Source: Cryptosporangium phraense
GTDB taxonomy: Bacteria > Actinomycetota > Actinomycetes > Mycobacteriales > Cryptosporangiaceae
Direction: 5' to 3'
Length of the DNA: 64,000 nucleotides
Assembly (NCBI RefSeq): GCF_006912135.1
Contig: NZ_VIRS01000005.1
Coordinates: 186,001-250,000, forward strand
Position numbers and translations under genes: made by a program. How positions within the stretch are numbered: position 1 is the first letter of the stretch; every line of letters begins with the position of its first letter. Below are positions 1 through 64,000 of this stretch, one piece after another. The notes below the pieces were generated by a model. That model ran no database searches. It was not told the DNA's origin and saw only the letters and a list, made by a program, of their open reading frames with translations.

Positions 1-963
1 GTCGGCGCGCTGGTCGCCGAGGACGACGGCATCGGCGACGACCTGCTGCGCCTGCTGTTCGTGGCCTGTCACCCGGTGCTGTCCACCGAGGCCCGCACCG
101 CGCTGACGCTGCGCCTGCTCGGCGGCCTGACCACCGACGAGATCGCCCGGGCCTTCCTGGTGCCGGAGCCGACGGTGGCGCAGCGGATCGTGCGGGCCAA
201 GAAGACGCTGGCCAAGGCCAACGTGCCGTTCGAGGTGCCGCAGGGCGACGAACTGGCCGCGCGGCTCTCGTCGGTGCTCGAGGTCGTCTACCTGATCTTC
301 AACGAGGGCTACTCGGCCACCGCGGGCGACGACCTGATGCGGGTCGAGCTGTGCGAGGACGCGCTGCGGCTGGGCCGGATCCTGGCCCGGCTCGCCCCGC
401 GCGAGCCCGAGGTGCACGGCCTGGTCGCGCTGATGGAGATCCAGGCCTCCCGGGCGGGCGTCCGCACCGGCCCGGGCGGCGAGCCGATCCTGCTGGCCGA
501 CCAGAACCGGGCCCGCTGGGACCAGCTGCTGATCCGTCGCGGGCTGGCCGCTCTCGAACGGGCCGAGGCCGTGCTCGACGGCCGGCCCGGCCCCTACCTG
601 CTGCAGGCGGCGATCACCGCCTGCCACGCTCGGGCCCGCCGGTTCGAGGACACCGACTGGGAGCGCATCGCCGGGCTCTACGAGCAGCTGGCCGAGGCGG
701 CGCCGTCCCCGGTGGTGGAGCTGAACCGCGCGGTGGCGCTGTCGATGGCCTACGGACCGGCGGCCGGGCTCGCGCTGCTCGACCAGCTGCTGGCGTTCCC
801 GGCGCTGCGCAACTACCACCTGCTGCCGAGCACGCGCGGCGATTTCCTGGCCAAGCTGGGCCGGCCCGACGAGGCCCGGGCGGAGTTCGAGCGGGCCGCA
901 TCCCTGACCCGCAACGAACGGGAACGCACGCTCCTCCGGGAGCGGGCCGCCGCCTGCGGCTAA
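1..963 (+). CDS. ECF RNA polymerase sigma factor, C-terminal part (partial)
   Basis: The reading frame is already open at base 1, so the start and sigma region 2 lie outside the window. The visible part has a sigma region 4 helix-turn-helix near its start (LTTDEIARAFLVPEPTVAQR), followed by a long helical C-terminal extension (LEVVYLIFNEGYSAT..., later repeat-like helices) typical of the ECF42/DUF6596 group, whose members are usually about 400 residues. Such sigma factors direct transcription of small regulons and are often paired with DGPF/YCII-domain proteins; the partner would be upstream and is not visible. The gene converges on the dehydrogenase and the two ends overlap by 4 bases. Confidence 0.88.
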   Translation, partial: VGALVAEDDGIGDDLLRLLFVACHPVLSTEARTALTLRLLGGLTTDEIARAFLVPEPTVAQRIVRAKKTLAKANVPFEVPQGDELAARLSSVLEVVYLIFNEGYSATAGDDLMRVELCEDALRLGRILARLAPREPEVHGLVALMEIQASRAGVRTGPGGEPILLADQNRARWDQLLIRRGLAALERAEAVLDGRPGPYLLQAAITACHARARRFEDTDWERIAGLYEQLAEAAPSPVVELNRAVALSMAYGPAAGLALLDQLLAFPALRNYHLLPSTRGDFLAKLGRPDEARAEFERAASLTRNERERTLLRERAAACG

Positions 964-1913
964 CTTCCCAGTACGCGGACCGGGCTTCCGGCCGCCCAGG
1001 CCTCGATGTTCTCGACGATCTGGGTGAACCAGGCCGCGTACGTCTGGCGGGTCACGTAGCCCAGGTGCGGGGTGAGGACGGTCCGCGGTGCGGTCCGGAG
1101 CGGGCTGTCGGCCGGCAGCGGCTCGCGGTCGTACACGTCCAGGCCGGCGCCGGCGAGCGCGCCCGCGTGCAGGGCGGCGGCCAGGGCCGCCTCGTCGACG
1201 ATCGGTCCGCGGGACGTGTTGATCAGGATGGCCGTCGGCTTCAGGCGCGCGAGGTCGGCCCGGCCGAACAGTCCCCGCGTGCGGTCGCTGAGCTTGAGAT
1301 GCACGGTCAGGACGTCCGACCGCGCGAGCAGTTCGTCCTTGCCGACGGCCGTCACGCCGACGTCGGCGGCCCGGTCCGCGGTCAGGTTCGCACTCCAGGC
1401 GATGACGTCCATACCGAAGGCCTGGCCGATGCGGGCGACCTGGGAGCCGAGCCGTCCCAGCCCGGCGACGCCGAGCGTCAGACCGCCGAGCTCGGTGCCG
1501 ACCGTGGTCTGCCAGCGACCGGCCCGCAGCGCCGCGTCCTCGGCCGGGACGTGCCGGAGCAGCGCGAAGATCAGCGCCCAGGTCAGCTCGGCGGTGGCCG
1601 ACGACTTCGGCGAACCGCCGGTGGGACCGCCGGTGCCGCAGACGACGACGCCGTGCGCCTCGGCCGCGGCCAGGTCGATGGCCGCGTTGGCCATTCCGGT
1701 GGTCACGAGCAGCCGGAGGTCGGGCAGGCGGGCGAACTCGGCCGCCCCGAACGGCGTCCGCTCGCGCATCGCGACGACGACGTCCGCACCCCGGAGCGCG
1801 TCGACCGGGTCGTCGAGGTGCTCGTGGATCACCTCCACCGTGGCGTCGAGCCGGTCGAACGGCCCGAACGACCGGGCCACGTCCTGGTAGTCGTCCAAAA
1901 CCACGATGTGCAC
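960..1913 (-). CDS. D-2-hydroxyacid dehydrogenase family protein
   Basis: A 317-residue NAD-dependent 2-hydroxyacid dehydrogenase of the phosphoglycerate dehydrogenase-like superfamily. The Rossmann motif GLGRLGSQVA is near residue 150. The catalytic Arg is in INTSRGPIVD, the Glu in LDVYDREPLP and the His in LTPHLGYVT. The substrate cannot be told from sequence. The start is GTG, with the stop of the ABC exporter remnant directly upstream, so the two were probably once co-transcribed. Length is normal for the family and no lesion is visible. Confidence 0.88.
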   Translation of the reverse strand: MHIVVLDDYQDVARSFGPFDRLDATVEVIHEHLDDPVDALRGADVVVAMRERTPFGAAEFARLPDLRLLVTTGMANAAIDLAAAEAHGVVVCGTGGPTGGSPKSSATAELTWALIFALLRHVPAEDAALRAGRWQTTVGTELGGLTLGVAGLGRLGSQVARIGQAFGMDVIAWSANLTADRAADVGVTAVGKDELLARSDVLTVHLKLSDRTRGLFGRADLARLKPTAILINTSRGPIVDEAALAAALHAGALAGAGLDVYDREPLPADSPLRTAPRTVLTPHLGYVTRQTYAAWFTQIVENIEAWAAGSPVRVLGS

Positions 1914-3369
1914 TCACCCGTGATACCCGGACGCCTGCAGGGTGAACAACTCGGCGTACCGGCCGGCCGCGGCCAGGAGCTCGTCGTGGGTGCCCGACTC
2001 GACCAGCCGGCCCAGGTGCAGGACGTAGATGCGGTCGGCGTGGCGGACGTTGGCCAGCCGGTGGGTGATGAGGATCGTCGTCGCGACGCCGTGCCGGTCG
2101 CGGATCGCCTGGAACAGCGCGTCCTCGGCCCGCGGATCGAGCGCCGACGACGGCTCGTCCATCACGAGCAGGTCCGCGGTCCGGTAGAAGCCCCGGGCCG
2201 CGGTGATGCGCTGCCACTGCCCGCCGGACAGGTCCTGCCCGTTGGCGAACGTCCGGTCCAGCAGCGTGTCGTAGCCGTAGGGCAGGTCGAGGATCATGTC
2301 GTGCGCGACCGCCCGCGCGGCCGCGGCTTCCAGCCGGTCGACGTCCGGCTCGCCGCGCATGTCGCCGAGCGCGATGTTCGTGGCCGCGCTGAACGGCCAC
2401 TGGTGGAAGTCCTGGCTGACGACGGCGATCCGCGCGCCCACGTCGTCCGGGTCGTAGTCGGCCAGCGGGCGCCCGTTCCAGGTCACCGCCCCGCTGGTGG
2501 CCTCGCGCAGCCCGGCGATCACCGCGGCCAGCGTCGACTTGCCCGACCCGTTCTCGCCCACGAACGCGACCGTCTGCCCGGCCTCGATGGTCAGCGAGAC
2601 GTCGTCCACCGCGGGGAGAGGACGGCCGGGGTAACGGAGGGTCACCCGGTCGACGACGAGGCGCTGCAGCGCCTCGGCCGGAGCGGAGGACTCCGACGCG
2701 GGCAGATGACCGGACGCCCGCTCCATGAAGCCGGTGTAGTCGTTGAAGTGCTCGCCCTCGGTGTACGTGTCGTCGATCGCGAAGATCACCGAGGTCAGCG
2801 ACCGCTGCGCCGACTGCAGTGCGACGACGCAGGTCGCGGCGGCGGCGAGCGGGATCCGGCCGCCCAGCAGCAACCATCCGAGCAGCCCGTAGACCGGCCG
2901 TCGCCAGCCCGCTGACGACCTGCCCGACGCTGACCGTCGTCGTCAGCCGGCCGGCCCGCAGCGAGCCCCAGGCCCGCGGAGCGGTGGCCACGACCAGCGC
3001 GACGAGCAGCACCGGGCTGATCACCACCACCGCGACGGCCACCGGGACCAGCCCCACCAGGCCGGCGATCAGCGCCATCGCGCTCTGGACCAGGCCGATC
3101 ACCGAGTCGGTACCGCGCGACGCCCGCTCCATGTCGTCGGTGAACGCGTCGGCGTCGAACGCGTCGAGCCGCACGGCGGTCGTCACCGCGAAGAGCTCGC
3201 GTTCGACCTCGCGGTCGATCCGCGGGCTCAGCCCGTTCTGGGCGTAGCCGGTGGCGATCGTCAGCAGCGCGCTGACCGCGGCCGACGCGGTGAGCAGCGC
3301 CAGCGCCGGTAACGCGTGGATCACCCGCTGCGGCGTCGGGCCGGCCGAGAACAGCGAGACGAGGCACCC
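1914..3369 (-). pseudogene. ABC exporter (fused permease-ATPase), degenerate
   Basis: The C-terminal ATPase half is intact in one frame: Walker A GENGSGKST, signature LSGGQWQRI, Walker B LLVMDEPSS and the H-loop in ITHRLANV. The membrane half lies in a different frame from about 2905 up to 3369, so there is a frameshift near 2890-2905. Going upstream, the membrane frame ends at the stop codon of the decarboxylase gene with no start, so the first membrane helix region is missing. The membrane segment also passes directly from the TM3/4 area to the TM5 area, which suggests an internal deletion of several tens of residues. A functional half-transporter of this type is about 580-600 residues. I infer a decaying gene; a sequencing error could explain the frameshift but not the missing ends. 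Confidence 0.75.
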
Positions 3370-4713
3370 CTAAGCGGCGACGGCCTCTCGGACGGCTCCG
3401 ATGAGGACGTCGATCTCAGTGTCGCCGGTCGCGTGGTCGGAGACGCTGATCCGGATCGCCGCCTTTCCGCGCCAGGTCGTAGTTCCGAACCAGGTCGCGC
3501 CGCCGCGCTGGATCGCCGCCGCCACCGCCCGGGTCTGCTCGTCGTCGTCGCCGACCCGGACCAGCACCTGGTTGAGCACCACGTCGTTGAGGACCTCGCA
3601 CTGCGGCGGGAGCGCGGCGGCCACCCGTCGAGCCTGGGCACAGGACCGGTCGACCAATTCGGCCACGCCCCGGCGTCCGAGGCTCCGAAGGGCTGCGTAG
3701 ACAGCGAACCCGCGGGCCCGCCGGGAGCTCTCCGGCGTCCAGTCGGACCCGTGACGCTCGCCGTCGCGGACCAGGTAGTCGGCCGAGAGCCGCATCGCGG
3801 CGCGATGCGCCTCCGGGCGCGCGCAGAGGACGATCCCGCAGTCGTAGGGGACGTTGAGCCACTTGTGGCCGTCGGTGGCGAACGAGTCGGCCTTCTCGAC
3901 CCCGGCGACCAGGTGCCGCAGCGACGGCGAGGCCGCGGCCCAGAGGCCGAACGCGCCGTCGACGTGCACCCAGGCGTTCTTCTCCGACGCGAGGTCGCAG
4001 ACCTCGCCGATCGGGTCGAACGCGCCGGTGTTCACGTTGCCGGCCTGGGTGCAGACGATCGTCGGTCCGTCGGTGAGTTCGAGCAGGTTCGGCAGCATCC
4101 GGCCCTGCGAGTCCGTGTCGACCTCGACGATCTGGTCGCGCCCGATCCCCAGGAACCTCAGCGCGCGATCGATGGTCGCGTGCCGCTCGCGCCCGACGAC
4201 GACGGTCACCGGCGGGGCGCCGAACAGGCCGCGCTGCTCGACGTCCCACCCGGCTTCGCCCAGGACGTGGTGGCGGGCCGCGGCGAGGCCGGCGAAGTTC
4301 GCCAGCTGTGCGCCGGTCGTGAACCCGGCCGAGCAGGTGGCGGGCAGGCCGAGCAGGTCGCACAGCCAAGTCCGGCTGATCTCCTCGGCCGCCGCGGCGG
4401 CCGGCGAGAGCGCGAAGAACCCGGGGTTCTGGTCCCAGGTCGAGGTCAGCCAGTCGGCCGCCAGAGCGGCCGGGAGGACCCCGCCCTCGACGAAGCCGAA
4501 GTAGCGTCCGCCGTTGGTGAGGACGAGGCCGCGGTCGGCGTCGCGGGCGAGGTCGGTGAGGACCTGGGCAGGGTCGGTGCCGTCGTCGGGGAGCGTGGGT
4601 CCGAGGGCGGCCACCATGTCGGCGAGGGTGACCGGCCGGGCCACCGGCCGGGTCGCGGCTTCGTCGAGGTAGGTTGCGGCGAGCTCGGCGGCCGTGCGGA
4701 GTAGTTCTCTCAT
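3370..4713 (-). CDS. Pyridoxal-phosphate-dependent decarboxylase (group II)
   Basis: A 447-residue member of the group II amino acid decarboxylase family (glutamate/DOPA/diaminobutyrate decarboxylase-like, fold type I). The PLP lysine is in TDGHKWLNVPYD, preceded by the HVDGAFG motif that holds the cofactor Asp, and the N-terminal part has the family region around GRYFGFVEGG. The substrate amino acid or amine is not clear. ATG at 4713 was chosen because it begins a normal family N-terminus; the frame stays open far upstream only because of GC bias. The gene is divergent from the TetR regulator at 4768, and a 20-bp palindrome lies between them, so the regulator probably controls it. Confidence 0.9.
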   Translation of the reverse strand: MRELLRTAAELAATYLDEAATRPVARPVTLADMVAALGPTLPDDGTDPAQVLTDLARDADRGLVLTNGGRYFGFVEGGVLPAALAADWLTSTWDQNPGFFALSPAAAAAEEISRTWLCDLLGLPATCSAGFTTGAQLANFAGLAAARHHVLGEAGWDVEQRGLFGAPPVTVVVGRERHATIDRALRFLGIGRDQIVEVDTDSQGRMLPNLLELTDGPTIVCTQAGNVNTGAFDPIGEVCDLASEKNAWVHVDGAFGLWAAASPSLRHLVAGVEKADSFATDGHKWLNVPYDCGIVLCARPEAHRAAMRLSADYLVRDGERHGSDWTPESSRRARGFAVYAALRSLGRRGVAELVDRSCAQARRVAAALPPQCEVLNDVVLNQVLVRVGDDDEQTRAVAAAIQRGGATWFGTTTWRGKAAIRISVSDHATGDTEIDVLIGAVREAVAA

Positions 4714-4758
4714 ACCGACGATCCTGCGGGTCCGGTCCCGGCAATCAAGACGAGGCAG

Positions 4759-4778
4759 AATGTACCTGTGGGTACATT
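4759..4778. promoter_or_regulatory. Palindromic operator over the TetR start codon
   Basis: Perfect inverted repeat AATGTACC-TGTG-GGTACATT (8-bp arms, 4-base spacer). The GTG start of the TetR gene (4768-4770) lies in the spacer and the start of the right arm, and the decarboxylase start is 46 bases away on the other strand. The position and symmetry fit an autoregulatory TetR operator controlling both divergent genes. Confidence 0.75.
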
Positions 4779-5367
4779 GACCGCCAAAGGGTCCGCCACC
4801 AGGCAGCGCATCGTCGAGGCCGCGGCGGCGCACATCCGGGAGCACGGGGTCGCGGCGACACGCCTGGACGACGTCGGGCTTCGGAGCCGTACCGGCAAGA
4901 GCCAGCTCTTCCACTACTTCCCGGGTGGCAAGGAAGATCTGCTCGTCGCGGTGGCGGAGTACGAGGCCCAGCGGGTCCTCGACGATCAGCAGCCCTATCT
5001 CGGGGCGCTCGACACCTGGGAGGCCTGGCACGCCTGGCGCGACGCCGTCGTCGACCGGTATCGCCAGCAGGGCGAGCACTGCCCGCTGGGCGTGCTGCTG
5101 ACCGAGGTCGGGCGGCAGAGCCCGGCCTCCCGCGAGATCACCCGCGGGCTCCTGCGCGAATGGCAGGAGCAACTGCGCCGCGGTGTCGCCGGCATGCAGG
5201 CCGGCGGGGCGATCCGGCCGGCGATCGACGCCGATCGGGCGGCCGCCGCCGGGGTCGCGGGCATTCAGGGCGGAGTGGTCATCCTGATGGCGACCGGCGA
5301 CATCACGCATCTGGAGTCCGCGCTCGACCTGTTCCTCGACCACCTGCACGGGCGGCCCCAGCCGTAG
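4768..5367 (+). CDS. TetR/AcrR family transcriptional regulator
   Basis: A 199-residue regulator. The N-terminal TetR helix-turn-helix runs through TRQRIVEAAAAHIREHG to GKSQLFHYFPGGKEDL; the rest is a helical ligand-binding domain with a TetR_C-like region (QQGEHCPLGVLLTEV). The ligand is unknown. The start is GTG at 4768, inside a perfect palindrome, and a CAGAAT -10-like hexamer ends 6 bases before it, so the mRNA may be leaderless and the protein likely represses itself by binding at its own start. Divergent from the PLP decarboxylase, its probable target. Confidence 0.9.
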   Translation: MGTLTAKGSATRQRIVEAAAAHIREHGVAATRLDDVGLRSRTGKSQLFHYFPGGKEDLLVAVAEYEAQRVLDDQQPYLGALDTWEAWHAWRDAVVDRYRQQGEHCPLGVLLTEVGRQSPASREITRGLLREWQEQLRRGVAGMQAGGAIRPAIDADRAAAAGVAGIQGGVVILMATGDITHLESALDLFLDHLHGRPQP

Positions 5368-5399
5368 CGGGTTGCGCGGGGCCGAGGCGTCGCCTAACG

Positions 5400-5417
5400 T
5401 ACAACCACGTGGTTGTA
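5400..5417. promoter_or_regulatory. 18-bp palindromic operator over the ArsR start codon
   Basis: Perfect palindrome TACAACCACGTGGTTGTA. The GTG start of the ArsR gene (5409) is exactly at its centre. A TAACGT -10-like hexamer (5394-5399) ends immediately before it, so a bound repressor would cover both the transcription and translation starts. Probable autoregulatory site for the ArsR/SRPBCC operon. Confidence 0.75.
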
Positions 5418-5735
5418 GATCAGTCGGACGTCGACCGGATCTTTGCCGCGCTGGCTGACGCGACACGGCGCGACATCGTCATCCGTGTCCTGCGCACCGA
5501 GGCATCGGTGTCCACATTGGCCAAGCAGTACGAGATGAGCTTCGCCGCCGTGCAGAAGCACGTGGCGGTGCTCGAACGTGCTGGGTTGGTGACGAAACAG
5601 CGTCGAGGACGGGAGCAGATCGTGAGCGGTGACATCGACACGATCCATCGGGTCCGCGAGCTCCTTCGCGAATACGAGGAGATCTGGCGCGGCCGCCTCG
5701 ACCGGATGAACGCACTCCTGGAGGAACCTTCATGA
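5409..5735 (+). CDS. ArsR family winged-helix regulator
   Basis: A 108-residue ArsR/SmtB-type regulator. The winged helix is at VDRIFAALADATRRDIVIRV and LAKQYEMSFAAVQKHVAVLE, ending with a basic wing (VTKQRRGREQ). There are no CxC or obvious metal ligands, so it probably belongs to the non-metal ArsR subgroup that pairs with SRPBCC proteins. GTG at 5409 was chosen because it gives the standard family length and sits in the 18-bp palindrome. Its stop overlaps the ATG of the SRPBCC gene (ATGA), so the two are translationally coupled. Confidence 0.9.
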   Translation: MVVDQSDVDRIFAALADATRRDIVIRVLRTEASVSTLAKQYEMSFAAVQKHVAVLERAGLVTKQRRGREQIVSGDIDTIHRVRELLREYEEIWRGRLDRMNALLEEPS

Positions 5736-6217
5736 CCGTGATCAGCGCGACCCCCGACCCCGAGGCCCGCACGTTGACTCTGGTGGCCGAGTTCTCGGCG
5801 CCACCCAAGGCGGTCTGGCAGCTCTGGGCCGACCCGCGGCTGCTCGAGCGCTGGTGGGGCCCGCCGACCTACCCGGCCACGTTCCGGGAGCACGACTTCA
5901 CGGTCGGCGGCGAGGCGAAGTACCACATGACCGGGCCGGAGGGCGACACGTCGAACGGCTGGTGGCGGTTCACGGCGCTGGACGAGCCGAACACGCTGGA
6001 GTTCCGGGACGGGTTCGCGGACGAGAACGGCAACCCGAGCACCGAGATGCCGGAGACGACGATCCGGGTCGACATCGCCGAGATCCCGAGCGGAACCCGG
6101 ATGACGATGACGTCGAGTTTCGCGTCGGCGGAGCAGCTCGAGCAGCTGGTCAACATGGGCATGCTCGAGGGCATGAAGCAGGCCGCCGGCCAGATCGACG
6201 CCCTCCTGGCCGCCTGA
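5732..6217 (+). CDS. SRPBCC (AHSA1-like) domain protein
   Basis: A 161-residue protein of the START/Bet v1-like SRPBCC superfamily, AHSA1 branch. Typical motifs are FSAPPKAVWQLWADPRLLERWWGPP at the N-terminus and GGEAKYHMTGPEG, with a C-terminal helix (ASAEQLEQLVNMGMLEGM). Such proteins have a hydrophobic ligand cavity and usually occur in an operon with an ArsR regulator, as here, overlapping it by 4 bases. The ligand or reaction is unknown. A GC-rich hairpin follows the gene. Confidence 0.9.
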   Translation: MTVISATPDPEARTLTLVAEFSAPPKAVWQLWADPRLLERWWGPPTYPATFREHDFTVGGEAKYHMTGPEGDTSNGWWRFTALDEPNTLEFRDGFADENGNPSTEMPETTIRVDIAEIPSGTRMTMTSSFASAEQLEQLVNMGMLEGMKQAAGQIDALLAA

Positions 6218-6228
6218 CTCCGCGCCGC

Positions 6229-6250
6229 GCCGCGCCGCGGCCGGCGCGGC
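6229..6250. terminator. Hairpin between convergent genes
   Basis: Inverted repeat GCCGCGCC / GGCGCGGC with a 6-base loop, between the stops of the SRPBCC gene and the LacI-type gene. There is no U-tract, as is usual in GC-rich actinobacteria. Could serve both strands. Confidence 0.5.
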
Positions 6251-6256
6251 CCGTCC

Positions 6257-7306
6257 CTACGCAGGCGGCGGCGGGGCGGTGCTGTCTCGGATGACCAGTT
6301 CGGCGGGCAGCACGACGTGCGGCTCCGGGACTTCCGCGCCGCGCAGGGCGGCGGTCAGCGCTTCGGCCGCCGCCCGCCCCTTCGCGTGGACGTCCTGCCG
6401 CACGGTGGTCAGGGCCGGGCGGAACGTCCCGGCCAGCGGATGGTCGTCGAATCCGACCACCGACAGGTCCTTCGGAACCCGGATCCCCATCGTGCGCGCG
6501 CTCTGGATCAGCCTGAGCGCGATCACGTCGGAGAAGCACAGCACCGCGGTCGGCCGGTCGTCCCGGTCGAGCAGCAGCCGGGCCGCCGCCGCGGTCTCCT
6601 CCACGCTGTCGTTGCGCTGCCGGGTGGCCACCGGCACGATGCCGGCCGCATCCAGCGCGTCGAGCCACCCCCGCAGCCGCTCCCGCGACGCGTAGCCGCC
6701 GACGTCCTCGCGCGGGTCCTCGAGCAGGCCCTGCGGGCCTCGCAGCCCGGACATCGCCAGCCCGATGCGACGGTGACCCAGGTCGATGAGGTGCTGCGCG
6801 GCGGTGCGCGCGCCTTCCCGGTCGGCGACGTTGACGCCCGGGATGTCGTCGACCGGGTCCTGGTCGATCAGGACGATCGGCAGCTTGCGTTGCAGCAGGT
6901 AGCTCACGGCCGGGGACTCGGGATCGCAGGAGTACACCAGCGCGCCGTCCATCGCGACGTCCCGGGCCGGGATCAGGTCGCCCGGGCCGCTGGACGTGAG
7001 CAGCGTGAGCGCGAGCCCGGTCGGTGACAGTTCGTCGGCGATCGCACCCAGGAGCTGGGTGGAGACCTGGTCGTTGAACGCGAAGCCGATCGACTCGGTG
7101 AGCAGGAAGCCGACCGCGCCGGACGCGCCCCGGGCCAGCGCCCGGGCGGCCGGGTCGGGGCCGACGTAGCCCAGATCGGACGCGGCGGCGAGGATCTTCT
7201 CGCGCAGCGCCGGGGAGAGCTGGTTCGGGCGGGAGAACGCGTTCGACACGGTCATCCGGCTGACGCCGACCCGATCCGCGATCGTCTGCAACGTCACCCG
7301 CGCCAC
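6257..7306 (-). CDS. LacI family transcriptional regulator
   Basis: A 349-residue LacI/GalR regulator. The N-terminal HTH is VTLQTIADRVGVSRMTVSNA with the hinge NQLSPALREKILAAASDLGY, followed by a periplasmic-binding-protein-like sugar domain (GAVGFLLTES..., SVVGFDDHPLAGTFRPALTT). GTG at 7306 was chosen: it directly precedes the HTH and has GGAAGG about 12 bases upstream. The effector is unknown, and no sugar transport or catabolic gene is adjacent, so the target is not evident. Confidence 0.9.
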   Translation of the reverse strand: MARVTLQTIADRVGVSRMTVSNAFSRPNQLSPALREKILAAASDLGYVGPDPAARALARGASGAVGFLLTESIGFAFNDQVSTQLLGAIADELSPTGLALTLLTSSGPGDLIPARDVAMDGALVYSCDPESPAVSYLLQRKLPIVLIDQDPVDDIPGVNVADREGARTAAQHLIDLGHRRIGLAMSGLRGPQGLLEDPREDVGGYASRERLRGWLDALDAAGIVPVATRQRNDSVEETAAAARLLLDRDDRPTAVLCFSDVIALRLIQSARTMGIRVPKDLSVVGFDDHPLAGTFRPALTTVRQDVHAKGRAAAEALTAALRGAEVPEPHVVLPAELVIRDSTAPPPPA

Positions 7307-7461
7307 GCTGTCACCCGCCTTCCGCTCCCCCACCGTAGCCCACGGGGAGGGCGCGAAAGAGGACCACACCGGCCGCCGCCGGACGCCCCGCGCCCACGTC
7401 AGCACGGAGCGGAAGCGTCGGCGCGCCTCGAGCGGCAGCGCAGCGGCCGTCCAGACCTCGC

Positions 7462-7677
7462 TCATACGGACGGCACGGTCCCGCACCCCGCCGCCGGCAC
7501 CGACCGCGCCCGCCGCCCGGACCACACCCGCCGACCGCCCACGCTCCGCCAACGCCCGAGCACCCGACGCACCCGGGAAGGTCGCTCCGGCACCACCGGC
7601 CCGTCCAACCGACCACCCGAGACCCGCTGCGCATCCCCAGTACGCGCAACCAACGCCGCAGCCGCGAAATCCATCAT
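7462..7677 (-). CDS. Small hypothetical protein
   Basis: A 71-residue reading frame starting at tandem ATG codons, with a strong ribosome binding site (AGGAAGGA, 8 bases upstream). It begins MMDFAAAALVARTG and becomes Arg/Gly/Val-rich. I recognise no family. It is divergent from the sensor kinase at 7771, and the first copy of the three-copy operator lies 15 bases before its start, so it may be the partner regulated with the kinase. The alternative is a chance frame in GC-rich DNA. Apart from this frame and the operator, the 7307-7770 stretch shows nothing else I can name. Confidence 0.35.
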   Translation of the reverse strand: MMDFAAAALVARTGDAQRVSGGRLDGPVVPERPSRVRRVLGRWRSVGGRRVWSGRRARSVPAAGCGTVPSV

Positions 7678-7691
7678 CGCCGTCGTCCTTC

Positions 7692-7752
7692 CTATACCGG
7701 TAAAGCGACCCTGCTTTACCGGTATAGCATGCGTCCGCTATACCGGTAAAGC
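7692..7752. promoter_or_regulatory. Three-copy operator, TATACCGGTA core
   Basis: Three exact copies of the 15-mer CTATACCGGTAAAGC at 7692-7706 (direct), 7713-7727 (inverted) and 7738-7752 (direct). The cores TACCGGTA are palindromic and their centres are 22 and 24 bases apart, about two helical turns. A TAAGCT -10-like hexamer (7758-7763) follows, 7 bases before the GTG of the kinase gene, which suggests a leaderless transcript controlled by a protein binding the three sites cooperatively. Confidence 0.7.
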
Positions 7753-7770
7753 CTCCGTAAGCTCGACCCT

Positions 7771-8868
7771 GTGTTCCGCCTGCTCCGCTCGGCCTGGGAC
7801 GAGCCCCGCCCACCCGACGTCCCGCGCCGCACCCGCCGCGACTATGCGCTCGTCGCCGCGTTCGCCCTCGCCGTCCTGGCCGAAGCGGCCGCGAGGTCGA
7901 CCCTCGAGAACCGCGGGGCCACCACCGCGATCGCCCTCGCGCTCCTCCCGGCCCTGCTGATCCGCCGCGACCACCCGCTCGCGAGCGTCGTCATCGCCTT
8001 CGGGATCACCGGCCTGGCCGCACCGGTCATCGGCGGGGAACCCCGGCTGAGCGCGATGGTCTACCTGCTGTTCCTGCCGTACGCGCTGTACCGCTGGGGG
8101 TCGGGCGCCCAGATCGTCGTGGGGTCCGCGGTCGTCCTGGCGAAGCTCGCCTCCTCGCTGCTGGTCGCGGATTTCGGACCCACCGAGGCCGGCCAGGGCC
8201 TGGCCGTGCTGGTCGCGACCGCGGCCCTGGCGACGGCGTTCCGGTACCGGGCGAGTGCCCGCACGCGCGAACTGGCTCGGGCGCGGTCGTTCGAGCGCGA
8301 GCAGCTGGCCCGCGACCTGCACGACACCGTCGCCCACCACGTCTCGGCGATCGCGGTCCGGGCCCAGGCCGGGATCGCGGTTCCCGAGGCCGCGGTCGAG
8401 ACGCTCCGCGTCATCGAGGCCGAGGCCTCCCGCACCCTGGCCGAGATGCGCGCGATCGTCCGAACCCTGCGCGACGACGAGGTCGCGGATCGCGCCCCCC
8501 TACCCGGGCTCCCGGACGTCGCCGGGCTCGCCGACCGCCGCGCCGATCCGCCGGTCGACGTCGAGCTCGCGGACGTGAGCACGATCCCCACCCCGGTCGC
8601 CACCGCCCTGTACCGGCTGGCCCAGGAGTCGGTCACCAACGCCCGCCGGCACGCCCGCCGGGCAACCCGGATCGAGGTGCGGGTGACCGCCGACGACACG
8701 TCCGTCCACCTGCGCGTCCACGACGACGGGGAGCCCGCGACCGCGAACGGGACCGGCTACGGCCTGCGCGGGATGGCCGAGCGGGCCGCGCTGCTCGGCG
8801 GCTCGTGCGAGGCCGGCCCCGACCCGGAGCGTGGCTGGACCGTCACCGCCCGGCTGCCGCGCGCATGA
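7771..8868 (+). CDS. DesK/NarL-type sensor histidine kinase
   Basis: A 365-residue membrane kinase. The N-terminal half holds several hydrophobic helices (ALVAAFALAVLAEAA, AIALALLPALLI and others to about residue 165). The dimerisation/phosphoacceptor domain (HisKA_3) has the His in QLARDLHDTVAHHVSAIAV, and the ATPase domain follows with SVTNARRHA (N box) and GTGYGLRGMAERAALL (G box). It should autophosphorylate and pass phosphate to the response regulator whose gene overlaps its stop by 4 bases. The signal is unknown. The GTG start is 18 bases after the triple operator. Confidence 0.92.
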   Translation: MFRLLRSAWDEPRPPDVPRRTRRDYALVAAFALAVLAEAAARSTLENRGATTAIALALLPALLIRRDHPLASVVIAFGITGLAAPVIGGEPRLSAMVYLLFLPYALYRWGSGAQIVVGSAVVLAKLASSLLVADFGPTEAGQGLAVLVATAALATAFRYRASARTRELARARSFEREQLARDLHDTVAHHVSAIAVRAQAGIAVPEAAVETLRVIEAEASRTLAEMRAIVRTLRDDEVADRAPLPGLPDVAGLADRRADPPVDVELADVSTIPTPVATALYRLAQESVTNARRHARRATRIEVRVTADDTSVHLRVHDDGEPATANGTGYGLRGMAERAALLGGSCEAGPDPERGWTVTARLPRA

Positions 8869-9515
8869 CGATCCGCATCGTCGTCGCCGACGACCAGGAG
8901 ATCGTCCGCACCGGGCTGCGGATGATCCTCGACGCGCAGCCCGGCCTGGAGGTCGTCGGCGAAGCCGACAACGGCCGGCGGGCGGTCGAGCTGGCCCGCC
9001 GCCTGCGCCCCGACGTCTGTCTGTTCGACATCCGGATGCCGGTCCTCGACGGCATCGAGGCCACCCGCGCGCTGTCCGGTCCGGACGTCCCGGACCCGAT
9101 CCCGGTCGTCGTCATCACGACGTTCGACCTCGACGAGCACGTCTACGCGGCGCTGCGCGCCGGGGCCCGCGGGTTCCTGCTCAAGGACGCCGGTCCGGCC
9201 CTGCTCACGCAGGCCGTCACGGCCGCCGCCGACGGCGAGGCGCTGATCGCGCCCGCGGTCACCACCCGCCTGCTCAAGACTTTTTCCGACGCCGTCCCGG
9301 CGGCCAGAGCCCGGCAACCGATCGATCCGCTGACCGACCGGGAGGAGCAGGTGCTGGCCGCGGTCGCGCGCGGCCGGACCAACGCCGAGATCGCGGCCGA
9401 GCTGTTCGTGACGCTGTCCACCGTGAAGTCACACGTCGCGAGCCTGATGACGAAGCTCGGCGCCCGGAACCGCGTCGAGGTCGCGATCTGGGCCTACGAG
9501 ACCCAGCGCGTCTAG
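8865..9515 (+). CDS. NarL/LuxR-type response regulator
   Basis: A 216-residue two-domain regulator. The receiver domain has the acidic pair in VVADDQEIV, the phospho-Asp in LFDIRMPVLDG, Thr in ITTFD and Lys in FLLKDAG. The C-terminal LuxR HTH is LTDREEQVLAAVARGRTNAEIA with VKSHVASLMTKLGA. The start ATG overlaps the kinase TGA, so the pair is co-translated. Probable target: its own operon through the triple operator, though another regulator may bind there. Confidence 0.93.
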   Translation: MTIRIVVADDQEIVRTGLRMILDAQPGLEVVGEADNGRRAVELARRLRPDVCLFDIRMPVLDGIEATRALSGPDVPDPIPVVVITTFDLDEHVYAALRAGARGFLLKDAGPALLTQAVTAAADGEALIAPAVTTRLLKTFSDAVPAARARQPIDPLTDREEQVLAAVARGRTNAEIAAELFVTLSTVKSHVASLMTKLGARNRVEVAIWAYETQRV

Positions 9516-10048
9516 GGCCCGTCCGACGGTCGCGCGGACCTGTACGCGCCGCGTTCGACCAGGTTGCGCCGGCGGTAGACGACCGGGTCGAACGCCGCTG
9601 GCCGGCCTCCGGCCGAGCTTTTCCCGATGCGCCGGGCGACTCGATCGCAGTGCGCGACAATCACGATCTTGCGACGCCGCAGCGCGGCGCGGGTCGAGGG
9701 ATGCGAGTAGGCCTCGTCAGCCACGATCCGCTGCGGCCGCGTCCGCGCTCGCCCTGGGCGGGGCACCGAATCTCCTCCAGCAGCGGCTGGAACTGTGAGG
9801 TGCCGGCGGTCGGCCGGACGGCCCCGGCCATCCACGGCGAGGCCGATCGCGCTGCCCGGCCCGCCGCGAGACCGCCCGATCCCCTCGCCCTCGGCCCCGG
9901 GGACCGCGATGCCCGGCACGCGCGGCGCCGAGCCGATCGGCGGAGCCTCCACTTTTCGCCGCCTGAGGCCTGCGGCCCCCGCCGGCGGCCTGATGCGCAC
10001 GAACCACGCTGCACGCGATCCAGGATCCGATCCCAGATCGGTCGACAA
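9512..10048 (-). pseudogene. IS5-family transposase remnant
   Basis: One frame retains the recognisable order of an IS5-type DDE transposase: GEGIGRSRGG, then AVDGRGRP, then IVADEAYSHPSTRAALRRR (around one catalytic Asp), and GGRPAAFDPVVYRRRNLVER with the C-terminal Glu. The stretch between the second and third motifs is scrambled in this frame and continues better in another frame, and the N-terminal region is absent. The element is inactive and no terminal inverted repeats were found. It sits between two two-component operons. Confidence 0.65.
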
Positions 10049-10060
10049 TTCAGGCAGTAC

Positions 10061-10711
10061 CTAGTCGACGAGGCCGGCGCGGAAGGCGGCTATCGCCAGC
10101 TGGACGCGGTTCGTCGCGGCGAGTTTCTCGAACAGATGCGTGACGTGGCTCTTCACCGTGGCCTCGCTCATGTGCAGACTCGACGCGATGTCGGCGTTGG
10201 CGGCGCCCCGGCCGATCTCGATCAGCACCTCGCGCTCGCGGCCGGTCAGGTTCTCCAGGCGCGCGGCCGCGTCCCGGCGCCGGGAGCCGTCGTCGCCGGT
10301 GAAGCGGGTGATGACCTGGCGGGTGACGCTCGGCGAGAGGATCGCGTCGCCGGCCGCGGCCAGCCTCACCGCGCGCAGCAGCTCGGTCGGCGGGGTGTCC
10401 TTGAGCAGGAAGCCGTTGGCGCCGGCAGCCAGCGCGCGGAAGACGTCCTCGTCCGTGTTGAACGTCGTCAGCACGATGACCGCCGGCGAGTGCTCGCGTT
10501 CACGCAGGGCGCTGGTGGCCGCCACCCCGTCGAGGACCGGCATGCGCAGATCCATCAGCACGACGTCGGGCCGGTGCCGGACCACCGCGTCGAGCGCGGC
10601 CCGGCCGTCGTCGGCGTCGCCGACGACCGTGATGTCGTCCGCGGTCTCGAGGATCAGCCGCAGCCCGGTCCGGACCAGCGCCTCGTCGTCCACGAGCAGC
10701 ACCGAGGTCAC
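10061..10711 (-). CDS. NarL/LuxR-type response regulator
   Basis: A 216-residue response regulator: acidic pair LLVDDEALV, phospho-Asp VLMDLRMPVLDG, Thr in VLTTFN, Lys in FLLKDTPP, and a LuxR HTH (LTGREREVLIEIGRGAANAD with VKSHVTHLFEKL). The start is GTG at 10711, overlapping the TGA of the kinase gene by 4 bases, so the two form one operon. Similar in domain order to the pair at 7771-9515 but clearly a separate system. Regulon not evident. Confidence 0.93.
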   Translation of the reverse strand: MTSVLLVDDEALVRTGLRLILETADDITVVGDADDGRAALDAVVRHRPDVVLMDLRMPVLDGVAATSALREREHSPAVIVLTTFNTDEDVFRALAAGANGFLLKDTPPTELLRAVRLAAAGDAILSPSVTRQVITRFTGDDGSRRRDAAARLENLTGREREVLIEIGRGAANADIASSLHMSEATVKSHVTHLFEKLAATNRVQLAIAAFRAGLVD

Positions 10712-11928
10712 CGCGAAGCCTCCGCACTTCCGGACGCGGCCGGTCGCTCTTCCGCCGAGGGCGCCGCGACCGGCACGGTCGCCCGCACCCGCCACTCACC
10801 GTCCACCGCGCGAGCATCCCACTCGCCGTCCACCAGCCGGATGCGCTCGGCCAGGCCGACCAGCCCCGACCCGGACCCGGGCAGATCCAGCCCGCCCCCG
10901 GCCGACCGCGCCGACCCGGCCGACCCTGCGGACCCCGCCGACCCTGCCGGCCCGGCCAGCGCCCCGTCGGCCGGCGCGCCCTCGGCCGGCGCCCCCGCGG
11001 CCAGCGCGTTCACCACCGACACGGTGACGGCCGATTCGTCCCGGGCGACGACCACCCGCACCGCCGTGCCCGGCGCGTGCTTGCGGGCATTGGTGAGTCC
11101 CTCCTGGACGACCCGCTGGACGACCCGGGCGACCGGCGCGGGCAACTCCCCCGCCCGGTCGTCCAGCGTCACCTCCTGGCCGGCCCGGGTGGCGTCCGCG
11201 ACCAGCGTCGGCAGGCTGGCGGACGTCTCGATGCCGGTCTGCAGGATGCCGAGGACCGTGCGCAGCTCGGTCAGCGCCTCGCGCGCGGTCACCCGGATCA
11301 GACCCGCACCTTCGCGGACGCGGTCGGCGCCACCGTCCGCGGTCAGCTCGAGCGCGCCGGCGTGCAGCGCGATCAGCGAGACCTTGTGGGCGAGGACGTC
11401 GTGCATCTCGCGGGCGATCCGGTTGCGCTCGGCCGCCCGGGCCTGCTCGTCGTGGAACTGCCGCTCGGCGTCGGCCCGCTCGGCCCGCTCGCGCCAGGCC
11501 TCTTGCAGCTCACGCCGGGTCGCGATGTGCACGCCGAGCCCGACGATCACCGTGACGCCGACGGCGAAGTACGCCGCGTCCCAGGCCGGGAAACGCCCGG
11601 CGTCGGTCCACGACCAGCCGACCGCCCCGGCCCAGCCGACCACCCCGAGCAACGCGGCCGACCGCCGCGAGGCGTAGGCGCCGGCGCCGTACAGCGCGAC
11701 GAGCAGCGGGCCGGGGTTGCCGGAGAACACGTACCCGAGCGCCCCGGCCACCACCGCGACCTGCGGCCGGCCGCGCCGCCACCACAGCGCGACGCTCGCC
11801 GCCGCGCCGGAGGCCGCGACGACCGGCAACGGCAGCACCGACCACGGGGTCTTGACCGCCAGCGCCGTGAGGAACAGACACCCGGCGACGATCAGCCCGT
11901 CGGCGATCCGCGGGTCGTTCTTCGTCAT
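10708..11928 (-). CDS. DesK/NarL-type sensor histidine kinase
   Basis: A 406-residue kinase. N-terminal hydrophobic helices (LIVAGCLFLTALAV, VVGWAGAVGW, YFAVGVTVIVGLGVHI) are followed by a coiled linker and HisKA_3 with the phospho-His in RNRIAREMHDVLAHKVSLIA. The ATPase domain has QEGLTNARKHAPGTAV (N box) and GSGLVGLAERIRLVDGEW (G box). Between them is a low-complexity Gly/Ala/Ser insertion encoded by near-repeats at about 10895-10995, longer than is usual here. ATG 11928 was chosen because it directly precedes the first membrane helix. Operon with the response regulator. Confidence 0.92.
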   Translation of the reverse strand: MTKNDPRIADGLIVAGCLFLTALAVKTPWSVLPLPVVAASGAAASVALWWRRGRPQVAVVAGALGYVFSGNPGPLLVALYGAGAYASRRSAALLGVVGWAGAVGWSWTDAGRFPAWDAAYFAVGVTVIVGLGVHIATRRELQEAWRERAERADAERQFHDEQARAAERNRIAREMHDVLAHKVSLIALHAGALELTADGGADRVREGAGLIRVTAREALTELRTVLGILQTGIETSASLPTLVADATRAGQEVTLDDRAGELPAPVARVVQRVVQEGLTNARKHAPGTAVRVVVARDESAVTVSVVNALAAGAPAEGAPADGALAGPAGSAGSAGSAGSARSAGGGLDLPGSGSGLVGLAERIRLVDGEWDARAVDGEWRVRATVPVAAPSAEERPAASGSAEASR

Positions 11929-12087
11929 GACGGCAGCGTAGGCAGCGCGAACACCGGGTTCATGGGACCGCGGTCGACGATCGTCTCCGACTTTCGTCGA
12001 GGGTGAGCGGCGACCGCGCGGCGATGTGTGTCCACCCCGGACCTCGCGACGCTGTGTCCCGACCGCGACGACGCAAGGAGACACACC

Positions 12088-13926
12088 ATGTTCGCGAAGC
12101 TCGCAGGCCTCGTCCTCACGGCCGCCGTCGGCACCGGCGTGCTCGCGGCGGTACCCGCACAGGCCGCCGCCCCCACCTGCACGCCGGCCACGGCCACCGC
12201 GGTCGCCGACTACCTGGACCACTCGGTGCCCGCCGGGCTGAAGAAGGCCGGCACCCCGGGCGCCGTCGTCTCGGTGGTCTCCGGCGACCGGACGATCTAC
12301 CGCCGCGGCTTCGGCCGGGCCGACGTCGAGAAGGACGTGCCGATGGACCCGGCGACGTCCGGCGTCCGCATCGCGTCGATCACCAAGTTGTTCACCGCGA
12401 CAGCGGTGATGCAGCAGGTCGAGGCGGGCCGCCTCGACCTCGACGCGGACGTGAACACCTACCTGAAGACGTTCCGGATCCCCAGGACCTACCCGAAGCC
12501 GATCACGCTGCGGAACCTCCTGACGCACACCGCGGGGTTCCAGGACCAGATCATGGGGACCGGGGCGCGGACGGCCGAGGACGTGCCTCCGCTCGGCGAG
12601 TACCTGGCCCACCACATCCCGGCCCGGATCCGGCCACCGGGCGTGGTGTCGGCGTACTCGAACTACGGGGCCGCGCTGGCCGGGTACGTCGTCACCCAGG
12701 TCAGCGGGGAGCCGTACGACCGGTACGTCCAGAAGCACATCCTGGATCCGCTCGGGATGACCCACACGACCGCGTCCGAGCCGGGGCCGGCCTCGATCGT
12801 CGCCGACCGGGCGGTGAGCTACGCCGACCACCAGCGGGTGCCGTTCGAGTTCGACCCGATGACCCCGGACGGGTCGATCACCGCGACCGCCGACGACATG
12901 GCCAGGTTCCTGAGCGCGCAGCTCAACCAGGGCCGGGGCATCCTCTCGCCGGAGGCGGCCGCGACCCTGCACGCGAAGACGTTCGCGGCCGACCCGCGGC
13001 TCGGCGGCTACGCGCTCGGCTTCATGAACAAGACCTGGAACGGCCACCGGATCCTGATGCACGACGGCGGCTGGGAAGGCTTCCTCAGCGTGCTGGTGAT
13101 GATCCCGGACTGCCACCTCGGGGTGTTCCTGTCGCTGAACTCGATCGAAGGCGGCGAGAGCTTCGGCGACGTGCTGAACGGTTTCGTCGACCGGTTCGCG
13201 CCCGGGTCCAACCCGCCGGTGACCGGTCCGTCGACCGCCGCCCCGGAGCCGGGGTTCTACGCCGCGACGCGGCGCAACGCCTCCGGCGTCGAGAAGATCC
13301 TCACGCTCCTCAACACCGGCCGTCTGACGGTGCGGGACGACGGGTCGGTCCGCTTCCGGAACAAGACGTGGACGCCGGCCGGCCGCGGTCTGTACGTCGA
13401 CGACGACGATCACCTGGTTGCGTTCGAGCGGGACGGGGTGCGGTACGTGGGTACCGACGGGCCGACGTTCGAGCGGCTGGGTACGCCGTCCACGTTGCCG
13501 TTCAACCTCGGGGTGCTGCTGGCCTTCGCGGTGCTGGCGCTGTCCGCGCTGGTGGTGCCGGTGAGCGGGCTCGTACGGAGGCTGCGCAAACGGACGCGGG
13601 GCAGTGCGCGGTGGCGGGTGTCGCGGGGGCTGGCGGCCGGGTCGGCGCTGGTCGGGCTGGGTTTCCTGATCTCGTTGGCGTTGGCTCTGTTCGGGGACGT
13701 CAGCGACTACCTGTACGGGCCGCCGCTGGTGTTCGAGCTGATCCTGCTGCTGCCGGTGCTGGCGCTGGGGCTGGCCGCCGGGGCGCTCGGGACGACGGTG
13801 TGGGGCTGGCGCGGGGCCGGGGCCGGGGTGGTGGCCCGGGTGCACCAGGTGCTGCTGCTCGGCGGGCTGGCCGCGCTGGCCTGGTTCTGCTGGACCTGGA
13901 ACCTGATCGGCTGGCAGTTCAACTAG
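12088..13926 (+). CDS. Secreted/membrane serine hydrolase, beta-lactamase family
   Basis: A 612-residue protein of the class C beta-lactamase/penicillin-binding-protein-like superfamily. There is a signal peptide (FAKLAGLVLTAAVGTGVLAA, cleaved near AQA-AAP), then the catalytic SxxK in ASITKLF, YxN in AYSNYG and a HxG-type motif in HDGGWEG. The C-terminal 150 residues hold about four hydrophobic helices, anchoring the enzyme in the membrane. Such proteins may act as D-amino-peptidases, esterases or carboxypeptidases; the substrate is unknown. ATG 12088 has AAGGAG seven bases upstream. The 3' end overlaps the convergent MFS gene by 4 bases. Confidence 0.87.
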   Translation: MFAKLAGLVLTAAVGTGVLAAVPAQAAAPTCTPATATAVADYLDHSVPAGLKKAGTPGAVVSVVSGDRTIYRRGFGRADVEKDVPMDPATSGVRIASITKLFTATAVMQQVEAGRLDLDADVNTYLKTFRIPRTYPKPITLRNLLTHTAGFQDQIMGTGARTAEDVPPLGEYLAHHIPARIRPPGVVSAYSNYGAALAGYVVTQVSGEPYDRYVQKHILDPLGMTHTTASEPGPASIVADRAVSYADHQRVPFEFDPMTPDGSITATADDMARFLSAQLNQGRGILSPEAAATLHAKTFAADPRLGGYALGFMNKTWNGHRILMHDGGWEGFLSVLVMIPDCHLGVFLSLNSIEGGESFGDVLNGFVDRFAPGSNPPVTGPSTAAPEPGFYAATRRNASGVEKILTLLNTGRLTVRDDGSVRFRNKTWTPAGRGLYVDDDDHLVAFERDGVRYVGTDGPTFERLGTPSTLPFNLGVLLAFAVLALSALVVPVSGLVRRLRKRTRGSARWRVSRGLAAGSALVGLGFLISLALALFGDVSDYLYGPPLVFELILLLPVLALGLAAGALGTTVWGWRGAGAGVVARVHQVLLLGGLAALAWFCWTWNLIGWQFN

Positions 13927-15164
13927 ACGGAGTGCAGGGGTCGTCGCAGGGCGATGGCCAGTAGGACGGCGGTGGCGCCCGCGATGCTGATCGCGAGCGC
14001 CACCGTCGTCGTCTGCGTGATCAGGCCGAAGAGGGCCGGGCCGAGGCCCTGGAACGTCATCAGGCCGGCCGAGAGCAGGCCGAAGGCCTGGCCGCGACGG
14101 TCCTCGGGGACGGCGTCGAGGAAGCGGCGCTGGAGGCCGAGCGAGGCGGCGTAGCCGCCGCCGGTGAGCAGCAGCAGGGCGGCGGCGAGCGGGAGCGGTG
14201 GCTCGATCGCGAACACGAGCAGCGGGACGCCGAGCAGGGCCACGAGCGGGAGCACGAGGCGCTCGCGGACGGGCGGGGCGACGAGGCGGGCGACGACGAT
14301 GTCGCCGATCATCATGCCGATCGGGGAACAGGCGAGGAGGAGTCCGCCGGAGCCGGTCGGGAAGTGCCGCACCTCGGCGTACGGGATGAGGAGCGCCTCG
14401 CCGCCGGTGCCCACGGCCGGCGGGAGCCACTGCGCCAGCATCAGCACCCGGACCCGGCGATCCCCGAGCAGCGCCCTGGCCCCCGCCCAACTGGTCGCCC
14501 GCGCGCCGCCGGAGCCGACGGGGGCGGGGCCGACGGGGGCGGGGCCGACGGGGGCGGGGCCGCCGGGCGCGGCGGTGGCGGGGCGGAGGCCGTGCCAGGA
14601 CCAGGCCGCCGCTACCAGGTGGCAAGCGGCCGTGACGTACAAGGCGCCCTGCGGGCTGAGCACCGCGACGGCGGCGGCGCCGGCGGCCAGGCCCAACAGC
14701 TGGGCGGCCGACGACGCGACCGTGGCCAGCGAGCGCCCGAGAACGTACGCATCGCCCTCCAGGACCTCGGCGATCAGCCGATTCCCGGCCCCGGTAGCCA
14801 CCGGAGTGAACAGCGCGACGCCCCCCACGAGCGCCAACGTCGCCGCGACCGGCGGATGCCCGAACGCGATCACCCCGGCCGCCGCGGCCTCGACGAGAAA
14901 CCCACCCACCACCAACGCCCGGGCCGGATACCGATCGGCCAGCGCCCCGAACCCGACCGCCCCGATCGCCTGCGGCACGAACCCGATCCCGAACGTCACC
15001 GCGGCCAGCAACGGCGACCCGGTGCTGGCGAACACCAGCGTCGAGAGCGCCACCATCCGCAGCGTGTCGGCCGCGATCCCGAGCGTCCGGGTGAGGAACA
15101 ACGTCCGGAACGCGGGCTGCGCGAGCACCTCGCGATAGGTCGCACGATCGGTCCGGGTGGCCAC
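13923..15164 (-). CDS. MFS transporter (drug-efflux type)
   Basis: A 413-residue major facilitator protein with about twelve hydrophobic segments and the loop motif GALADRYPARALVVGG after helix 2. It resembles enterobactin exporter/macrolide efflux-type MFS proteins (MFS_3 group). The central cytoplasmic loop contains PAPVG repeats from a triple 15-base DNA repeat. The start is GTG 15164. It is divergent from the ArsR-like regulator at 15230, which probably controls it. Substrate unknown. Confidence 0.88.
   Translation of the reverse strand: MATRTDRATYREVLAQPAFRTLFLTRTLGIAADTLRMVALSTLVFASTGSPLLAAVTFGIGFVPQAIGAVGFGALADRYPARALVVGGFLVEAAAAGVIAFGHPPVAATLALVGGVALFTPVATGAGNRLIAEVLEGDAYVLGRSLATVASSAAQLLGLAAGAAAVAVLSPQGALYVTAACHLVAAAWSWHGLRPATAAPGGPAPVGPAPVGPAPVGSGGARATSWAGARALLGDRRVRVLMLAQWLPPAVGTGGEALLIPYAEVRHFPTGSGGLLLACSPIGMMIGDIVVARLVAPPVRERLVLPLVALLGVPLLVFAIEPPLPLAAALLLLTGGGYAASLGLQRRFLDAVPEDRRGQAFGLLSAGLMTFQGLGPALFGLITQTTTVALAISIAGATAVLLAIALRRPLHSV
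14517..14561 (-). repeat. Triple 15-base tandem repeat inside the MFS gene
   Basis: Three exact tandem copies of a 15-base unit (gacgggggcggggcc on the + strand), coding for PVGPA-type repeats in the central loop of the MFS protein. In-frame, so copy-number change would only lengthen or shorten the loop. Confidence 0.85.
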
Positions 15165-15229
15165 GCTCCCAGTCTCGGCCGCTCCCCGCAGGCTCCCAAT
15201 TGTTTCGCCGTCCGACGTAACGTCGAGCC

Positions 15230-16213
15230 GTGATCCGGATCGAGCTGACCGCCGACGACCTGCTCCGGAGCCGGTTCGCGCTGTCGCCGACGTTCGAGCT
15301 GGACGGCCTGCTCCGGGCGCTGTCCGGGCTGTCGCGGGTGCGCCTGCCGACCGGGCTGGCCGCGCGGGCCCGGCCGGTCTACCGGCGGCTGCTCGCCGAG
15401 ACCGACCTCCCGGCGATCCTGGCCCTGCAGTCGGCCCACCGGGGCGCGAACTTCCTCGCCCCACCGCCCCGGACGCTCGCGCAGACCTGGGACGACGAGC
15501 TCGAAGCGGTCCGCGCCGCCCCGCCCGACGCCGTCCGGGCCGACATCGAGGAGTGCCTGGCCCGGCGTCCGGCGCGCGCCCCCGCGGTGCTCGCCGTCCT
15601 CGGCGCCGACGACGTCCAGGACCGGCTGGCCCGGACGCTCGACCGGGCCTGGCGCGAGCTGCTGGCCCCGGAATGGCTCCGGCTGCGCGCGATCTGCGAA
15701 CGCGACGTCCTCCATCGCGCCGGGCGGCTGGGCCGAGCCGGCTGGGCGGCCGCTTTCGAGGACCTCCACCGCCAGGTCCGCTGGAAGGACGGCGGTCTGG
15801 AGATCGTCCGCCGCAGCGGCGGCCGGCAGGTCGTCACCGCAGATGGGCGAGGACTGCTGCTGGTGCCGTCGGTGTTCGTCTGGCCGGGCGTCGCGGTGCA
15901 CACCGACGATCCGTGGCCGCGGGCGCTGGTCTATCCGACGCGCGGCAGCGCGGCGCTCTGGCACCACGCGCCACCGTCGCCCGAGGCCCTCGGTGACCTA
16001 CTCGGACGCTCGCGCGCCCAGCTGCTCACCGCGCTGGACGAACCGGCGAGCACCACCCAGCTCGCGCACGGGCTCGGCCTGGCGCTGGGTGCCGTCGGCG
16101 ACCACCTGGCGGTCCTGCGCCGGGCCGGTCTGGTCGACCGGGCCCGCTCCGGCCGCTCCGTCCTCTATCGACGTACGCCCCTGGCCGAGGCCCTGCTGGC
16201 CGGCGCCGAATGA
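15230..16213 (+). CDS. ArsR-like winged-helix regulator with N-terminal DUF5937-type domain
   Basis: A 327-residue protein. The C-terminal 80 residues form a winged helix (SRAQLLTALDEPASTTQLAHGL, GAVGDHLAVLRRAGLVDRAR). The first 240 residues are a conserved domain seen in actinobacterial regulators annotated DUF5937 (starting MIRIELTADDLLRSRFALSP). The GTG start lies 6 bases after a TAACGT -10-like hexamer (15218-15223), which suggests a leaderless message. Divergent from the MFS exporter, its likely target; the ligand may be the exported compound. Confidence 0.88.
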   Translation: MIRIELTADDLLRSRFALSPTFELDGLLRALSGLSRVRLPTGLAARARPVYRRLLAETDLPAILALQSAHRGANFLAPPPRTLAQTWDDELEAVRAAPPDAVRADIEECLARRPARAPAVLAVLGADDVQDRLARTLDRAWRELLAPEWLRLRAICERDVLHRAGRLGRAGWAAAFEDLHRQVRWKDGGLEIVRRSGGRQVVTADGRGLLLVPSVFVWPGVAVHTDDPWPRALVYPTRGSAALWHHAPPSPEALGDLLGRSRAQLLTALDEPASTTQLAHGLGLALGAVGDHLAVLRRAGLVDRARSGRSVLYRRTPLAEALLAGAE

Positions 16214-16232
16214 ACGAGGGATCGGAACCGAC

Positions 16233-16247
16233 GCGGGCTGGGCCCGC
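16233..16247. terminator. Short hairpin between convergent genes
   Basis: GCGGGC-TGG-GCCCGC (6-bp stem, 3-base loop) lies between the stops of the ArsR-like regulator and the esterase. A weak candidate bidirectional terminator. Confidence 0.4.
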
Positions 16248-16249
16248 AG

Positions 16250-17236
16250 TCAGGCGGGGACGCCCAGAGCGCCGGCCAGGAGCGGCCAGGAGTTCTTGAA
16301 CTCCCGCTGCCAGTACGGCCAGGTGTGCGTGCCCTTTCCGTACAGGCGCACGGTCGGCGACAACCCGGCCAGCCGCGCCTTGGTCAGGAAGCTCTGCGTC
16401 GTCAGCAGAGCGGCGGTCTCCTGCCAGACGAAGTTGTCGTTCTGGTCCAGGTCGGCGGCCCGGCCGTCACCGCACGAGACGTAGAGCTTCGTCCCCCGCA
16501 GCCCGGCCAACTGGCTCGCCGGGTTGTGGGCGGCCCAGGTCCCCCGGTTCAGGATCGGGTCGCCCCAGAGCGAGTACCGCGCCTCGCCGGCCTGGTTGCG
16601 CATCCACTCGACCGCGGTCGGCGCGCCGAGTGTCAGCGTGTCGAGCAGCCCGCTGTAGGAGGCGGCGGCCTTGAACATCCCCGGGTGCCGGGCCGCGTAG
16701 GAGAACGCCCCGAACCCGCCGACCGACAGGCCCGCGATCGCGCGGGCGCTCGACCCGCGGTAACCGCGCTCGATGATCTGCTGCAACTCGGTGATGTGGT
16801 ACGTCTCGTACTTCGGACCCCCACCGCGCAGCGGGTCGCTGTAATAGCCGGCCAGCCCGTCGCTCGGCATCACGACCAGCACGTTCTTGTCGTAGAAGAA
16901 GTCGTAGACGTCGGTGAACGCGGTCCACGACTTGTAGTCCTGAGGTTCGCAGCACCCGTGCAGCAGGTACAGCGTCGGCCACTTGGTGTTCGGCTGGGTG
17001 AAGTAGTCCTTCGGCAGCAGCAGACGGACCGGCGTCCGGCCCTTCATGGCCGGCGAGTCGATCGTGATGTCGAGCTTCTGCCACTCCACGAACTGCTCGC
17101 TGACGACCCGGGCGCCGTCGTCGGCCACCCCGTTGGACAGGCCTCCGGCGTCGGCGGACGCGGGAACCGCGGACAGACCGCCGCCCAGCAGCACCGCAGC
17201 AACCACCATCGACAGCAGCACACGTAACCGCAACAC
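16250..17236 (-). CDS. Secreted alpha/beta-hydrolase esterase
   Basis: A 328-residue secreted hydrolase of the esterase D/antigen 85-like family. Signal peptide: LRLRVLLSMVVAAVLLGGG, cleaved near ASA-DAG (about residue 29). The nucleophile elbow is AIAGLSVGGFGAFS, the oxyanion region YLLHGCCEP, and the catalytic His is likely in GKGTHTWPYWQREF near the end. The family includes mycolyltransferases and S-formylglutathione hydrolases; a mycolyl role cannot be assumed. GTG 17236 has GGAGG five to ten bases upstream. Divergent from the azoreductase gene. Confidence 0.87.
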   Translation of the reverse strand: MLRLRVLLSMVVAAVLLGGGLSAVPASADAGGLSNGVADDGARVVSEQFVEWQKLDITIDSPAMKGRTPVRLLLPKDYFTQPNTKWPTLYLLHGCCEPQDYKSWTAFTDVYDFFYDKNVLVVMPSDGLAGYYSDPLRGGGPKYETYHITELQQIIERGYRGSSARAIAGLSVGGFGAFSYAARHPGMFKAAASYSGLLDTLTLGAPTAVEWMRNQAGEARYSLWGDPILNRGTWAAHNPASQLAGLRGTKLYVSCGDGRAADLDQNDNFVWQETAALLTTQSFLTKARLAGLSPTVRLYGKGTHTWPYWQREFKNSWPLLAGALGVPA

Positions 17237-17313
17237 CGGGCCTCCTCGGTCGGCGGCTCAGTGTAGGGAGCGGCCGGAGGACTTCGCCATTACTCCCTGG
17301 CAGTATCGAGTCA

Positions 17314-17323
17314 GGTTATAACC
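17314..17323. promoter_or_regulatory. Palindrome with -10-like hexamer upstream of azoR
   Basis: GGTTATAACC is a perfect 10-bp palindrome, 32 bases before the azoR start, and contains TATAAC, a plausible -10 element. It may be a promoter/operator for azoR or for the divergent esterase gene. Confidence 0.4.
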
Positions 17324-17355
17324 GGAGGGCACATCCCCAGCGCGGAGGACACAAA

Positions 17356-17997
17356 ATGCCCCACCTGTTGCACCTCGACTCGTCCGCCGATCTGACCGGT
17401 TCCCGCTCCCGGGCGATCACCGCCGCGTTCGCGAAGTCCTGGGCGTCCCGCGGGGACGACCACACGATCACCTACCGCGACCTGCACACCGAGCCGCTCC
17501 CCCGGCTGTCGACACCGGCCCTGCACTGGGCTCCGCGCCTACGGCGCCCCGACGAGACCGTCGAGCCGCAGGACGAGGCCCTCCAGCAGCTGATCCTCGA
17601 CGAACTGTTCGCGGCCGACGTCCTGCTGGTCGGAGCGCCGATGTACAACTACTCGCTCGCGTCGACGCTGAAGACCTGGATCGACTACGTGCACGTCCCG
17701 GGCACGACGCTGACGTTCGACGACGTGCCGAGCCAGCCGATGGCCGGGCGCCGGGCGGTCGTCGTCACCAGCGCGGGCGGCTCGTACGTCGAGGGTTCGC
17801 CGACCCACGGGTGGGACCACCTCACGCCGGTGCTGCAGATCGTCCTGGGCACCGCGCTGGGCATGGAGGTCACCGTGATCTCCACCGAGCTGACGCTAGC
17901 CCCACGAATCCCCGACCTGGCCCCTCAGATCCCCTACAGCGAATCGCTCTTGACCGCTGCGATGGAGCGTGCCGCCGAACTGGGCGCCACTGTGTAG
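17356..17997 (+). CDS. azoR: FMN-dependent NADH-azoreductase/quinone reductase
   Basis: A 213-residue flavodoxin-fold enzyme of the AzoR family, which reduces quinones and azo bonds with NAD(P)H and FMN. Diagnostic features are the N-terminal phosphate-binding segment LHLDSSADLTGSRSRAI, the FMN contact region GAPMYNYSLASTLKTWIDYV and VVTSAGGSY. The start ATG has GGAGG seven bases upstream. It stands alone, divergent from the esterase. The 193 bases after it hold no gene; there is only a short inverted repeat TCTTGC/GCAAGA at 18111-18127 that I cannot assign. Confidence 0.88.
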   Translation: MPHLLHLDSSADLTGSRSRAITAAFAKSWASRGDDHTITYRDLHTEPLPRLSTPALHWAPRLRRPDETVEPQDEALQQLILDELFAADVLLVGAPMYNYSLASTLKTWIDYVHVPGTTLTFDDVPSQPMAGRRAVVVTSAGGSYVEGSPTHGWDHLTPVLQIVLGTALGMEVTVISTELTLAPRIPDLAPQIPYSESLLTAAMERAAELGATV

Positions 17998-18189
17998 GGA
18001 CGCTCGTAGCGCTGCCGCGCTCACGCAGCCGGCCCTGCTTCTTGCGACAGTAGGTTCGGGAGCCGCTGCGAGCTGGCTAGCCCTGCCCGCCAACGAGCAT
18101 TTTTGAGAAGTCTTGCGCGCTGCAAGACGCACTCCGCTTTCTACAGGTCGACAGCCCGGCCGGGGAACGAGAGTGCGGCTGCCGTGACG

Positions 18190-18750
18190 AGCGGAGATCG
18201 AGCTTCGGCAGCAGGATGCAGGACTGCATCGTCGATGATCGTTGGTCGTTGCGGCGGACCGCCGACCGGTTCCCGGTCTCCCGCACCACCGCGGCCCGCT
18301 GGGCCGGCCGCTACCGGCAGTTGGGGTGCGGCCGGTATGACCGACCGGTCCGGTCGTGCGCACCGGTCACCGGCTCGCACGCTGACCGCCCTTCGAGCGG
18401 CGGATCGTCACGATCCGGGTCACCACACGCCTGAGGCCCGCCCGGATCGCCGCTCGCCCGGTTCTCCACCCGGCCACGGTCCACGGGGCCACGGTCCACC
18501 GGGCGCTGACCCGCTACCGCGTTCCGCGCCTGGTCCATCTCGACCGTGGCACCGGCGTTCGAGTCCGCCACTACGCACGCGACGCGCCCGGCGACCTCGT
18601 CCACGTCGACGTCCACGTCGACGTCAAGAAACTCGGCCGGATCCCCGACGGCGGCGGGCACCGCACCGCCGGGCGGTGACCGGCCACACCTCCCTGGACG
18701 GCCTGCCACCCGCATCCCGCGTCACCAACCTCACGGGACAGAACACCTAG
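18190..18750 (+). pseudogene. IS481-family transposase remnant
   Basis: The N-terminal HTH survives in one frame (DRWSLRRTADRFPVSRTTAA, RWAGRYRQLG). The following segment is in another frame (RAHRSPARTLTAL) and then more parts appear in shifted frames, including RYRVPRLVHLDRGTGVRVRH. The last residues PPASRVTNLTGQNT match the typical C-terminus of actinobacterial IS481 transposases. Most of the DDE catalytic domain is missing. Several frameshifts and an internal deletion mean it is dead. A small tandem duplication (gtcgacgtccac repeats, about 18600-18630) lies inside. Confidence 0.7.
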
Positions 18751-19595
18751 CGCGTAGTCATGAAAGCGCGCAGTGCGGCGAGGTCGTCGGTGCCGAGGTA
18801 ATCGACCTTTGCCTCGCGCATCTCGCGCCAGAACGCGTTGCGGGTCTTGCGGGAGTGCGCCGGGACGCCCCAGAACCGGACGGTGCGTCCCTCCGCGTGC
18901 GCCTTCGCGACCCAGTCGCGGAGCTTCTCGCGCTCCTCGGCCGGCATCTCGCCGCGCCCGTCCCACTGGAACTTCCAGCTCCACTTCTCACTGCACAGCG
19001 GCACCAGCGACGCCGGCAGGTCGCTCCCTACCGCGGACAAACTCCCGTCGCAGGCCGCGTACCGCACCGGCGCGGCGGCCAGCGCCTCCCGCGGCGGCTT
19101 CCCGGTGATGACGACGGTCACCGCGCCGGGGTGGATCTCGTCGCCCTCGAACCGGGTGAGCATCGACGAGTACTCGTCGAGCTCGGCCGCGAGCAGCTCC
19201 CAGCACCACTCCGGGTCGTTCTTGATCTCCACCAGCAGCTGGAACGGCCGGTCGTAGCCGGGCTGGACCCGGCCCTGGGCCGCCACCCGCCGGGCCAGCG
19301 GGTCCAGGTACAGGCCGCGGAGCGTCCGCCACCGCTCCAGGTCGGCCTCGTCGTGGCCGACCAGCAACGTCGGGGTTCCGTCGGCGTCCTGGTGCGGCCA
19401 GATGTCCACCTCGACGCTCGTGAACCCCTGATCGAGGGCGGCGAGCAGCGGACGGTGGTGCCGGTAGTCGTTGTGCGCGTGACCACCGGTCATCGGACCC
19501 CAGCGACGGTGCCGCACCTGAGCGGCCACGCCGACGCCGATCGCCACCAGCACCACGACACCCAGCCCGGCCAGGACGGCCACTAACGATGACAT
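18747..19595 (-). CDS. PI-PLC/glycerophosphodiester phosphodiesterase-like protein
   Basis: A 282-residue protein with one N-terminal membrane helix (LVAVLAGLGVVVLVAIGVGV), so probably membrane-anchored with the domain outside. The body has the TIM-barrel phosphodiesterase signature: GGHAHNDYRHHRPLLAALDQ, then FTSVEVDIWPHQDADG and LLVGHDEADL, matching the PI-PLC/GDPD superfamily His, Glu/Asp and His ligands. It ends with DYLGTDDLAALRAF, as in GDPD proteins. Likely cleaves a phosphodiester lipid headgroup; the exact substrate is not clear. Confidence 0.85.
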   Translation of the reverse strand: MSSLVAVLAGLGVVVLVAIGVGVAAQVRHRRWGPMTGGHAHNDYRHHRPLLAALDQGFTSVEVDIWPHQDADGTPTLLVGHDEADLERWRTLRGLYLDPLARRVAAQGRVQPGYDRPFQLLVEIKNDPEWCWELLAAELDEYSSMLTRFEGDEIHPGAVTVVITGKPPREALAAAPVRYAACDGSLSAVGSDLPASLVPLCSEKWSWKFQWDGRGEMPAEEREKLRDWVAKAHAEGRTVRFWGVPAHSRKTRNAFWREMREAKVDYLGTDDLAALRAFMTTR

Positions 19596-19625
19596 GGCCC
19601 AAGAATTACCAGCCGCGCGTTCCGG

Positions 19626-20519
19626 CTAACCGCCGTGGGTCGCGAAGAACGACCAGATCGCCTCGGTCGCGTCCAATTCGGTGGTCGGCGGGTCCGCGCC
19701 CGGGCGGGACGACCGCCCGCCGGGCCAGGCGTGTTCGCCACCGACGACCGTGTCGAAGCGCACGTCGGCCGCGCACCCGGTGTACCGGACGGTCGTGATG
19801 GCACCGCGGAACGACGTCGACGAACCGGAGCACCCGTCGAACCGGCTCCAGGACGTCATCGCGTAGGCCACCGAGCGGTGCGACCCGGCCACGGCCGGGT
19901 TGGCGATCCGCGACGAGGACGTCCCGCCGTCGTACGGCACGATCGGGTCGGCGTCGCCGTGGATCGCGTAGACCGGCAGCGGGCGGGCCGGCCGGCACGA
20001 CGGCAGATCCATCGCGCCCGACACCGGGGCGATCGCGCCGACCTGGTCGGCCAGCTCGCAGCCGGCCCGGTAGGCCAGCATCGCGCCGTTCGAGAACCCG
20101 GTCACGTACACCCGCCGGCCCGGGAACTGCGCGATCAGCACCCGCAGGAACCCGACGTCGTCGACGTCCCGATCCCGCGCGTACCCGCAGCAGGTGCCCG
20201 CGTTCCAGGTCAGCAGCCGGGTCCGTCCGGACCCGTCCGGATAGACGGCGAGGAACCCCTCCCGGTCGGCCAGGTCGCTGAAGCCGGTCTGCTTCTCGAC
20301 CTGAGCGCCGTTGCCGCCTCCGCCGTGCAGGACGATCACGACCGGCGCGCCGGTCCGGCCGACGGCCGCCGTCGGTACGTGCAGACGGTAGGTCCTCTCG
20401 ACGTCTCCGACGCGAACGGTCTCGACCGAGGTGGACGCGGGAGCCGCGGGCCGCGCGGCGGCCCGGTCGCACCCGGCCGCACCGAGCAGGAGGACGAGAA
20501 CCACCGCCACGACGCGCAT
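19626..20519 (-). CDS. Lipoprotein esterase, PHB-depolymerase/LpqC-like
   Basis: A 297-residue lipoprotein: lipobox LLGAAGC with the lipidated Cys at residue 17. The body is an alpha/beta-hydrolase of the polyhydroxybutyrate depolymerase/feruloyl esterase (CE1) group: oxyanion segment VIVLHGGGGNG, nucleophile Ser in VTGFSNGAMLAYRAGC, Asp in IHGDADPIVPYDGG and His in VVGGEHAWPGG. The substrate is likely a carboxylic ester outside the cell. All catalytic residues are present. Confidence 0.88.
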   Translation of the reverse strand: MRVVAVVLVLLLGAAGCDRAAARPAAPASTSVETVRVGDVERTYRLHVPTAAVGRTGAPVVIVLHGGGGNGAQVEKQTGFSDLADREGFLAVYPDGSGRTRLLTWNAGTCCGYARDRDVDDVGFLRVLIAQFPGRRVYVTGFSNGAMLAYRAGCELADQVGAIAPVSGAMDLPSCRPARPLPVYAIHGDADPIVPYDGGTSSSRIANPAVAGSHRSVAYAMTSWSRFDGCSGSSTSFRGAITTVRYTGCAADVRFDTVVGGEHAWPGGRSSRPGADPPTTELDATEAIWSFFATHGG

Positions 20520-20608
20520 GCCCGGATTCTGGCCCGTCCCGGCTGAGACCCCGGTAAGCGAGTGTCCGAGAACGGTCAGGCTCGGCGCCGCCGGGTCGAT
20601 GAGGAGAC

Positions 20609-22810
20609 GTGGTGGGGCTTCAGAACGGCAGGTCCCGGCGCGGCCTGTGGTCCGTCGCCGCGCTGACCGCGCTGGTCCTGACCGCGGGCACGCTCGTCTC
20701 GCTCGCGGTCGGTTCCCTCCTGCGCGACGCCTCCCACCGGACCGCCGTGCGCGCGATGGACGGCCGGACCGACCTGATGTCCTCGGCCGTGCGCACCGAG
20801 ATCGACCGCTACCGCGACCAGGTGCAGACGCTGGCCGCCGCGCTCGGTGCGATGGACGAGGTGACCGCGGCCCGATTCGCCCGGACGACCGCGCCGCTGC
20901 GGCCGATGGGCCTGTCCGGGGCGACGTCGGTGGTGTACCTCGTCCCGGTGGCGAACAGCGACCTGGCCGCGGTCCAGGCCGAGTGGCGCCGGAGAGGGGC
21001 GGCCGATCTGGTCATCCGGCCGCACGGCCACGGACCGCACGTGATCGGCGTGCTCACGACCCGCCTCGACGGCCAGCGCAACGCCGGCTACTCGGGCGTC
21101 GACATCACCCAGGCGCCGGCGCCGTACGCGGCGACGACCGAGTCCCGGCGCAGCGGCTCGGTGGCCGTCTCGGACACCTACCACCTGATCATCGACCAGC
21201 AGTTGCCGCCGTCGCAGCGGCAGTTCTCGTTCGTGCTCACCGCGCCGGTCACCGGGCCGGACGGGCGCTTCCGCGGCTGGGTGATGATGGGGCTGCGCGG
21301 CCAGGACTTCGTGCAGGCGACGCTGTCCCGGGTCGCCCAGAACCTCGTCGACGTCAGCCTCACCGCGCGCAACGCCGACGGGCGGGACACCGCGGTCGCG
21401 GGCCTCTCGGCCGACCGCTCGGGCCGCCGTGACCTGCACCGGACCGTGAACATCTCGGTCGCGCAGCGCCATTGGGAGCTGCGCACCGGGGCGGTGTCGG
21501 CCGCGCTGCCCGGCGCCAGCCCGTCGCTCGCGGTCGCGCTCACCGCGACGCTGCTCGGCGTGACGTTGCTGGCCGGGACGCTGGTCGCGATCCTGGCCAG
21601 CGGACGCCGCCGGGCCGAGCGCCGGGTCCAGGCCGCGACCCGGGAGCTCCAGGACACCGAGCGGGAGGCCCGGGAACAGGCCGAGCTGCTCGGTACCGTG
21701 CTCCACACGATCACCGAGGGCGTCGGCGTCGTCGACTCCGACGGACGTTTCCTCGCGCACAACCCGGCGGCGAAGCAGCTGCTCGGGATCTCCCTGGACT
21801 CGTCCGGCCCCGACCGCTGGCAGCAGCACTACGGCCTGTTCCGCCCGGACGGCTCCGAGCCGTTGCCGGTCGCCGAGATGCCGCTGGTCCGGGCGCTGAA
21901 CGGCGAGGACGTCGACGGCGTCGAGATCCTCGTGCGGAACCCCGCGCGGCGCAGCGGCGCGCTGATCACGGTGAGCGCCCGCCCGCTCGCGCTGGCCGAC
22001 GGCTCGCGAGGCGCCGTCGCGGTCTTCCACGACGTCACCGAGGAGCGGGCCTACGAGGCCGAGCTGCAGGGCTTCGCCGGGGTGGTCGCGCACGACCTCA
22101 AGTCACCGCTGACGACCGTCGTCGGATACGCGGAGCTGCTGGAGGACGAGGTCGCGGGTAACGACGAAGCGCTGGAGCACCTCGGCCGGATCCGCGCGAC
22201 CGCGACCCGGATGCGGACGCTCATCGACGACCTGCTGACCTACACCAGCGCCCGGGACGCGGCGATCAACCAGGTCTCGTTCCCGCTCGGGGACCTGGTC
22301 CAGGAGGTGGTGGCGGCCCGGCTGCACGCCTCCCGGGCCGGCGGCTACTTCCCCGACGTCTACGTCGGCCGGCTGCCCGCGCTGAACGCCGACCCGGTGC
22401 TCGTCCGGCAGGTGCTCGAGAACCTGATCGGCAACGCGCTGAAGTACACCCGGCCGGGCAGCCCGGCCCGGGTCGACGTCACCGCCCGGCTGGAGACCGA
22501 GCAGCGGGGCGGGACCTGGGCGCGGGTCGAGATCTCCGACCGGGGCATCGGCATCCCGGCCGGCGAGCACGGGCGGGTGTTCGACCGGTTCCACCGCGCG
22601 CACCCGACCGAGGGCTATCCCGGCACCGGGCTCGGCCTGGCGATCTGCCAGCGCATCGTCGAGCGGCACGGCGGGGCGATCGGCGCGACCGACAACCCGG
22701 GCGGCGGCACCCGGTTCTGGTTCACGCTCCCGGCCGGCGACGATCCGGCGCCCCGCCCACCGGCCCGGCTGGCTCAGGCGGCGTCGAGCGGGCGCAGTTC
22801 GTCGGCGTAG
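20609..22810 (+). CDS. Sensor histidine kinase with CHASE and PAS domains
   Basis: A 733-residue membrane kinase. TM1 is near residues 14-36 (SVAALTALVLTAGTLVSLAV). An extracellular CHASE-type domain (about 45-300; FSFVLTAPVTGPDGRFRGWV) follows, then TM2 (VALTATLLGVTLLAGTLVAI), a short coiled coil, a PAS domain (about 365-490), HisKA with the His in VVAHDLKSPLTTVVGYAELL (about residue 496) and HATPase_c (NLIGNALKYT, DRGIGIP, GTGLGLAI). CHASE domains often bind small extracellular ligands. No response regulator gene is adjacent (orphan). GTG at 20609 or 20612; GAGGAG lies just upstream. The 3' end overlaps the convergent dioxygenase gene by 37 bases. Confidence 0.9.
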   Translation: MVGLQNGRSRRGLWSVAALTALVLTAGTLVSLAVGSLLRDASHRTAVRAMDGRTDLMSSAVRTEIDRYRDQVQTLAAALGAMDEVTAARFARTTAPLRPMGLSGATSVVYLVPVANSDLAAVQAEWRRRGAADLVIRPHGHGPHVIGVLTTRLDGQRNAGYSGVDITQAPAPYAATTESRRSGSVAVSDTYHLIIDQQLPPSQRQFSFVLTAPVTGPDGRFRGWVMMGLRGQDFVQATLSRVAQNLVDVSLTARNADGRDTAVAGLSADRSGRRDLHRTVNISVAQRHWELRTGAVSAALPGASPSLAVALTATLLGVTLLAGTLVAILASGRRRAERRVQAATRELQDTEREAREQAELLGTVLHTITEGVGVVDSDGRFLAHNPAAKQLLGISLDSSGPDRWQQHYGLFRPDGSEPLPVAEMPLVRALNGEDVDGVEILVRNPARRSGALITVSARPLALADGSRGAVAVFHDVTEERAYEAELQGFAGVVAHDLKSPLTTVVGYAELLEDEVAGNDEALEHLGRIRATATRMRTLIDDLLTYTSARDAAINQVSFPLGDLVQEVVAARLHASRAGGYFPDVYVGRLPALNADPVLVRQVLENLIGNALKYTRPGSPARVDVTARLETEQRGGTWARVEISDRGIGIPAGEHGRVFDRFHRAHPTEGYPGTGLGLAICQRIVERHGGAIGATDNPGGGTRFWFTLPAGDDPAPRPPARLAQAASSGRSSSA

Positions 22811-23268
22811 CTCACCGACGTCCGGCGCATCACGCCGTCGTCGGTGATGAGGTAGGTGCCCAGCCGCCAGAGCGGCGGGGAGTACGCGTGGATCGAGACG
22901 CTCTCGGCGTCCGCGCCGGTCATCCGATGGATGTGGTCGGGGCCGAAGCAGAACGACTCCCCGGCCTTCACGACGACGTCGACGTGGTGGCCGCCGATCC
23001 GCGGGTTGTTCTCGTGCACCGCGCCCTGGACGACCGCGACCGCGCCGGACGAGATGTCGTGGTCGTGCCAGCCGGTGTCGTTCTGCGGGGTCCAGCAGAG
23101 CAGCCAGACGTCCACGTGGTCGTCGCGGTAGAGGGAGACGTAGTGCCGCTCGGTGTCGGAGAACGCCACCTGCTCCTGCCAGCGCTCCGGGTGGCGCGCG
23201 AGCTCGTCGACGAGCTCGCGCAGCTCGTGCTTCCCCAGGTCGCGAGCGGGTAAAGCGTCGATGGTCAC
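22774..23268 (-). CDS. Cysteine dioxygenase-like cupin
   Basis: A 164-residue cupin of the cysteine dioxygenase type I family. Iron ligands are likely the two His in TGWHDHDISSG and the His in GPDHIHRMTG, with the C-terminal Tyr/His region SVSIHAYSPPL. The family oxidises cysteine or related thiols to sulfinates; thiol specificity is not fixed by sequence. GTG at 23268 was chosen because it overlaps the upstream amidohydrolase stop as GTGA, so the pair is coupled. Its 3' end runs into the convergent kinase gene. Confidence 0.85.
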   Translation of the reverse strand: MTIDALPARDLGKHELRELVDELARHPERWQEQVAFSDTERHYVSLYRDDHVDVWLLCWTPQNDTGWHDHDISSGAVAVVQGAVHENNPRIGGHHVDVVVKAGESFCFGPDHIHRMTGADAESVSIHAYSPPLWRLGTYLITDDGVMRRTSVSYADELRPLDAA

Positions 23269-24161
23269 GGTCTTCCCTTCTTTCCGTAGAGCAGCCGTTC
23301 CGGGTTCGACACGCCGGCCGCCTGGTCGAACGCCTCGCCCAGGCCGAAGTCGGGCACGGTGGCGTACGGCCGGTCGGACCCGAGAACGACCAGGTCGACG
23401 CCGAGCACGCGGGTGATCGCGTCCACCGCCCGGGGACCGTAGGACGACGTCTCGACGAAGGCGTCCATGTCGATCTGGCGGCGAGCCGGACCGCCGCGGG
23501 CCGCGAGGCGCTCGCCGTGCAGCGGGCCGAGGCCGGCGAGCAACGCGAAGCAGACCCGGAGGTTCGGGTGCGCGGCCCGGCCGAACGCGACGAACGCGTG
23601 CCAGGCGTCGTGCATCTGGTGGACGTAGGGGCTCAGCGCGGGCCACCAGCCGGGCGCGCCGTCCGGCGGGGCCGGGTGCGGGCCGGGGTGGACGAACAGC
23701 GGCGCGTCCCGCCGCTCGAGGACCGCGAGCAGCGGGGCGCAGCGCGCGTAGCCGGCCGGGTCGAGGAGCGCGTCGGCCGGGAGCTGCAGGCCGACGCAGC
23801 CCGCGTCTAGCGCGCGCTCGAGCGGGGTGGGGTCGATCGTGTGCAGGCCGGCCGCAGCCCAGGCGCCGAAGCGCCCGGGTAGCGCGGTGACGCCCTCGTG
23901 GTAGGCGTCGAGGAGCGGGGTGGCGTCCGGGAGCCACTCGATGCCGAGCGGGCTGGAGAGCGAGATCAACGCGCGGTCGAGCCCGTCGGCGTCGAGCAGC
24001 GCGGTACGGACGGCCACGTCGTGGTCGGCCGGGTTCACCGCGTAGGGCGGCGCGCTGGCCGTGTGGAGCGTCCAACCGTCGAGGTGGGGTGGGGTGTTCC
24101 GGGCGCGGAGGGCAGCGAGCAGCGGTTCGGGCCAGAGGTGCTGGTGAACATCGATGCGCAT
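23265..24161 (-). CDS. Amidohydrolase family (amidohydro-rel) protein
   Basis: A 298-residue TIM-barrel amidohydrolase of the 2-pyrone-4,6-dicarboxylate lactonase/ACMSD-like branch. The N-terminal metal motif is RIDVHQHLWPEPL, a His is in LFVHPGPHP, and an Asp is near the end in VLGSDRPYA. The substrate is unknown. Co-translated with the cysteine dioxygenase by a 4-base overlap, so it may act on a compound related to the thiol substrate. Inverted repeats lie directly upstream (24188-24216). Confidence 0.82.
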   Translation of the reverse strand: MRIDVHQHLWPEPLLAALRARNTPPHLDGWTLHTASAPPYAVNPADHDVAVRTALLDADGLDRALISLSSPLGIEWLPDATPLLDAYHEGVTALPGRFGAWAAAGLHTIDPTPLERALDAGCVGLQLPADALLDPAGYARCAPLLAVLERRDAPLFVHPGPHPAPPDGAPGWWPALSPYVHQMHDAWHAFVAFGRAAHPNLRVCFALLAGLGPLHGERLAARGGPARRQIDMDAFVETSSYGPRAVDAITRVLGVDLVVLGSDRPYATVPDFGLGEAFDQAAGVSNPERLLYGKKGRP

Positions 24162-24187
24162 TCCGCCAGTTTCCTACCTGCTCACTG

Positions 24188-24216
24188 GGTTAACCGCTTC
24201 AGTGAACCGGTTAACC
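24188..24216. promoter_or_regulatory. Inverted-repeat operator upstream of the amidohydrolase/dioxygenase operon
   Basis: GGTTAACCG at 24188-24196 and its exact inverse CGGTTAACC at 24208-24216, spaced by 11 bases; each arm also contains the palindrome GGTTAACC. It lies 27 bases before the amidohydrolase ATG (minus strand), the expected operator position. The binding protein is not identified. Confidence 0.6.
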
Positions 24217-24244
24217 TGAGCGGCTGTCAAGGCTCGTCGCCGGC

Positions 24245-24261
24245 TCGTAACAGTGTTACGA
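24245..24261. promoter_or_regulatory. 17-bp palindrome at the 3' end of the DUF8175-like gene
   Basis: TCGTAACA-G-TGTTACGA, perfect 8-bp arms around one base. It includes the TAA stop of the gene at 24256-25116 and lies 84-100 bases upstream of the amidohydrolase start. Too AT-balanced for a normal GC-rich terminator; could be a second operator for the downstream operon. Confidence 0.45.
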
Positions 24262-25116
24262 ACGGCCCCACCGGGTGAAGTCACCCGGGTCGACGTTCAG
24301 CTGGCGCAGCGTGTTCCAGCTACCGCCGGGCGGGGCGACGAGCCGCCAGTCGCCCGCCACCCACCGCACGGTGAGGGTGAGCCCCATATAGCTGGCGACG
24401 TCCGCGGAGATCGATCGGTAGGCGAGCTCGATCACGGCCTGACCGGGCGAGTAGGAGACGAAGCGGAAGCCGGCGATCTGGGCCCTCTTCCGCACGTCCA
24501 GCCGGCGGGTGTGGGTCCGCAGATTGCCGAGGAACAGGTCCCGGTCTTCGCCGGGGATCATCTGGGTCTGCACGGTCTTCTTCGCGGCCTCGGGCTGGTC
24601 GACCCAGCCGGCGCGGGTCCCGATCTGGGCCGTGGCGATCAGCGCGCCGGTCGGCGTCCGCGAGTAGCCGCTGGCCACCTGCTGGGCGTCGACGTGCGCG
24701 GGCCCGTCGGTCTTCGACGTCGGGACGTCGTCACCGTGGACGACCTCCCAGGTGACGCCGGACGGCGCGGCGGTGGGGGTCGCGGTCGGCAGCGGGCCGG
24801 TGGGGCCGTCGTCGCCCGGGCTCGCGCTCGGGAAGGCGTACTCCGGGCCGCTGCCGGAGTTCCGGGTCACCAGCAGCGCGGCCGTGGCCCCGCCGAGCAC
24901 GCAGACCAGCACGACCGCGACGACGCCGAGGACGCCGAGCACGATCGGGGTCCGCGACCGCCGCGGCGCGCCCGCGGGCTGCGTCCAGGCGGGCGGAGCG
25001 TAAGGCCCCGGCAGGTGGGAGGGCCTCGGCAGGTGGGAGGGCCCCGGCGGGTGGGAGGGCCCGGGTGGGTACTGGCTCGGCGGGGGTAAGTGCGGGCCGC
25101 CGTGCGGTGTGCTCAT
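24256..25116 (-). CDS. Proline-rich membrane-anchored protein, DUF8175-like
   Basis: A 286-residue protein. Residues 1-55 are Pro/Gly/His/Ser-rich with repeats of the GPSHLP/RPSHLP type and are likely cytoplasmic. One membrane helix follows (IVLGVLGVVAVVLVCVLGGA, about 58-80), then a Ser/Thr/Pro linker and a folded outer domain (about 120-286) containing TGALIATAQIGTRAG and VRWVAGDWRLVAPP. That arrangement resembles DUF8175 proteins of actinomycetes, whose function is unknown. No enzymatic motif is visible. Its upstream region shows no partner. Confidence 0.7.
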   Translation of the reverse strand: MSTPHGGPHLPPPSQYPPGPSHPPGPSHLPRPSHLPGPYAPPAWTQPAGAPRRSRTPIVLGVLGVVAVVLVCVLGGATAALLVTRNSGSGPEYAFPSASPGDDGPTGPLPTATPTAAPSGVTWEVVHGDDVPTSKTDGPAHVDAQQVASGYSRTPTGALIATAQIGTRAGWVDQPEAAKKTVQTQMIPGEDRDLFLGNLRTHTRRLDVRKRAQIAGFRFVSYSPGQAVIELAYRSISADVASYMGLTLTVRWVAGDWRLVAPPGGSWNTLRQLNVDPGDFTRWGRS

Positions 25117-25167
25117 CGGTCTCCCTGGTCCACAGCGGACTCACAGCACCGCACGGTAGCGCAGCTG

Positions 25168-25473
25168 TCACGCCCAGGTCAGCGGCTGACTCCGGAGCCA
25201 CTCCTCGACCTGGGGCTCGGCCGGGACGCTCAGCGGCTTGCCGTTGCCGAGGTCGATCGTGAACTCGTTCGTGCCGTGCGGACCGCCACAGACCCGGACG
25301 AACGCCTCGACCCGCTCGGTCGAGCCGTCCTCGCGGCGGCCGACGAGCGTGCCCGCGATCATCTCGCCGGGCGACACCGACCGCGCGTGGTGGCTCTCGA
25401 CCGCGTGCGGATCGTCGGCCGTGGCGATCCGGACGATTCGCGGGTTCAGGACGGCTTCATCGGTGTTGATCAT
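25168..25473 (-). CDS. Hypothetical protein
   Basis: A 101-residue soluble protein starting MINTDEAVLNPRIVRIATAD. It is mixed in character and acidic, with no signal peptide or membrane helix. No family is recognised. It lies divergent from the LacI regulator at 25539 with 65 bases between, so the two may share regulation. Coding is supported by normal codon-position GC bias and by the absence of a better frame. Confidence 0.6.
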   Translation of the reverse strand: MINTDEAVLNPRIVRIATADDPHAVESHHARSVSPGEMIAGTLVGRREDGSTERVEAFVRVCGGPHGTNEFTIDLGNGKPLSVPAEPQVEEWLRSQPLTWA

Positions 25474-25538
25474 GATTTCAGGGAAGCGCCGTACGGGAGC
25501 AACGAGCGCCCGCCACGCCCAATAACTACGCTGAAATA

Positions 25539-26543
25539 GTGCCGCAACAACGTAAGCGGGCGACGATCCGTCACGTCGCCGAGGCGACCGGGCTCTCCCC
25601 GGCCGCCGTGTCGTACGCGCTGCGCGGCGTGCAGACGTCGGAGGAGACCCAGCGCCGGGTCCGGGAAGCGGCCGCCGAGCTGGGCTACGAGGCCGATCCG
25701 ATCGCCCGGGCGCTGGCCAGCGGCCGCACCGGCACGGTCGGGCTGCTCTGCGGCTCGCTCGAGGACCTCTGGCAGCAGTCGCTGGCGGTCGGCATGGGCC
25801 GCGCGCTGCTCGGCCACGACCGCTACGCGCTGATTCTCGACGCGGCCGGCGACCCGTCCCGGGAGGCGATCCTCGCCCGGCAACTGCGCGACCAGCGGGT
25901 CGACGCGCTGGTCGTGCAGCCGCTCGACCCGTCCGCGCCGGACTGGGCCGACCTGGCCGGCACGGTCCCGATCGTCTCGATCGGCGACTCGCTGCTCGGT
26001 GTGCAGGGCGGCGAGGTGCTGTTCGACAACCGGAAGGGCGTCACGCTGGCGCTGGAGCACCTCACCGGCCTCGGGCACCGGCGGATCGCCGTGCTCACCC
26101 CGAACCGCCCGAGCACCCCCGACCGCCCGGCCGAGGTGCACGTCGGCATCGAGGCCGCCCGGCTCGGCATCGACGTCCGACTCGTGACGTCCCCGCACGC
26201 GCTCGACGGCGCGACCGAAGCGGCCCGCAACGTGCTCGGCGACGCCCACCGGCCGACCGCGGTGTTCTGCTTCGCCGACTCGATCGCCTACGGCGTCTAC
26301 GCGGCCGCGCGCGATCTGGGCCTGTCGATCCCCGACGACGTGAGCGTGGTCGGGTACGACTCGCACCCGATGTCCGCGCTGGTCACGCCGGGCCTGACGA
26401 CCGTCGACTGGGACCTGGACGGGATCGTCCGGCAGGCGGCCGCGCTGGCGATCGACCAGATCGAGGGCCGGGCCGACCGCCTCCGCTTCCTCCGCGCCCC
26501 CGAACTCTGCGTCCGGACGTCGACCGCCGCTGCTCTAACCTGA
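25539..26543 (+). CDS. LacI family transcriptional regulator
   Basis: A 334-residue LacI/GalR protein. HTH: ATIRHVAEATGLSPAAVSYA with the hinge TSEETQRRVREAAAELGYEA; the ligand domain includes SIGDSLLGVQGGEVLFDN and SVVGYDSHPMSALVTPGLTT. The GTG start lies 6 bases after a TACGCT -10-like hexamer (25527-25532), so it may be leaderless. Its stop overlaps the ATG of the RpiR-type gene by 1 base, an unusual operon of two sugar-type regulators. Target unknown; the lyase and OpuC-type transporter downstream are candidates. Confidence 0.9.
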   Translation: MPQQRKRATIRHVAEATGLSPAAVSYALRGVQTSEETQRRVREAAAELGYEADPIARALASGRTGTVGLLCGSLEDLWQQSLAVGMGRALLGHDRYALILDAAGDPSREAILARQLRDQRVDALVVQPLDPSAPDWADLAGTVPIVSIGDSLLGVQGGEVLFDNRKGVTLALEHLTGLGHRRIAVLTPNRPSTPDRPAEVHVGIEAARLGIDVRLVTSPHALDGATEAARNVLGDAHRPTAVFCFADSIAYGVYAAARDLGLSIPDDVSVVGYDSHPMSALVTPGLTTVDWDLDGIVRQAAALAIDQIEGRADRLRFLRAPELCVRTSTAAALT

Positions 26544-27415
26544 TGCCCGTGGGGGAGGCTCGCGCACGGACGCCGACCGAGCGGCTGCTCGCGCTCTTCG
26601 ACCGGCACCGCCTCTCCCCCACCCAGCGCCGGATCGCCCAGCACCTGCTCGACAACCTGCCCGAGGCCGCGTTCGCGTCCAGCGTCGACCTGGCCAACCG
26701 GGTCGGGGTGAGCCAGCCGTCGGTGACCCGGTTCGCGGTCGCGCTCGGCTTCTCCGGCTATCCCGACCTGCAGCGGGCGCTGCGTCCGATCGCGCTGAGC
26801 GCGGTTTCCGAACGTCCCGATCCGGTGACGGTCCGGCGCAACGAGCTGCAGGCGGCCGTCGACGCGGAGATCCACAATCTCGAAGCGCTGCGCCAGACGC
26901 TCGAAGACCCGGGCAAGGTCGTCGACCTGGGCCGGGAACTGGCCGCGTCGTCGCCGCTCACCGTGCTCGGTGCGCGCATCTCGGCCCCGCTCGCCGACTA
27001 CTTCGGCTACGCCGCCAAGCGGATCCACCCCGACGTCCGCGTGCTGACCTCCGGCGGCAGCGCGGTCCACGACGGCCTGCTGCAGGCCCGCGAGGCCGGC
27101 GGCACCTGGGTCCTCGCGTTCGTGCTCCCCCGCTACGCGGGCGAGACGATCGAGGCGCTCCGGCGCGCGCGCAAGGCCGGGTTCCGCACCGCGGTGGTGA
27201 CCGACGCGCCGATCGCGCCGTTCGCCGACGAGGTCGACGTTCTGCTCGCGGCCGGCGTCGGGACCCGGCTCGTCTTCGACTCGTACGCGGCCCCGGTGAC
27301 GGTGAGCGCGGCCCTCCTCCAAGCCATGGCGGACGCCGAGCCCGCGCGCACCCAGGCCCGGCTCGAGGCGTACGAGCAGATGGCCGAAGACGTGGGCTTC
27401 TTCACCGAGCGGTAG
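26543..27415 (+). CDS. RpiR/MurR family transcriptional regulator
   Basis: A 290-residue regulator. The N-terminal HTH_6 domain (LSPTQRRIAQHLLDNLPEAA, GVSQPSVTRFAVALGFSGYP) is followed by a SIS (sugar isomerase-like) domain (SPLTVLGARISAPLADYFGY, GGTWVLAFVLPRYAGETIEA). SIS domains usually bind phosphosugars, but RpiR proteins also control amino-compound catabolism. It is the second gene of the LacI-RpiR operon and faces the lyase gene across a strong terminator hairpin. Confidence 0.88.
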   Translation: MPVGEARARTPTERLLALFDRHRLSPTQRRIAQHLLDNLPEAAFASSVDLANRVGVSQPSVTRFAVALGFSGYPDLQRALRPIALSAVSERPDPVTVRRNELQAAVDAEIHNLEALRQTLEDPGKVVDLGRELAASSPLTVLGARISAPLADYFGYAAKRIHPDVRVLTSGGSAVHDGLLQAREAGGTWVLAFVLPRYAGETIEALRRARKAGFRTAVVTDAPIAPFADEVDVLLAAGVGTRLVFDSYAAPVTVSAALLQAMADAEPARTQARLEAYEQMAEDVGFFTER

Positions 27416-27554
27416 CCTCGTAAACCCAGTGAGGCTATGGGGCGGGTGGGGTCACGATTCGGGTTCAAAGATGCGCGCACCACGGAGGTCGGCAGAGGAT
27501 GGGACGCGTGTCGTGTTCCAGAGCCGTCCTGCGCGGTGCCGATGCGCGTGCCGC

Positions 27555-27585
27555 CGCGCGGGCCCGGTCCGGCCGGGCCCGCGCG
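27555..27585. terminator. Strong bidirectional hairpin
   Basis: Perfect 13-bp stem CGCGCGGGCCCGG / CCGGGCCCGCGCG with a 5-base loop, in the 211-base gap between the convergent RpiR and lyase genes. Best read as a two-way terminator; nothing else is seen in the gap. Confidence 0.7.
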
Positions 27586-27627
27586 CCCGGGTCGGCGGCC
27601 GGCTCGGAATCGGCTTCCGGTGAGGCG

Positions 27628-29139
27628 TCAGAATTCGGCCAGGCCCGGCAGCAGCGCGGCGGCGTCCTCGACGTCCTGATCGAGGGGACGGTCGTCGAGA
27701 CGGTCCGGCAGCCGCTCGGCGGCGTAGGCGAACGCATCGGCCAGCGGACCGTCGACCGGGGTCGTTCCCCGCATCCGCAGCGCCCGGACGGCCGCCACCA
27801 GCTCCGCGGCGAGCACGATCCGGTAGTCGCCGGCCGCGTCGAGCGAGTTGCGGGCGGCCTGCGAGGAGAACGGCGCGTGCTCCTCGACCCCGCGGGAGAC
27901 GACCGCGGTGGCCAGCGACGTCGGCATCGCCGACAGGCGGAGCGCGCCGAGCGCGGAGTGCGCCACGTACTCCAGGATCATCAGGCCGGACGACCCGGGC
28001 GGCCCGGACGCGAGGAACGGCGCGAGGCCGGTGAACGCGGGCTCCAGCAGCAGGCTCAGCCGGGCGACCGAGAGCGCCGCGGTGCCGTAGAGCGCGTTGC
28101 GCATCGTGTCGAGGGCCAGGCCCAGGTACGCGGTGTGGAAGTTCGCGTTGTGCAGCACCCGGTTGCCGACGGCGTCGACCAGCGGATTCTCCGACGCCGA
28201 GTTGAGCTCGATGCCCAGCGTGCGCTCCAGCGCGACGACCGCGTCGAGCGCCGGGCCGTGCACCTGGGGCACCGCCCGGTAGCTGTACGGGTCCTGGATC
28301 CGGGCCGCCTTGACCGGCTGACCGGCGAGCAGGTCACGCAGCCGGGCCGCGACCGTCTGCTGACCGGCGTGCGGCCGGGCCAAGTGGACGACGGCCTCGT
28401 ACGGCTCGCTGTTGCCGTCGCCGGCCAGGAACGCCAGCGCGGTGATCACCGTGCTCGCCCGGAGCAGCTCGGAGAGGTCGGCGCAGGCCAGCGCGGCCTC
28501 GCCGATCGAGCCGGCGTTGGAGCTGATGAACGACAGCGCGTCGGCCGGGTCGAACGGGATCGGGTCCATCGTGCCGCCCCGCCACGGCACCTCGCCGAGC
28601 AGGCAGAGCGCGGTCACCGCGAGTGCGGGCAGGTCGCCGGTGCCGATGCCGCCGAACGCGTGCACCGGCGGGGTGAGGCCGCGGTTGAGCGCCTCGGCCA
28701 GGCCTTCGAGCAGGTGCGGCGAGACGCCGGACCCGCCCGCGGCGAGCTGGTTGAGCCGGACGGTCAGCATCGCCCGCACGCTGACCGGGTCGAGCAGCGG
28801 ACCGGCCCCGCCGGCGTGACTGCGCAGCAGCCGCAGGCCGTGGGCGGCGTGGCGCACGGGTTCGGCCGGTACCGCGTCGGGCGGGATCACGCTGCCCTCC
28901 GGGCCGAGCACGACCGGGCCGGAGGTGCTCTCGTAGGCCACCGACACCAGGCGGTTGGCGCCGACGCCGGTCGTCCGCCCGTACACCTGGCCGGCGGCGC
29001 TCAGCGCGGTCACGGTCTGGTGGGCCGCGTTGGCCCGGAGCAGCCCGTCCGGATGGACACGCACCGGCAGCTTGCCTCGGGCCACGCTTCGAACCTGTTC
29101 CGCGGTCAGCTCGACGCCGTCGAGCACCACCTCGGACAT
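27628..29139 (-). CDS. Aromatic amino acid ammonia-lyase-like protein, altered MIO triad
   Basis: A 503-residue protein of the histidine/phenylalanine ammonia-lyase family, unlike the true HutH at 42742. The catalytic Tyr is kept in QVYGRTTGVG (Tyr53), as are QDPYSYRAVPQVHG and NPLVDAVGNRVLHNANFH. However, the segment that normally reads ASGD and forms the MIO cofactor reads GGIGTGDLPALA here (Gly166-Thr167-Gly168). Whether MIO forms without Ala and Ser is unknown, so this may be a lyase or aminomutase with altered chemistry or a different activity. ATG 29139 has GAGGTG upstream. Divergent from an OpuC-type transporter, which may import its substrate. Confidence 0.85.
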   Translation of the reverse strand: MSEVVLDGVELTAEQVRSVARGKLPVRVHPDGLLRANAAHQTVTALSAAGQVYGRTTGVGANRLVSVAYESTSGPVVLGPEGSVIPPDAVPAEPVRHAAHGLRLLRSHAGGAGPLLDPVSVRAMLTVRLNQLAAGGSGVSPHLLEGLAEALNRGLTPPVHAFGGIGTGDLPALAVTALCLLGEVPWRGGTMDPIPFDPADALSFISSNAGSIGEAALACADLSELLRASTVITALAFLAGDGNSEPYEAVVHLARPHAGQQTVAARLRDLLAGQPVKAARIQDPYSYRAVPQVHGPALDAVVALERTLGIELNSASENPLVDAVGNRVLHNANFHTAYLGLALDTMRNALYGTAALSVARLSLLLEPAFTGLAPFLASGPPGSSGLMILEYVAHSALGALRLSAMPTSLATAVVSRGVEEHAPFSSQAARNSLDAAGDYRIVLAAELVAAVRALRMRGTTPVDGPLADAFAYAAERLPDRLDDRPLDQDVEDAAALLPGLAEF

Positions 29140-29255
29140 GAGCACCTCTTTATCCGGCCGACCTCGGGATTTAACAGCGGCCACCCCTTTCTCATCTTGA
29201 CACGATCTTCAGGCGACAGAAGCATGAAGAAATTCATTCACCCCCTGGGAGCACG

Positions 29256-30320
29256 GTGATCACTTTCGAGAACGTGACCAAACAGTTCCCGGACGGGACC
29301 GTCGCCGTCGACAACCTCAGCCTGGAGATCCCGGACGGGAAGATCACCGTGCTGGTCGGCCCGTCCGGCTGCGGGAAGACGACGACGCTGCGGATGATCA
29401 ACCGGATGATCGACTCGACCTCGGGGACGATCACGATCGACGGCCGGAACGTGCGGGACATGGACCCGCCGACGCTGCGCCGCGGGATCGGGTACGTCAT
29501 CCAGCAGGCCGGGCTCCTCCCCCACCGGACGATCCTCGACAACGTGGCCACGGTGCCGTTCCTGCTCGGGCACGACAAGAAGAAGGCCCGGTCGGACGCG
29601 CTGGCGCTGATGGAGCGGGTCGGGCTGCCCGCCTCGTTCGCCAAGCGCTACCCGCACCAGCTCTCCGGCGGTCAGCAGCAGCGCGTCGGCGTGGCCCGGG
29701 CGCTGGCCGCCGACCCGCCGGTGATGCTGATGGACGAGCCGTTCAGCGCCGTCGACCCGGTCGTCCGCAAGAGCCTGCAGGACGAGTTCCTGCGGCTGCA
29801 GAAGGACCTGCACAAGACGATCGTGATGGTGACGCACGACATCGACGAGGCGGTGAAGCTCGGCGACCTTGTCTGCGTGCTCGAGGTTGGCGGGCGGATC
29901 GGGCAGTTCGACACCCCCGAGCGGCTGCTCGCGTCGCCGTCGGACGGGTTCGTCGAGGAGTTCCTCGGCGACGACCGGGGCGTCCGCCGGCTGTCGTTCG
30001 TCGAGTCGGATCACCTGCCCCTGGACCCGTCGCGGATCGTCACCACGGCCTCGGCCGGGGACGACTGGCGGTTGCTGGTGGACGCGGACGGGAAGCCGTC
30101 CGGGTGGCTGGAGCCGGGCGGGTCCTCGGACCCGCTGCCGGTCGGCCGGTCGTTCGTCGTCGGCCGGGATTCGCTGCGGTCCGCGCTCGACAGCGCGGTG
30201 CTGAACCCGTCGGGTGAGGCCATCGCGGTCGACGGCGACGGGAAGGCCGTGGGGCTGGCCGGCCAGGAGCAGATCACCAGTGCCCTGCGCGGCCGGATCC
30301 CCGCCGGAGCCGCGGAATGA
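29256..30320 (+). CDS. OpuC/ProV-type quaternary amine ABC transporter, ATP-binding protein
   Basis: A 354-residue ATPase: Walker A GPSGCGKTT, signature LSGGQQQRVGVARALA, Walker B VMLMDEPFSAVDP, H-loop MVTHDIDEAVKLGD. The last 110 residues are a degenerate CBS-like region, as in osmoprotectant importers. It energises uptake of glycine betaine, choline, carnitine or a similar compound. GTG 29256 overlaps the stop of a possible 11-residue leader frame (ATG 29224, MKKFIHPLGAR). A TTGACA -35-like element is at 29197. First gene of a four-gene operon. Confidence 0.92.
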   Translation: MITFENVTKQFPDGTVAVDNLSLEIPDGKITVLVGPSGCGKTTTLRMINRMIDSTSGTITIDGRNVRDMDPPTLRRGIGYVIQQAGLLPHRTILDNVATVPFLLGHDKKKARSDALALMERVGLPASFAKRYPHQLSGGQQQRVGVARALAADPPVMLMDEPFSAVDPVVRKSLQDEFLRLQKDLHKTIVMVTHDIDEAVKLGDLVCVLEVGGRIGQFDTPERLLASPSDGFVEEFLGDDRGVRRLSFVESDHLPLDPSRIVTTASAGDDWRLLVDADGKPSGWLEPGGSSDPLPVGRSFVVGRDSLRSALDSAVLNPSGEAIAVDGDGKAVGLAGQEQITSALRGRIPAGAAE

Positions 30321-30997
30321 CCTGGGACTGGCGCTGGTCGTGGATCTCCGACCACTACGACCTGCTCGGTGACCTGCTCGGCCAGCACCTGTACCTCTCG
30401 GTGCTGCCGGTGCTCTTCGGGCTGCTCATCGCGCTGCCGCTGGGCATCCTGTGCGTGCAGGTGCCCCGGCTGTACGCGCCGGTGCTGGCGCTGACCAGCA
30501 TCTTCTACGCGCTGCCGTCGCTGGCGCTGTTCGTCGTGCTGATCGACTACACCGGCTTCACCGGCTGGACGGTGATCGTCCCGCTGACGATCTACACGCT
30601 CTCGGTGCTCGTCCGGAACGTCGTCGACGGGCTGCGGTCGGTGCCGGAGGCGGTCAGCCAGGCGGCGACCGCGATGGGGTTCACCGGCGTCCGCCGGATC
30701 CTGCAGGTCGACCTGCCGGTGGCGATCCCGGTGGTGATCGCCGGCCTGCGGGTCGCGACGGTGTCGAACATCAGCCTGGTGAGCGTCGGTTCGCTGATCG
30801 GCATCAGCGGCCTCGGCCAGCTGTTCGTCGACGGCATCCAGCGCAGCTTCATCACGCCGATCATCGTCGGCATCGTGCTGACCGTCGTCCTGGCCGTACT
30901 GGCGGACGCGGTGCTCGTCGGCCTGCAGTGGCTGCTGACGCCGTGGACCCGGACCCAGAAATCGGCGAAGCCGATTCCCGAGGGGGTCACCGCATGA
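30317..30997 (+). CDS. OpuC-type ABC transporter permease 1
   Basis: A 226-residue permease with about five or six hydrophobic helices and the cytoplasmic EAA-like loop ATAMGFTGVRRILQVDLPVA. It overlaps the ATPase gene by 4 bases and the second permease by 4 bases. The two permeases form the membrane channel of the importer. Confidence 0.92.
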   Translation: MTWDWRWSWISDHYDLLGDLLGQHLYLSVLPVLFGLLIALPLGILCVQVPRLYAPVLALTSIFYALPSLALFVVLIDYTGFTGWTVIVPLTIYTLSVLVRNVVDGLRSVPEAVSQAATAMGFTGVRRILQVDLPVAIPVVIAGLRVATVSNISLVSVGSLIGISGLGQLFVDGIQRSFITPIIVGIVLTVVLAVLADAVLVGLQWLLTPWTRTQKSAKPIPEGVTA

Positions 30998-31671
30998 ACA
31001 TCGTCTCGCGAGCCGTGCACTGGTTCGGGTTGTCGTCGTCCTGGACCGGGGTCGACGGGATTCCGAACCGGGTCGGGGAGCACCTGTACTACTCCGGGCT
31101 CTCGCTGCTGATCGCCGCCCTGATCGCGCTGCCGCTGGGGCTGTTCGTCGGCCACACCGGCCGGGGTGCGTTCCTGGCCGTGAACTCGGCCGGCGCGGCG
31201 CGGTCGCTGCCGACCGTCGGTCTGGTGGGTCTGACGGTCGTCGTGTTCGGGATCGGTCTGACGCCGACGCTGCTGCCGTTGGTCGCGCTGGCGATCCCGC
31301 CGATCCTGGTCAATACGTACGCCGGGGTCAGGCAGGTGGACGGGCAGCTGCGTGACGCGGCGAACGGCATGGGCATGAAGGGCTGGCAGGTGCTCTTCCA
31401 GGTGGAGCTGCCGGTCGCGCTGCCGCTGATCATCCTGGGGCTGCGCACGGCCGCGGTGCAGATCGTCTCGACCGCGACGATCGCCGCGTACGTCGGGCTC
31501 GGCGGTCTGGGCCGGTACATCTTCGACGGGCTGGCGCGGCGGGAATACGAGGTGATGGTGGGTGGCGCGGTGCTGTCCGTGCTGCTCGCGCTCGGTACCG
31601 AGGCGCTGTTCGTCGGAATTCAGAGGTTGATCGTGTCGCCGGGCGTGCGGCAGCGCGCGCTCGCGAAATAG
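30994..31671 (+). CDS. OpuC-type ABC transporter permease 2
   Basis: A 225-residue permease starting MNIVSRAVHWFGLSSSW, with the EAA-type loop DAANGMGMKGWQVLFQVELP and hydrophobic helices throughout. ATG 30994 overlaps the stop of permease 1. A homolog of the first permease; together they form the heterodimeric channel for the substrate delivered by the lipoprotein at 31714. Confidence 0.92.
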   Translation: MNIVSRAVHWFGLSSSWTGVDGIPNRVGEHLYYSGLSLLIAALIALPLGLFVGHTGRGAFLAVNSAGAARSLPTVGLVGLTVVVFGIGLTPTLLPLVALAIPPILVNTYAGVRQVDGQLRDAANGMGMKGWQVLFQVELPVALPLIILGLRTAAVQIVSTATIAAYVGLGGLGRYIFDGLARREYEVMVGGAVLSVLLALGTEALFVGIQRLIVSPGVRQRALAK

Positions 31672-31713
31672 TAGTTGTTTCTCAACCGCCACACCCCGCT
31701 CGAGAGGGAAACC

Positions 31714-32637
31714 ATGAGAAGGAACGTCCGCATGTTGTTCGCGGTGGGCAGCGCGGCCGCGCTGCTCGCGCTCACCGCCTGCGGCGGGGGCGACAGCGAC
31801 TCCGGCGACGACCCGCTGAGCTCGTCCGGCGGCGGCAGCGAGGTAGTGGTCGGTTCGGCCAACTTCCCCGAAAACGTGCTGCTGGGTGAGATCTACGCCC
31901 AGGCGCTCGAGGCCAAGGACGTCAAGGTCAAGCGTCAGCTGAACATCGGCGCCCGCGAGGTCATCTACGCGCAGCTCGAGAAGGGCGCGCTGACCGTGCT
32001 GCCCGAGTACAACGGTGCGCTGCTCTCGTACCTCGACAAGAACGCGACCGCGACCACCAGCGACGAGGTCGACGCGGCCCTGAAGACGAAGCTCCCGGCC
32101 GGCGTCGAGCTGCTGAACCCGGCCGCGGCCGAGGACAAGGACTCGGTGACCGTCACCAAGGCGACCGCCGACAAGTACAAGCTCAAGACGCTGGCCGACC
32201 TGGCGCCGGTGGCGAAGAACCTGGTCATCGGTGGTCCGCCGGAGTTCAAGACCCGGACCCAGGGCATCGTGGGGCTCAAGTCGCAGTACGGGCTCGACTT
32301 CAAGTCGTTCAAGTCGCTGGACGTGGCCGGCCCGATCACCGTGTCGGCGCTGAAGAAGGGCGACGTCCAGGCGGCGAACCTCTTCACCACCGACCCGGCG
32401 ATCGTGGCCAACGACTTCGTGCCGCTGGAGGACCCGAAGGGGTTGTTCGGGGCGCAGAACGTGACGCCGCTGGTCTACAAGAAGGGCGTGAACCAGACGG
32501 CGACGGATGCGCTGAACGGGGTGTCGGCGAAGCTCGACACGGCGACGCTGGCTGACCTGGTGAAGCAGGTTGTGTCGGACAAGAAGGACCCGGATGTGGT
32601 GGCCAAGGCTTGGCTGTCCGAGGCCGGCTTGAGCTGA
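31714..32637 (+). CDS. OpuC-type substrate-binding lipoprotein
   Basis: A 307-residue lipoprotein. Lipobox LTAC with Cys23, then a Gly/Ser/Asp linker and an OpuAC/OpuCC-type binding domain beginning VVVGSANFPENVLLGEIYAQ. The ligand cage residues cannot be assigned with certainty from sequence. ATG 31714 was chosen because GAGAGGG is five bases upstream and a normal signal peptide follows. Substrate class: quaternary amines such as glycine betaine or choline, or possibly ergothioneine-like betaines. Last gene of the operon, followed by a strong terminator. Confidence 0.92.
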   Translation: MRRNVRMLFAVGSAAALLALTACGGGDSDSGDDPLSSSGGGSEVVVGSANFPENVLLGEIYAQALEAKDVKVKRQLNIGAREVIYAQLEKGALTVLPEYNGALLSYLDKNATATTSDEVDAALKTKLPAGVELLNPAAAEDKDSVTVTKATADKYKLKTLADLAPVAKNLVIGGPPEFKTRTQGIVGLKSQYGLDFKSFKSLDVAGPITVSALKKGDVQAANLFTTDPAIVANDFVPLEDPKGLFGAQNVTPLVYKKGVNQTATDALNGVSAKLDTATLADLVKQVVSDKKDPDVVAKAWLSEAGLS

Positions 32638-32678
32638 GGTCCGGTCCGCTCCTCGGGGCGGGGTTCCGCGGTAGGAAC

Positions 32679-32712
32679 GGGGGCTGCCCGCGCGGTTGCG
32701 CGGGCAGCCCCC
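32679..32712. terminator. Strong hairpin after the transporter operon
   Basis: Perfect 15-bp stem, GGGGGCTGCCCGCGC paired with GCGCGGGCAGCCCCC, 4-base loop. It lies between the transporter operon and the convergent small gene of the sod operon, so it likely terminates both. Confidence 0.8.
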
Positions 32713-32720
32713 GGCCCTGG

Positions 32721-33005
32721 TCAGTCGGGAACCGACGCGTTGGCCGCCAGCAGGATCGTCAGATCCTGCACGACCTCGTCGGTCGACTGCCGGGATGCAC
32801 TGGCCAGCAGCGCGATCGCCAGGTCGGCGAGCACGAAGAACCCACCGGCTTTCGCGGCCTCGTCCGGGAAGGACTTCAGCAGTGCCTCGGCGCCCGCGTC
32901 GTCACCGCGGCGGCGGGCCGCGACGACCCCGGCCGCCCGCTGGGCGGCGTCGGTGGCCGCGCGGACGGCGGCGCCCGGCTGGGCCGACTCGGGTCGGGCG
33001 GTCAC
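32721..33005 (-). CDS. Small helical hypothetical protein, coupled to superoxide dismutase
   Basis: A 94-residue, Ala-rich, mostly helical protein ([20 protein letters not shown] ... [20 protein letters not shown]). No family is recognised. GTG 33005 overlaps the TGA of the sod gene, so it is translated with it. No metal-binding cluster is visible. It may help the enzyme or the oxidative-stress response, but that is a guess from position only. Confidence 0.65.
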
Positions 33006-33625
33006 GGCGCCGGCGTGGCCGCCGCGACCGCGGCCGAATAGCGCGCCGCGACGTCGGTCCAGTTGATCAGCGACCACAGCTTCTGCACGTAGTCCGGGCG
33101 CACGTTCTTGTACTGCAGGTAGTACGCGTGTTCCCAGGCGTCGAACACCAGCAGCGGCGTCGTGTTGATGCCGACGTTGCCGTGGTGGTCGTACACCTGG
33201 TGGATGAGCAGCTTGCCGGAGAGCGGCTCGTGCGCCAGCACACCCCAGCCGGAGCCCTGCACGCTGGTCGTGGCGGTGTTGAGCTGCTTCTGGAACGCCT
33301 CGAACGAGCCGAAGTGCTCGCTGATCGCATCCCCGAGGACACCGTCGGGGCGGTCGCCGCCGTCCGGGCTCAAGTTCGACCAGAACTGGGTGTGCAGCAC
33401 GTGCCCGGAGAGGTTGAACGCCAGCGTCTTCTCCAGCCCGACCAGCCCCGTCGGGGTGAAGCCGTCCTTCTCGCGCACCTCCTCCAGTTGATCGAGGGTG
33501 TCGTTGGCGCCCTTGACGTAGGCGGCGTGGTGCTTGGAGTGGTGCAGTTCCAGGATTTCACCGGTGATCGCGGGCTCGAGGGCTCCGTAGTCGTACGGCA
33601 GGTCCGGGAGCGTGTAGGTGGCCAT
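33002..33625 (-). CDS. sodF: Superoxide dismutase, Fe/Mn family
   Basis: A 207-residue Fe/Mn superoxide dismutase. Metal ligands are the His in [15 protein letters not shown] (His28), the His in [12 protein letters not shown], and the Asp and His in [15 protein letters not shown]. It removes superoxide in the cytoplasm. Iron is suggested over manganese by the nearby nickel-control box: in Streptomyces the iron enzyme SodF is repressed by Nur with nickel. Metal use is therefore an inference. Divergent from the nickel permease. Confidence 0.9.
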
Positions 33626-33690
33626 CGGGAAGCGGGCCTCCAGAGTCGGTGGATGTTCCGGACACAAGCTTTCCGGCGCTGAGGGCTCTA

Positions 33691-33724
33691 ATGCAAGTAT
33701 CTTGCAAGAACATCTTGGTTGCAA
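33691..33724. promoter_or_regulatory. Nur-box-like site between sod and nickel permease
   Basis: ATGCAA-GTATC-TTGCAA (33691-33707) matches the Streptomyces Nur box tTGCaa-N5-ttGCAA with one mismatch, in the 157-base gap between the divergent sod and NiCoT genes. A further TTGCAA palindrome is at 33719-33724. Nur is a Fur-family repressor that, with Ni, shuts off nickel uptake and the iron SOD. Confidence 0.7.
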
Positions 33725-33782
33725 CGGCCAATCAGTGGGGTTAGCCTCGTCGAGGGTTCCGGAGACGGGAAGAGAGATCGGC

Positions 33783-34910
33783 ATGAGCAGCACGGACGTC
33801 GCTATCCCGTCGTCACTGGCGCGGTTCCGGGCGTCTCTGACCCGCCGGGACCGGCGCGCGCTAGCCGGAATGGCCGGGTTCATCGTCCTGCTGCACGTCG
33901 TCGGGTTCGGCGCCCTGTTCGGCCTCGTCGCACCGAAACACTTCCACCTCGGCGGCGCCCACCCGGTCTTCACGGTCGGCGTCGGCGTGCTCGCCTACAC
34001 CTTCGGCTTACGCCACGCCTTCGACGCCGACCACATCGCCGCCGTCGACAACACCACCCGCAAACTCCTGGCCGACGACACCGACCGCAAACCGCTCTCG
34101 GTCGGATTCTGGTTCTCCCTCGGGCACTCCACGATCGTGTTCGGCCTGGCCGTCCTGCTCTCGGTCGGCGTCAAGGCCCTGGCCGGGCAGGTCGAAAACG
34201 ACGACTCCGGGCTGCACTCGATCACCGGTGTCATCGGCGCCTCGGTCTCCGGAGTGTTCCTGTGGATCCTCGGGATCCTCAATCTCGTGGTCCTGCTGGG
34301 CATCCTGCGGGTGTTCCGGCAGATGCGCCGCGGCCGGTTCGACGAGGCCGCCTTGGAGGAACAGCTCAACAAACGCGGCTTCATGAACCGGTTCCTGTCC
34401 GGGCTCACCAAGTCGGTGCGCAAGCCCTGGCACATCTACCCGATCGGTGTCCTGTTCGGGCTGGGCTTCGACACCGCCACCGAGGTCGGGCTCCTGGTCC
34501 TGGCTGGGGGCGCCGCCGCGTTCAACCTGCCGTTCTACTCCATCCTGGTGCTGCCGATCCTCTTCGCCGCCGGCATGTGCCTGATGGACACCGTCGACGG
34601 CGTGTTCATGAACGCCGCCTACGGCTGGGCCTTCGCCAAACCGGTCCGCAAGGTGTTCTACAACCTCACGATCACCTCGATCTCCGTGGCCGTGGCGCTG
34701 ATCATCGGCACGATCGAACTGATCGGCGTCCTTGACGACCAGGCCCACATCACCACCGGGCCGCTCGCCGCGATCGGTGAGATCCCACTGGACTACGCCG
34801 GCTACGGCATCGTCGCGTTGTTCGTCGTCTCCTGGGCGGTCGCGATCGCGGTGTGGAAACTCGGCCGGGTCGAGGAACGCTGGAACGCCGGCCTCGCCAC
34901 CACCGACTGA
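33783..34910 (+). CDS. Nickel/cobalt permease, NiCoT family
   Basis: A 375-residue permease with about eight hydrophobic helices and the NiCoT signature [13 protein letters not shown], which forms the metal selectivity site, plus [12 protein letters not shown] and [16 protein letters not shown]. It transports Ni2+ and/or Co2+ across the inner membrane. ATG 33783 was chosen, since the frame upstream has no good start. The divergent placement and Nur-like box suggest it supplies nickel and is repressed when nickel is plentiful. Confidence 0.92.
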
Positions 34911-34930
34911 GCAGGCTTGACACCCGCGGC

Positions 34931-37345
34931 TCACGGATTCGGTACTCCCGGGAAGCCCGGCTCCCCCGGCTTGATCTTGCAGACCGGCAAATTCGGATCC
35001 GCCTTGCACAACTTGTCTACGGCCGGGTTCCGCTTCGTCTTCTTGCCATTACTGATATTCACCCGCACCGTGCTGCGCTTACTCAAATACGTTCCGCCGT
35101 CCGGCTCGGTCCTCGACACCCGCCCGGCCGGCTCCTCCGAATCCTCCGCCTCGTAATTCAGCGACGGCGAGAATCCCGCATATCGCAGCCGGGCTATCGC
35201 CTCCTCGGGCGTCGCACCCTTCACGTCCGGAACCCGGACCAGCGTCCCGTACGACAGCTTCCTCGGCGCCCGGACGAAATTCTTCACCGGCAGCATCGGT
35301 AAGACCTTCGTGAACGTGTCCCGAACGATCTGCACCGGTAAATGGCTGTCCGGAACAGTGTCGTAATACTTATCCGGATTGGCAATAAAAGACGCCGCCG
35401 CTAAATTCGGCGTATACCCCACGAACCAGCCCGCATTGTTGTCGTCCGTCGTACCGGTCTTTCCGGCCACCGGCCGGTCGATCGCCGCCCCGACGCTCGT
35501 CGCGGTCGCGCCGCCGCCGGGGTGCGTGCACGACACCCCGGTCATCGAACCGTCGCCCACCGGGCAGCGGGCCGCGTCGTTGGCCGCATCGGCCACCGCC
35601 GGAGCGAACGCCTTCTTGCACGACGGGTTCCCGGCCAGCAGCTTCTTCCCCGTCGGATCGGTGATCGACCGCACCGGCGTCGGCTTGCAGTACTTCCCCC
35701 GCGCGGCCACGGTCGCGTACGCGTTGGCCATGTCCAGCGGGCTGACCTGCGCGGTCCCCAGCGTGAACGACCCCCAGGCCTGCTGACTGTTCTGCGCCCA
35801 CTTGATGTTCTTCAGGTCCGTCGAACCCCGGAAGACGACGCCGGCCGCCTGGGCGGCCGCGACCGCCGCCCGCACGGTCGCCTCCTGCTCCAGCTGGACG
35901 AAGTACGTGTTGACGGATTCCCCGAAGCCGCTGTTGATCGTGTGGACGCCGGTCATCCTCGAGTCGGCGTTCTTCGGGCAGTAGTACTTCCCGGTCTTGC
36001 ACCCGCCGATGTACTGCGAGGTGAGCTGCGGGGGCGCCCACAGCGTGTGGTTGAGCGGGATCCCCTGCTGGAGCGCGGCCAGCATCGTGAACATCTTGAA
36101 CGTCGACCCGGCCTGGTACCCCGGCGAGATCGTCGAGCCGGTGAGCAGCGGGTTCTCGGTGTACGGGTACGTCTTGCCGCCGGGGTTCTTCTTGATGCCG
36201 TACTTGCGGTTGATCGCCATCGCCTGGACGCGGCCGGTGCCCGGCTGCACGATCACGATGCCGGTGGCGAACCGGTTGTAGGCCGACAGCCCGCGGTCGA
36301 CCTGCCTCTGCGCGGTCTTCTGCATCGTCACGTCGATCGTCGAGACGATCCGGAAGCCACCCTTGCGCAGCATCGTCAGCCGCTCGGTGGTGGAGTGGCC
36401 GAACGCCGGGTTCTTCTGCCACCAGTCGAGGAACCAGCCGCAGAAGAACCCGAAGTCGACCCGGCCGTACTCGCAGCCCTGCACGTTGGGCTTGGGGTTG
36501 AGCCCGATCGACGCCTGGTCGGCGGCGTCCGCCTCCGCCTGGGAGATGTACTTCATCCTCACCATCTGGCGCAGGACGTAGGTGCGTCGCGCCAGCGCCG
36601 CGCGCTGGTCGTTCTTCACCGGGTTGTACCGCGTCGGGTCCTTGGCCAGGCCGGCGATCAGCGCCGCCTCCGGCAACGTCAGCTGCGACGGTGGCTTGCC
36701 GAAGTACACCTCGGACGCGCTGTGGATGCCGGTGCCGCCGTTGCCGAAGAACGTGATGTTCAAGTAGTTCTCGAGAATCTGGTTTTTCGAGAACTCCTTC
36801 TCCAACGCGATCGCATAGCGGATCTCGCGCAGCTTACGGGCCGCTGTGTCTTCGGTGGCCGCCTTGTATTGGGACGCATTCGCGGCGCTGTATTTGAGCA
36901 CCGACCGGACGTATTGCTGGGTGAGCGTCGAGGCGCCCTGGGTCACCTCACCGCTCGTCTGGTTCCGCACCAGCGCGCGGACGATTCCCCGGGCGTCGAC
37001 GCCTTTGTGCTCGTAGAAACGGCTGTCCTCGGCCGCGACGATCGCCTGACGCATCACCAGCGCGATGTCCTCGAGCTTGACGTTCCGGCGGTTCTCGTCG
37101 AAGAACGAGGCCAGCACGGTCTGGTTGTCGCTGGCCAGCAACGTCGAGGTCTGCGGGAGCGGCGGAATCCGGATCTCGGCCGGAAGGTCACGGAAACCGT
37201 CCGATGCGGACTTCGCGGTCAACCCGGAGAAACCGACCACCGGAAACGCGACCGCGGCCAGCACGACACCGGCCAGAATCCCGCAGACGATCAACGTCAG
37301 GGAATTGGCCAGCCTGCGGTCGGGGCTCGACATCACGTCCATCAA
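34931..37345 (-). CDS. Bifunctional penicillin-binding protein (GT51/transpeptidase, PASTA)
   Basis: An 804-residue class A PBP that polymerises and crosslinks peptidoglycan. TM anchor: residues 15-40. Glycosyltransferase: AAEDSRFYEHKGVD with the catalytic Glu near residue 106, and TLTQQYVR. Transpeptidase: SxxK in AGSTFKMF (about 413), SxN in GESVNTYF and KTGTT (about 630). A C-terminal PASTA domain (about 705-770) is followed by a short cationic tail. The start is the first of tandem ATG codons. Codons at both ends are more A/T-rich than in the neighbours. Confidence 0.93.
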   Translation of the reverse strand: MMDVMSSPDRRLANSLTLIVCGILAGVVLAAVAFPVVGFSGLTAKSASDGFRDLPAEIRIPPLPQTSTLLASDNQTVLASFFDENRRNVKLEDIALVMRQAIVAAEDSRFYEHKGVDARGIVRALVRNQTSGEVTQGASTLTQQYVRSVLKYSAANASQYKAATEDTAARKLREIRYAIALEKEFSKNQILENYLNITFFGNGGTGIHSASEVYFGKPPSQLTLPEAALIAGLAKDPTRYNPVKNDQRAALARRTYVLRQMVRMKYISQAEADAADQASIGLNPKPNVQGCEYGRVDFGFFCGWFLDWWQKNPAFGHSTTERLTMLRKGGFRIVSTIDVTMQKTAQRQVDRGLSAYNRFATGIVIVQPGTGRVQAMAINRKYGIKKNPGGKTYPYTENPLLTGSTISPGYQAGSTFKMFTMLAALQQGIPLNHTLWAPPQLTSQYIGGCKTGKYYCPKNADSRMTGVHTINSGFGESVNTYFVQLEQEATVRAAVAAAQAAGVVFRGSTDLKNIKWAQNSQQAWGSFTLGTAQVSPLDMANAYATVAARGKYCKPTPVRSITDPTGKKLLAGNPSCKKAFAPAVADAANDAARCPVGDGSMTGVSCTHPGGGATATSVGAAIDRPVAGKTGTTDDNNAGWFVGYTPNLAAASFIANPDKYYDTVPDSHLPVQIVRDTFTKVLPMLPVKNFVRAPRKLSYGTLVRVPDVKGATPEEAIARLRYAGFSPSLNYEAEDSEEPAGRVSRTEPDGGTYLSKRSTVRVNISNGKKTKRNPAVDKLCKADPNLPVCKIKPGEPGFPGVPNP

Positions 37346-37388
37346 TGTATGGACGCCACGCCAGCGAAGAAGGTCGCTTAACGGAGCC

Positions 37389-38537
37389 TTAAATAGTGAT
37401 GGGTCGTCCGTCTTTCCACACGGCGGCGATCAGCGGCACCCCCGGGCGGTAGGCGAGGTAGACGGGATCGGGGGCGTCCAGCAGGACGACGTCGGCGCGG
37501 GCGCCGGGAGCCAAGCGCCCGACGTCGTCCCGGCGCAGGGCGGCCGCGCCACCGCGCGTCACCGCCCAGAGCGCCTCGGACGGCGTCAGGTGCATTTCGC
37601 GGACCGCCAGCGCGACGCAGAACGGGATGCTCGACGTGAAGCACGAACCGGGGTTGCAGTCGGTGGCCACCGCGACCGTCACGCCCGCGTCCAGCAGGCG
37701 CCGGGCGTCCGGATAGGGCGACCGGGTCGAGAACTCGACGCCCGGCAGCAGCGTCGCGACCGTGCCGGACGAGGCCAGCGCGTCGACGTCGGCCGGGGTG
37801 AGGAACGTGCAGTGGTCGGCCGATGCGGCCCCGAACTCGACCGCCAGTTGCACCCCGGGGCCGGGGCCGAGCTGGTTGGCGTGCACCCGGGGCACCAGCC
37901 CGGCCGCGACCCCGGCCGACAGCACCGCCCGGGAGGCGTCGCCGTCGAACGCGCCCTCCTCGCAGAAGACGTCGATCCAGCGGGCGTGCGGGGCGCACGC
38001 GGACAGCATGTCGCCGGTGACCAGCGCGAGGTACTCGGCCGGGTCCGCACCCGGGGCCACCACGTGCGCGCCGAGGAACGTCGTCTCGGGCGTGACCTCG
38101 CGGGCCAGCCGCAGCGAGCGGGCCTCGTCCGCGACCGAGAGGCCGTAGCCCGACTTGATCTCCAACGTCGTCGAACCCTGGCGGTGGGCCTGGCCCACGA
38201 GCGAAGCCAGCCGGGCCCGCAACGCGTCGTCGCCGGCGGCCCGGGTAGCGGCGACCGTGGTGCGGATGCCGCCGGCCGCGTACGGCGTCCCGGCCATCCG
38301 GGCCGCGAACTCGGCCGAGCGGTCGCCGGCGAACACCAGATGGTTGTGACTGTCGACGAACCCGGGAATCACCGCCCGGCCGGACGCGTCGACCGCGGTG
38401 TCGGCGTCCGGCGCGGCCGCCGTCGGGCCGACCCAGGCGACCCGCCCGCCATCGAGGACGAGAGCGGCGTCGGTCAGCGTCCCCAGGTCGTCGTCCTGGG
38501 TGACGAGCATCCCGATGTTCCGCAGCACCGTGCTCAT
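37389..38537 (-). CDS. hutI: Imidazolonepropionase
   Basis: A 382-residue amidohydrolase that opens the ring of imidazolonepropionate to N-formimidoylglutamate, step 3 of histidine degradation. Metal motifs: [13 protein letters not shown] near the N-terminus, [14 protein letters not shown], a His in [12 protein letters not shown] and an Asp in [11 protein letters not shown]. Last gene of the hut operon; its ATG overlaps the hutF stop (ATGA). Normal length. Confidence 0.93.
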
Positions 38538-39841
38538 CGGAGGGCCTCGGCCAGCTCCCGGCCGACGTCGACCGTGACGTGGACCCCGTCGGTCACCACC
38601 GGCCGCCCGTCGACGATCACCGAGCGGACGTCGGCCGCGGACGCGGCGAAGACCGCGGTCTCGGCCGCGGTGAGACGGCCGAAGCCCGCGGTGCGGGGGG
38701 TGTCGACGGCCAGCGTGACCAGGTCGGCCCGGGCGCCGACGGCCAGCGCGCCGGCGTCGGGCCAGCCCAGCGAGTCGTGGGCGAACGCGGTCCGGAGCAG
38801 CTCCGGCGCCGGCCAGTGGCCCCGCACCCCGGTCCGCAGCCGTTCGTCCAGCTCCACCGCTCGGGCCTCCTCGAACAGGTCGATCACCGCGTGGCTGTCG
38901 CTGCCCAGCGAGACCGGCGACCCGGCGTCGAACAGCGTCCGGATCGGGCCGATCCCGTCGGCGAGATCGCGTTCGGTCGTCGGGCACGCGCACGTCCAGG
39001 TCGACGAGCCGCCGATCAGCTTCACGTCGTCGTCGGTCAGGTGGGTCGCGTGCACCACCGACGTGCGCGGACCCAGCGCGCCGTGGTCGGCCAGCAGGCG
39101 GGCCGGGGTGACGCCGTAGGCGGCCAGGCAGGCCTCGTTCTCGGCCGGTTGCTCGGACAGGTGGACGTGCAGCGGCGCGCCGTGCTCGTCGGCCCAGCCC
39201 ACGACCGGCGCGATCTGATCGGCCGGCACTCCGCGCACCGAGTGCAACGCCGCCCCGACCCGCGCGCGCCCGTCCGCCGAAAATCCGGCGACCCGCGCGG
39301 CCCAGCCCTCGGCCGAGCCGTCGCCGAAGCGGAGTTGCGGACCCTCCAGCGGCGTCCCGATGCCCCCGGCCAGGTAGCACGTGTCGAGCAGCGTGATCCG
39401 GATCCCGGCGTCGGCCGCGGCCGCCACCAGCGCCGCACCCATCGCGTTCGGGTCCGCGTACCGGCGGCCGCCGGGCGCGTGGTGCAGGTAGTGGAACTCG
39501 CCGACGCACGTGATGCCGCCCAGCGCCATCTCGGCGTAGACCGCGCGGGCCAGCGCGTAGTACGAGTCGGGCGTGAGCGTCTCGGCCACCGCGTACATCT
39601 GCGACCGCCAGGTCCAGAACGTCCCCCGGTCGGCCTGCGTCCGGCCGCGCAGCGCCCGGTGGAACGCGTGCGAGTGCGCGTTCGCCAGCCCCGGCAGCGT
39701 CAGACCCGGCAGCCGTACGGCGTCGGCCGGGGCCTCGACCCCGGCTGCCACCGCCGCGATCCGACCCTTCACCACGTCGATGCGGACGCGTTCCGCGGCG
39801 CCGTCGGGCAGCCAGGCGTACTCGGCCCAGTAGACGGTCAC
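38534..39841 (-). CDS. hutF: Formimidoylglutamate deiminase
   Basis: A 435-residue amidohydrolase converting N-formimidoylglutamate to N-formylglutamate plus ammonia. Motifs: [38 protein letters not shown] and [11 protein letters not shown]. It indicates the two-step (HutF/deformylase) branch rather than direct HutG formiminohydrolysis. GTG 39841 overlaps the stop of the M20 gene (GTGA). Confidence 0.92.
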
Positions 39842-41031
39842 CGGGTGACCAGGTGTTCCAGGACCGTGGTCAGCGCTTCCACCCCGGCCAGGCAGTCGTC
39901 CGGGCCGGCGTACTCGCCCGGGGCGTGCGAGACGCCGGTCGGGTTCCGGACGAACAGCATCGCGGTCGGCACGTGCGCGGAGAGCACGCCGGCGTCGTGA
40001 CCGGCGCCGGTCGGCAGGATCGGCGCCCCTCCGGCCAGCCCGGCGACCTCGTCGCGCAGGTCGGCGTTGAACTCGACGACCGGAGTCTCGGACTCCGGCG
40101 TCACCGTGACCTTCACGCCGTCGCGATCCCCCCGCTCGGCCGCCAGCTCGGTGACGCCCTGGACCACCCGGGCCAGCGCCGACGCGTCCGGGGCGCGCGA
40201 GTCGAGCCAGGCCCGCACCAGCGACGCGATCGCGTTGGTGCCGTTCGGTTCCACCGACACCCGGCCGAACGTCGCCAACGCCCCGGCCAGCGACGCCTGT
40301 TCCCGGGCGCCGAGCACGGTCTCGGCGAACGTCAGCATCGGGTCCCGGCGGTCGGCGAGCCGGGTCGTCCCGGCGTGGTTGGCCTCGCCCGCGAACTCGA
40401 ACCGCCAGCGCCCGTGCGGCCAGATCGCGCTCGCGACGCCCACCGGCGCGTTCGCGTCGACCAGCCCGCGCCCCTGCTCGACGTGCAGCTCGACGAACGT
40501 CCCGATCCGCGCGAGCCGCTCGGGATCGGCGCCCAGCCGCGTAGCGTCCAGATCGGCGCCGGTCATGGCCTCGGCCCAGGTGACGCCGTCGGAGTCACGC
40601 AGGTCCTGGGCCCGGGACGGGGCGACGGCCCCGGTCAGCAGGCGGGACCCGAGGCAGGGCACCCCGAAGCGGGCGCCCTCCTCCTCGACGAAGTTGACGA
40701 CGGCGAGCGGCCGTCCCGGAGCCACCCCGCGGGCCTTCAACAGCGCGACCGCGGACAGCGACGACACCACCCCCAGCGGACCGTCGAACGCGCCGCCGTC
40801 CGGCACCGAGTCCAGATGCGACCCGGTGACGACCGCGTCGCCGCCCGACCCCCACCAGGCCCACTGGTTGCCGTTCCGGTCGACCTCGACGTCCAGGCCG
40901 AGGCCCCGGGCGGTGTCGGCGAACCAGGCCCGGGCGTCCAGGTCGGCCGGCGTCCAGGTGAACCGGCGGTAGCCGCCCGAGTCCGCGCGCCCGAGCGGCC
41001 GCAGCTCCTCCCAGAGCCGCTCGAAACTCAC
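39838..41031 (-). CDS. M20 family amidohydrolase (allantoate amidohydrolase-like) in the hut operon
   Basis: A 397-residue M20/M28-type amidase of the N-carbamoyl-amino-acid/allantoate amidohydrolase group. Metal ligands: [36 protein letters not shown] and [15 protein letters not shown] 41031 overlaps the hutU TGA (GTGA). Its place between hutU and hutF suggests it removes the formyl group from N-formylglutamate, the step that lacks another enzyme in this operon. This is an inference from position; allantoate or ureido acids are alternatives. Confidence 0.88.
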
Positions 41032-42686
41032 GCGTTCTCCGTCATCGGGATCCGCACCCCACGCGATTCGGCGACCTCGGTGGCGTCCTCGTAACCGGCG
41101 TCCACGTGCCGGATCACGCCCATCCCCGGGTCGTTGGTCAGCACGCGTTCGATCTTCTGCCCGGCCAGGGCGGTCCCGTCGGCGACCGTCACCTGTCCGG
41201 CGTGGATCGACCGTCCGATGCCGACTCCCCCGCCGTGGTGGATCGACACCCAGGACGCGCCCGACGCGGTGTTGACCAGCGCGTTCAGCAGCGGCCAGTC
41301 GGCGATCGCGTCGGATCCGTCGGCCATGGCCTCGGTCTCCCGGTAGGGAGACGCGACGCTTCCGCAGTCGAGGTGGTCGCGGCCGATGACGATCGGCGCC
41401 TGCACGTCCCCGCGGGCCACCATGTCGTTGAAGCGGACGCCGGCCTTGTCGCGTTCGCCGTAGCCGAGCCAGCAGATCCGGGCCGGGAGGCCCTGGAACG
41501 CGACCTTGTCCTGGGCGGCGCGGATCCACCGGTGCAGGTGGTCGTTGTCGGGAAACAGGCTCAGCACGGCCTCGTCGGTCGCGTGGATGTCCCGCGGGTC
41601 GCCGGAGAGCGCGGCCCAGCGGAACGGGCCCTTGCCCTCGCTGAACAGCGGGCGGATGTAGGCCGGGACGAAGCCGGGGAACGCGAACGCGCGGTCGAAC
41701 CCACCCTGGCGGGCCTCGTCGCGGATCGAGTTGCCGTAGTCGAAGACCTCGGCGCCGGCGTCGAGGAACCCGACCATCGCCTCGACGTGCTTGGCCATGC
41801 TCGCGCGGGCGCGGATCGTGAAGTCGGCCGGGTCCTTCTCGGCCTCGGTCTGCCAGTCCTCGAGCGCGATGCCTTCGGGGAGGTAGGACAGCGGGTCGTG
41901 GGCCGAGGTCTGGTCGGTGACGATGTCGACGTCGACGCCTCGGCGGAGGAGCTCGGGGAGCACGGTGGCGCAGTTGCCGACCACGCCGATGGATTTGGCC
42001 GCCCCGGCCTTCTTGGCTTCCAGGGCCCGTTCGATCGCGGTGTCGAGGTCGGGCGCGACCTCGTCGAGGTAACGCTGCTCGACCCGGCGGTGCAGACGAC
42101 CCGGATCGACGTCGATGACGAGAGCCACGCCGCCGTTGAGCGTGACCGCGAGGGGCTGGGCGCCGCCCATGCCGCCGCAGCCGCCGGTGACCGTGAGCGT
42201 GCCGGCCAGGGTTCCGTCGAAGCGCTTGGCGGCGACCGCGGCGAACGTCTCGTAGGTGCCCTGGAGGATGCCCTGGGTGCCGATGTAGATCCAGGACCCG
42301 GCCGTCATCTGGCCGTACATCGTGAGGCCGAGCTGTTCGAGGCGGCGGAACTCGGGCCAGGTGGCCCAGTCGCCGACCAGGTTCGAGTTCGCCAGGAGCA
42401 CGCGCGGGGCCCACTCGTGGGTGCGCATGACGCCGACCGGCTTGCCCGACTGGACGAGCATCGTCTCGTCGTCCTTCAGCGTGGTCAGCGTGCGGACCAT
42501 CGCGTCGAAGCTGGCCCAGTTGCGGGCGGCGCGGCCGGTGCCGCCGTAGACGACGAGGTCGTCGGGGCGCTCGGCGACCTCGGGGTCGAGGTTGTTCATG
42601 AGCATCCGCAGCGGTGCCTCGGTCTGCCAGGAACCGGCGGTGAGCGAGGTGCCGCGAGCGGCGCGGACGGGTCGAGCGCCGATCAT
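41028..42686 (-). CDS. hutU: Urocanate hydratase
   Basis: A 552-residue urocanase, NAD+-dependent, converting urocanate to imidazolonepropionate. Motifs: [20 protein letters not shown], the [16 protein letters not shown] Gly-rich NAD region, [12 protein letters not shown] and [16 protein letters not shown] 42686 has GGGAG six bases upstream. Downstream of hutH by 55 bases; the two are probably one transcript. Confidence 0.94.
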
Positions 42687-42741
42687 CGGTGCTCCCTTCG
42701 GGTTCGGCGCGCCGGCCGGGGCCGGCCCGCGCGGGCGGGTG

Positions 42742-44286
42742 TCAGGCGAGGGGGCCGGCGGCGGTCTCGGCGGCCTCCACGGCCGCGCCGGTGTGCACGA
42801 GCTGGACGGCGGCCTCAATCTCGGGGGCCAGGTAGCGGTCGGGGCCCGGCGCGGGCGCGGTCTCGCGCAGGCGCGCCAGCACCGCGGCGGTCGCCGGGGC
42901 CGGCTCCAGCGGCGCGCGGAGATCGAGCGCCCGCGCCGCGGTGAGCAGCTCGATCGCCAGGACGCGGGTCAGGCCGTCGAGCGACCTGCGCAGCTTGCGG
43001 GCGGCCGACCAGCCCATCGAGACGTGGTCCTCCTGCATGGCCGACGACGGGATCGAGTCGACGGACGCCGGCGCGGCCAGGCGCTTGAGCTCGGACACGA
43101 TCGCGGCCTGCGTGTACTGGGCGATCATGTAGCCGGAGTCGACCCCGGCGTCGTGCGAGAGGAACGGCGGCAGCCCGTGGCTACGGCTGACGTCGAGCAT
43201 CCGGTCGGTGCGCCGCTCGGCCATCGACGCGAGGTCGGCGACCGCGATCGCCAGGAAGTCGAGCACGTACCCGACCGGGGCGCCGTGGAAGTTCCCGTTG
43301 CTCTCGACCCGTCCGTCGAGCGTGACGACCGGGTTGTCGATGGCCGCGGCGAGTTCCCGGCCGGCGACGGCCTCGGCGTGGGCGAGCGTGTCGCGGGCCG
43401 CGCCGTGGACCTGCGGGGCGCACCGCAGCGAGTAGGCGTCCTGGACCCGGGTGCAGGCGTGCGGGTCGCGGTGGCTGGCCATGATCCCGGAGTCGCGCAG
43501 AACCATCCGCAGATTCGCGGCGCTCGCGGCCTGGCCGGGATGCGGACGCAGGGCCTGCAGGTCGTCGGCGAACACCGCGTCGGTGCCGAGCAGGGCTTCG
43601 ACGCTCATCGCCGCGGTGAGGTCCGCGGTCCGGAGCAGGCGACGCAGGTCGGCCGCGGCCAGGAGGAGCTGGCCGAGCATCCCGTCGGTGCCGTTGATCA
43701 GCGCGAGGCCCTCCTTCTCGCGGAGCCGCACCGGGGTCAGGCCGGCATCCGCGAGTGCCTCGGCGGCCGGGCGGCGGTGGCCGAGCGCGTCGATCACCAG
43801 GCCCTCGCCGGTGAGCGCGAGCGCGCAGTGGGCGAGCGGGGCGAGGTCGCCCGAGCAGCCGAGCGAGCCGTACTCGTGGACGACCGGCGTGATCCCGGCG
43901 TTCAGCAGGCCGACGTAGGCGTTGGCCACGACCGGACGGACCCCGGTGCGGCCGGTGGCCAGCGTCGCCAGGCGCAGGAGCATCAGCGCCCGGACGACCT
44001 CGCGCTCGACCTCGGGGCCGGAGCCGGCCGCGTGCGAGCGGATCAGGCTGTGCTGGAGCGCGACCCGGCGGTCGGGCGGGATGTGCTTGGTGGCCAGCGC
44101 GCCGAAGCCGGTGGAGACGCCGTAGTGCGGGGTCTCGTCGTCGGCGAGCTGTTCGATGATGCGGCTGCTGGCCGCGATGCTGTCTTCGGCCTCCGGCGCC
44201 AGGGCCACCGGCGCGTCGTCCCGTGCTACCGCGATCACGTCGTCCGGATCGAGAGGACCTGCACCCACCTGTACCGCGTCACCCAT
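42742..44286 (-). CDS. hutH: Histidine ammonia-lyase
   Basis: A 514-residue HutH, releasing ammonia from histidine to give urocanate. The MIO-forming motif is [14 protein letters not shown] (Cys-Ser-Gly rather than Ala-Ser-Gly), a variant I believe is known in actinomycetes. Also [12 protein letters not shown] with the catalytic Tyr, [14 protein letters not shown] and [12 protein letters not shown] 44286 was chosen. First gene of the operon, divergent from the IclR regulator across an inverted repeat. Confidence 0.93.
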
Positions 44287-44340
44287 GGGTCCATGGGACA
44301 CCACCGGTGGTGCGGCACAACACAGCGACAGGCTCAGTCT

Positions 44341-44358
44341 TGTCTGGTATCTCAGACA
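44341..44358. promoter_or_regulatory. Inverted repeat, candidate IclR operator for hut
   Basis: TGTCTG-GTATCT-CAGACA, perfect 6-bp arms, 6-base spacer. It sits in the 73-base gap between hutH and the divergent IclR gene, ending just before the IclR ATG, so one protein could control both. Confidence 0.6.
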
Positions 44359-44359
44359 C

Positions 44360-45124
44360 ATGACCTCGGTTCCGGCGGCGGCCCAGGTGCTGGGGATCCT
44401 GCGCTATCTGGCCCGGCAGGCCGGGCCGGTGGGCGCGGCGGCGATGGCCCGCGACCTCGGCCTACCCCGGTCGACCGCCTACCACCTGCTGACGACCCTG
44501 ATCGACGCCGGTTTCGTCGTGCACCTCCCGGAGGAGCGCCGGTACGCGCTCGGGGTGAGCGCGTACGAGCTCGGTACCGGGTACACGCGCCAGGCGCCGC
44601 TGCAGCGGCTGGCCCGGGTGCCGCTGGCGACGCTCGTCGACCGGGTCGGGCAGAGCGCGCACCTGGCCGTGCTGCACGGGCGCGAGGTGATCTACGTGAT
44701 CGAGGAGCGGGCGCCGGGGCGTCCGCCGCTGGTCACGGACGTCGGCGTGCGGCTCCCGGCCCAGCTCACGGCCAGCGGGCGGGCGATGCTCGCCGCGCTA
44801 CCGGCCGCCGCGGTGCGGGCCCTGTTCCCGGACGCGGCCGCGTTCGTGCGACGCCACGAGTTGGGTCCGACGACCTATGCCGAGCTGCGCCGGTTGCTCA
44901 CGACCGTGGGGCGGGCGGGGTTCGCCACCGAGGACGGCGAGGTGACGCCGGGGTTCGCGTCGGTGGCGGCGGCCGTGCACGACCACGCCGGGCATCCGGT
45001 GGCCGCGGTCGCGGTGACCTACCCGGCGGCCGACGGCTCCCCGCCCGATTTCGCGTCCCCGGTCCTGCGCACCGCGGCCGAGATCAGCCGCCGGGTCGGT
45101 GGTGGGCGAGAGTCTCAGAAATAG
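44360..45124 (+). CDS. IclR family transcriptional regulator of the hut operon
   Basis: A 254-residue IclR protein. N-terminal winged helix (ARDLGLPRSTAYHLLTTLID), C-terminal GAF-like effector domain (RLPAQLTASGRAMLAALPAA, TPGFASVAAAVHDH, VAVTYPA). ATG 44360 was chosen: it lies immediately after the inverted repeat and gives a standard start. Divergent from hutH; likely senses histidine or urocanate. Urocanate is the usual Hut inducer, but for this family member it is unproven. Confidence 0.88.
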   Translation: MTSVPAAAQVLGILRYLARQAGPVGAAAMARDLGLPRSTAYHLLTTLIDAGFVVHLPEERRYALGVSAYELGTGYTRQAPLQRLARVPLATLVDRVGQSAHLAVLHGREVIYVIEERAPGRPPLVTDVGVRLPAQLTASGRAMLAALPAAAVRALFPDAAAFVRRHELGPTTYAELRRLLTTVGRAGFATEDGEVTPGFASVAAAVHDHAGHPVAAVAVTYPAADGSPPDFASPVLRTAAEISRRVGGGRESQK

Positions 45125-45145
45125 TCTCGGAATTAGTCGCAATAT

Positions 45146-45892
45146 TCAGTTCGGCGGCAGGTGCCGGAACAGTGTCGCCCGGGACACGCCGAGCTGGGCG
45201 GCGATCTCGGCGACCGTGTACTCGCCGCTGTCGCGCATCCGGACCGCGGTCTCGACGAGGTCCGCGGACAGCGCCCGGGGCCGCCCCCGCCCGGCCCGCA
45301 CCGGCGTCCTGGCCGGCGCCGGCTCCCTGGCCGGCGGCGGCGTCCTGGCCGGCGGCGGCCCGGCGGTCGCGTCGAAGACCACCCGGACGCCGGCCAGCAC
45401 CTGTGCCCGCAGCAGCTCGGTCGGCAGGTCGGCGAAGATCACCACCGGGTCGCTCAGCATCCCCAGCATCTGGATCGCCCGGACCCGGGCCGACAGATCC
45501 GGCACCGGTCCCGCCACCACGTGCGTCGCCAGCGCCATCGCGTCCCGGAACCGCTCGAACACCGGGCCGTCCGAGGCCAGCGCCATGTCACGCAGCCCCA
45601 TCCGCAGCAGGTGCCGGTGCTCCAGCCACACCTCGAGCAGCCGCTCCATCACCGCCCACCGCTGGTCACCCGGAGCACTCGAGGCCGCCGCGACCGCCGC
45701 GTCCATGTCGGCCAGCATCGGCTCGGCCAGCGCGGTCACGATCTGCTTCTTGCTCGGGAAGTGGTACAGCACCGCGGCCTTCGAGACCCCCAGCCGTTCG
45801 GCGATCTCGCGCAGCGACGTCGCGTTGTACCCGCGCGCGGCGAACTCCTCCAGCGCCACCCGCAGAATGCGGCTCCTGGTGTCGTCCGGCAT
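45146..45892 (-). CDS. TetR regulator with an extra C-terminal HTH
   Basis: A 248-residue protein. The N-terminal TetR HTH (RSRILRVALEEFAARGYNAT, LGVSKAAVLYHFPSKKQIV) and a helical domain to about residue 175 are followed by a Pro/Ala/Arg linker and a second HTH of the Hin/resolvase type (GRPRALSADLVETAVRMRDS, EIAAQLGVSRATLFRHL). Ordinary TetR proteins are about 190-210 residues and have only the first. Divergent from the monooxygenase, with two operators between them. Confidence 0.88.
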   Translation of the reverse strand: MPDDTRSRILRVALEEFAARGYNATSLREIAERLGVSKAAVLYHFPSKKQIVTALAEPMLADMDAAVAAASSAPGDQRWAVMERLLEVWLEHRHLLRMGLRDMALASDGPVFERFRDAMALATHVVAGPVPDLSARVRAIQMLGMLSDPVVIFADLPTELLRAQVLAGVRVVFDATAGPPPARTPPPAREPAPARTPVRAGRGRPRALSADLVETAVRMRDSGEYTVAEIAAQLGVSRATLFRHLPPN

Positions 45893-45912
45893 TCCCCGAC
45901 CCTACCCGTTGT

Positions 45913-45959
45913 CTGACCGCTGGTCGGTGAGTTACCGTTCGAACTGACCGATGGTCAGT
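45913..45959. promoter_or_regulatory. Two TetR-type operators
   Basis: CTGACC-GCT-GGTCGG (45913-45927, one mismatch) and ACTGACC-GAT-GGTCAGT (45943-45959, perfect). Centres are 31 bases apart, about three helical turns. They lie between the divergent TetR and monooxygenase genes, so repression of both is likely. Confidence 0.75.
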
Positions 45960-45974
45960 CGATGGAGGCCCACC

Positions 45975-47186
45975 ATGCGCGTTCTGATCTCCGGCGCCAG
46001 CATCGCCGGTCCGACCCTCGCCTACTGGCTCGTCCGCTCCGGCCACCAGGTCACGATCGTCGAGCGCGCTCCGGCCTTGCGGCCGGGCGGCAACGGCGTC
46101 GACCTGCGCGCCGGGTCGCTGCGCGTCGTCGAGCGGATGGGGGTGCTCCCGGCCGTCCGCGAGCACGCGAACGACGTGCGCGGCCTGCTGTTCCTCTCCC
46201 GCTCCGGACGTCCGGCCGCCCGCGTCGACCTGCGGGCCATCGCCGACTCGATGGGGACGGACGGGCTGGAGATCCCGCGCGGCGAGCTCGCCCGGATCCT
46301 GTACGACGCCACGTCCGACGACGTCGAGTACGTGTTCGGCGAGACGATCGACGCGCTGGCCGGCGGCGACGTCCGGTTCGCCGGCGGCGCCACCCGCGAG
46401 TTCGACCTGGTCGTGGGGGCCGACGGCACGCACTCCGGGGTGCGCCGGCTGGCGTTCGGGCCCGAGGAGCAGTTCGTGCACTCGCTCGGGCACTGTTTCG
46501 CGGTCGCGGCCGCCGGTTCGACGCTCGGAACACCGCGCTGGACGTCACTCCTCAACTGGCCGGGGCGGTCGATTGCGGTGGAGCGGCCGGGAAACCGCGA
46601 GCACGCGACCGTGCAGTTCGGGTTCCGCTACGCCGACGCGCTCGCCGCCGCCCGGCTCGACGTCGATGCACAGAAAGCCCTGGTCGAGCGGATCTTCGGG
46701 CCGCTGGCCCCCGAGCTCACCCGGGGTGCGCTGGACGATCCGGGGTTCTACTTCGACGCGCTCAGCCAGGTGAAGATGCCGTCCTGGTCCACCGGCCGCG
46801 TCGTCCTGGTCGGCGACGCCGCCCACTGTGCCTCCCCGGTCGCGGGCGCCGGCGCCCAGCTCGCCGTCGAGAGCGCCTACCGCCTGGCCGGCGAACTGGC
46901 CGGTGACCCGGATGGCGCCCTTCAGCGTTACGAAGCCGGCCACCGGCCCGTCGTCGAGGCCGCCCAGAAAGGACTCTTCCTCGGCACGGTCGTCCCCCGC
47001 ACCAACGCCGGCATCCTGGCCCGCAACACGCTGGCCAAACTCCCGGCCATCCGGCTACTGGCCGGCCTCGAGCGACGCCTCCGCAAGCCCCACCCGCCGC
47101 TCCCCGACCACCCGTTCAGCGCAGCCGCACCGGCAGGGAGTCCAGCCCCCGGATCAACGTCGACGGCCGCCAGCTCAGCGAATTAG
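45975..47186 (+). CDS. FAD-dependent aromatic/polyketide monooxygenase
   Basis: A 403-residue flavoprotein hydroxylase (PHBH fold): FAD motif ISGASIAGPTLAYWLVRSGH, central LVVGADGTHSGVRRL and ribityl motif VVLVGDAAHCASPVAGAGAQ. It may act in drug or aromatic compound hydroxylation. ATG 45975 was chosen: GGAGG is five bases upstream, and the upstream ATG lies within the operator. The last 24 codons overlap the convergent P450 gene by 71 bases and look like read-through. Confidence 0.9.
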   Translation: MRVLISGASIAGPTLAYWLVRSGHQVTIVERAPALRPGGNGVDLRAGSLRVVERMGVLPAVREHANDVRGLLFLSRSGRPAARVDLRAIADSMGTDGLEIPRGELARILYDATSDDVEYVFGETIDALAGGDVRFAGGATREFDLVVGADGTHSGVRRLAFGPEEQFVHSLGHCFAVAAAGSTLGTPRWTSLLNWPGRSIAVERPGNREHATVQFGFRYADALAAARLDVDAQKALVERIFGPLAPELTRGALDDPGFYFDALSQVKMPSWSTGRVVLVGDAAHCASPVAGAGAQLAVESAYRLAGELAGDPDGALQRYEAGHRPVVEAAQKGLFLGTVVPRTNAGILARNTLAKLPAIRLLAGLERRLRKPHPPLPDHPFSAAAPAGSPAPGSTSTAASSAN

Positions 47187-48324
47187 GGTCGGCGTCCAGC
47201 GTCAGCCCCGGGAACCGGGCGATCAACTGCGTGAACGCGATCTCGCCCTCCAGCCGGGCCAGCGGCGCCCCGAGACAGTGGTGGATCCCGTGCCCGAACG
47301 CCACGTGGCTCGCGCCCGACCGCCGGACGTCCAGCGTGTCCGGGTCGGAGTACCGCGCCGGGTCCCGGTTGGCCGCCGACAGCGACACCAGCACGACCTC
47401 GCCGTCCGGGATCTCCACGCCGCCGATCGTCACCGGCTCGGCCGCGAACCGGACCGTGGCCAGGTGCACCGGCCCGTCCCAGCGCAGGAACTCCTCGATC
47501 GCGCCGGGCACCAGCGACGGATCGGCCCGCAGTGCGGCGAGCTGCTCCGGGTGCCGCAGCAGCGCGAACGTGCCGGTGCCGATCAGGTTCACGGTCGTCT
47601 CGTGCCCGGCCACCAGCAGCAGGAACGCCATCGAGATCGCTTCGGAGCGCGACAACTGGTCGCTGTCCTCGCTGGCCCGGACGATCCTCCCGAGCATGTC
47701 GTCCGAAGGCGCCGCTCGCCGGGCGTCCACCAGCGCGCTGAGGTACTCGGCCATCGACCGGGCCGCGGCCCCCTGCGCGTCGGCCGTCCCGGATTGCAGG
47801 AGCGTGTTGGACCACCGGCGGAAGTCGTCCCGCTCGTCGGTCGGCACCCCGAGCAGTTCGCAGATGACGGTGATCGGGAGCGGGAACGCGTACGTGTCGA
47901 GCAGGTCGACCCGGTCGGGACCGGCCTCCATCGCGTCCAGCAGGCCGGACGCGATCTCCTCGATCCGCGGCCGCATCGCGGCGATCGCCCGGCCGGTGAA
48001 CGCCTTGCTGACGAGTTTGCGCAGGCGGGTGTGGTCCGGCGGGTCGGCGGCGAGCATGTGCGCGTTGAGCGCGTCCTCGAAGCCGCGCCGCGAGGGGCCG
48101 TAGCGGGCCTCCATCAGCGCACGGAACTCCTGGTTGTCCTTGTGCAGCCGCGGCTCGGCGAGCGCCGCCCGGGCGTCGTCGTAGCGCGTGACCAGCCAGA
48201 CGTGGCTCCCCTGTGGGGTGACCACCCGGACGACCGGACGCTCCTCGCGGAGCGAGGCGTAGAGCGGGAACGGATTGTCGTAGAAGTCCGGCCCCAGCCG
48301 TACGTACTCGTCAGTACCGGTCAT
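47116..48324 (-). CDS. Cytochrome P450
   Basis: A 402-residue soluble bacterial P450. I-helix AGHETTVNL, ExxR as EEFLR, heme loop FGHGIHHCLGAPLARLE with the Cys ligand. Resembles CYP107-type enzymes that oxidise antibiotics and other small molecules. It needs a ferredoxin and reductase, none of which is adjacent. Convergent with the FAD monooxygenase. Substrate unknown. Confidence 0.92.
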   Translation of the reverse strand: MTGTDEYVRLGPDFYDNPFPLYASLREERPVVRVVTPQGSHVWLVTRYDDARAALAEPRLHKDNQEFRALMEARYGPSRRGFEDALNAHMLAADPPDHTRLRKLVSKAFTGRAIAAMRPRIEEIASGLLDAMEAGPDRVDLLDTYAFPLPITVICELLGVPTDERDDFRRWSNTLLQSGTADAQGAAARSMAEYLSALVDARRAAPSDDMLGRIVRASEDSDQLSRSEAISMAFLLLVAGHETTVNLIGTGTFALLRHPEQLAALRADPSLVPGAIEEFLRWDGPVHLATVRFAAEPVTIGGVEIPDGEVVLVSLSAANRDPARYSDPDTLDVRRSGASHVAFGHGIHHCLGAPLARLEGEIAFTQLIARFPGLTLDADPNSLSWRPSTLIRGLDSLPVRLR

Positions 48325-48379
48325 GAATCCAACGTACCGATCGGGAGCCACCGCCTGGCCGGGCTGCGTCCACGCGAAC

Positions 48380-48624
48380 ATGACCAGACTCGGACTGATG
48401 CTCGCGGCCTGCGGCAGACCAGGTGGGTCGTCACCGCGTCCGACCAGAACTCCACGCTCGTCCTCGGCCCGATCGCGACGACCAGGATGGCCTGCTCCGG
48501 CCCGGCCGATGCCGTCGAGCGGGCGGTCCTGCGCGCGCCGGCGCAGAAGCCCCTGCGGTACGGGATCACCGAGAACCACCTCCGGATCGGAGGTCCGGAA
48601 TCCGGGCTGATCCTCACCCCGTAG
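48380..48624 (+). pseudogene. META-domain (HslJ-like) lipoprotein remnant
   Basis: An ATG at 48380 begins a short lipoprotein signal (MTRLGLMLAACG), but this frame then leaves the family. A shifted frame (about 48420-48624) gives TRWVVTASDQNSTLVLGPIA, TTRMACSG and LRYGITENHLRI, the C-terminal half of a META/HslJ domain. The middle is missing. I infer a deletion plus frameshift. The gap between the P450 start and 48697 holds nothing else. Confidence 0.6.
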
Positions 48625-48696
48625 TGCGCATTTTTACCTGGTAGCCGGCCCCTGCCCGGCGAATCCTCGGAGGCAGACCCCGAGGAGGCACCGATC

Positions 48697-49137
48697 ATGT
48701 GGAAGACCCGCCGGAATCTCGCCGCTCATCGGCACCGGGCCACCGCCGCGGCCGCCTACGCCGACGGGCGCCTGGTCGACGCGGCGACGTCGGCCCGGGC
48801 CGCGCTCGCCCACACCGAGCGGGCCGCCGGGCCGCACTCGCCGGCCGCCGCGGTAGACGCCCGGACGCTCGCCGCCGTCCTGGCCGAACTCGACCGCCGG
48901 GCCGAGGCCAACGCGCTCTACCAGCGGGCCCTCGGCATCTTCGGCCGGGACACCTACGACGGCGCGGTCTGCCTGCACGGGCTCGCGCTGCTGCACGCCG
49001 ACACCGAGCCGAGCGTCAGCCGCGCCCGCCTGCAGCACGCGCTGCAGGTCAAGCGGGCCGTCCTGGGCGGCCTGCACCCCGAGGTCGCCGCGATCCTGGA
49101 AGACATGGCCGCGCTTTCCGCCCTGGCGACGGCCTAA
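48697..49137 (+). CDS. TPR-like helical protein
   Basis: A 146-residue protein of paired helices typical of tetratricopeptide repeats (AAYADGRLVDAATSARAALA, AEANALYQRALGIFG, ARLQHALQVKRAVLG). TPRs mediate protein binding. It lies 58 bases before pilB in the same direction and its stop overlaps the candidate pilB promoter, so it may be part of the pilus locus or simply adjacent. GAGGAGG is a strong ribosome site. Confidence 0.75.
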   Translation: MWKTRRNLAAHRHRATAAAAYADGRLVDAATSARAALAHTERAAGPHSPAAAVDARTLAAVLAELDRRAEANALYQRALGIFGRDTYDGAVCLHGLALLHADTEPSVSRARLQHALQVKRAVLGGLHPEVAAILEDMAALSALATA

Positions 49138-49161
49138 AGACGGACGTCCGGCGGCCGATGA
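49134..49161 (+). promoter_or_regulatory. Sigma-28 (FliA/WhiG)-like promoter upstream of pilB
   Basis: CTAA (49134-49137), 16 bases, GCCGATGA (49154-49161). Read as TAAA-N15-GCCGATGA it differs from the enteric sigma-28 consensus TAAA-N15-GCCGATAA at one position. A start about 7 bases downstream leaves a leader of roughly 28 bases with AAGGA before the pilB ATG. Confidence 0.6.
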
Positions 49162-49195
49162 GGGTAGAACAGACCCCTCGCGCGCGAAGGACGAC

Positions 49196-50866
49196 ATGTA
49201 CCAGACGTTCCGCCCCCTGATCGATGCGCTCAAGGGGCGCGGCGCCGACCCCACGGCGCTGGAGCGGGCCGCCGAGGAGGCCGAACGATCGGGCCGGTCG
49301 CTGCGCGGGATCCTGATCAACGACCACGTCGTCACCGAATCCGAGCTCACCGCGGCCGCGGCCGACGTCTACGGGATGAACAGCGTCGACCTGGTCGGCT
49401 ACCCGATCGACCCGGTCGCGATGGCCAAGATCCCGATCGGGCTGGTCGTCCGGCACCGCGTCCTCGGGCTGGCGCTGGACGGCAACGAGATCACGGTCGG
49501 CATCACCGACCCCGGCGACATCGTCGCGCTCGACGACGTCCGGGCCGCGACCGGCATGATCGTCCGGCCGGTGATGGTGGCCCGGTCCGAGCTGCGCAAG
49601 ATCATCAGCCGCCTCCAGCGCGAGGACACCGACCTCGCCGACGTCGCCGACTCGCTGCGCCCCGAGGGCCCGACCGCGGCCACGGTCTCCAGCCTGACGA
49701 CCAGCGACCAGGACGCGCCGATCGTCCGGTACGTCAACTCGATGATCGGCCAGGCGATCCAGAACCGCGCCTCCGACCTGCACCTGGAACCGACCGAGCA
49801 CGACATGCGGGTCCGGTTCCGCATCGACGGCGTCCTGCACGAGATCGACAACGTCCCGCACAACGTCCAGGCCGCGCTCGTCTCCCGGCTCAAGATCATG
49901 TCCGGCGTCGACATCACCGAGAAGCGGGTCCCGCAGAACGGCCGGATCACGGTCGAGATCAACAACCGGGCGGTCGACCTGCGCACGGCCACGCTCCCGA
50001 CGGTCTGGGGCGAGAAGGTCGTCCTCCGTGTCCTCGACACCGGCGGCGGCCAGGAGGTGAAGCTCGAGTCGGTCGGCTTCGCCCCCGAGAACCTGGCCCG
50101 GTTCGCCACCTCGTTCAAGAAACCCCACGGAATGGTGCTGGTCACCGGCCCCACCGGCTCCGGCAAGTCGACGACGCTCTACGCGACGCTGGCCGAGATC
50201 AGCACCCCGACCGTCAACATCATCACGGTCGAGGACCCGGTCGAGTACCGGCTGCCGGGCGTCAACCAGATCCAGGTCAACCTGAAGGCCGGCCTCACGT
50301 TCGCCGCGGTGCTGCCGGCCATCCTGCGGTCCGACCCGGACGTCATCCTGATCGGTGAGATCCGGGACCGGGTCACCGCGCAGCTCGCGGTCGAGGCCGC
50401 GCTCACCGGCCACCTGGTGCTCTCCACCCTGCACACCAACGACGCGCCGAGCGCGATGGTCCGGCTCACCGAGATGGGCATCGAGCCGTTCCTCGTCGGG
50501 TCGAGCGTCGACTGCGTGGTCGCCCAGCGGCTGTCCCGGCGGCTCTGCGACTGGTGCAAGGAGCCGTACGAGCCCACCGAGACCGAGCTGGCCGCGGCCC
50601 GCTGGCCGGGCGAGCCACCGAAGAAGCTCTGGCAGCCGGTCGGCTGCCGGAACTGCTCCACCACCGGCTTCCGCGGCCGGATCGCGCTGCACGAGGTCAT
50701 GCCGGTCTCCGAGGAGATCGAGCGGCTCACGGTCAAGCACGCGTCGGCGCGCGAGATCCAGGACGTCGCCCTCTCCGAGGGCATGACCGACCTGCGGTCG
50801 GACGGCTTCCGCAAGGCGGCCGAAGGGTTGACCTCGCTCAGCGAGGTCATGCGCGTGGCCGTGTAA
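49196..50866 (+). CDS. pilB: Type IV pilus extension ATPase PilB
   Basis: A 556-residue GspE/PilB-type hexameric ATPase. N-terminal T2SSE_N domain (to about 150); Walker A GPTGSGKSTTLY (about 317-328), Asp box ITVEDPVEYRLPGVNQIQVN, Walker B DVILIGEIRD, His box GHLVLSTLHTND, and a zinc-type CDWC...CRNC motif near 451-486. It powers pilus assembly from the cytoplasmic face. First gene of the pilus cluster; AAGGA lies upstream of the ATG. Confidence 0.95.
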   Translation: MYQTFRPLIDALKGRGADPTALERAAEEAERSGRSLRGILINDHVVTESELTAAAADVYGMNSVDLVGYPIDPVAMAKIPIGLVVRHRVLGLALDGNEITVGITDPGDIVALDDVRAATGMIVRPVMVARSELRKIISRLQREDTDLADVADSLRPEGPTAATVSSLTTSDQDAPIVRYVNSMIGQAIQNRASDLHLEPTEHDMRVRFRIDGVLHEIDNVPHNVQAALVSRLKIMSGVDITEKRVPQNGRITVEINNRAVDLRTATLPTVWGEKVVLRVLDTGGGQEVKLESVGFAPENLARFATSFKKPHGMVLVTGPTGSGKSTTLYATLAEISTPTVNIITVEDPVEYRLPGVNQIQVNLKAGLTFAAVLPAILRSDPDVILIGEIRDRVTAQLAVEAALTGHLVLSTLHTNDAPSAMVRLTEMGIEPFLVGSSVDCVVAQRLSRRLCDWCKEPYEPTETELAAARWPGEPPKKLWQPVGCRNCSTTGFRGRIALHEVMPVSEEIERLTVKHASAREIQDVALSEGMTDLRSDGFRKAAEGLTSLSEVMRVAV

Positions 50867-50872
50867 AAACTC

Positions 50873-50900
50873 CTCAACTGCCACTTTCGGACGCCGATCA
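50873..50900 (+). promoter_or_regulatory. Sigma-28-like promoter upstream of pilT
   Basis: CTCA (50873-50876), 16 bases, GCCGATCA (50893-50900), with exactly the same spacing as the motif before pilB. Expected transcription start is about 50907-50908, matching the chosen GTG of pilT (50908) and so a leaderless message. Confidence 0.55.
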
Positions 50901-50907
50901 GGACGCG

Positions 50908-52029
<1,122 letters not shown>

Positions 52030-52057
52030 GCGCTCGCGCGAAGAGCAGGGAACACCG

Positions 52058-53326
52058 ATGACCACTTTTGCGGGCGTCGGGCTGCCGACGTCGCGGGCCA
52101 ACAAGACCTTCGACTACCAGACCGTCGACGCGACCGGCCGACGGTCGAAGGGCAAGGTCGCCGCCCCGAACGTCAACGCCGCGGCCCAGATCCTGCGCCA
52201 GCAGGGCGTCGTGCCGCTGTCGATCAACGAGGCCGGCACCGGGCTGCAGCGGGAGATCTCGATCCCGGGCCTGACCGGCCGCACGACGCTGCGCGACCTC
52301 GCGGTGTTCGCCCGCCAGTTCGCGACGATGACCGCGTCCGGCATGTCGCTGCTGCGCTCGCTGGCCGTGCTGGAGGAGCAGACCGCCAAGCCCGCGCTGA
52401 AACGGGCGATCGCCGAGGTCCGGATCGACGTCGAGGGCGGGGTCGCGCTCTCGGCCGCGCTCGAACGGCACCCCAAGGTCTTCCCGACCCTGCTCTGCGC
52501 GATGGTGCGGGCCGGCGAGACCGGCGGTTTCCTGGACGCCGCCCTGGAGCGCATCGCCGGCAACTTCGAGAAGGACGACGAGCTGCGCGGCAAGATCAAG
52601 GGCGCGCTGACGTACCCGGTCGTCGTGCTGCTGTTCGCGATCCTGATGATCGCCGCCGTCCTGATCTTCATCGTGCCGGTGTTCGAGCGGATGTTCCACC
52701 AGCTCGGCGGCGAGCTGCCGCTGCCGACCCAGATCATCGTGAACGTCAGCCACACGCTGGTGTGGTCGGGCCCGCTGCTGGTCGGCCTGATCGTCGTCGG
52801 GACCGTGCTGTTCCGGCGGGAGCTGCGACGGCGTCCCGGGCTGCGGCTCGGCTTCGACAAGGCCAAGATGCGGGCGCCGGTGTTCGGCAACCTCTTCACG
52901 AAGATCACGATCAGCCGCTTCTCCCGCAACCTCGGCACGCTGCTCGGCGCGGGCGTGCCGGTGCTGCAGGCGCTGAACGTCGTCGGCGCCACCACCGGCA
53001 GCGCGGTGATCGCCACCGCGATGACCGACCTGCAGAACGCGGTGCGGGAGGGCCAGCCGATGTCCAGCCGGCTGGCCGAGCACACGGTGTTCCCCCGGAT
53101 GGTGGCCCAAATGATCGAGGTCGGCGAAGAAAGCGGTCAGATTAGTCAGATGTTGGATAAAGTCGCCGATTTCTACGATCGAGAGGTGGATAGCACGGCC
53201 GAATCACTGACCGCGTCCATCGAGCCGATCATGGTGCTGGTCATGGGCGTCATCGTCGGCGGAATGATCATCTGCCTCTATTTGCCGATGTTCACCATTT
53301 ACCAAAACATCCAAGGCGCCCAGTAA
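52058..53326 (+). CDS. pilC: Type IV pilus inner-membrane platform PilC
   Basis: A 422-residue GspF-type protein with two cytoplasmic T2SSF domains and three membrane helices (TYPVVVLLFAILMIAAVLIF, LLVGLIVVGTVLF, IMVLVMGVIVGGMIICLYL). It couples the ATPases to pilin. AGGGA precedes ATG 52058. The last 75 codons (from about 53100) are much richer in A/T third positions (att, agt, gat aaa) than the rest, up to the pilA start. Confidence 0.94.
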   Translation: MTTFAGVGLPTSRANKTFDYQTVDATGRRSKGKVAAPNVNAAAQILRQQGVVPLSINEAGTGLQREISIPGLTGRTTLRDLAVFARQFATMTASGMSLLRSLAVLEEQTAKPALKRAIAEVRIDVEGGVALSAALERHPKVFPTLLCAMVRAGETGGFLDAALERIAGNFEKDDELRGKIKGALTYPVVVLLFAILMIAAVLIFIVPVFERMFHQLGGELPLPTQIIVNVSHTLVWSGPLLVGLIVVGTVLFRRELRRRPGLRLGFDKAKMRAPVFGNLFTKITISRFSRNLGTLLGAGVPVLQALNVVGATTGSAVIATAMTDLQNAVREGQPMSSRLAEHTVFPRMVAQMIEVGEESGQISQMLDKVADFYDREVDSTAESLTASIEPIMVLVMGVIVGGMIICLYLPMFTIYQNIQGAQ

Positions 53327-53335
53327 GGAACTCGA

Positions 53336-53815
53336 ATGATCGCATCGCTGCGCCGTACTTCAACCCGCGAGGTCGGCCGGGACGACCGGGGATTCACGCT
53401 CATCGAGCTCCTCGTCGTCGTGGTCATCATCGGTGTTCTGATCGCGATCGCGGTTCCGCTCTACAGCAATTACAAGAAGGGCGCGGCCAATACGTCGGCG
53501 TCGTCCGACGTCCGTGGCGCGATCAGCGCGGTGGAGCAGTTCTACACCGCGAACGGGAACCAGTACCCGGCCAACGTCACCGGCACCAAGGGAACGAACG
53601 TGACGCTGGCGCTCAGTGGCGGCGGTGGGACGACCGGCACGATCACGGTCTCGGCCGGCAACACGATCGTGTTCACGAACAACTCGACCAGCTACGTGAT
53701 CTGCGGCCAGAACGAGGACGGCCAGACGATCTACACGTACAACTCGGCCACCAGCAAGTCCGTGGCGAAGTCGAGCGCGACCAGTCTCGCGACCTGCGCG
53801 TCGGCGACGTCCTGA
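53336..53815 (+). CDS. pilA: Type IV pilin (major pilin candidate)
   Basis: A 159-residue prepilin: a charged 19-residue leader, cleavage at G-FTLIE (Glu at +5), then a long hydrophobic helix (ELLVVVVIIGVLIAIAVPLY). The globular domain is Gly/Ser/Thr-rich with two Cys near the C-terminus (VICGQ, ATCASA) likely forming a disulfide. Nine bases after pilC, directly before the peptidase gene; the most likely main fibre subunit. Confidence 0.93.
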   Translation: MIASLRRTSTREVGRDDRGFTLIELLVVVVIIGVLIAIAVPLYSNYKKGAANTSASSDVRGAISAVEQFYTANGNQYPANVTGTKGTNVTLALSGGGGTTGTITVSAGNTIVFTNNSTSYVICGQNEDGQTIYTYNSATSKSVAKSSATSLATCASATS

Positions 53816-53821
53816 GCCCCG

Positions 53822-54589
53822 ATGATCCTGGCTCTGGCCGCGGTCGGTGGCCTGGTCGTCGGCTCGTTCCTCAACGTCGTCGTCCACCGGGTGCCCCGGA
53901 ACCAGTCGCTGATCAGGCCGGCGTCGCACTGCCCGGCCTGCGCGGCCCCGATCCGCTTCCGGCACAACGTGCCGGTGGTGAGCTGGGTCGCGCTGGGCGG
54001 GCGGTGCGCGGACTGCCGGGTGCGGATCCCGGTCCGCTACCCGCTGGTGGAGCTCGCGACCGCGGCCCTGTTCGTCGCGATCACGGCCCGGTTCGGGGTC
54101 AGCTGGGCGCTGCCGGCGTACCTGTACCTGGCGGCGATCGCGGTGCCGCTGGCCCTGATCGACCTGGACGTCCAGCGGCTGCCGAACAAGATCGTGCTCC
54201 CGTCGTACGCGATCGGAGCCGCGCTGCTCGCGCTGACCACCGACTGGACCGCGGCGGCCCGCGCGATCGCCGCGATGACCGTGCTCTACGGCGGCTACTG
54301 GCTGATGGCGGTGCTCTACCCGGGCGGCATGGGGTTCGGCGACGTCAAGCTGGCCGGCCTGCTGGGTCTGTTCCTGGGCTGGCTGGGCTGGAGCTCGGTC
54401 TGGATCGGGACGTTCACCGGGTTCCTGCTCGGCGGGACGGTCGGGATCGCGCTGCTGGTCACCCGGCGGGCGACGGGCAAGACCGCGATCCCGTTCGGGC
54501 CGGCGATGCTGGCCGGTGGGCTGCTCGCGGTGTTCGCCGCCGCACCGCTGGCGAACTGGTACTTCTCCGTCCTCTATCCGGCCGGTTGA
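53822..54589 (+). CDS. pilD: Prepilin peptidase PilD (A24A)
   Basis: A 255-residue membrane aspartyl protease. N-terminal zinc domain CPAC...CADC, Asp in ALIDLDVQRLPNKI and GxGD in GMGFGDVKLAG, about seven to eight helices. It removes the leaders of pilA and the minor pilins and may methylate the new N-terminus. Six bases after pilA. Confidence 0.94.
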   Translation: MILALAAVGGLVVGSFLNVVVHRVPRNQSLIRPASHCPACAAPIRFRHNVPVVSWVALGGRCADCRVRIPVRYPLVELATAALFVAITARFGVSWALPAYLYLAAIAVPLALIDLDVQRLPNKIVLPSYAIGAALLALTTDWTAAARAIAAMTVLYGGYWLMAVLYPGGMGFGDVKLAGLLGLFLGWLGWSSVWIGTFTGFLLGGTVGIALLVTRRATGKTAIPFGPAMLAGGLLAVFAAAPLANWYFSVLYPAG

Positions 54590-54602
54590 AAAGGACAGTC
54601 AC

Positions 54603-55625
54603 ATGGCGCCCACCACGCTGATCGGCCTGGACATCGGCTCGACGTCGATCCGGGTCGTCGAGGCCGGGCACGGCAAGGACGGCCCGACGCTGATCAACTA
54701 CACCGAGGTGCCGCTCCCGCCCGGGGCCGTGCAGAGCGGCGTCGTGCACGACGAGAAGGCGCTGACCGCGGCGGTGCGCCACGCCCGCGCGTCGGCCGGG
54801 CTGAGTTCGAAGCGCGTGGTGCTCGGGGTCACGAACATGCAGGCCGTGGTGCGCGAGATGACGGTGGCCAACCTGCCGGCGAAGGACCTGCGGGCCTCGC
54901 TGCCGTTCCAGGTCCGGGACTCGCTGCCGCTGCCGGTCGAGCGCTCGGTGCTCGACTTCCTGCCGCTGGAGAACCCCGGCCTCAACGAGACCGTGCGGGG
55001 CCTGCTGGTGGCGGTGCCCAAGGAGCCGATCCTCACCGCGGTGCGGGCGGTCGAAGCGGCCGGGCTCACCGTGCTGCGGGTCGACCTGGCCTCGCTCGCG
55101 CTGCTGCGGGCGGCCGCCCGGCTGGACGACCAGGTCGAGGCGATCGTCGACATCGGGACCCAGATCACGACCGTGATCGTGCACACCGACGGCGTCCCGC
55201 TGATCGTCCGGACGATCCCCCGCGGCGGCGCGGAGGTCACGACCGCGCTGGCCTCCCGGCTCAACGTGGCCACGCCGGAGGCCGAGGCGCTCAAGTGCCG
55301 GATCGGGCTCTGGTCGGAGAACGGGCCGGAGGTCGCCGAGACCGTCCGGGAGGCGATCCGGCCGCTGCTCAACGAGATCCGCGGCTCGTTCGCGTACCTG
55401 ACCACGGCCGGACAGCCGAAACAGGTCACCCGGCTGGTGCTGGCCGGTGGCGGCGGCCAATTGCCCGGCCTGCCGGACACGCTCTCCGACCAGCTCGACG
55501 TCACGGTCGACTACGCCGACCCGATGGCCCGGCTCCGCCGGACCCGCCAGTCCCGGCACGCCAGCGTCGAGGCACTCCCGCTCTCGGCCACCGTCTCGAT
55601 CGGCCTCACGCTGGGAGCGGCCTGA
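54603..55625 (+). CDS. pilM: Pilus assembly protein PilM
   Basis: A 340-residue actin-like ATPase-fold protein (IGLDIGSTSIRVVEAG, IVDIGTQITTVIVH, RLVLAGGGGQLPGL). It forms the cytoplasmic part of the alignment complex with PilN and PilO. AAGGA precedes ATG 54603. Its stop overlaps pilN by 1 base. Confidence 0.93.
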   Translation: MAPTTLIGLDIGSTSIRVVEAGHGKDGPTLINYTEVPLPPGAVQSGVVHDEKALTAAVRHARASAGLSSKRVVLGVTNMQAVVREMTVANLPAKDLRASLPFQVRDSLPLPVERSVLDFLPLENPGLNETVRGLLVAVPKEPILTAVRAVEAAGLTVLRVDLASLALLRAAARLDDQVEAIVDIGTQITTVIVHTDGVPLIVRTIPRGGAEVTTALASRLNVATPEAEALKCRIGLWSENGPEVAETVREAIRPLLNEIRGSFAYLTTAGQPKQVTRLVLAGGGGQLPGLPDTLSDQLDVTVDYADPMARLRRTRQSRHASVEALPLSATVSIGLTLGAA

Positions 55626-56323
55626 TGACCACGATCATGACTCCCCCGATCCACGACGCCTCGCGGCTGTACGCGCTCGGGGCCAACCTGCTGCCGCCGG
55701 AGATCGAGCAGCAGCGCCAGTTCGTCCGGATCCGGCTGATCGTGCTGGCCTCGATCGGCACCGTGATCGTGCTGCTGGCCGCCTGGTTCGCGCTGGCCAA
55801 GTGGGAGACCTCCCGCCAGGACAGCAAGCTCGCCGACGCCGAGACCGAGGCGATCGTGCTCCGCCAGCAGCAGCGCCAGTACAGCGAGCTGATCACGGCC
55901 CAGACCCAGTCGACGAAGATCGGCAACCAGCTCTCGACGCTGCTGGCCACCGACGTCACCTGGTCGACGCTGCTGACCAAGCTGCGCGCGGCCACGCCCA
56001 CCGGCCTGGACCTGACCGGAATCACGGTCACGCTCACCGACCCCACCACCCAGGGCACGACCGGCGGGAACAGCACCGCGACCACGGCGTCCGGGCTGCC
56101 GAGCAAGGACGGCAAGACCCCGATCGGCTCGCTGACGATCACCGGCTCGAGCACGTCGAAGCCCGCGATCGCCACCTACGCCGACGCGGTCGGGAAGCTC
56201 CCCGGCGTCGGGAACGTGATGCTCTCCGGCGTCACCGCGCAGGACGACGGGTCGGACTTCACGCTCCGGGTCGACCTGAGCCCGTCGCTGCTCAGCCACC
56301 ACTACTCGACGACGAAGAACTGA
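55625..56323 (+). CDS. pilN: Pilus assembly protein PilN
   Basis: A 232-residue bitopic protein. N-terminal ANLLPPEIEQQRQ is the PilM-binding motif, followed by one TM helix (about 38-58), a coiled coil and an outer ferredoxin-like domain (TGLDLTGITVTL to the C-terminus). ATG 55625 overlaps the pilM TGA. Confidence 0.9.
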   Translation: MTTIMTPPIHDASRLYALGANLLPPEIEQQRQFVRIRLIVLASIGTVIVLLAAWFALAKWETSRQDSKLADAETEAIVLRQQQRQYSELITAQTQSTKIGNQLSTLLATDVTWSTLLTKLRAATPTGLDLTGITVTLTDPTTQGTTGGNSTATTASGLPSKDGKTPIGSLTITGSSTSKPAIATYADAVGKLPGVGNVMLSGVTAQDDGSDFTLRVDLSPSLLSHHYSTTKN

Positions 56324-56335
56324 GCGGAGGCGACC

Positions 56336-56986
56336 ATGGCATTCGGCGCGATATCCGCCCGGGCCCCGAGCGGGCTGCTGAACGTCGGCGCGTTGCGCGG
56401 CAACACGATCCGGCTCTGGCTGGTCGGCGGCGTGGTCGGCGCGGTGGCGCTGCTCGGGCTGGGCTGGTTCCTGCTGATCCGGCCGCAGAGTGCCCAGACC
56501 GAGGACCTGCGCGATCAGACCGAGGCCGCGCAGTCCCAGGTCGACTCGCTCCGGTCGCGGCTGACCGAGGTCCGGGCCCAGAACGAGGAGCTGGCCTCGT
56601 ACCGGGCCAAGTACGACACGGCCCGGGCGGCGCTCCCGACCACCGGGGACACGTCCCAGTTCCTCCGGGACGTGCAGAGTTCCGGCATCCGGGCCGGCGT
56701 CTCCGTCGACGGTCTGGTCGTCGGTTCCCCCACGCAGATCAAGGGCGCCGGTACGACGGTCTACGCGCTGCCGATCACGGTCACCGCCGTCGGGACGGCG
56801 TCCAAATTGGAAGGGTTCGTGAATCAGTTGCAGCGCGTGCAGCCGCGCGCGGTGCTGATCAGCACCGCGAACGCGGCGCCGAACGAGAGCAGCGCGTCGC
56901 TGCGCGGGTCGGTCCTGCTGACCCTCGGCCTGCAGGCCTTCGTCTCGCCCTCCGCCGCCGGATCGACGCTGACCTCCACGAACTGA
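56336..56986 (+). CDS. pilO: Pilus assembly protein PilO
   Basis: A 216-residue bitopic protein with one TM (LVGGVVGAVALLGLGWFLLI), a coiled coil (EDLRDQTEAAQSQVDSLRSR) and an outer domain ending KLEGFVNQLQ. Partner of PilN. PilP and PilQ (secretin complex) are absent, as is usual in monoderms. Its stop overlaps the next gene by 1 base. Confidence 0.9.
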   Translation: MAFGAISARAPSGLLNVGALRGNTIRLWLVGGVVGAVALLGLGWFLLIRPQSAQTEDLRDQTEAAQSQVDSLRSRLTEVRAQNEELASYRAKYDTARAALPTTGDTSQFLRDVQSSGIRAGVSVDGLVVGSPTQIKGAGTTVYALPITVTAVGTASKLEGFVNQLQRVQPRAVLISTANAAPNESSASLRGSVLLTLGLQAFVSPSAAGSTLTSTN

Positions 56987-58872
56987 TGCCGCCCGGGGAC
57001 GCCGACCGCGAAGCGGGCTTCAGCCTCATCGAGCTGATGACCGCGATGACGCTGATCGGCGTCGTCATGGCGGCGTTGTCGGGCTTCTTCACCAACAGCC
57101 TGCGGGCGACGAACGTGCAGAGCAACGCGCAGACCGCGGTGCAGCTGGTCAGCGACGCGCTCGAACGGGTGCGCGCGCTGAAGGGCTCCGGCGTGACCAG
57201 CGGACGCGACCTGACCAGCACCCAGACGCAGTGGGCGAGCGTGCCGGGCGACTCCCCGGTCTCGCCCTACCTGGCCACGATGGCGATGGCCTACGACGAG
57301 ACCGCGAGCGGCGGCTCGGGCGCGACCGCCGCGCTGCCGACGACCGCGGTGCCGGTGGTGCTCAACAGCATCCCGTTCAAGCAGAGCTGGTACGTCGGAC
57401 GCTGCTGGCAGCCGCTGCTCGGCGGCGACTGCGGCCCGGCCAGGACCGCGCTGTCGGTGGAGTTCTTCCGGATCGTCACGCTGGTGACCTGGACCGGGCG
57501 GGGTTGCCCGGCGAGCGGGTGCTCGCAGGTGGCCGCGACGCTGGTCAGCAACGCGCTGGCCGAGCCGGTGTTCAAGGTCAACGAGGTCGCCCAGGCCCCG
57601 CAGGTGATCAACCCGGGACGGCAGACCGGTGAGCTCACGATCCCGGTGAACCTGACCGTCACCGCGACCGGTGGCGCGCCGCCGCTGACCTGGCTCGCGG
57701 CCGGGCTGCCGCCGGGCCTGTCGATGGACTCCAGCGGCGTGATCACCGGGACGCCGACGCTGATCGGCACGTACCCGGTGGTGATCAGCGCGACCGACGG
57801 GTTCGGCCTGATCGGCTCGGCCGCGTTCAGCTGGGTGATCGCGGCGCTGCCCGACCTGATCCCGCCGGGCACCGTGACGACGACCGGCGGCGTGGCGCTG
57901 ACCTGGGCGCCGACGCTGGTCGGCGGCACGTCGCCGCTGGCCTGGACGGCGAGCGGCCTGCCGCCGGGCCTGGCCATCGACCCGGCCACCGGAGTCGTCA
58001 CCGGCACCCCGACGACGGTCGGCACCTACTCGGTGACGATCACGGTCGTCGACACGTACGCGAAGACCGACACGATGACGTTCACCTGGGTCGTGCCGCC
58101 GCTCACGCTCACGTCGCCGGCGGCCCAGTCCGGGCTGACCAACGTCGCGATCACCGCGCTGCCGGTCGTCGCGGCCGGTGGGGTGCAGGCCTACACGTGG
58201 TCGGCGAGCGGGTTGCCGACCGGGCTGGCCTTCAACACGACCACCGGCGTGATCAGCGGGACGCCGACCGTCGCCGGGGTCTACACGGTGAAGGTCACGG
58301 TCACCGACAAGGCCGGTACCTCGCTCTCGAGCACGTTCAGCTGGACGGTCGGCCCGTACATCAAGTGGCCGCGGACCGACCAGAGCGGCGCGCTGGGCTC
58401 GATCTTCGCGGTCGACGCGGCCGCCACCGGCGGCACCGCGCCCTACACCTGGGCGTCGACGAACCTGCCGAACGGCGTCTCGATGAACACCACGAGCGGC
58501 TCGGTCTACGGGACGCTGAGCGCGGCCGGCCGGTACGTCGTCGGGTTCACGGTGACCGACACGAAGGGCTACTCGGAGAGCCTGACGCTGGTGTGCACGG
58601 TCACGACGTCCACCGGGCTGAACATCACGTCGGCCAGCGGCAACCGGTCGTCGACCAAGGGCAAGGCCGACACGTTCACGCCGGTCGTGGCCAACGCCAG
58701 CGGCACGAAGACGTGGACGGCCAGCAACCTGCCGACCGGCATGTCGATCGCCTCCGGCACCGGCGTCGTGTCGGGCACCCCGACGACGGCCGGCACCTGG
58801 ACGCCCAAGCTGACCGTCACCGACGGGGCGGGCAAGGTGTCGAACTGGATGTTCGTCTGGACGGTCAAATGA
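56986..58872 (+). CDS. Minor pilin with about five Ig-like repeats (putative adhesin)
   Basis: A 628-residue protein. Prepilin motif AG-FSLIELMTA after an 11-residue leader; N-terminal helix and a pilin-like region with paired Cys (about 130-190). From about residue 205 to the end there are roughly five repeats of about 84 residues, each with the putative-Ig pattern (GLPPGL...GVITGTPT..GTY.V). Such repeats occur in bacterial adhesins. Ordinary minor pilins are about 150-200 residues. ATG 56986 overlaps the pilO stop. Confidence 0.92.
   Translation: MPPGDADREAGFSLIELMTAMTLIGVVMAALSGFFTNSLRATNVQSNAQTAVQLVSDALERVRALKGSGVTSGRDLTSTQTQWASVPGDSPVSPYLATMAMAYDETASGGSGATAALPTTAVPVVLNSIPFKQSWYVGRCWQPLLGGDCGPARTALSVEFFRIVTLVTWTGRGCPASGCSQVAATLVSNALAEPVFKVNEVAQAPQVINPGRQTGELTIPVNLTVTATGGAPPLTWLAAGLPPGLSMDSSGVITGTPTLIGTYPVVISATDGFGLIGSAAFSWVIAALPDLIPPGTVTTTGGVALTWAPTLVGGTSPLAWTASGLPPGLAIDPATGVVTGTPTTVGTYSVTITVVDTYAKTDTMTFTWVVPPLTLTSPAAQSGLTNVAITALPVVAAGGVQAYTWSASGLPTGLAFNTTTGVISGTPTVAGVYTVKVTVTDKAGTSLSSTFSWTVGPYIKWPRTDQSGALGSIFAVDAAATGGTAPYTWASTNLPNGVSMNTTSGSVYGTLSAAGRYVVGFTVTDTKGYSESLTLVCTVTTSTGLNITSASGNRSSTKGKADTFTPVVANASGTKTWTASNLPTGMSIASGTGVVSGTPTTAGTWTPKLTVTDGAGKVSNWMFVWTVK
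57601..58872 (+). repeat. Five tandem Ig-like protein repeats
   Basis: Protein-level repeats starting about residues 206, 287, 371, 456 and 542 of the minor pilin. The shared core is G(L/N)P(P/T/N)G(L/M/V)S/A....G.(I/V)(T/S)G(T)PT. They are diverged in sequence, so an old rather than recent expansion. Confidence 0.8.
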
Positions 58873-59450
58873 AGTCTGACGATTCCGGCTACACGCTCGC
58901 CGAGGCGGTCGTGACGATGGTGATCACGCTCGTCTTCATGGGCATCTCGACGACGAGCATCATCTCGCTCTACTCGTCGACCAACAAGGCCCAGGCGATC
59001 GCCGACGGCCAGCAGACGATCGGCATCGCGTTCGGGCGGCTCGACCGGCAGATCCGCTACGCGTCCGGGCTGAGTACGCCGGGCCTGGTCAACGGCGAGC
59101 CGTACGTCGAGTTCGTCACCACGTACACCGGCACGCCGGTCTGCACCGAGCTGCGGCTGCGCCCGTCCACCGGCCAGCTCCAGCAGCGCACCTGGACGCA
59201 AGGGCCCGGGACCGTCAAGCCCACCGCCTGGACGCAGCTGACCAGCGACGTCAGCTCGGTGACGCCGTTCGCGGTGAACACCGCGACCGCCACGTTCACG
59301 TTCCAGCGCCTCGGCGTCCAGCTGACCACGACGACCGGCGGGGCCGCGTCGCCGGTGACCAGGCAGTTCAGCGCGATCTTCACCGCGCTCAACACGTCGC
59401 TGAACACGCAGTCGACGACCGTGTGCGCGGAAGGGCGGGCGCTGCCGTGA
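58869..59450 (+). CDS. Minor pilin (PilW-like)
   Basis: A 193-residue prepilin with a 7-residue leader and cleavage at G-YTLAE, Glu at +5, followed by the hydrophobic helix (AVVTMVITLVFMGISTTSII). The globular part has the PilW/GspJ-like region GRLDRQIRYASGL. ATG 58869 overlaps the preceding gene (ATGA). Likely in the initiating tip complex with its two neighbours. Confidence 0.88.
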   Translation: MKSDDSGYTLAEAVVTMVITLVFMGISTTSIISLYSSTNKAQAIADGQQTIGIAFGRLDRQIRYASGLSTPGLVNGEPYVEFVTTYTGTPVCTELRLRPSTGQLQQRTWTQGPGTVKPTAWTQLTSDVSSVTPFAVNTATATFTFQRLGVQLTTTTGGAASPVTRQFSAIFTALNTSLNTQSTTVCAEGRALP

Positions 59451-60956
59451 AGGACGACCGCGGATCGCTGCCCGTCGCGCTGCTCGTGACGATGGTCGGC
59501 GTCCTGCTCTCGACGCTGCTGGTGAACACCGTGATCGGGCAGAACACGACCACCCGGGTCGAGGTGGCCCGGGTCGCCGCGCTGAACGCGGCCCAGACCG
59601 GCCTCGACGTCGCGCTCGGCCACATCCGGGCGGCCGACAACGGCTCCGGGGCCGGCGTCCTGAGCGCGCTCCCGTGCCTCGACCTGGACGGGACGCTGGC
59701 CGCGGTGACCGGCGCGAACCGGGCCAGCTACACGGTGTCGATCGACTACTACCAGGTCGACCCGCAGAACCGGCCGGCGCAGTGGCTCAACGACCACACG
59801 ATCCGCTGCGTCCTCGGCTCGGGCGCGTTCAGCACCCCGGCGTACGCGCTGCTCAAAGCCACCGGAAGCTACAAGTCCGGCAGCGGAGCGACCACGAACC
59901 GCACGCTCCAGGCCACGTACACGTTCAAGACCAGCGACGTGAACATCCCCGGCGGGCTGGTCCACGTCTACAAGACGGCCAGCACCCCCGACCTGTGCTT
60001 CGACGCCGGGTCCGGCTCCCCGATCGCCGGCACGCCGCTGGCCATGCAGCCGTGCACGTACGGCAGCGTCGCCCAGACCTGGGCCTACAACCCGAACCTG
60101 ACGATCAGCCTGGTGTCGTCGAAGACCCCGACGATGCCGCTCGGCATGTGCCTCGACGCCGGGACGCCGGAGGCCGCCGGGAGCGTCATCTACCTTCAGC
60201 CCTGCGCGCTCGTGACGCTGCCCCAGCAGCAGTGGAGCTACAACGACAGCGCGAACTTCGAGGGCACGACGAACGGCTCGACGCTGAACGGCCTGTGCAT
60301 GAACGTCCAGAGCCCGAACACCGCGGGCAGCTTCCTGGCGCTCGGGTCGACGTCGGGCGGGAAGTGCCGGGCCGGCACGAACACGATCGTGAACTTCTTC
60401 CCGGAGCCGACGACCGGCGCCGGCGCAGCCGGTGCGTCGGCCAATCAGCTGGTGAACTTCCGCCAGTTCGGCCGCTGCCTCGACGTCACCCAGCAGAACG
60501 TGAGCGCGACGTTCCTGATCGCCTGGCAGTGCAAGCAGGCGCCGAACCCGGCCAACGTGACCTGGAACCAGAAGTGGACGCTGCCGACGCTGGTCACCGG
60601 CACGACCGGGGTCACCGCGCTGGTGACCACGAACAAGGGCGGCCTGTACTGCCTGAGGAGCCCCCGCTCGACCGTGCGGGCCCAGTACGTCGTGATCGTG
60701 AGCTGCACCGCCGGGGCCACGAACCAGGAACTGCAGTGGACGTTCTACGGCGACACCGGCGTCTACGCGACCAGCTACACGATCGTCGACGCGTCCGGCT
60801 ACTGCCTGGCCCCGACCAACCCGGACGACCCGAACCCGGACTTCTACTCCTCGGGCCAGAAGATCTCCAAGATCGTGGTCGCGACCTGCGACGGGTCGGC
60901 GCTGCAGAAGTGGAACGCGCCGACCAGCATCCTGCAGACGCTGCCGCTGAAGGACA

Positions 60957-60970
<14 letters not shown>
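59447..60970 (+). CDS. PilX-like pilus protein fused to a ricin-type lectin region
   Basis: A 507-residue protein. N-terminal RGSLPVALLVTMVGVLLSTL resembles PilX/GspK-type leaders but lacks the +5 Glu, followed by a short pilin-like stretch. Residues about 165-495 carry QxW-type lectin motifs (QTW, QQW, QKW, LQW, QKW) and Cys-rich trefoil-like repeats (LCFDAG, MCLDAG, LCMNVQ, RCLDVT), so a ricin B-type fold, possibly two trefoils. Ricin folds usually bind carbohydrate. GTG 59447 overlaps the previous gene. Its end overlaps the ABC-F gene by 14 bases. Confidence 0.9.
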
Positions 60971-62588
<1,618 letters not shown>

Positions 62589-62785
62589 CGTTGCCAGCCT
62601 AGGCGTTCGGTGGCTGGCATGTATCGGCGCCACCGCGGCCTACCGAGCAGAGCGACGGCGGTCCGAACAATGCGTCGGAGTGGGCTCCCCACGCCGATGA
62701 TGCCCCCTACGCTCATCGTTTCAGGACTAACACCAGCGCGGATCGCGTTCGGGATTTCCTCCGACGCGGCCGGAGGGGTCCGGGC

Positions 62786-63082
62786 ATGATGGCGAAGTTC
62801 TCGAACAGCGCGTGGGCCGAAGCGATGACAGCTTTCGACCTCACCGGCTCGCTGCTACCTGAAGTCAGGCTAGGGTCGGCCCCGGCCGCATCGGCCGAGA
62901 CTGCGCCGGACCTCAGGTCGCAGATCGAAAGCATCCTTGAACCTGTCCTGCGTCGATATCGAACCTGGGGACGCATCCGTACTGTTACATCCGGACGGCC
63001 CGTGAGCTCCTGGGTGCCCTGGACCGCGCGCAACGTCTGCTTGACCGATCGAACGTCGACGATCCTGCGGCGTCGGAGCTGA
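62786..63082 (+). CDS. Hypothetical protein, probably the 5' part of a frameshifted gene
   Basis: A 98-residue frame, MMAKFSNSAWAEAMTAFDLT ... LEPVLRRYRTWGRIR, with a good ribosome site (GGAGG) and helical N-terminus. Coding quality ends around residue 70, after which an overlapping frame (open from 62941 to 63393) continues a coherent helical protein starting near YIRTARELLGALDRAQRLLD. A 1-base deletion joins them. No family recognised. Confidence 0.5.
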   Translation: MMAKFSNSAWAEAMTAFDLTGSLLPEVRLGSAPAASAETAPDLRSQIESILEPVLRRYRTWGRIRTVTSGRPVSSWVPWTARNVCLTDRTSTILRRRS

Positions 63083-63165
63083 TCAGAACCCTGGCGGCGG
63101 AGGTACGGGCACGAAACGGCGACAAGCCCCTCGACGCGCCACTGACCCACCAGGTCATCGGCGGC

Positions 63166-63393
63166 TTGATCGTGCATCTCGCCGAAGTGCGGCAGTTCAT
63201 GTCTTTGGCGGCGCAGGCGCAGAAAGCCACCGCGACGCCGTTGAGGTCTACCGAGATCGTCCTGTCCCGTGGACGGCTCTTCTCTCGAGTCGAGGGCAGA
63301 GCCGATGGCGAGCTCGTTTCGATCATGAGCGCGCTAGCCGGGTTGGCGTACCGAGAGCAACTAGACGGGCCGCACGAGGGCGGCCCGTCATGA
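63166..63393 (+). CDS. Hypothetical protein, 3' part of the frameshifted gene
   Basis: The frame is open from 62941, but no usual start codon lies before TTG 63166 or GTG 63172. The downstream part reads IVHLAEVRQFMSLAAQAQKA and ends REQLDGPHEGGPS. Its stop overlaps the next ATG (ATGA). It is better regarded as the C-terminal half of the gene beginning at 62786. Confidence 0.45.
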   Translation: MIVHLAEVRQFMSLAAQAQKATATPLRSTEIVLSRGRLFSRVEGRADGELVSIMSALAGLAYREQLDGPHEGGPS

Positions 63394-63713
63394 GCGACGA
63401 GACGATCTCCGACGGGGCACGCGCTGATAGCGCGCCGAATGAGAAGCCGTCACGGGCAACGAAATACGGAGTGGAGCTCGAACGAATCCGAGCCGGCGAA
63501 CGCCTCGCAGCCCGAGGGCAATGGTTCGCCTTCGCCTCGCTCGTCCTCGTCCTGACGGTGGTGACCGTGCTTGGTCTCAGCGGTGCCGCCCTTCCGGCGT
63601 CGGTTCTCGGAGGTGGCACTCTGATCGGCGTTACCACGCTGTTCGTCAACGCTCAGAGAGCCATCACCGCACCCCGGGCTCTCCCTCCGGCGAGCGGAAA
63701 CGGGGGGTCTTGA
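63390..63713 (+). CDS. Small membrane protein, DUF2335-like
   Basis: A 107-residue protein: a polar N-terminus (ERIRAGERLAARGQWFAFAS), two hydrophobic helices (LVLVLTVVTVLGLSGAALPA and SVLGGGTLIGVTTLFV) and a short tail. It resembles the C-terminal part of DUF2335 membrane proteins. ATG overlaps the upstream TGA, so it is translated with the hypothetical gene. Function unknown. Confidence 0.65.
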   Translation: MSDETISDGARADSAPNEKPSRATKYGVELERIRAGERLAARGQWFAFASLVLVLTVVTVLGLSGAALPASVLGGGTLIGVTTLFVNAQRAITAPRALPPASGNGGS

Positions 63714-63717
63714 TGAC

Positions 63718-64000
63718 TCAGACGCCGACTGGATATGTCTCCAGCTCACCTCCTACCGGGGTGGCGGGTAGGGGGCTCAGGGCGGTGGTCTCCGGGAGCC
63801 AGACGAACGCGTCGTAGCGGTCGCCGAGCCGGGTCGGGACGTAGTTGCCGTACGACTCCCTGGCCGGGTCGTAGACGACGCCGATCGCCCGGTGCGGGAG
63901 GACGTCGGTGAGCCAGGCCGGGCGCGCGCCGGTGCGACCGGGCGTGAACTCCCCCGGCCCGAACACGAACAGCGCCGGTTCGGGCAGCGTCGCCTGCAGT
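63718..64000 (-). CDS. Erythromycin esterase family protein, C-terminal part (partial)
   Basis: The last 94 codons of a gene starting beyond the window. The end AIGVVYDPARESYGNYVPTR, RYDAFVWLPETTALSPL matches the C-terminus of erythromycin esterase (EreA/B-like) proteins, which open macrolactone rings; many homologs act on other substrates. Its resistance role is unproven here. Confidence 0.8.
   Translation of the reverse strand, partial: LQATLPEPALFVFGPGEFTPGRTGARPAWLTDVLPHRAIGVVYDPARESYGNYVPTRLGDRYDAFVWLPETTALSPLPATPVGGELETYPVGV

Follow-up and report, generated by a model that had tools for sequence, protein, structure and literature searches.

A putative Nur operator between divergent sodF and nicT genes in Cryptosporangium phraense

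Introduction

In Streptomyces coelicolor, boxes recognized by the nickel sensor Nur lie upstream of an Fe/Mn-type superoxide dismutase (SOD) gene and of nickel uptake genes, the importer being NikABCDE (PMC3919588, PMC7055735). The published Nur-box consensus is tTGCaa-N5-ttGCAA (PMC3919588), and nur itself is found beside ygfZ (PMC4531530). The nickel SOD gene, sodN, has a divergent sodX neighbour and no box at two or fewer mismatches, and Nur reportedly does not bind there. The 3′UTR of S. coelicolor sodF gives rise to a small RNA, s-SodF, and complementarity of 16–19 nt to the sodN leader has been reported across the Streptomyces examined. A regulator of another type, SrnR/SrnQ, is known for the sodF gene of S. 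griseus (PMC7055735).

The DNA considered here (the window, a stretch of 64,000 nucleotides from Cryptosporangium phraense) carries sodF directly opposite a nickel transporter gene. The genome shares with S. coelicolor the nur–ygfZ and sodN–sodX arrangements, boxes upstream of an Fe/Mn-type SOD gene and of nickel uptake genes, and a sodN gene free of boxes at the same threshold. It differs in that the importer is NicT rather than NikABCDE, sodF and the importer gene have a single operator between them, sodF overlaps a small gene, and no 16–19 nt pairing between the sodF end and the sodN leader was detected (a Streptomyces control failed as well). The Nur circuit, experimentally known from Streptomyces, would thereby extend to another actinomycete genus, where it would be compactly arranged, with nickel entry and a nickel-free SOD both under a single operator.

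Results and Discussion

The initial annotation placed an Fe/Mn SOD divergent from a NiCoT permease, with a one-mismatch Nur box between them; open reading frame positions, together with domain and family matches, confirmed the gene pair, and the box was found with exactly the sequence and position given. The features of the locus are:

32680–32711, no strand: GC-rich hairpin with a 14-bp stem (−38.0 kcal/mol), probable terminator after sodF-orf94
32721–33005, minus strand: orf94, small gene of uncertain role, overlapping the sodF stop (GTGA)
33002–33625, minus strand: sodF, Fe/Mn-type superoxide dismutase, 207 aa (Sod_Fe_N and Sod_Fe_C)
33691–33707, no strand: Nur box 1, ATGCAA-GTATC-TTGCAA (ATGCAAGTATCTTGCAA), one mismatch to tTGCaa-N5-ttGCAA
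33783–34910, plus strand: nicT, NiCoT-family nickel transporter, 375 aa (NCBIfam NicT, 549.9 bits, cut-off 450)

The closest solved structures to the sodF product are 8bhx and 1ids, and the M. tuberculosis Fe-SOD is among the closest solved enzymes; its fold domains mark SodF as an Fe/Mn-type SOD, a class within which sequence does not settle between iron and manganese. The nicT product, whose nearest homologs are from Actinoplanes and Streptomyces, also matched the NicO domain, and its presumed substrate is nickel. No Pfam or NCBIfam match was obtained for orf94, which adjoins sodF in four relatives (G002, G030, G042 and G018).

Box 1 lies 65 bp from the start of sodF and 75 bp from that of nicT, the location expected of a Nur operator, upstream of sodF and a nickel uptake gene. 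As the site matches the Nur box and the genome encodes both Nur and a nickel SOD, sodF and nicT are probably an ordinary nickel-regulated pair sharing one operator; very probably, the site is an operator of Nur common to both genes, and both would be repressed through it. In the mechanism that we infer, Ni-Nur dimers would bind 33691–33707, and more weakly 33708–33724, when nickel is sufficient. Bound Ni-Nur would block both promoters, stopping nickel import via NicT and the production of the Fe/Mn-type SOD, and the nickel-replete cell would rely on the nickel SOD encoded elsewhere in the genome. When nickel is scarce, Nur would leave the site and the importer and nickel-free SOD would both be made.

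Nur might instead control only one of the two genes, the other being a neighbour with its promoter beyond the reach of the operator. Among nicT loci from other actinobacteria, sodF was found within 4 kb of nicT in 6 of 80, in various gene orders, and so the two genes come together repeatedly. These six loci (L022, L028, L030, L050, L061 and L091) have boxes, as the window does, but usually one for each gene, whereas the window has one operator between the two starts; one box for two genes is therefore not the general pattern. A one-gene arrangement would also fit the lack of an assigned sodF promoter, for which intergenic sequence patterns indicated no position; scanning the sodF–nicT intergenic region for generic sigma-70 promoters and terminators likewise gave no match. 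However, the box is similarly close to both starts, and both types of gene have boxes elsewhere. The window species was also compared with three sister species of the genus, one of which (G002) has a sodF gene 89–90% identical to that of the window and divergent from a FecCD-type ABC permease gene rather than nicT (L102, L203). The G002 box is identical, including the mismatch, and so is kept at sodF despite a different neighbour. Control of only one gene is accordingly unlikely. A search that covered the open-licence literature found no publication describing a Nur box at a NiCoT gene.

Control of both genes by Nur implies that the genome encodes this regulator, as the initial annotation had proposed to check. 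Four Fur-family proteins were found, one of them a Nur ortholog whose best solved match is 3eyy (145 bits; next entry 64) and whose gene adjoins ygfZ. His70 and His72 occur in every Nur ortholog examined and are absent from the three other Fur proteins of the genome. The ortholog keeps His at 33, 70, 72, 81, 88, 90 and 126, with Asp at 86, where several relatives also have Asp and S. coelicolor has His, a point against Nur control; these positions were inspected for the histidine metal ligands of S. coelicolor Nur. The nur gene lies within ~5 kb of sodF in two relatives (G008:C3:1843512-1848505 and G035:C41:74011-79593), an independent sign that both genes belong together.

The distribution of boxes was compared with that of nur among 61 relatives, nur being scored at ≥116 bits (all other Fur matches were ≤77). 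Where nur was present, 9 of 11 genomes had a box at sodF, compared with 1 of the 19 without it (p 3.5e-5); for nicT the corresponding counts were 13 of 15 and 3 of 13 (p 0.0016); the p-values, from contingency tables compiled by hand, are optimistic because the genomes are related rather than independent, and one nicT locus without nur (G009) is at a contig end where a box could hardly be seen. Among 110 actinobacterial nicT genes, 51 were preceded by a box at two or fewer mismatches (0.3 in dinucleotide shuffles), as was the case in 10 of 30 sodF upstream regions (0.1 in dinucleotide shuffles). That the box is kept at both gene types, and that its presence follows nur, supports its interpretation as a Nur box.

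A different Fur-family protein or a regulator of the SrnR/SrnQ type could bind the site instead. The genome has three further Fur-family proteins, and Nur-like boxes occur in a few genomes without detected nur, three at nicT and one at sodF (L132 in G015, L145 in G044, L147 in G052 and L124 in G021); in these genomes nur may have diverged or escaped detection, or the motif may serve another regulator. Against this, the site has the Nur motif as published and follows nur in its presence, which makes another regulator distinctly improbable.

Within the 64-kb window, ATGCAAGTATCTTGCAA is the sole match to TTGCAA-N5-TTGCAA at two or fewer mismatches. Such matches averaged 0.15 per shuffled window and occurred in 14 of 100 shuffles, so that the box is only suggestive when judged within 64 kb alone. 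Sites with no more than one mismatch number six in the entire 8.46 Mb genome (an 87-contig draft of 99% completeness), which by arithmetic gives a chance of ~1e-4 for one in a given 157-bp intergenic region. A chance match without function would be compatible with the shuffled windows and with the lack of genome-wide enrichment of two-mismatch sites (26, compared with 51 for a reversed control), but is scarcely credible given that the site is kept in G002 with its mismatch and belongs to a wider pattern in relatives. Other one-mismatch sites, whose neighbours include genes for a sigma factor, an HTH protein and an aldehyde dehydrogenase, were rejected as Nur sites, having no nickel link.

The nickel SOD on which a nickel-replete cell would depend was also sought, and sodN was found together with the divergent protease gene sodX (protease match 57.7 bits, cut-off 63.25). 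The genome-wide site scan found no Nur-box site at sodN at two or fewer mismatches, in agreement with the reported lack of Nur binding at S. coelicolor sodN. The 3′ region of sodF could pair with the sodN leader over 8 nt at best, a length reached in 130 of 200 shuffles; this segment downstream of sodF was rejected as an anti-sodN element, being at shuffle level and not kept in position in G002. In a Streptomyces control (L061, and L022 and L050 tested on the sodN leader of L240), pairings of 7–8 nt were obtained and the known pairing was not reproduced, perhaps because L022 and L050 were paired with the sodN of another species and the sodF of L061 may be a different paralog. As this control failed, the absence of an s-SodF pairing here is a result of the direct comparison alone. 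The second sodN of G002 gave an 11 nt pairing, reached by 1 of 200 shuffles, a weak result among several comparisons. Whether sodN still responds to nickel when there is no s-SodF sequence has become a testable question.

A second TTGCAA palindrome had been noted beyond box 1. It is indeed present at 33719–33724, but a better reading is that it forms one half of a weak box next to box 1. TTGCAA by itself is fairly common (2 copies against 1.6 expected), and so an extra copy carries no weight unless compared across relatives. Nine sites from the genus, representing approximately three independent groups, were therefore aligned on box 1. The best independent register for a further box was +17, with a mean of 6.9 of 12 letters (background 2.6, sd 0.6). 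This register was always on the importer side in the nine sites, and was weaker but visible in relatives. The second TTGCAA is consequently proposed to be the far half of a weaker 17-bp box. In addition, 17 of 50 nicT loci from relatives have TANNNT 17–18 bp after the second half-site, which suggests that Nur half-sites may double as −35 elements. Two hexamers of the window fit this spacing pattern, and are a possible placement of the nicT promoter:

33708–33724, no strand: proposed weaker Nur box 2, GAACAT-CTTGG-TTGCAA, 8/12 consensus letters, adjoining box 1
33719–33724, plus strand: TTGCAA, possible nicT −35 hexamer, 17 bp before TAGCCT
33742–33747, plus strand: TAGCCT, possible nicT −10 hexamer, TANNNT match

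Between sodF and the importer gene, the window and G002 can be aligned from the sodF side across the box as far as the TGCA of the third half-site, beyond which the sequences diverge. The FecCD permease gene is behind a Nur box in the other three genus members, opposite sodF in G002. No match to it was found in the window genome at E < 1e-40, and none of the other three members has nicT. The FecCD loci (L203 3314-6739 in G002, L210 in G003 and L212 in G001) encode a permease, a binding protein and an ATPase, with a SAM methyltransferase in G002 and G003, and the nearest NCBIfam models are those of a hypothetical F420-0 transporter, below cut-off. The FecCD system is a candidate nickel or nickel-chelate importer. 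Given that G002 has the same sodF-side sequence and box, but the FecCD permease where the window has nicT, the simplest reading is that one importer has apparently replaced another within the genus while the operator was kept; the direction of exchange, and a lateral gain of nicT, we only infer.

These observations can be combined, tentatively and with considerable doubt, into a genus-wide picture in which the Nur operator consists of two boxes in tandem and unrelated importers have been swapped behind it, NicT here and the FecCD type in the sisters. If this tandem-operator picture were true, the FecCD importer would be an uncharacterised uptake system for nickel or a nickel chelate, and the link of sodN to nickel would run otherwise than via s-SodF. 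Whether the sisters' FecCD-type importer, behind the same operator, imports nickel can now be tested.

All four genus members (4/4) also have a Nur box upstream of an ECF-type CbiM/PDGLE/CbiQ/ATPase importer (G000:C12:112905-112921, within L204 at G000:C12:107000-118000; the others are L192, L194 and L196). The CbiM-type operon is divergent from a thioredoxin-dependent peroxiredoxin gene, and an importer is thus again opposite an antioxidant gene. Two further sites were observed in the genus. A Nur-box-like sequence without an evident nickel link, TTGCAC-nnCGG-TTGCAA, is kept in three members (L006/L205, L198 and L199) near a sigma-70 family gene, and in G003 an MFS transporter gene (L211 8618-9883) has an upstream 17-bp site identical to the ATGCAAGTATCTTGCAA of the window.
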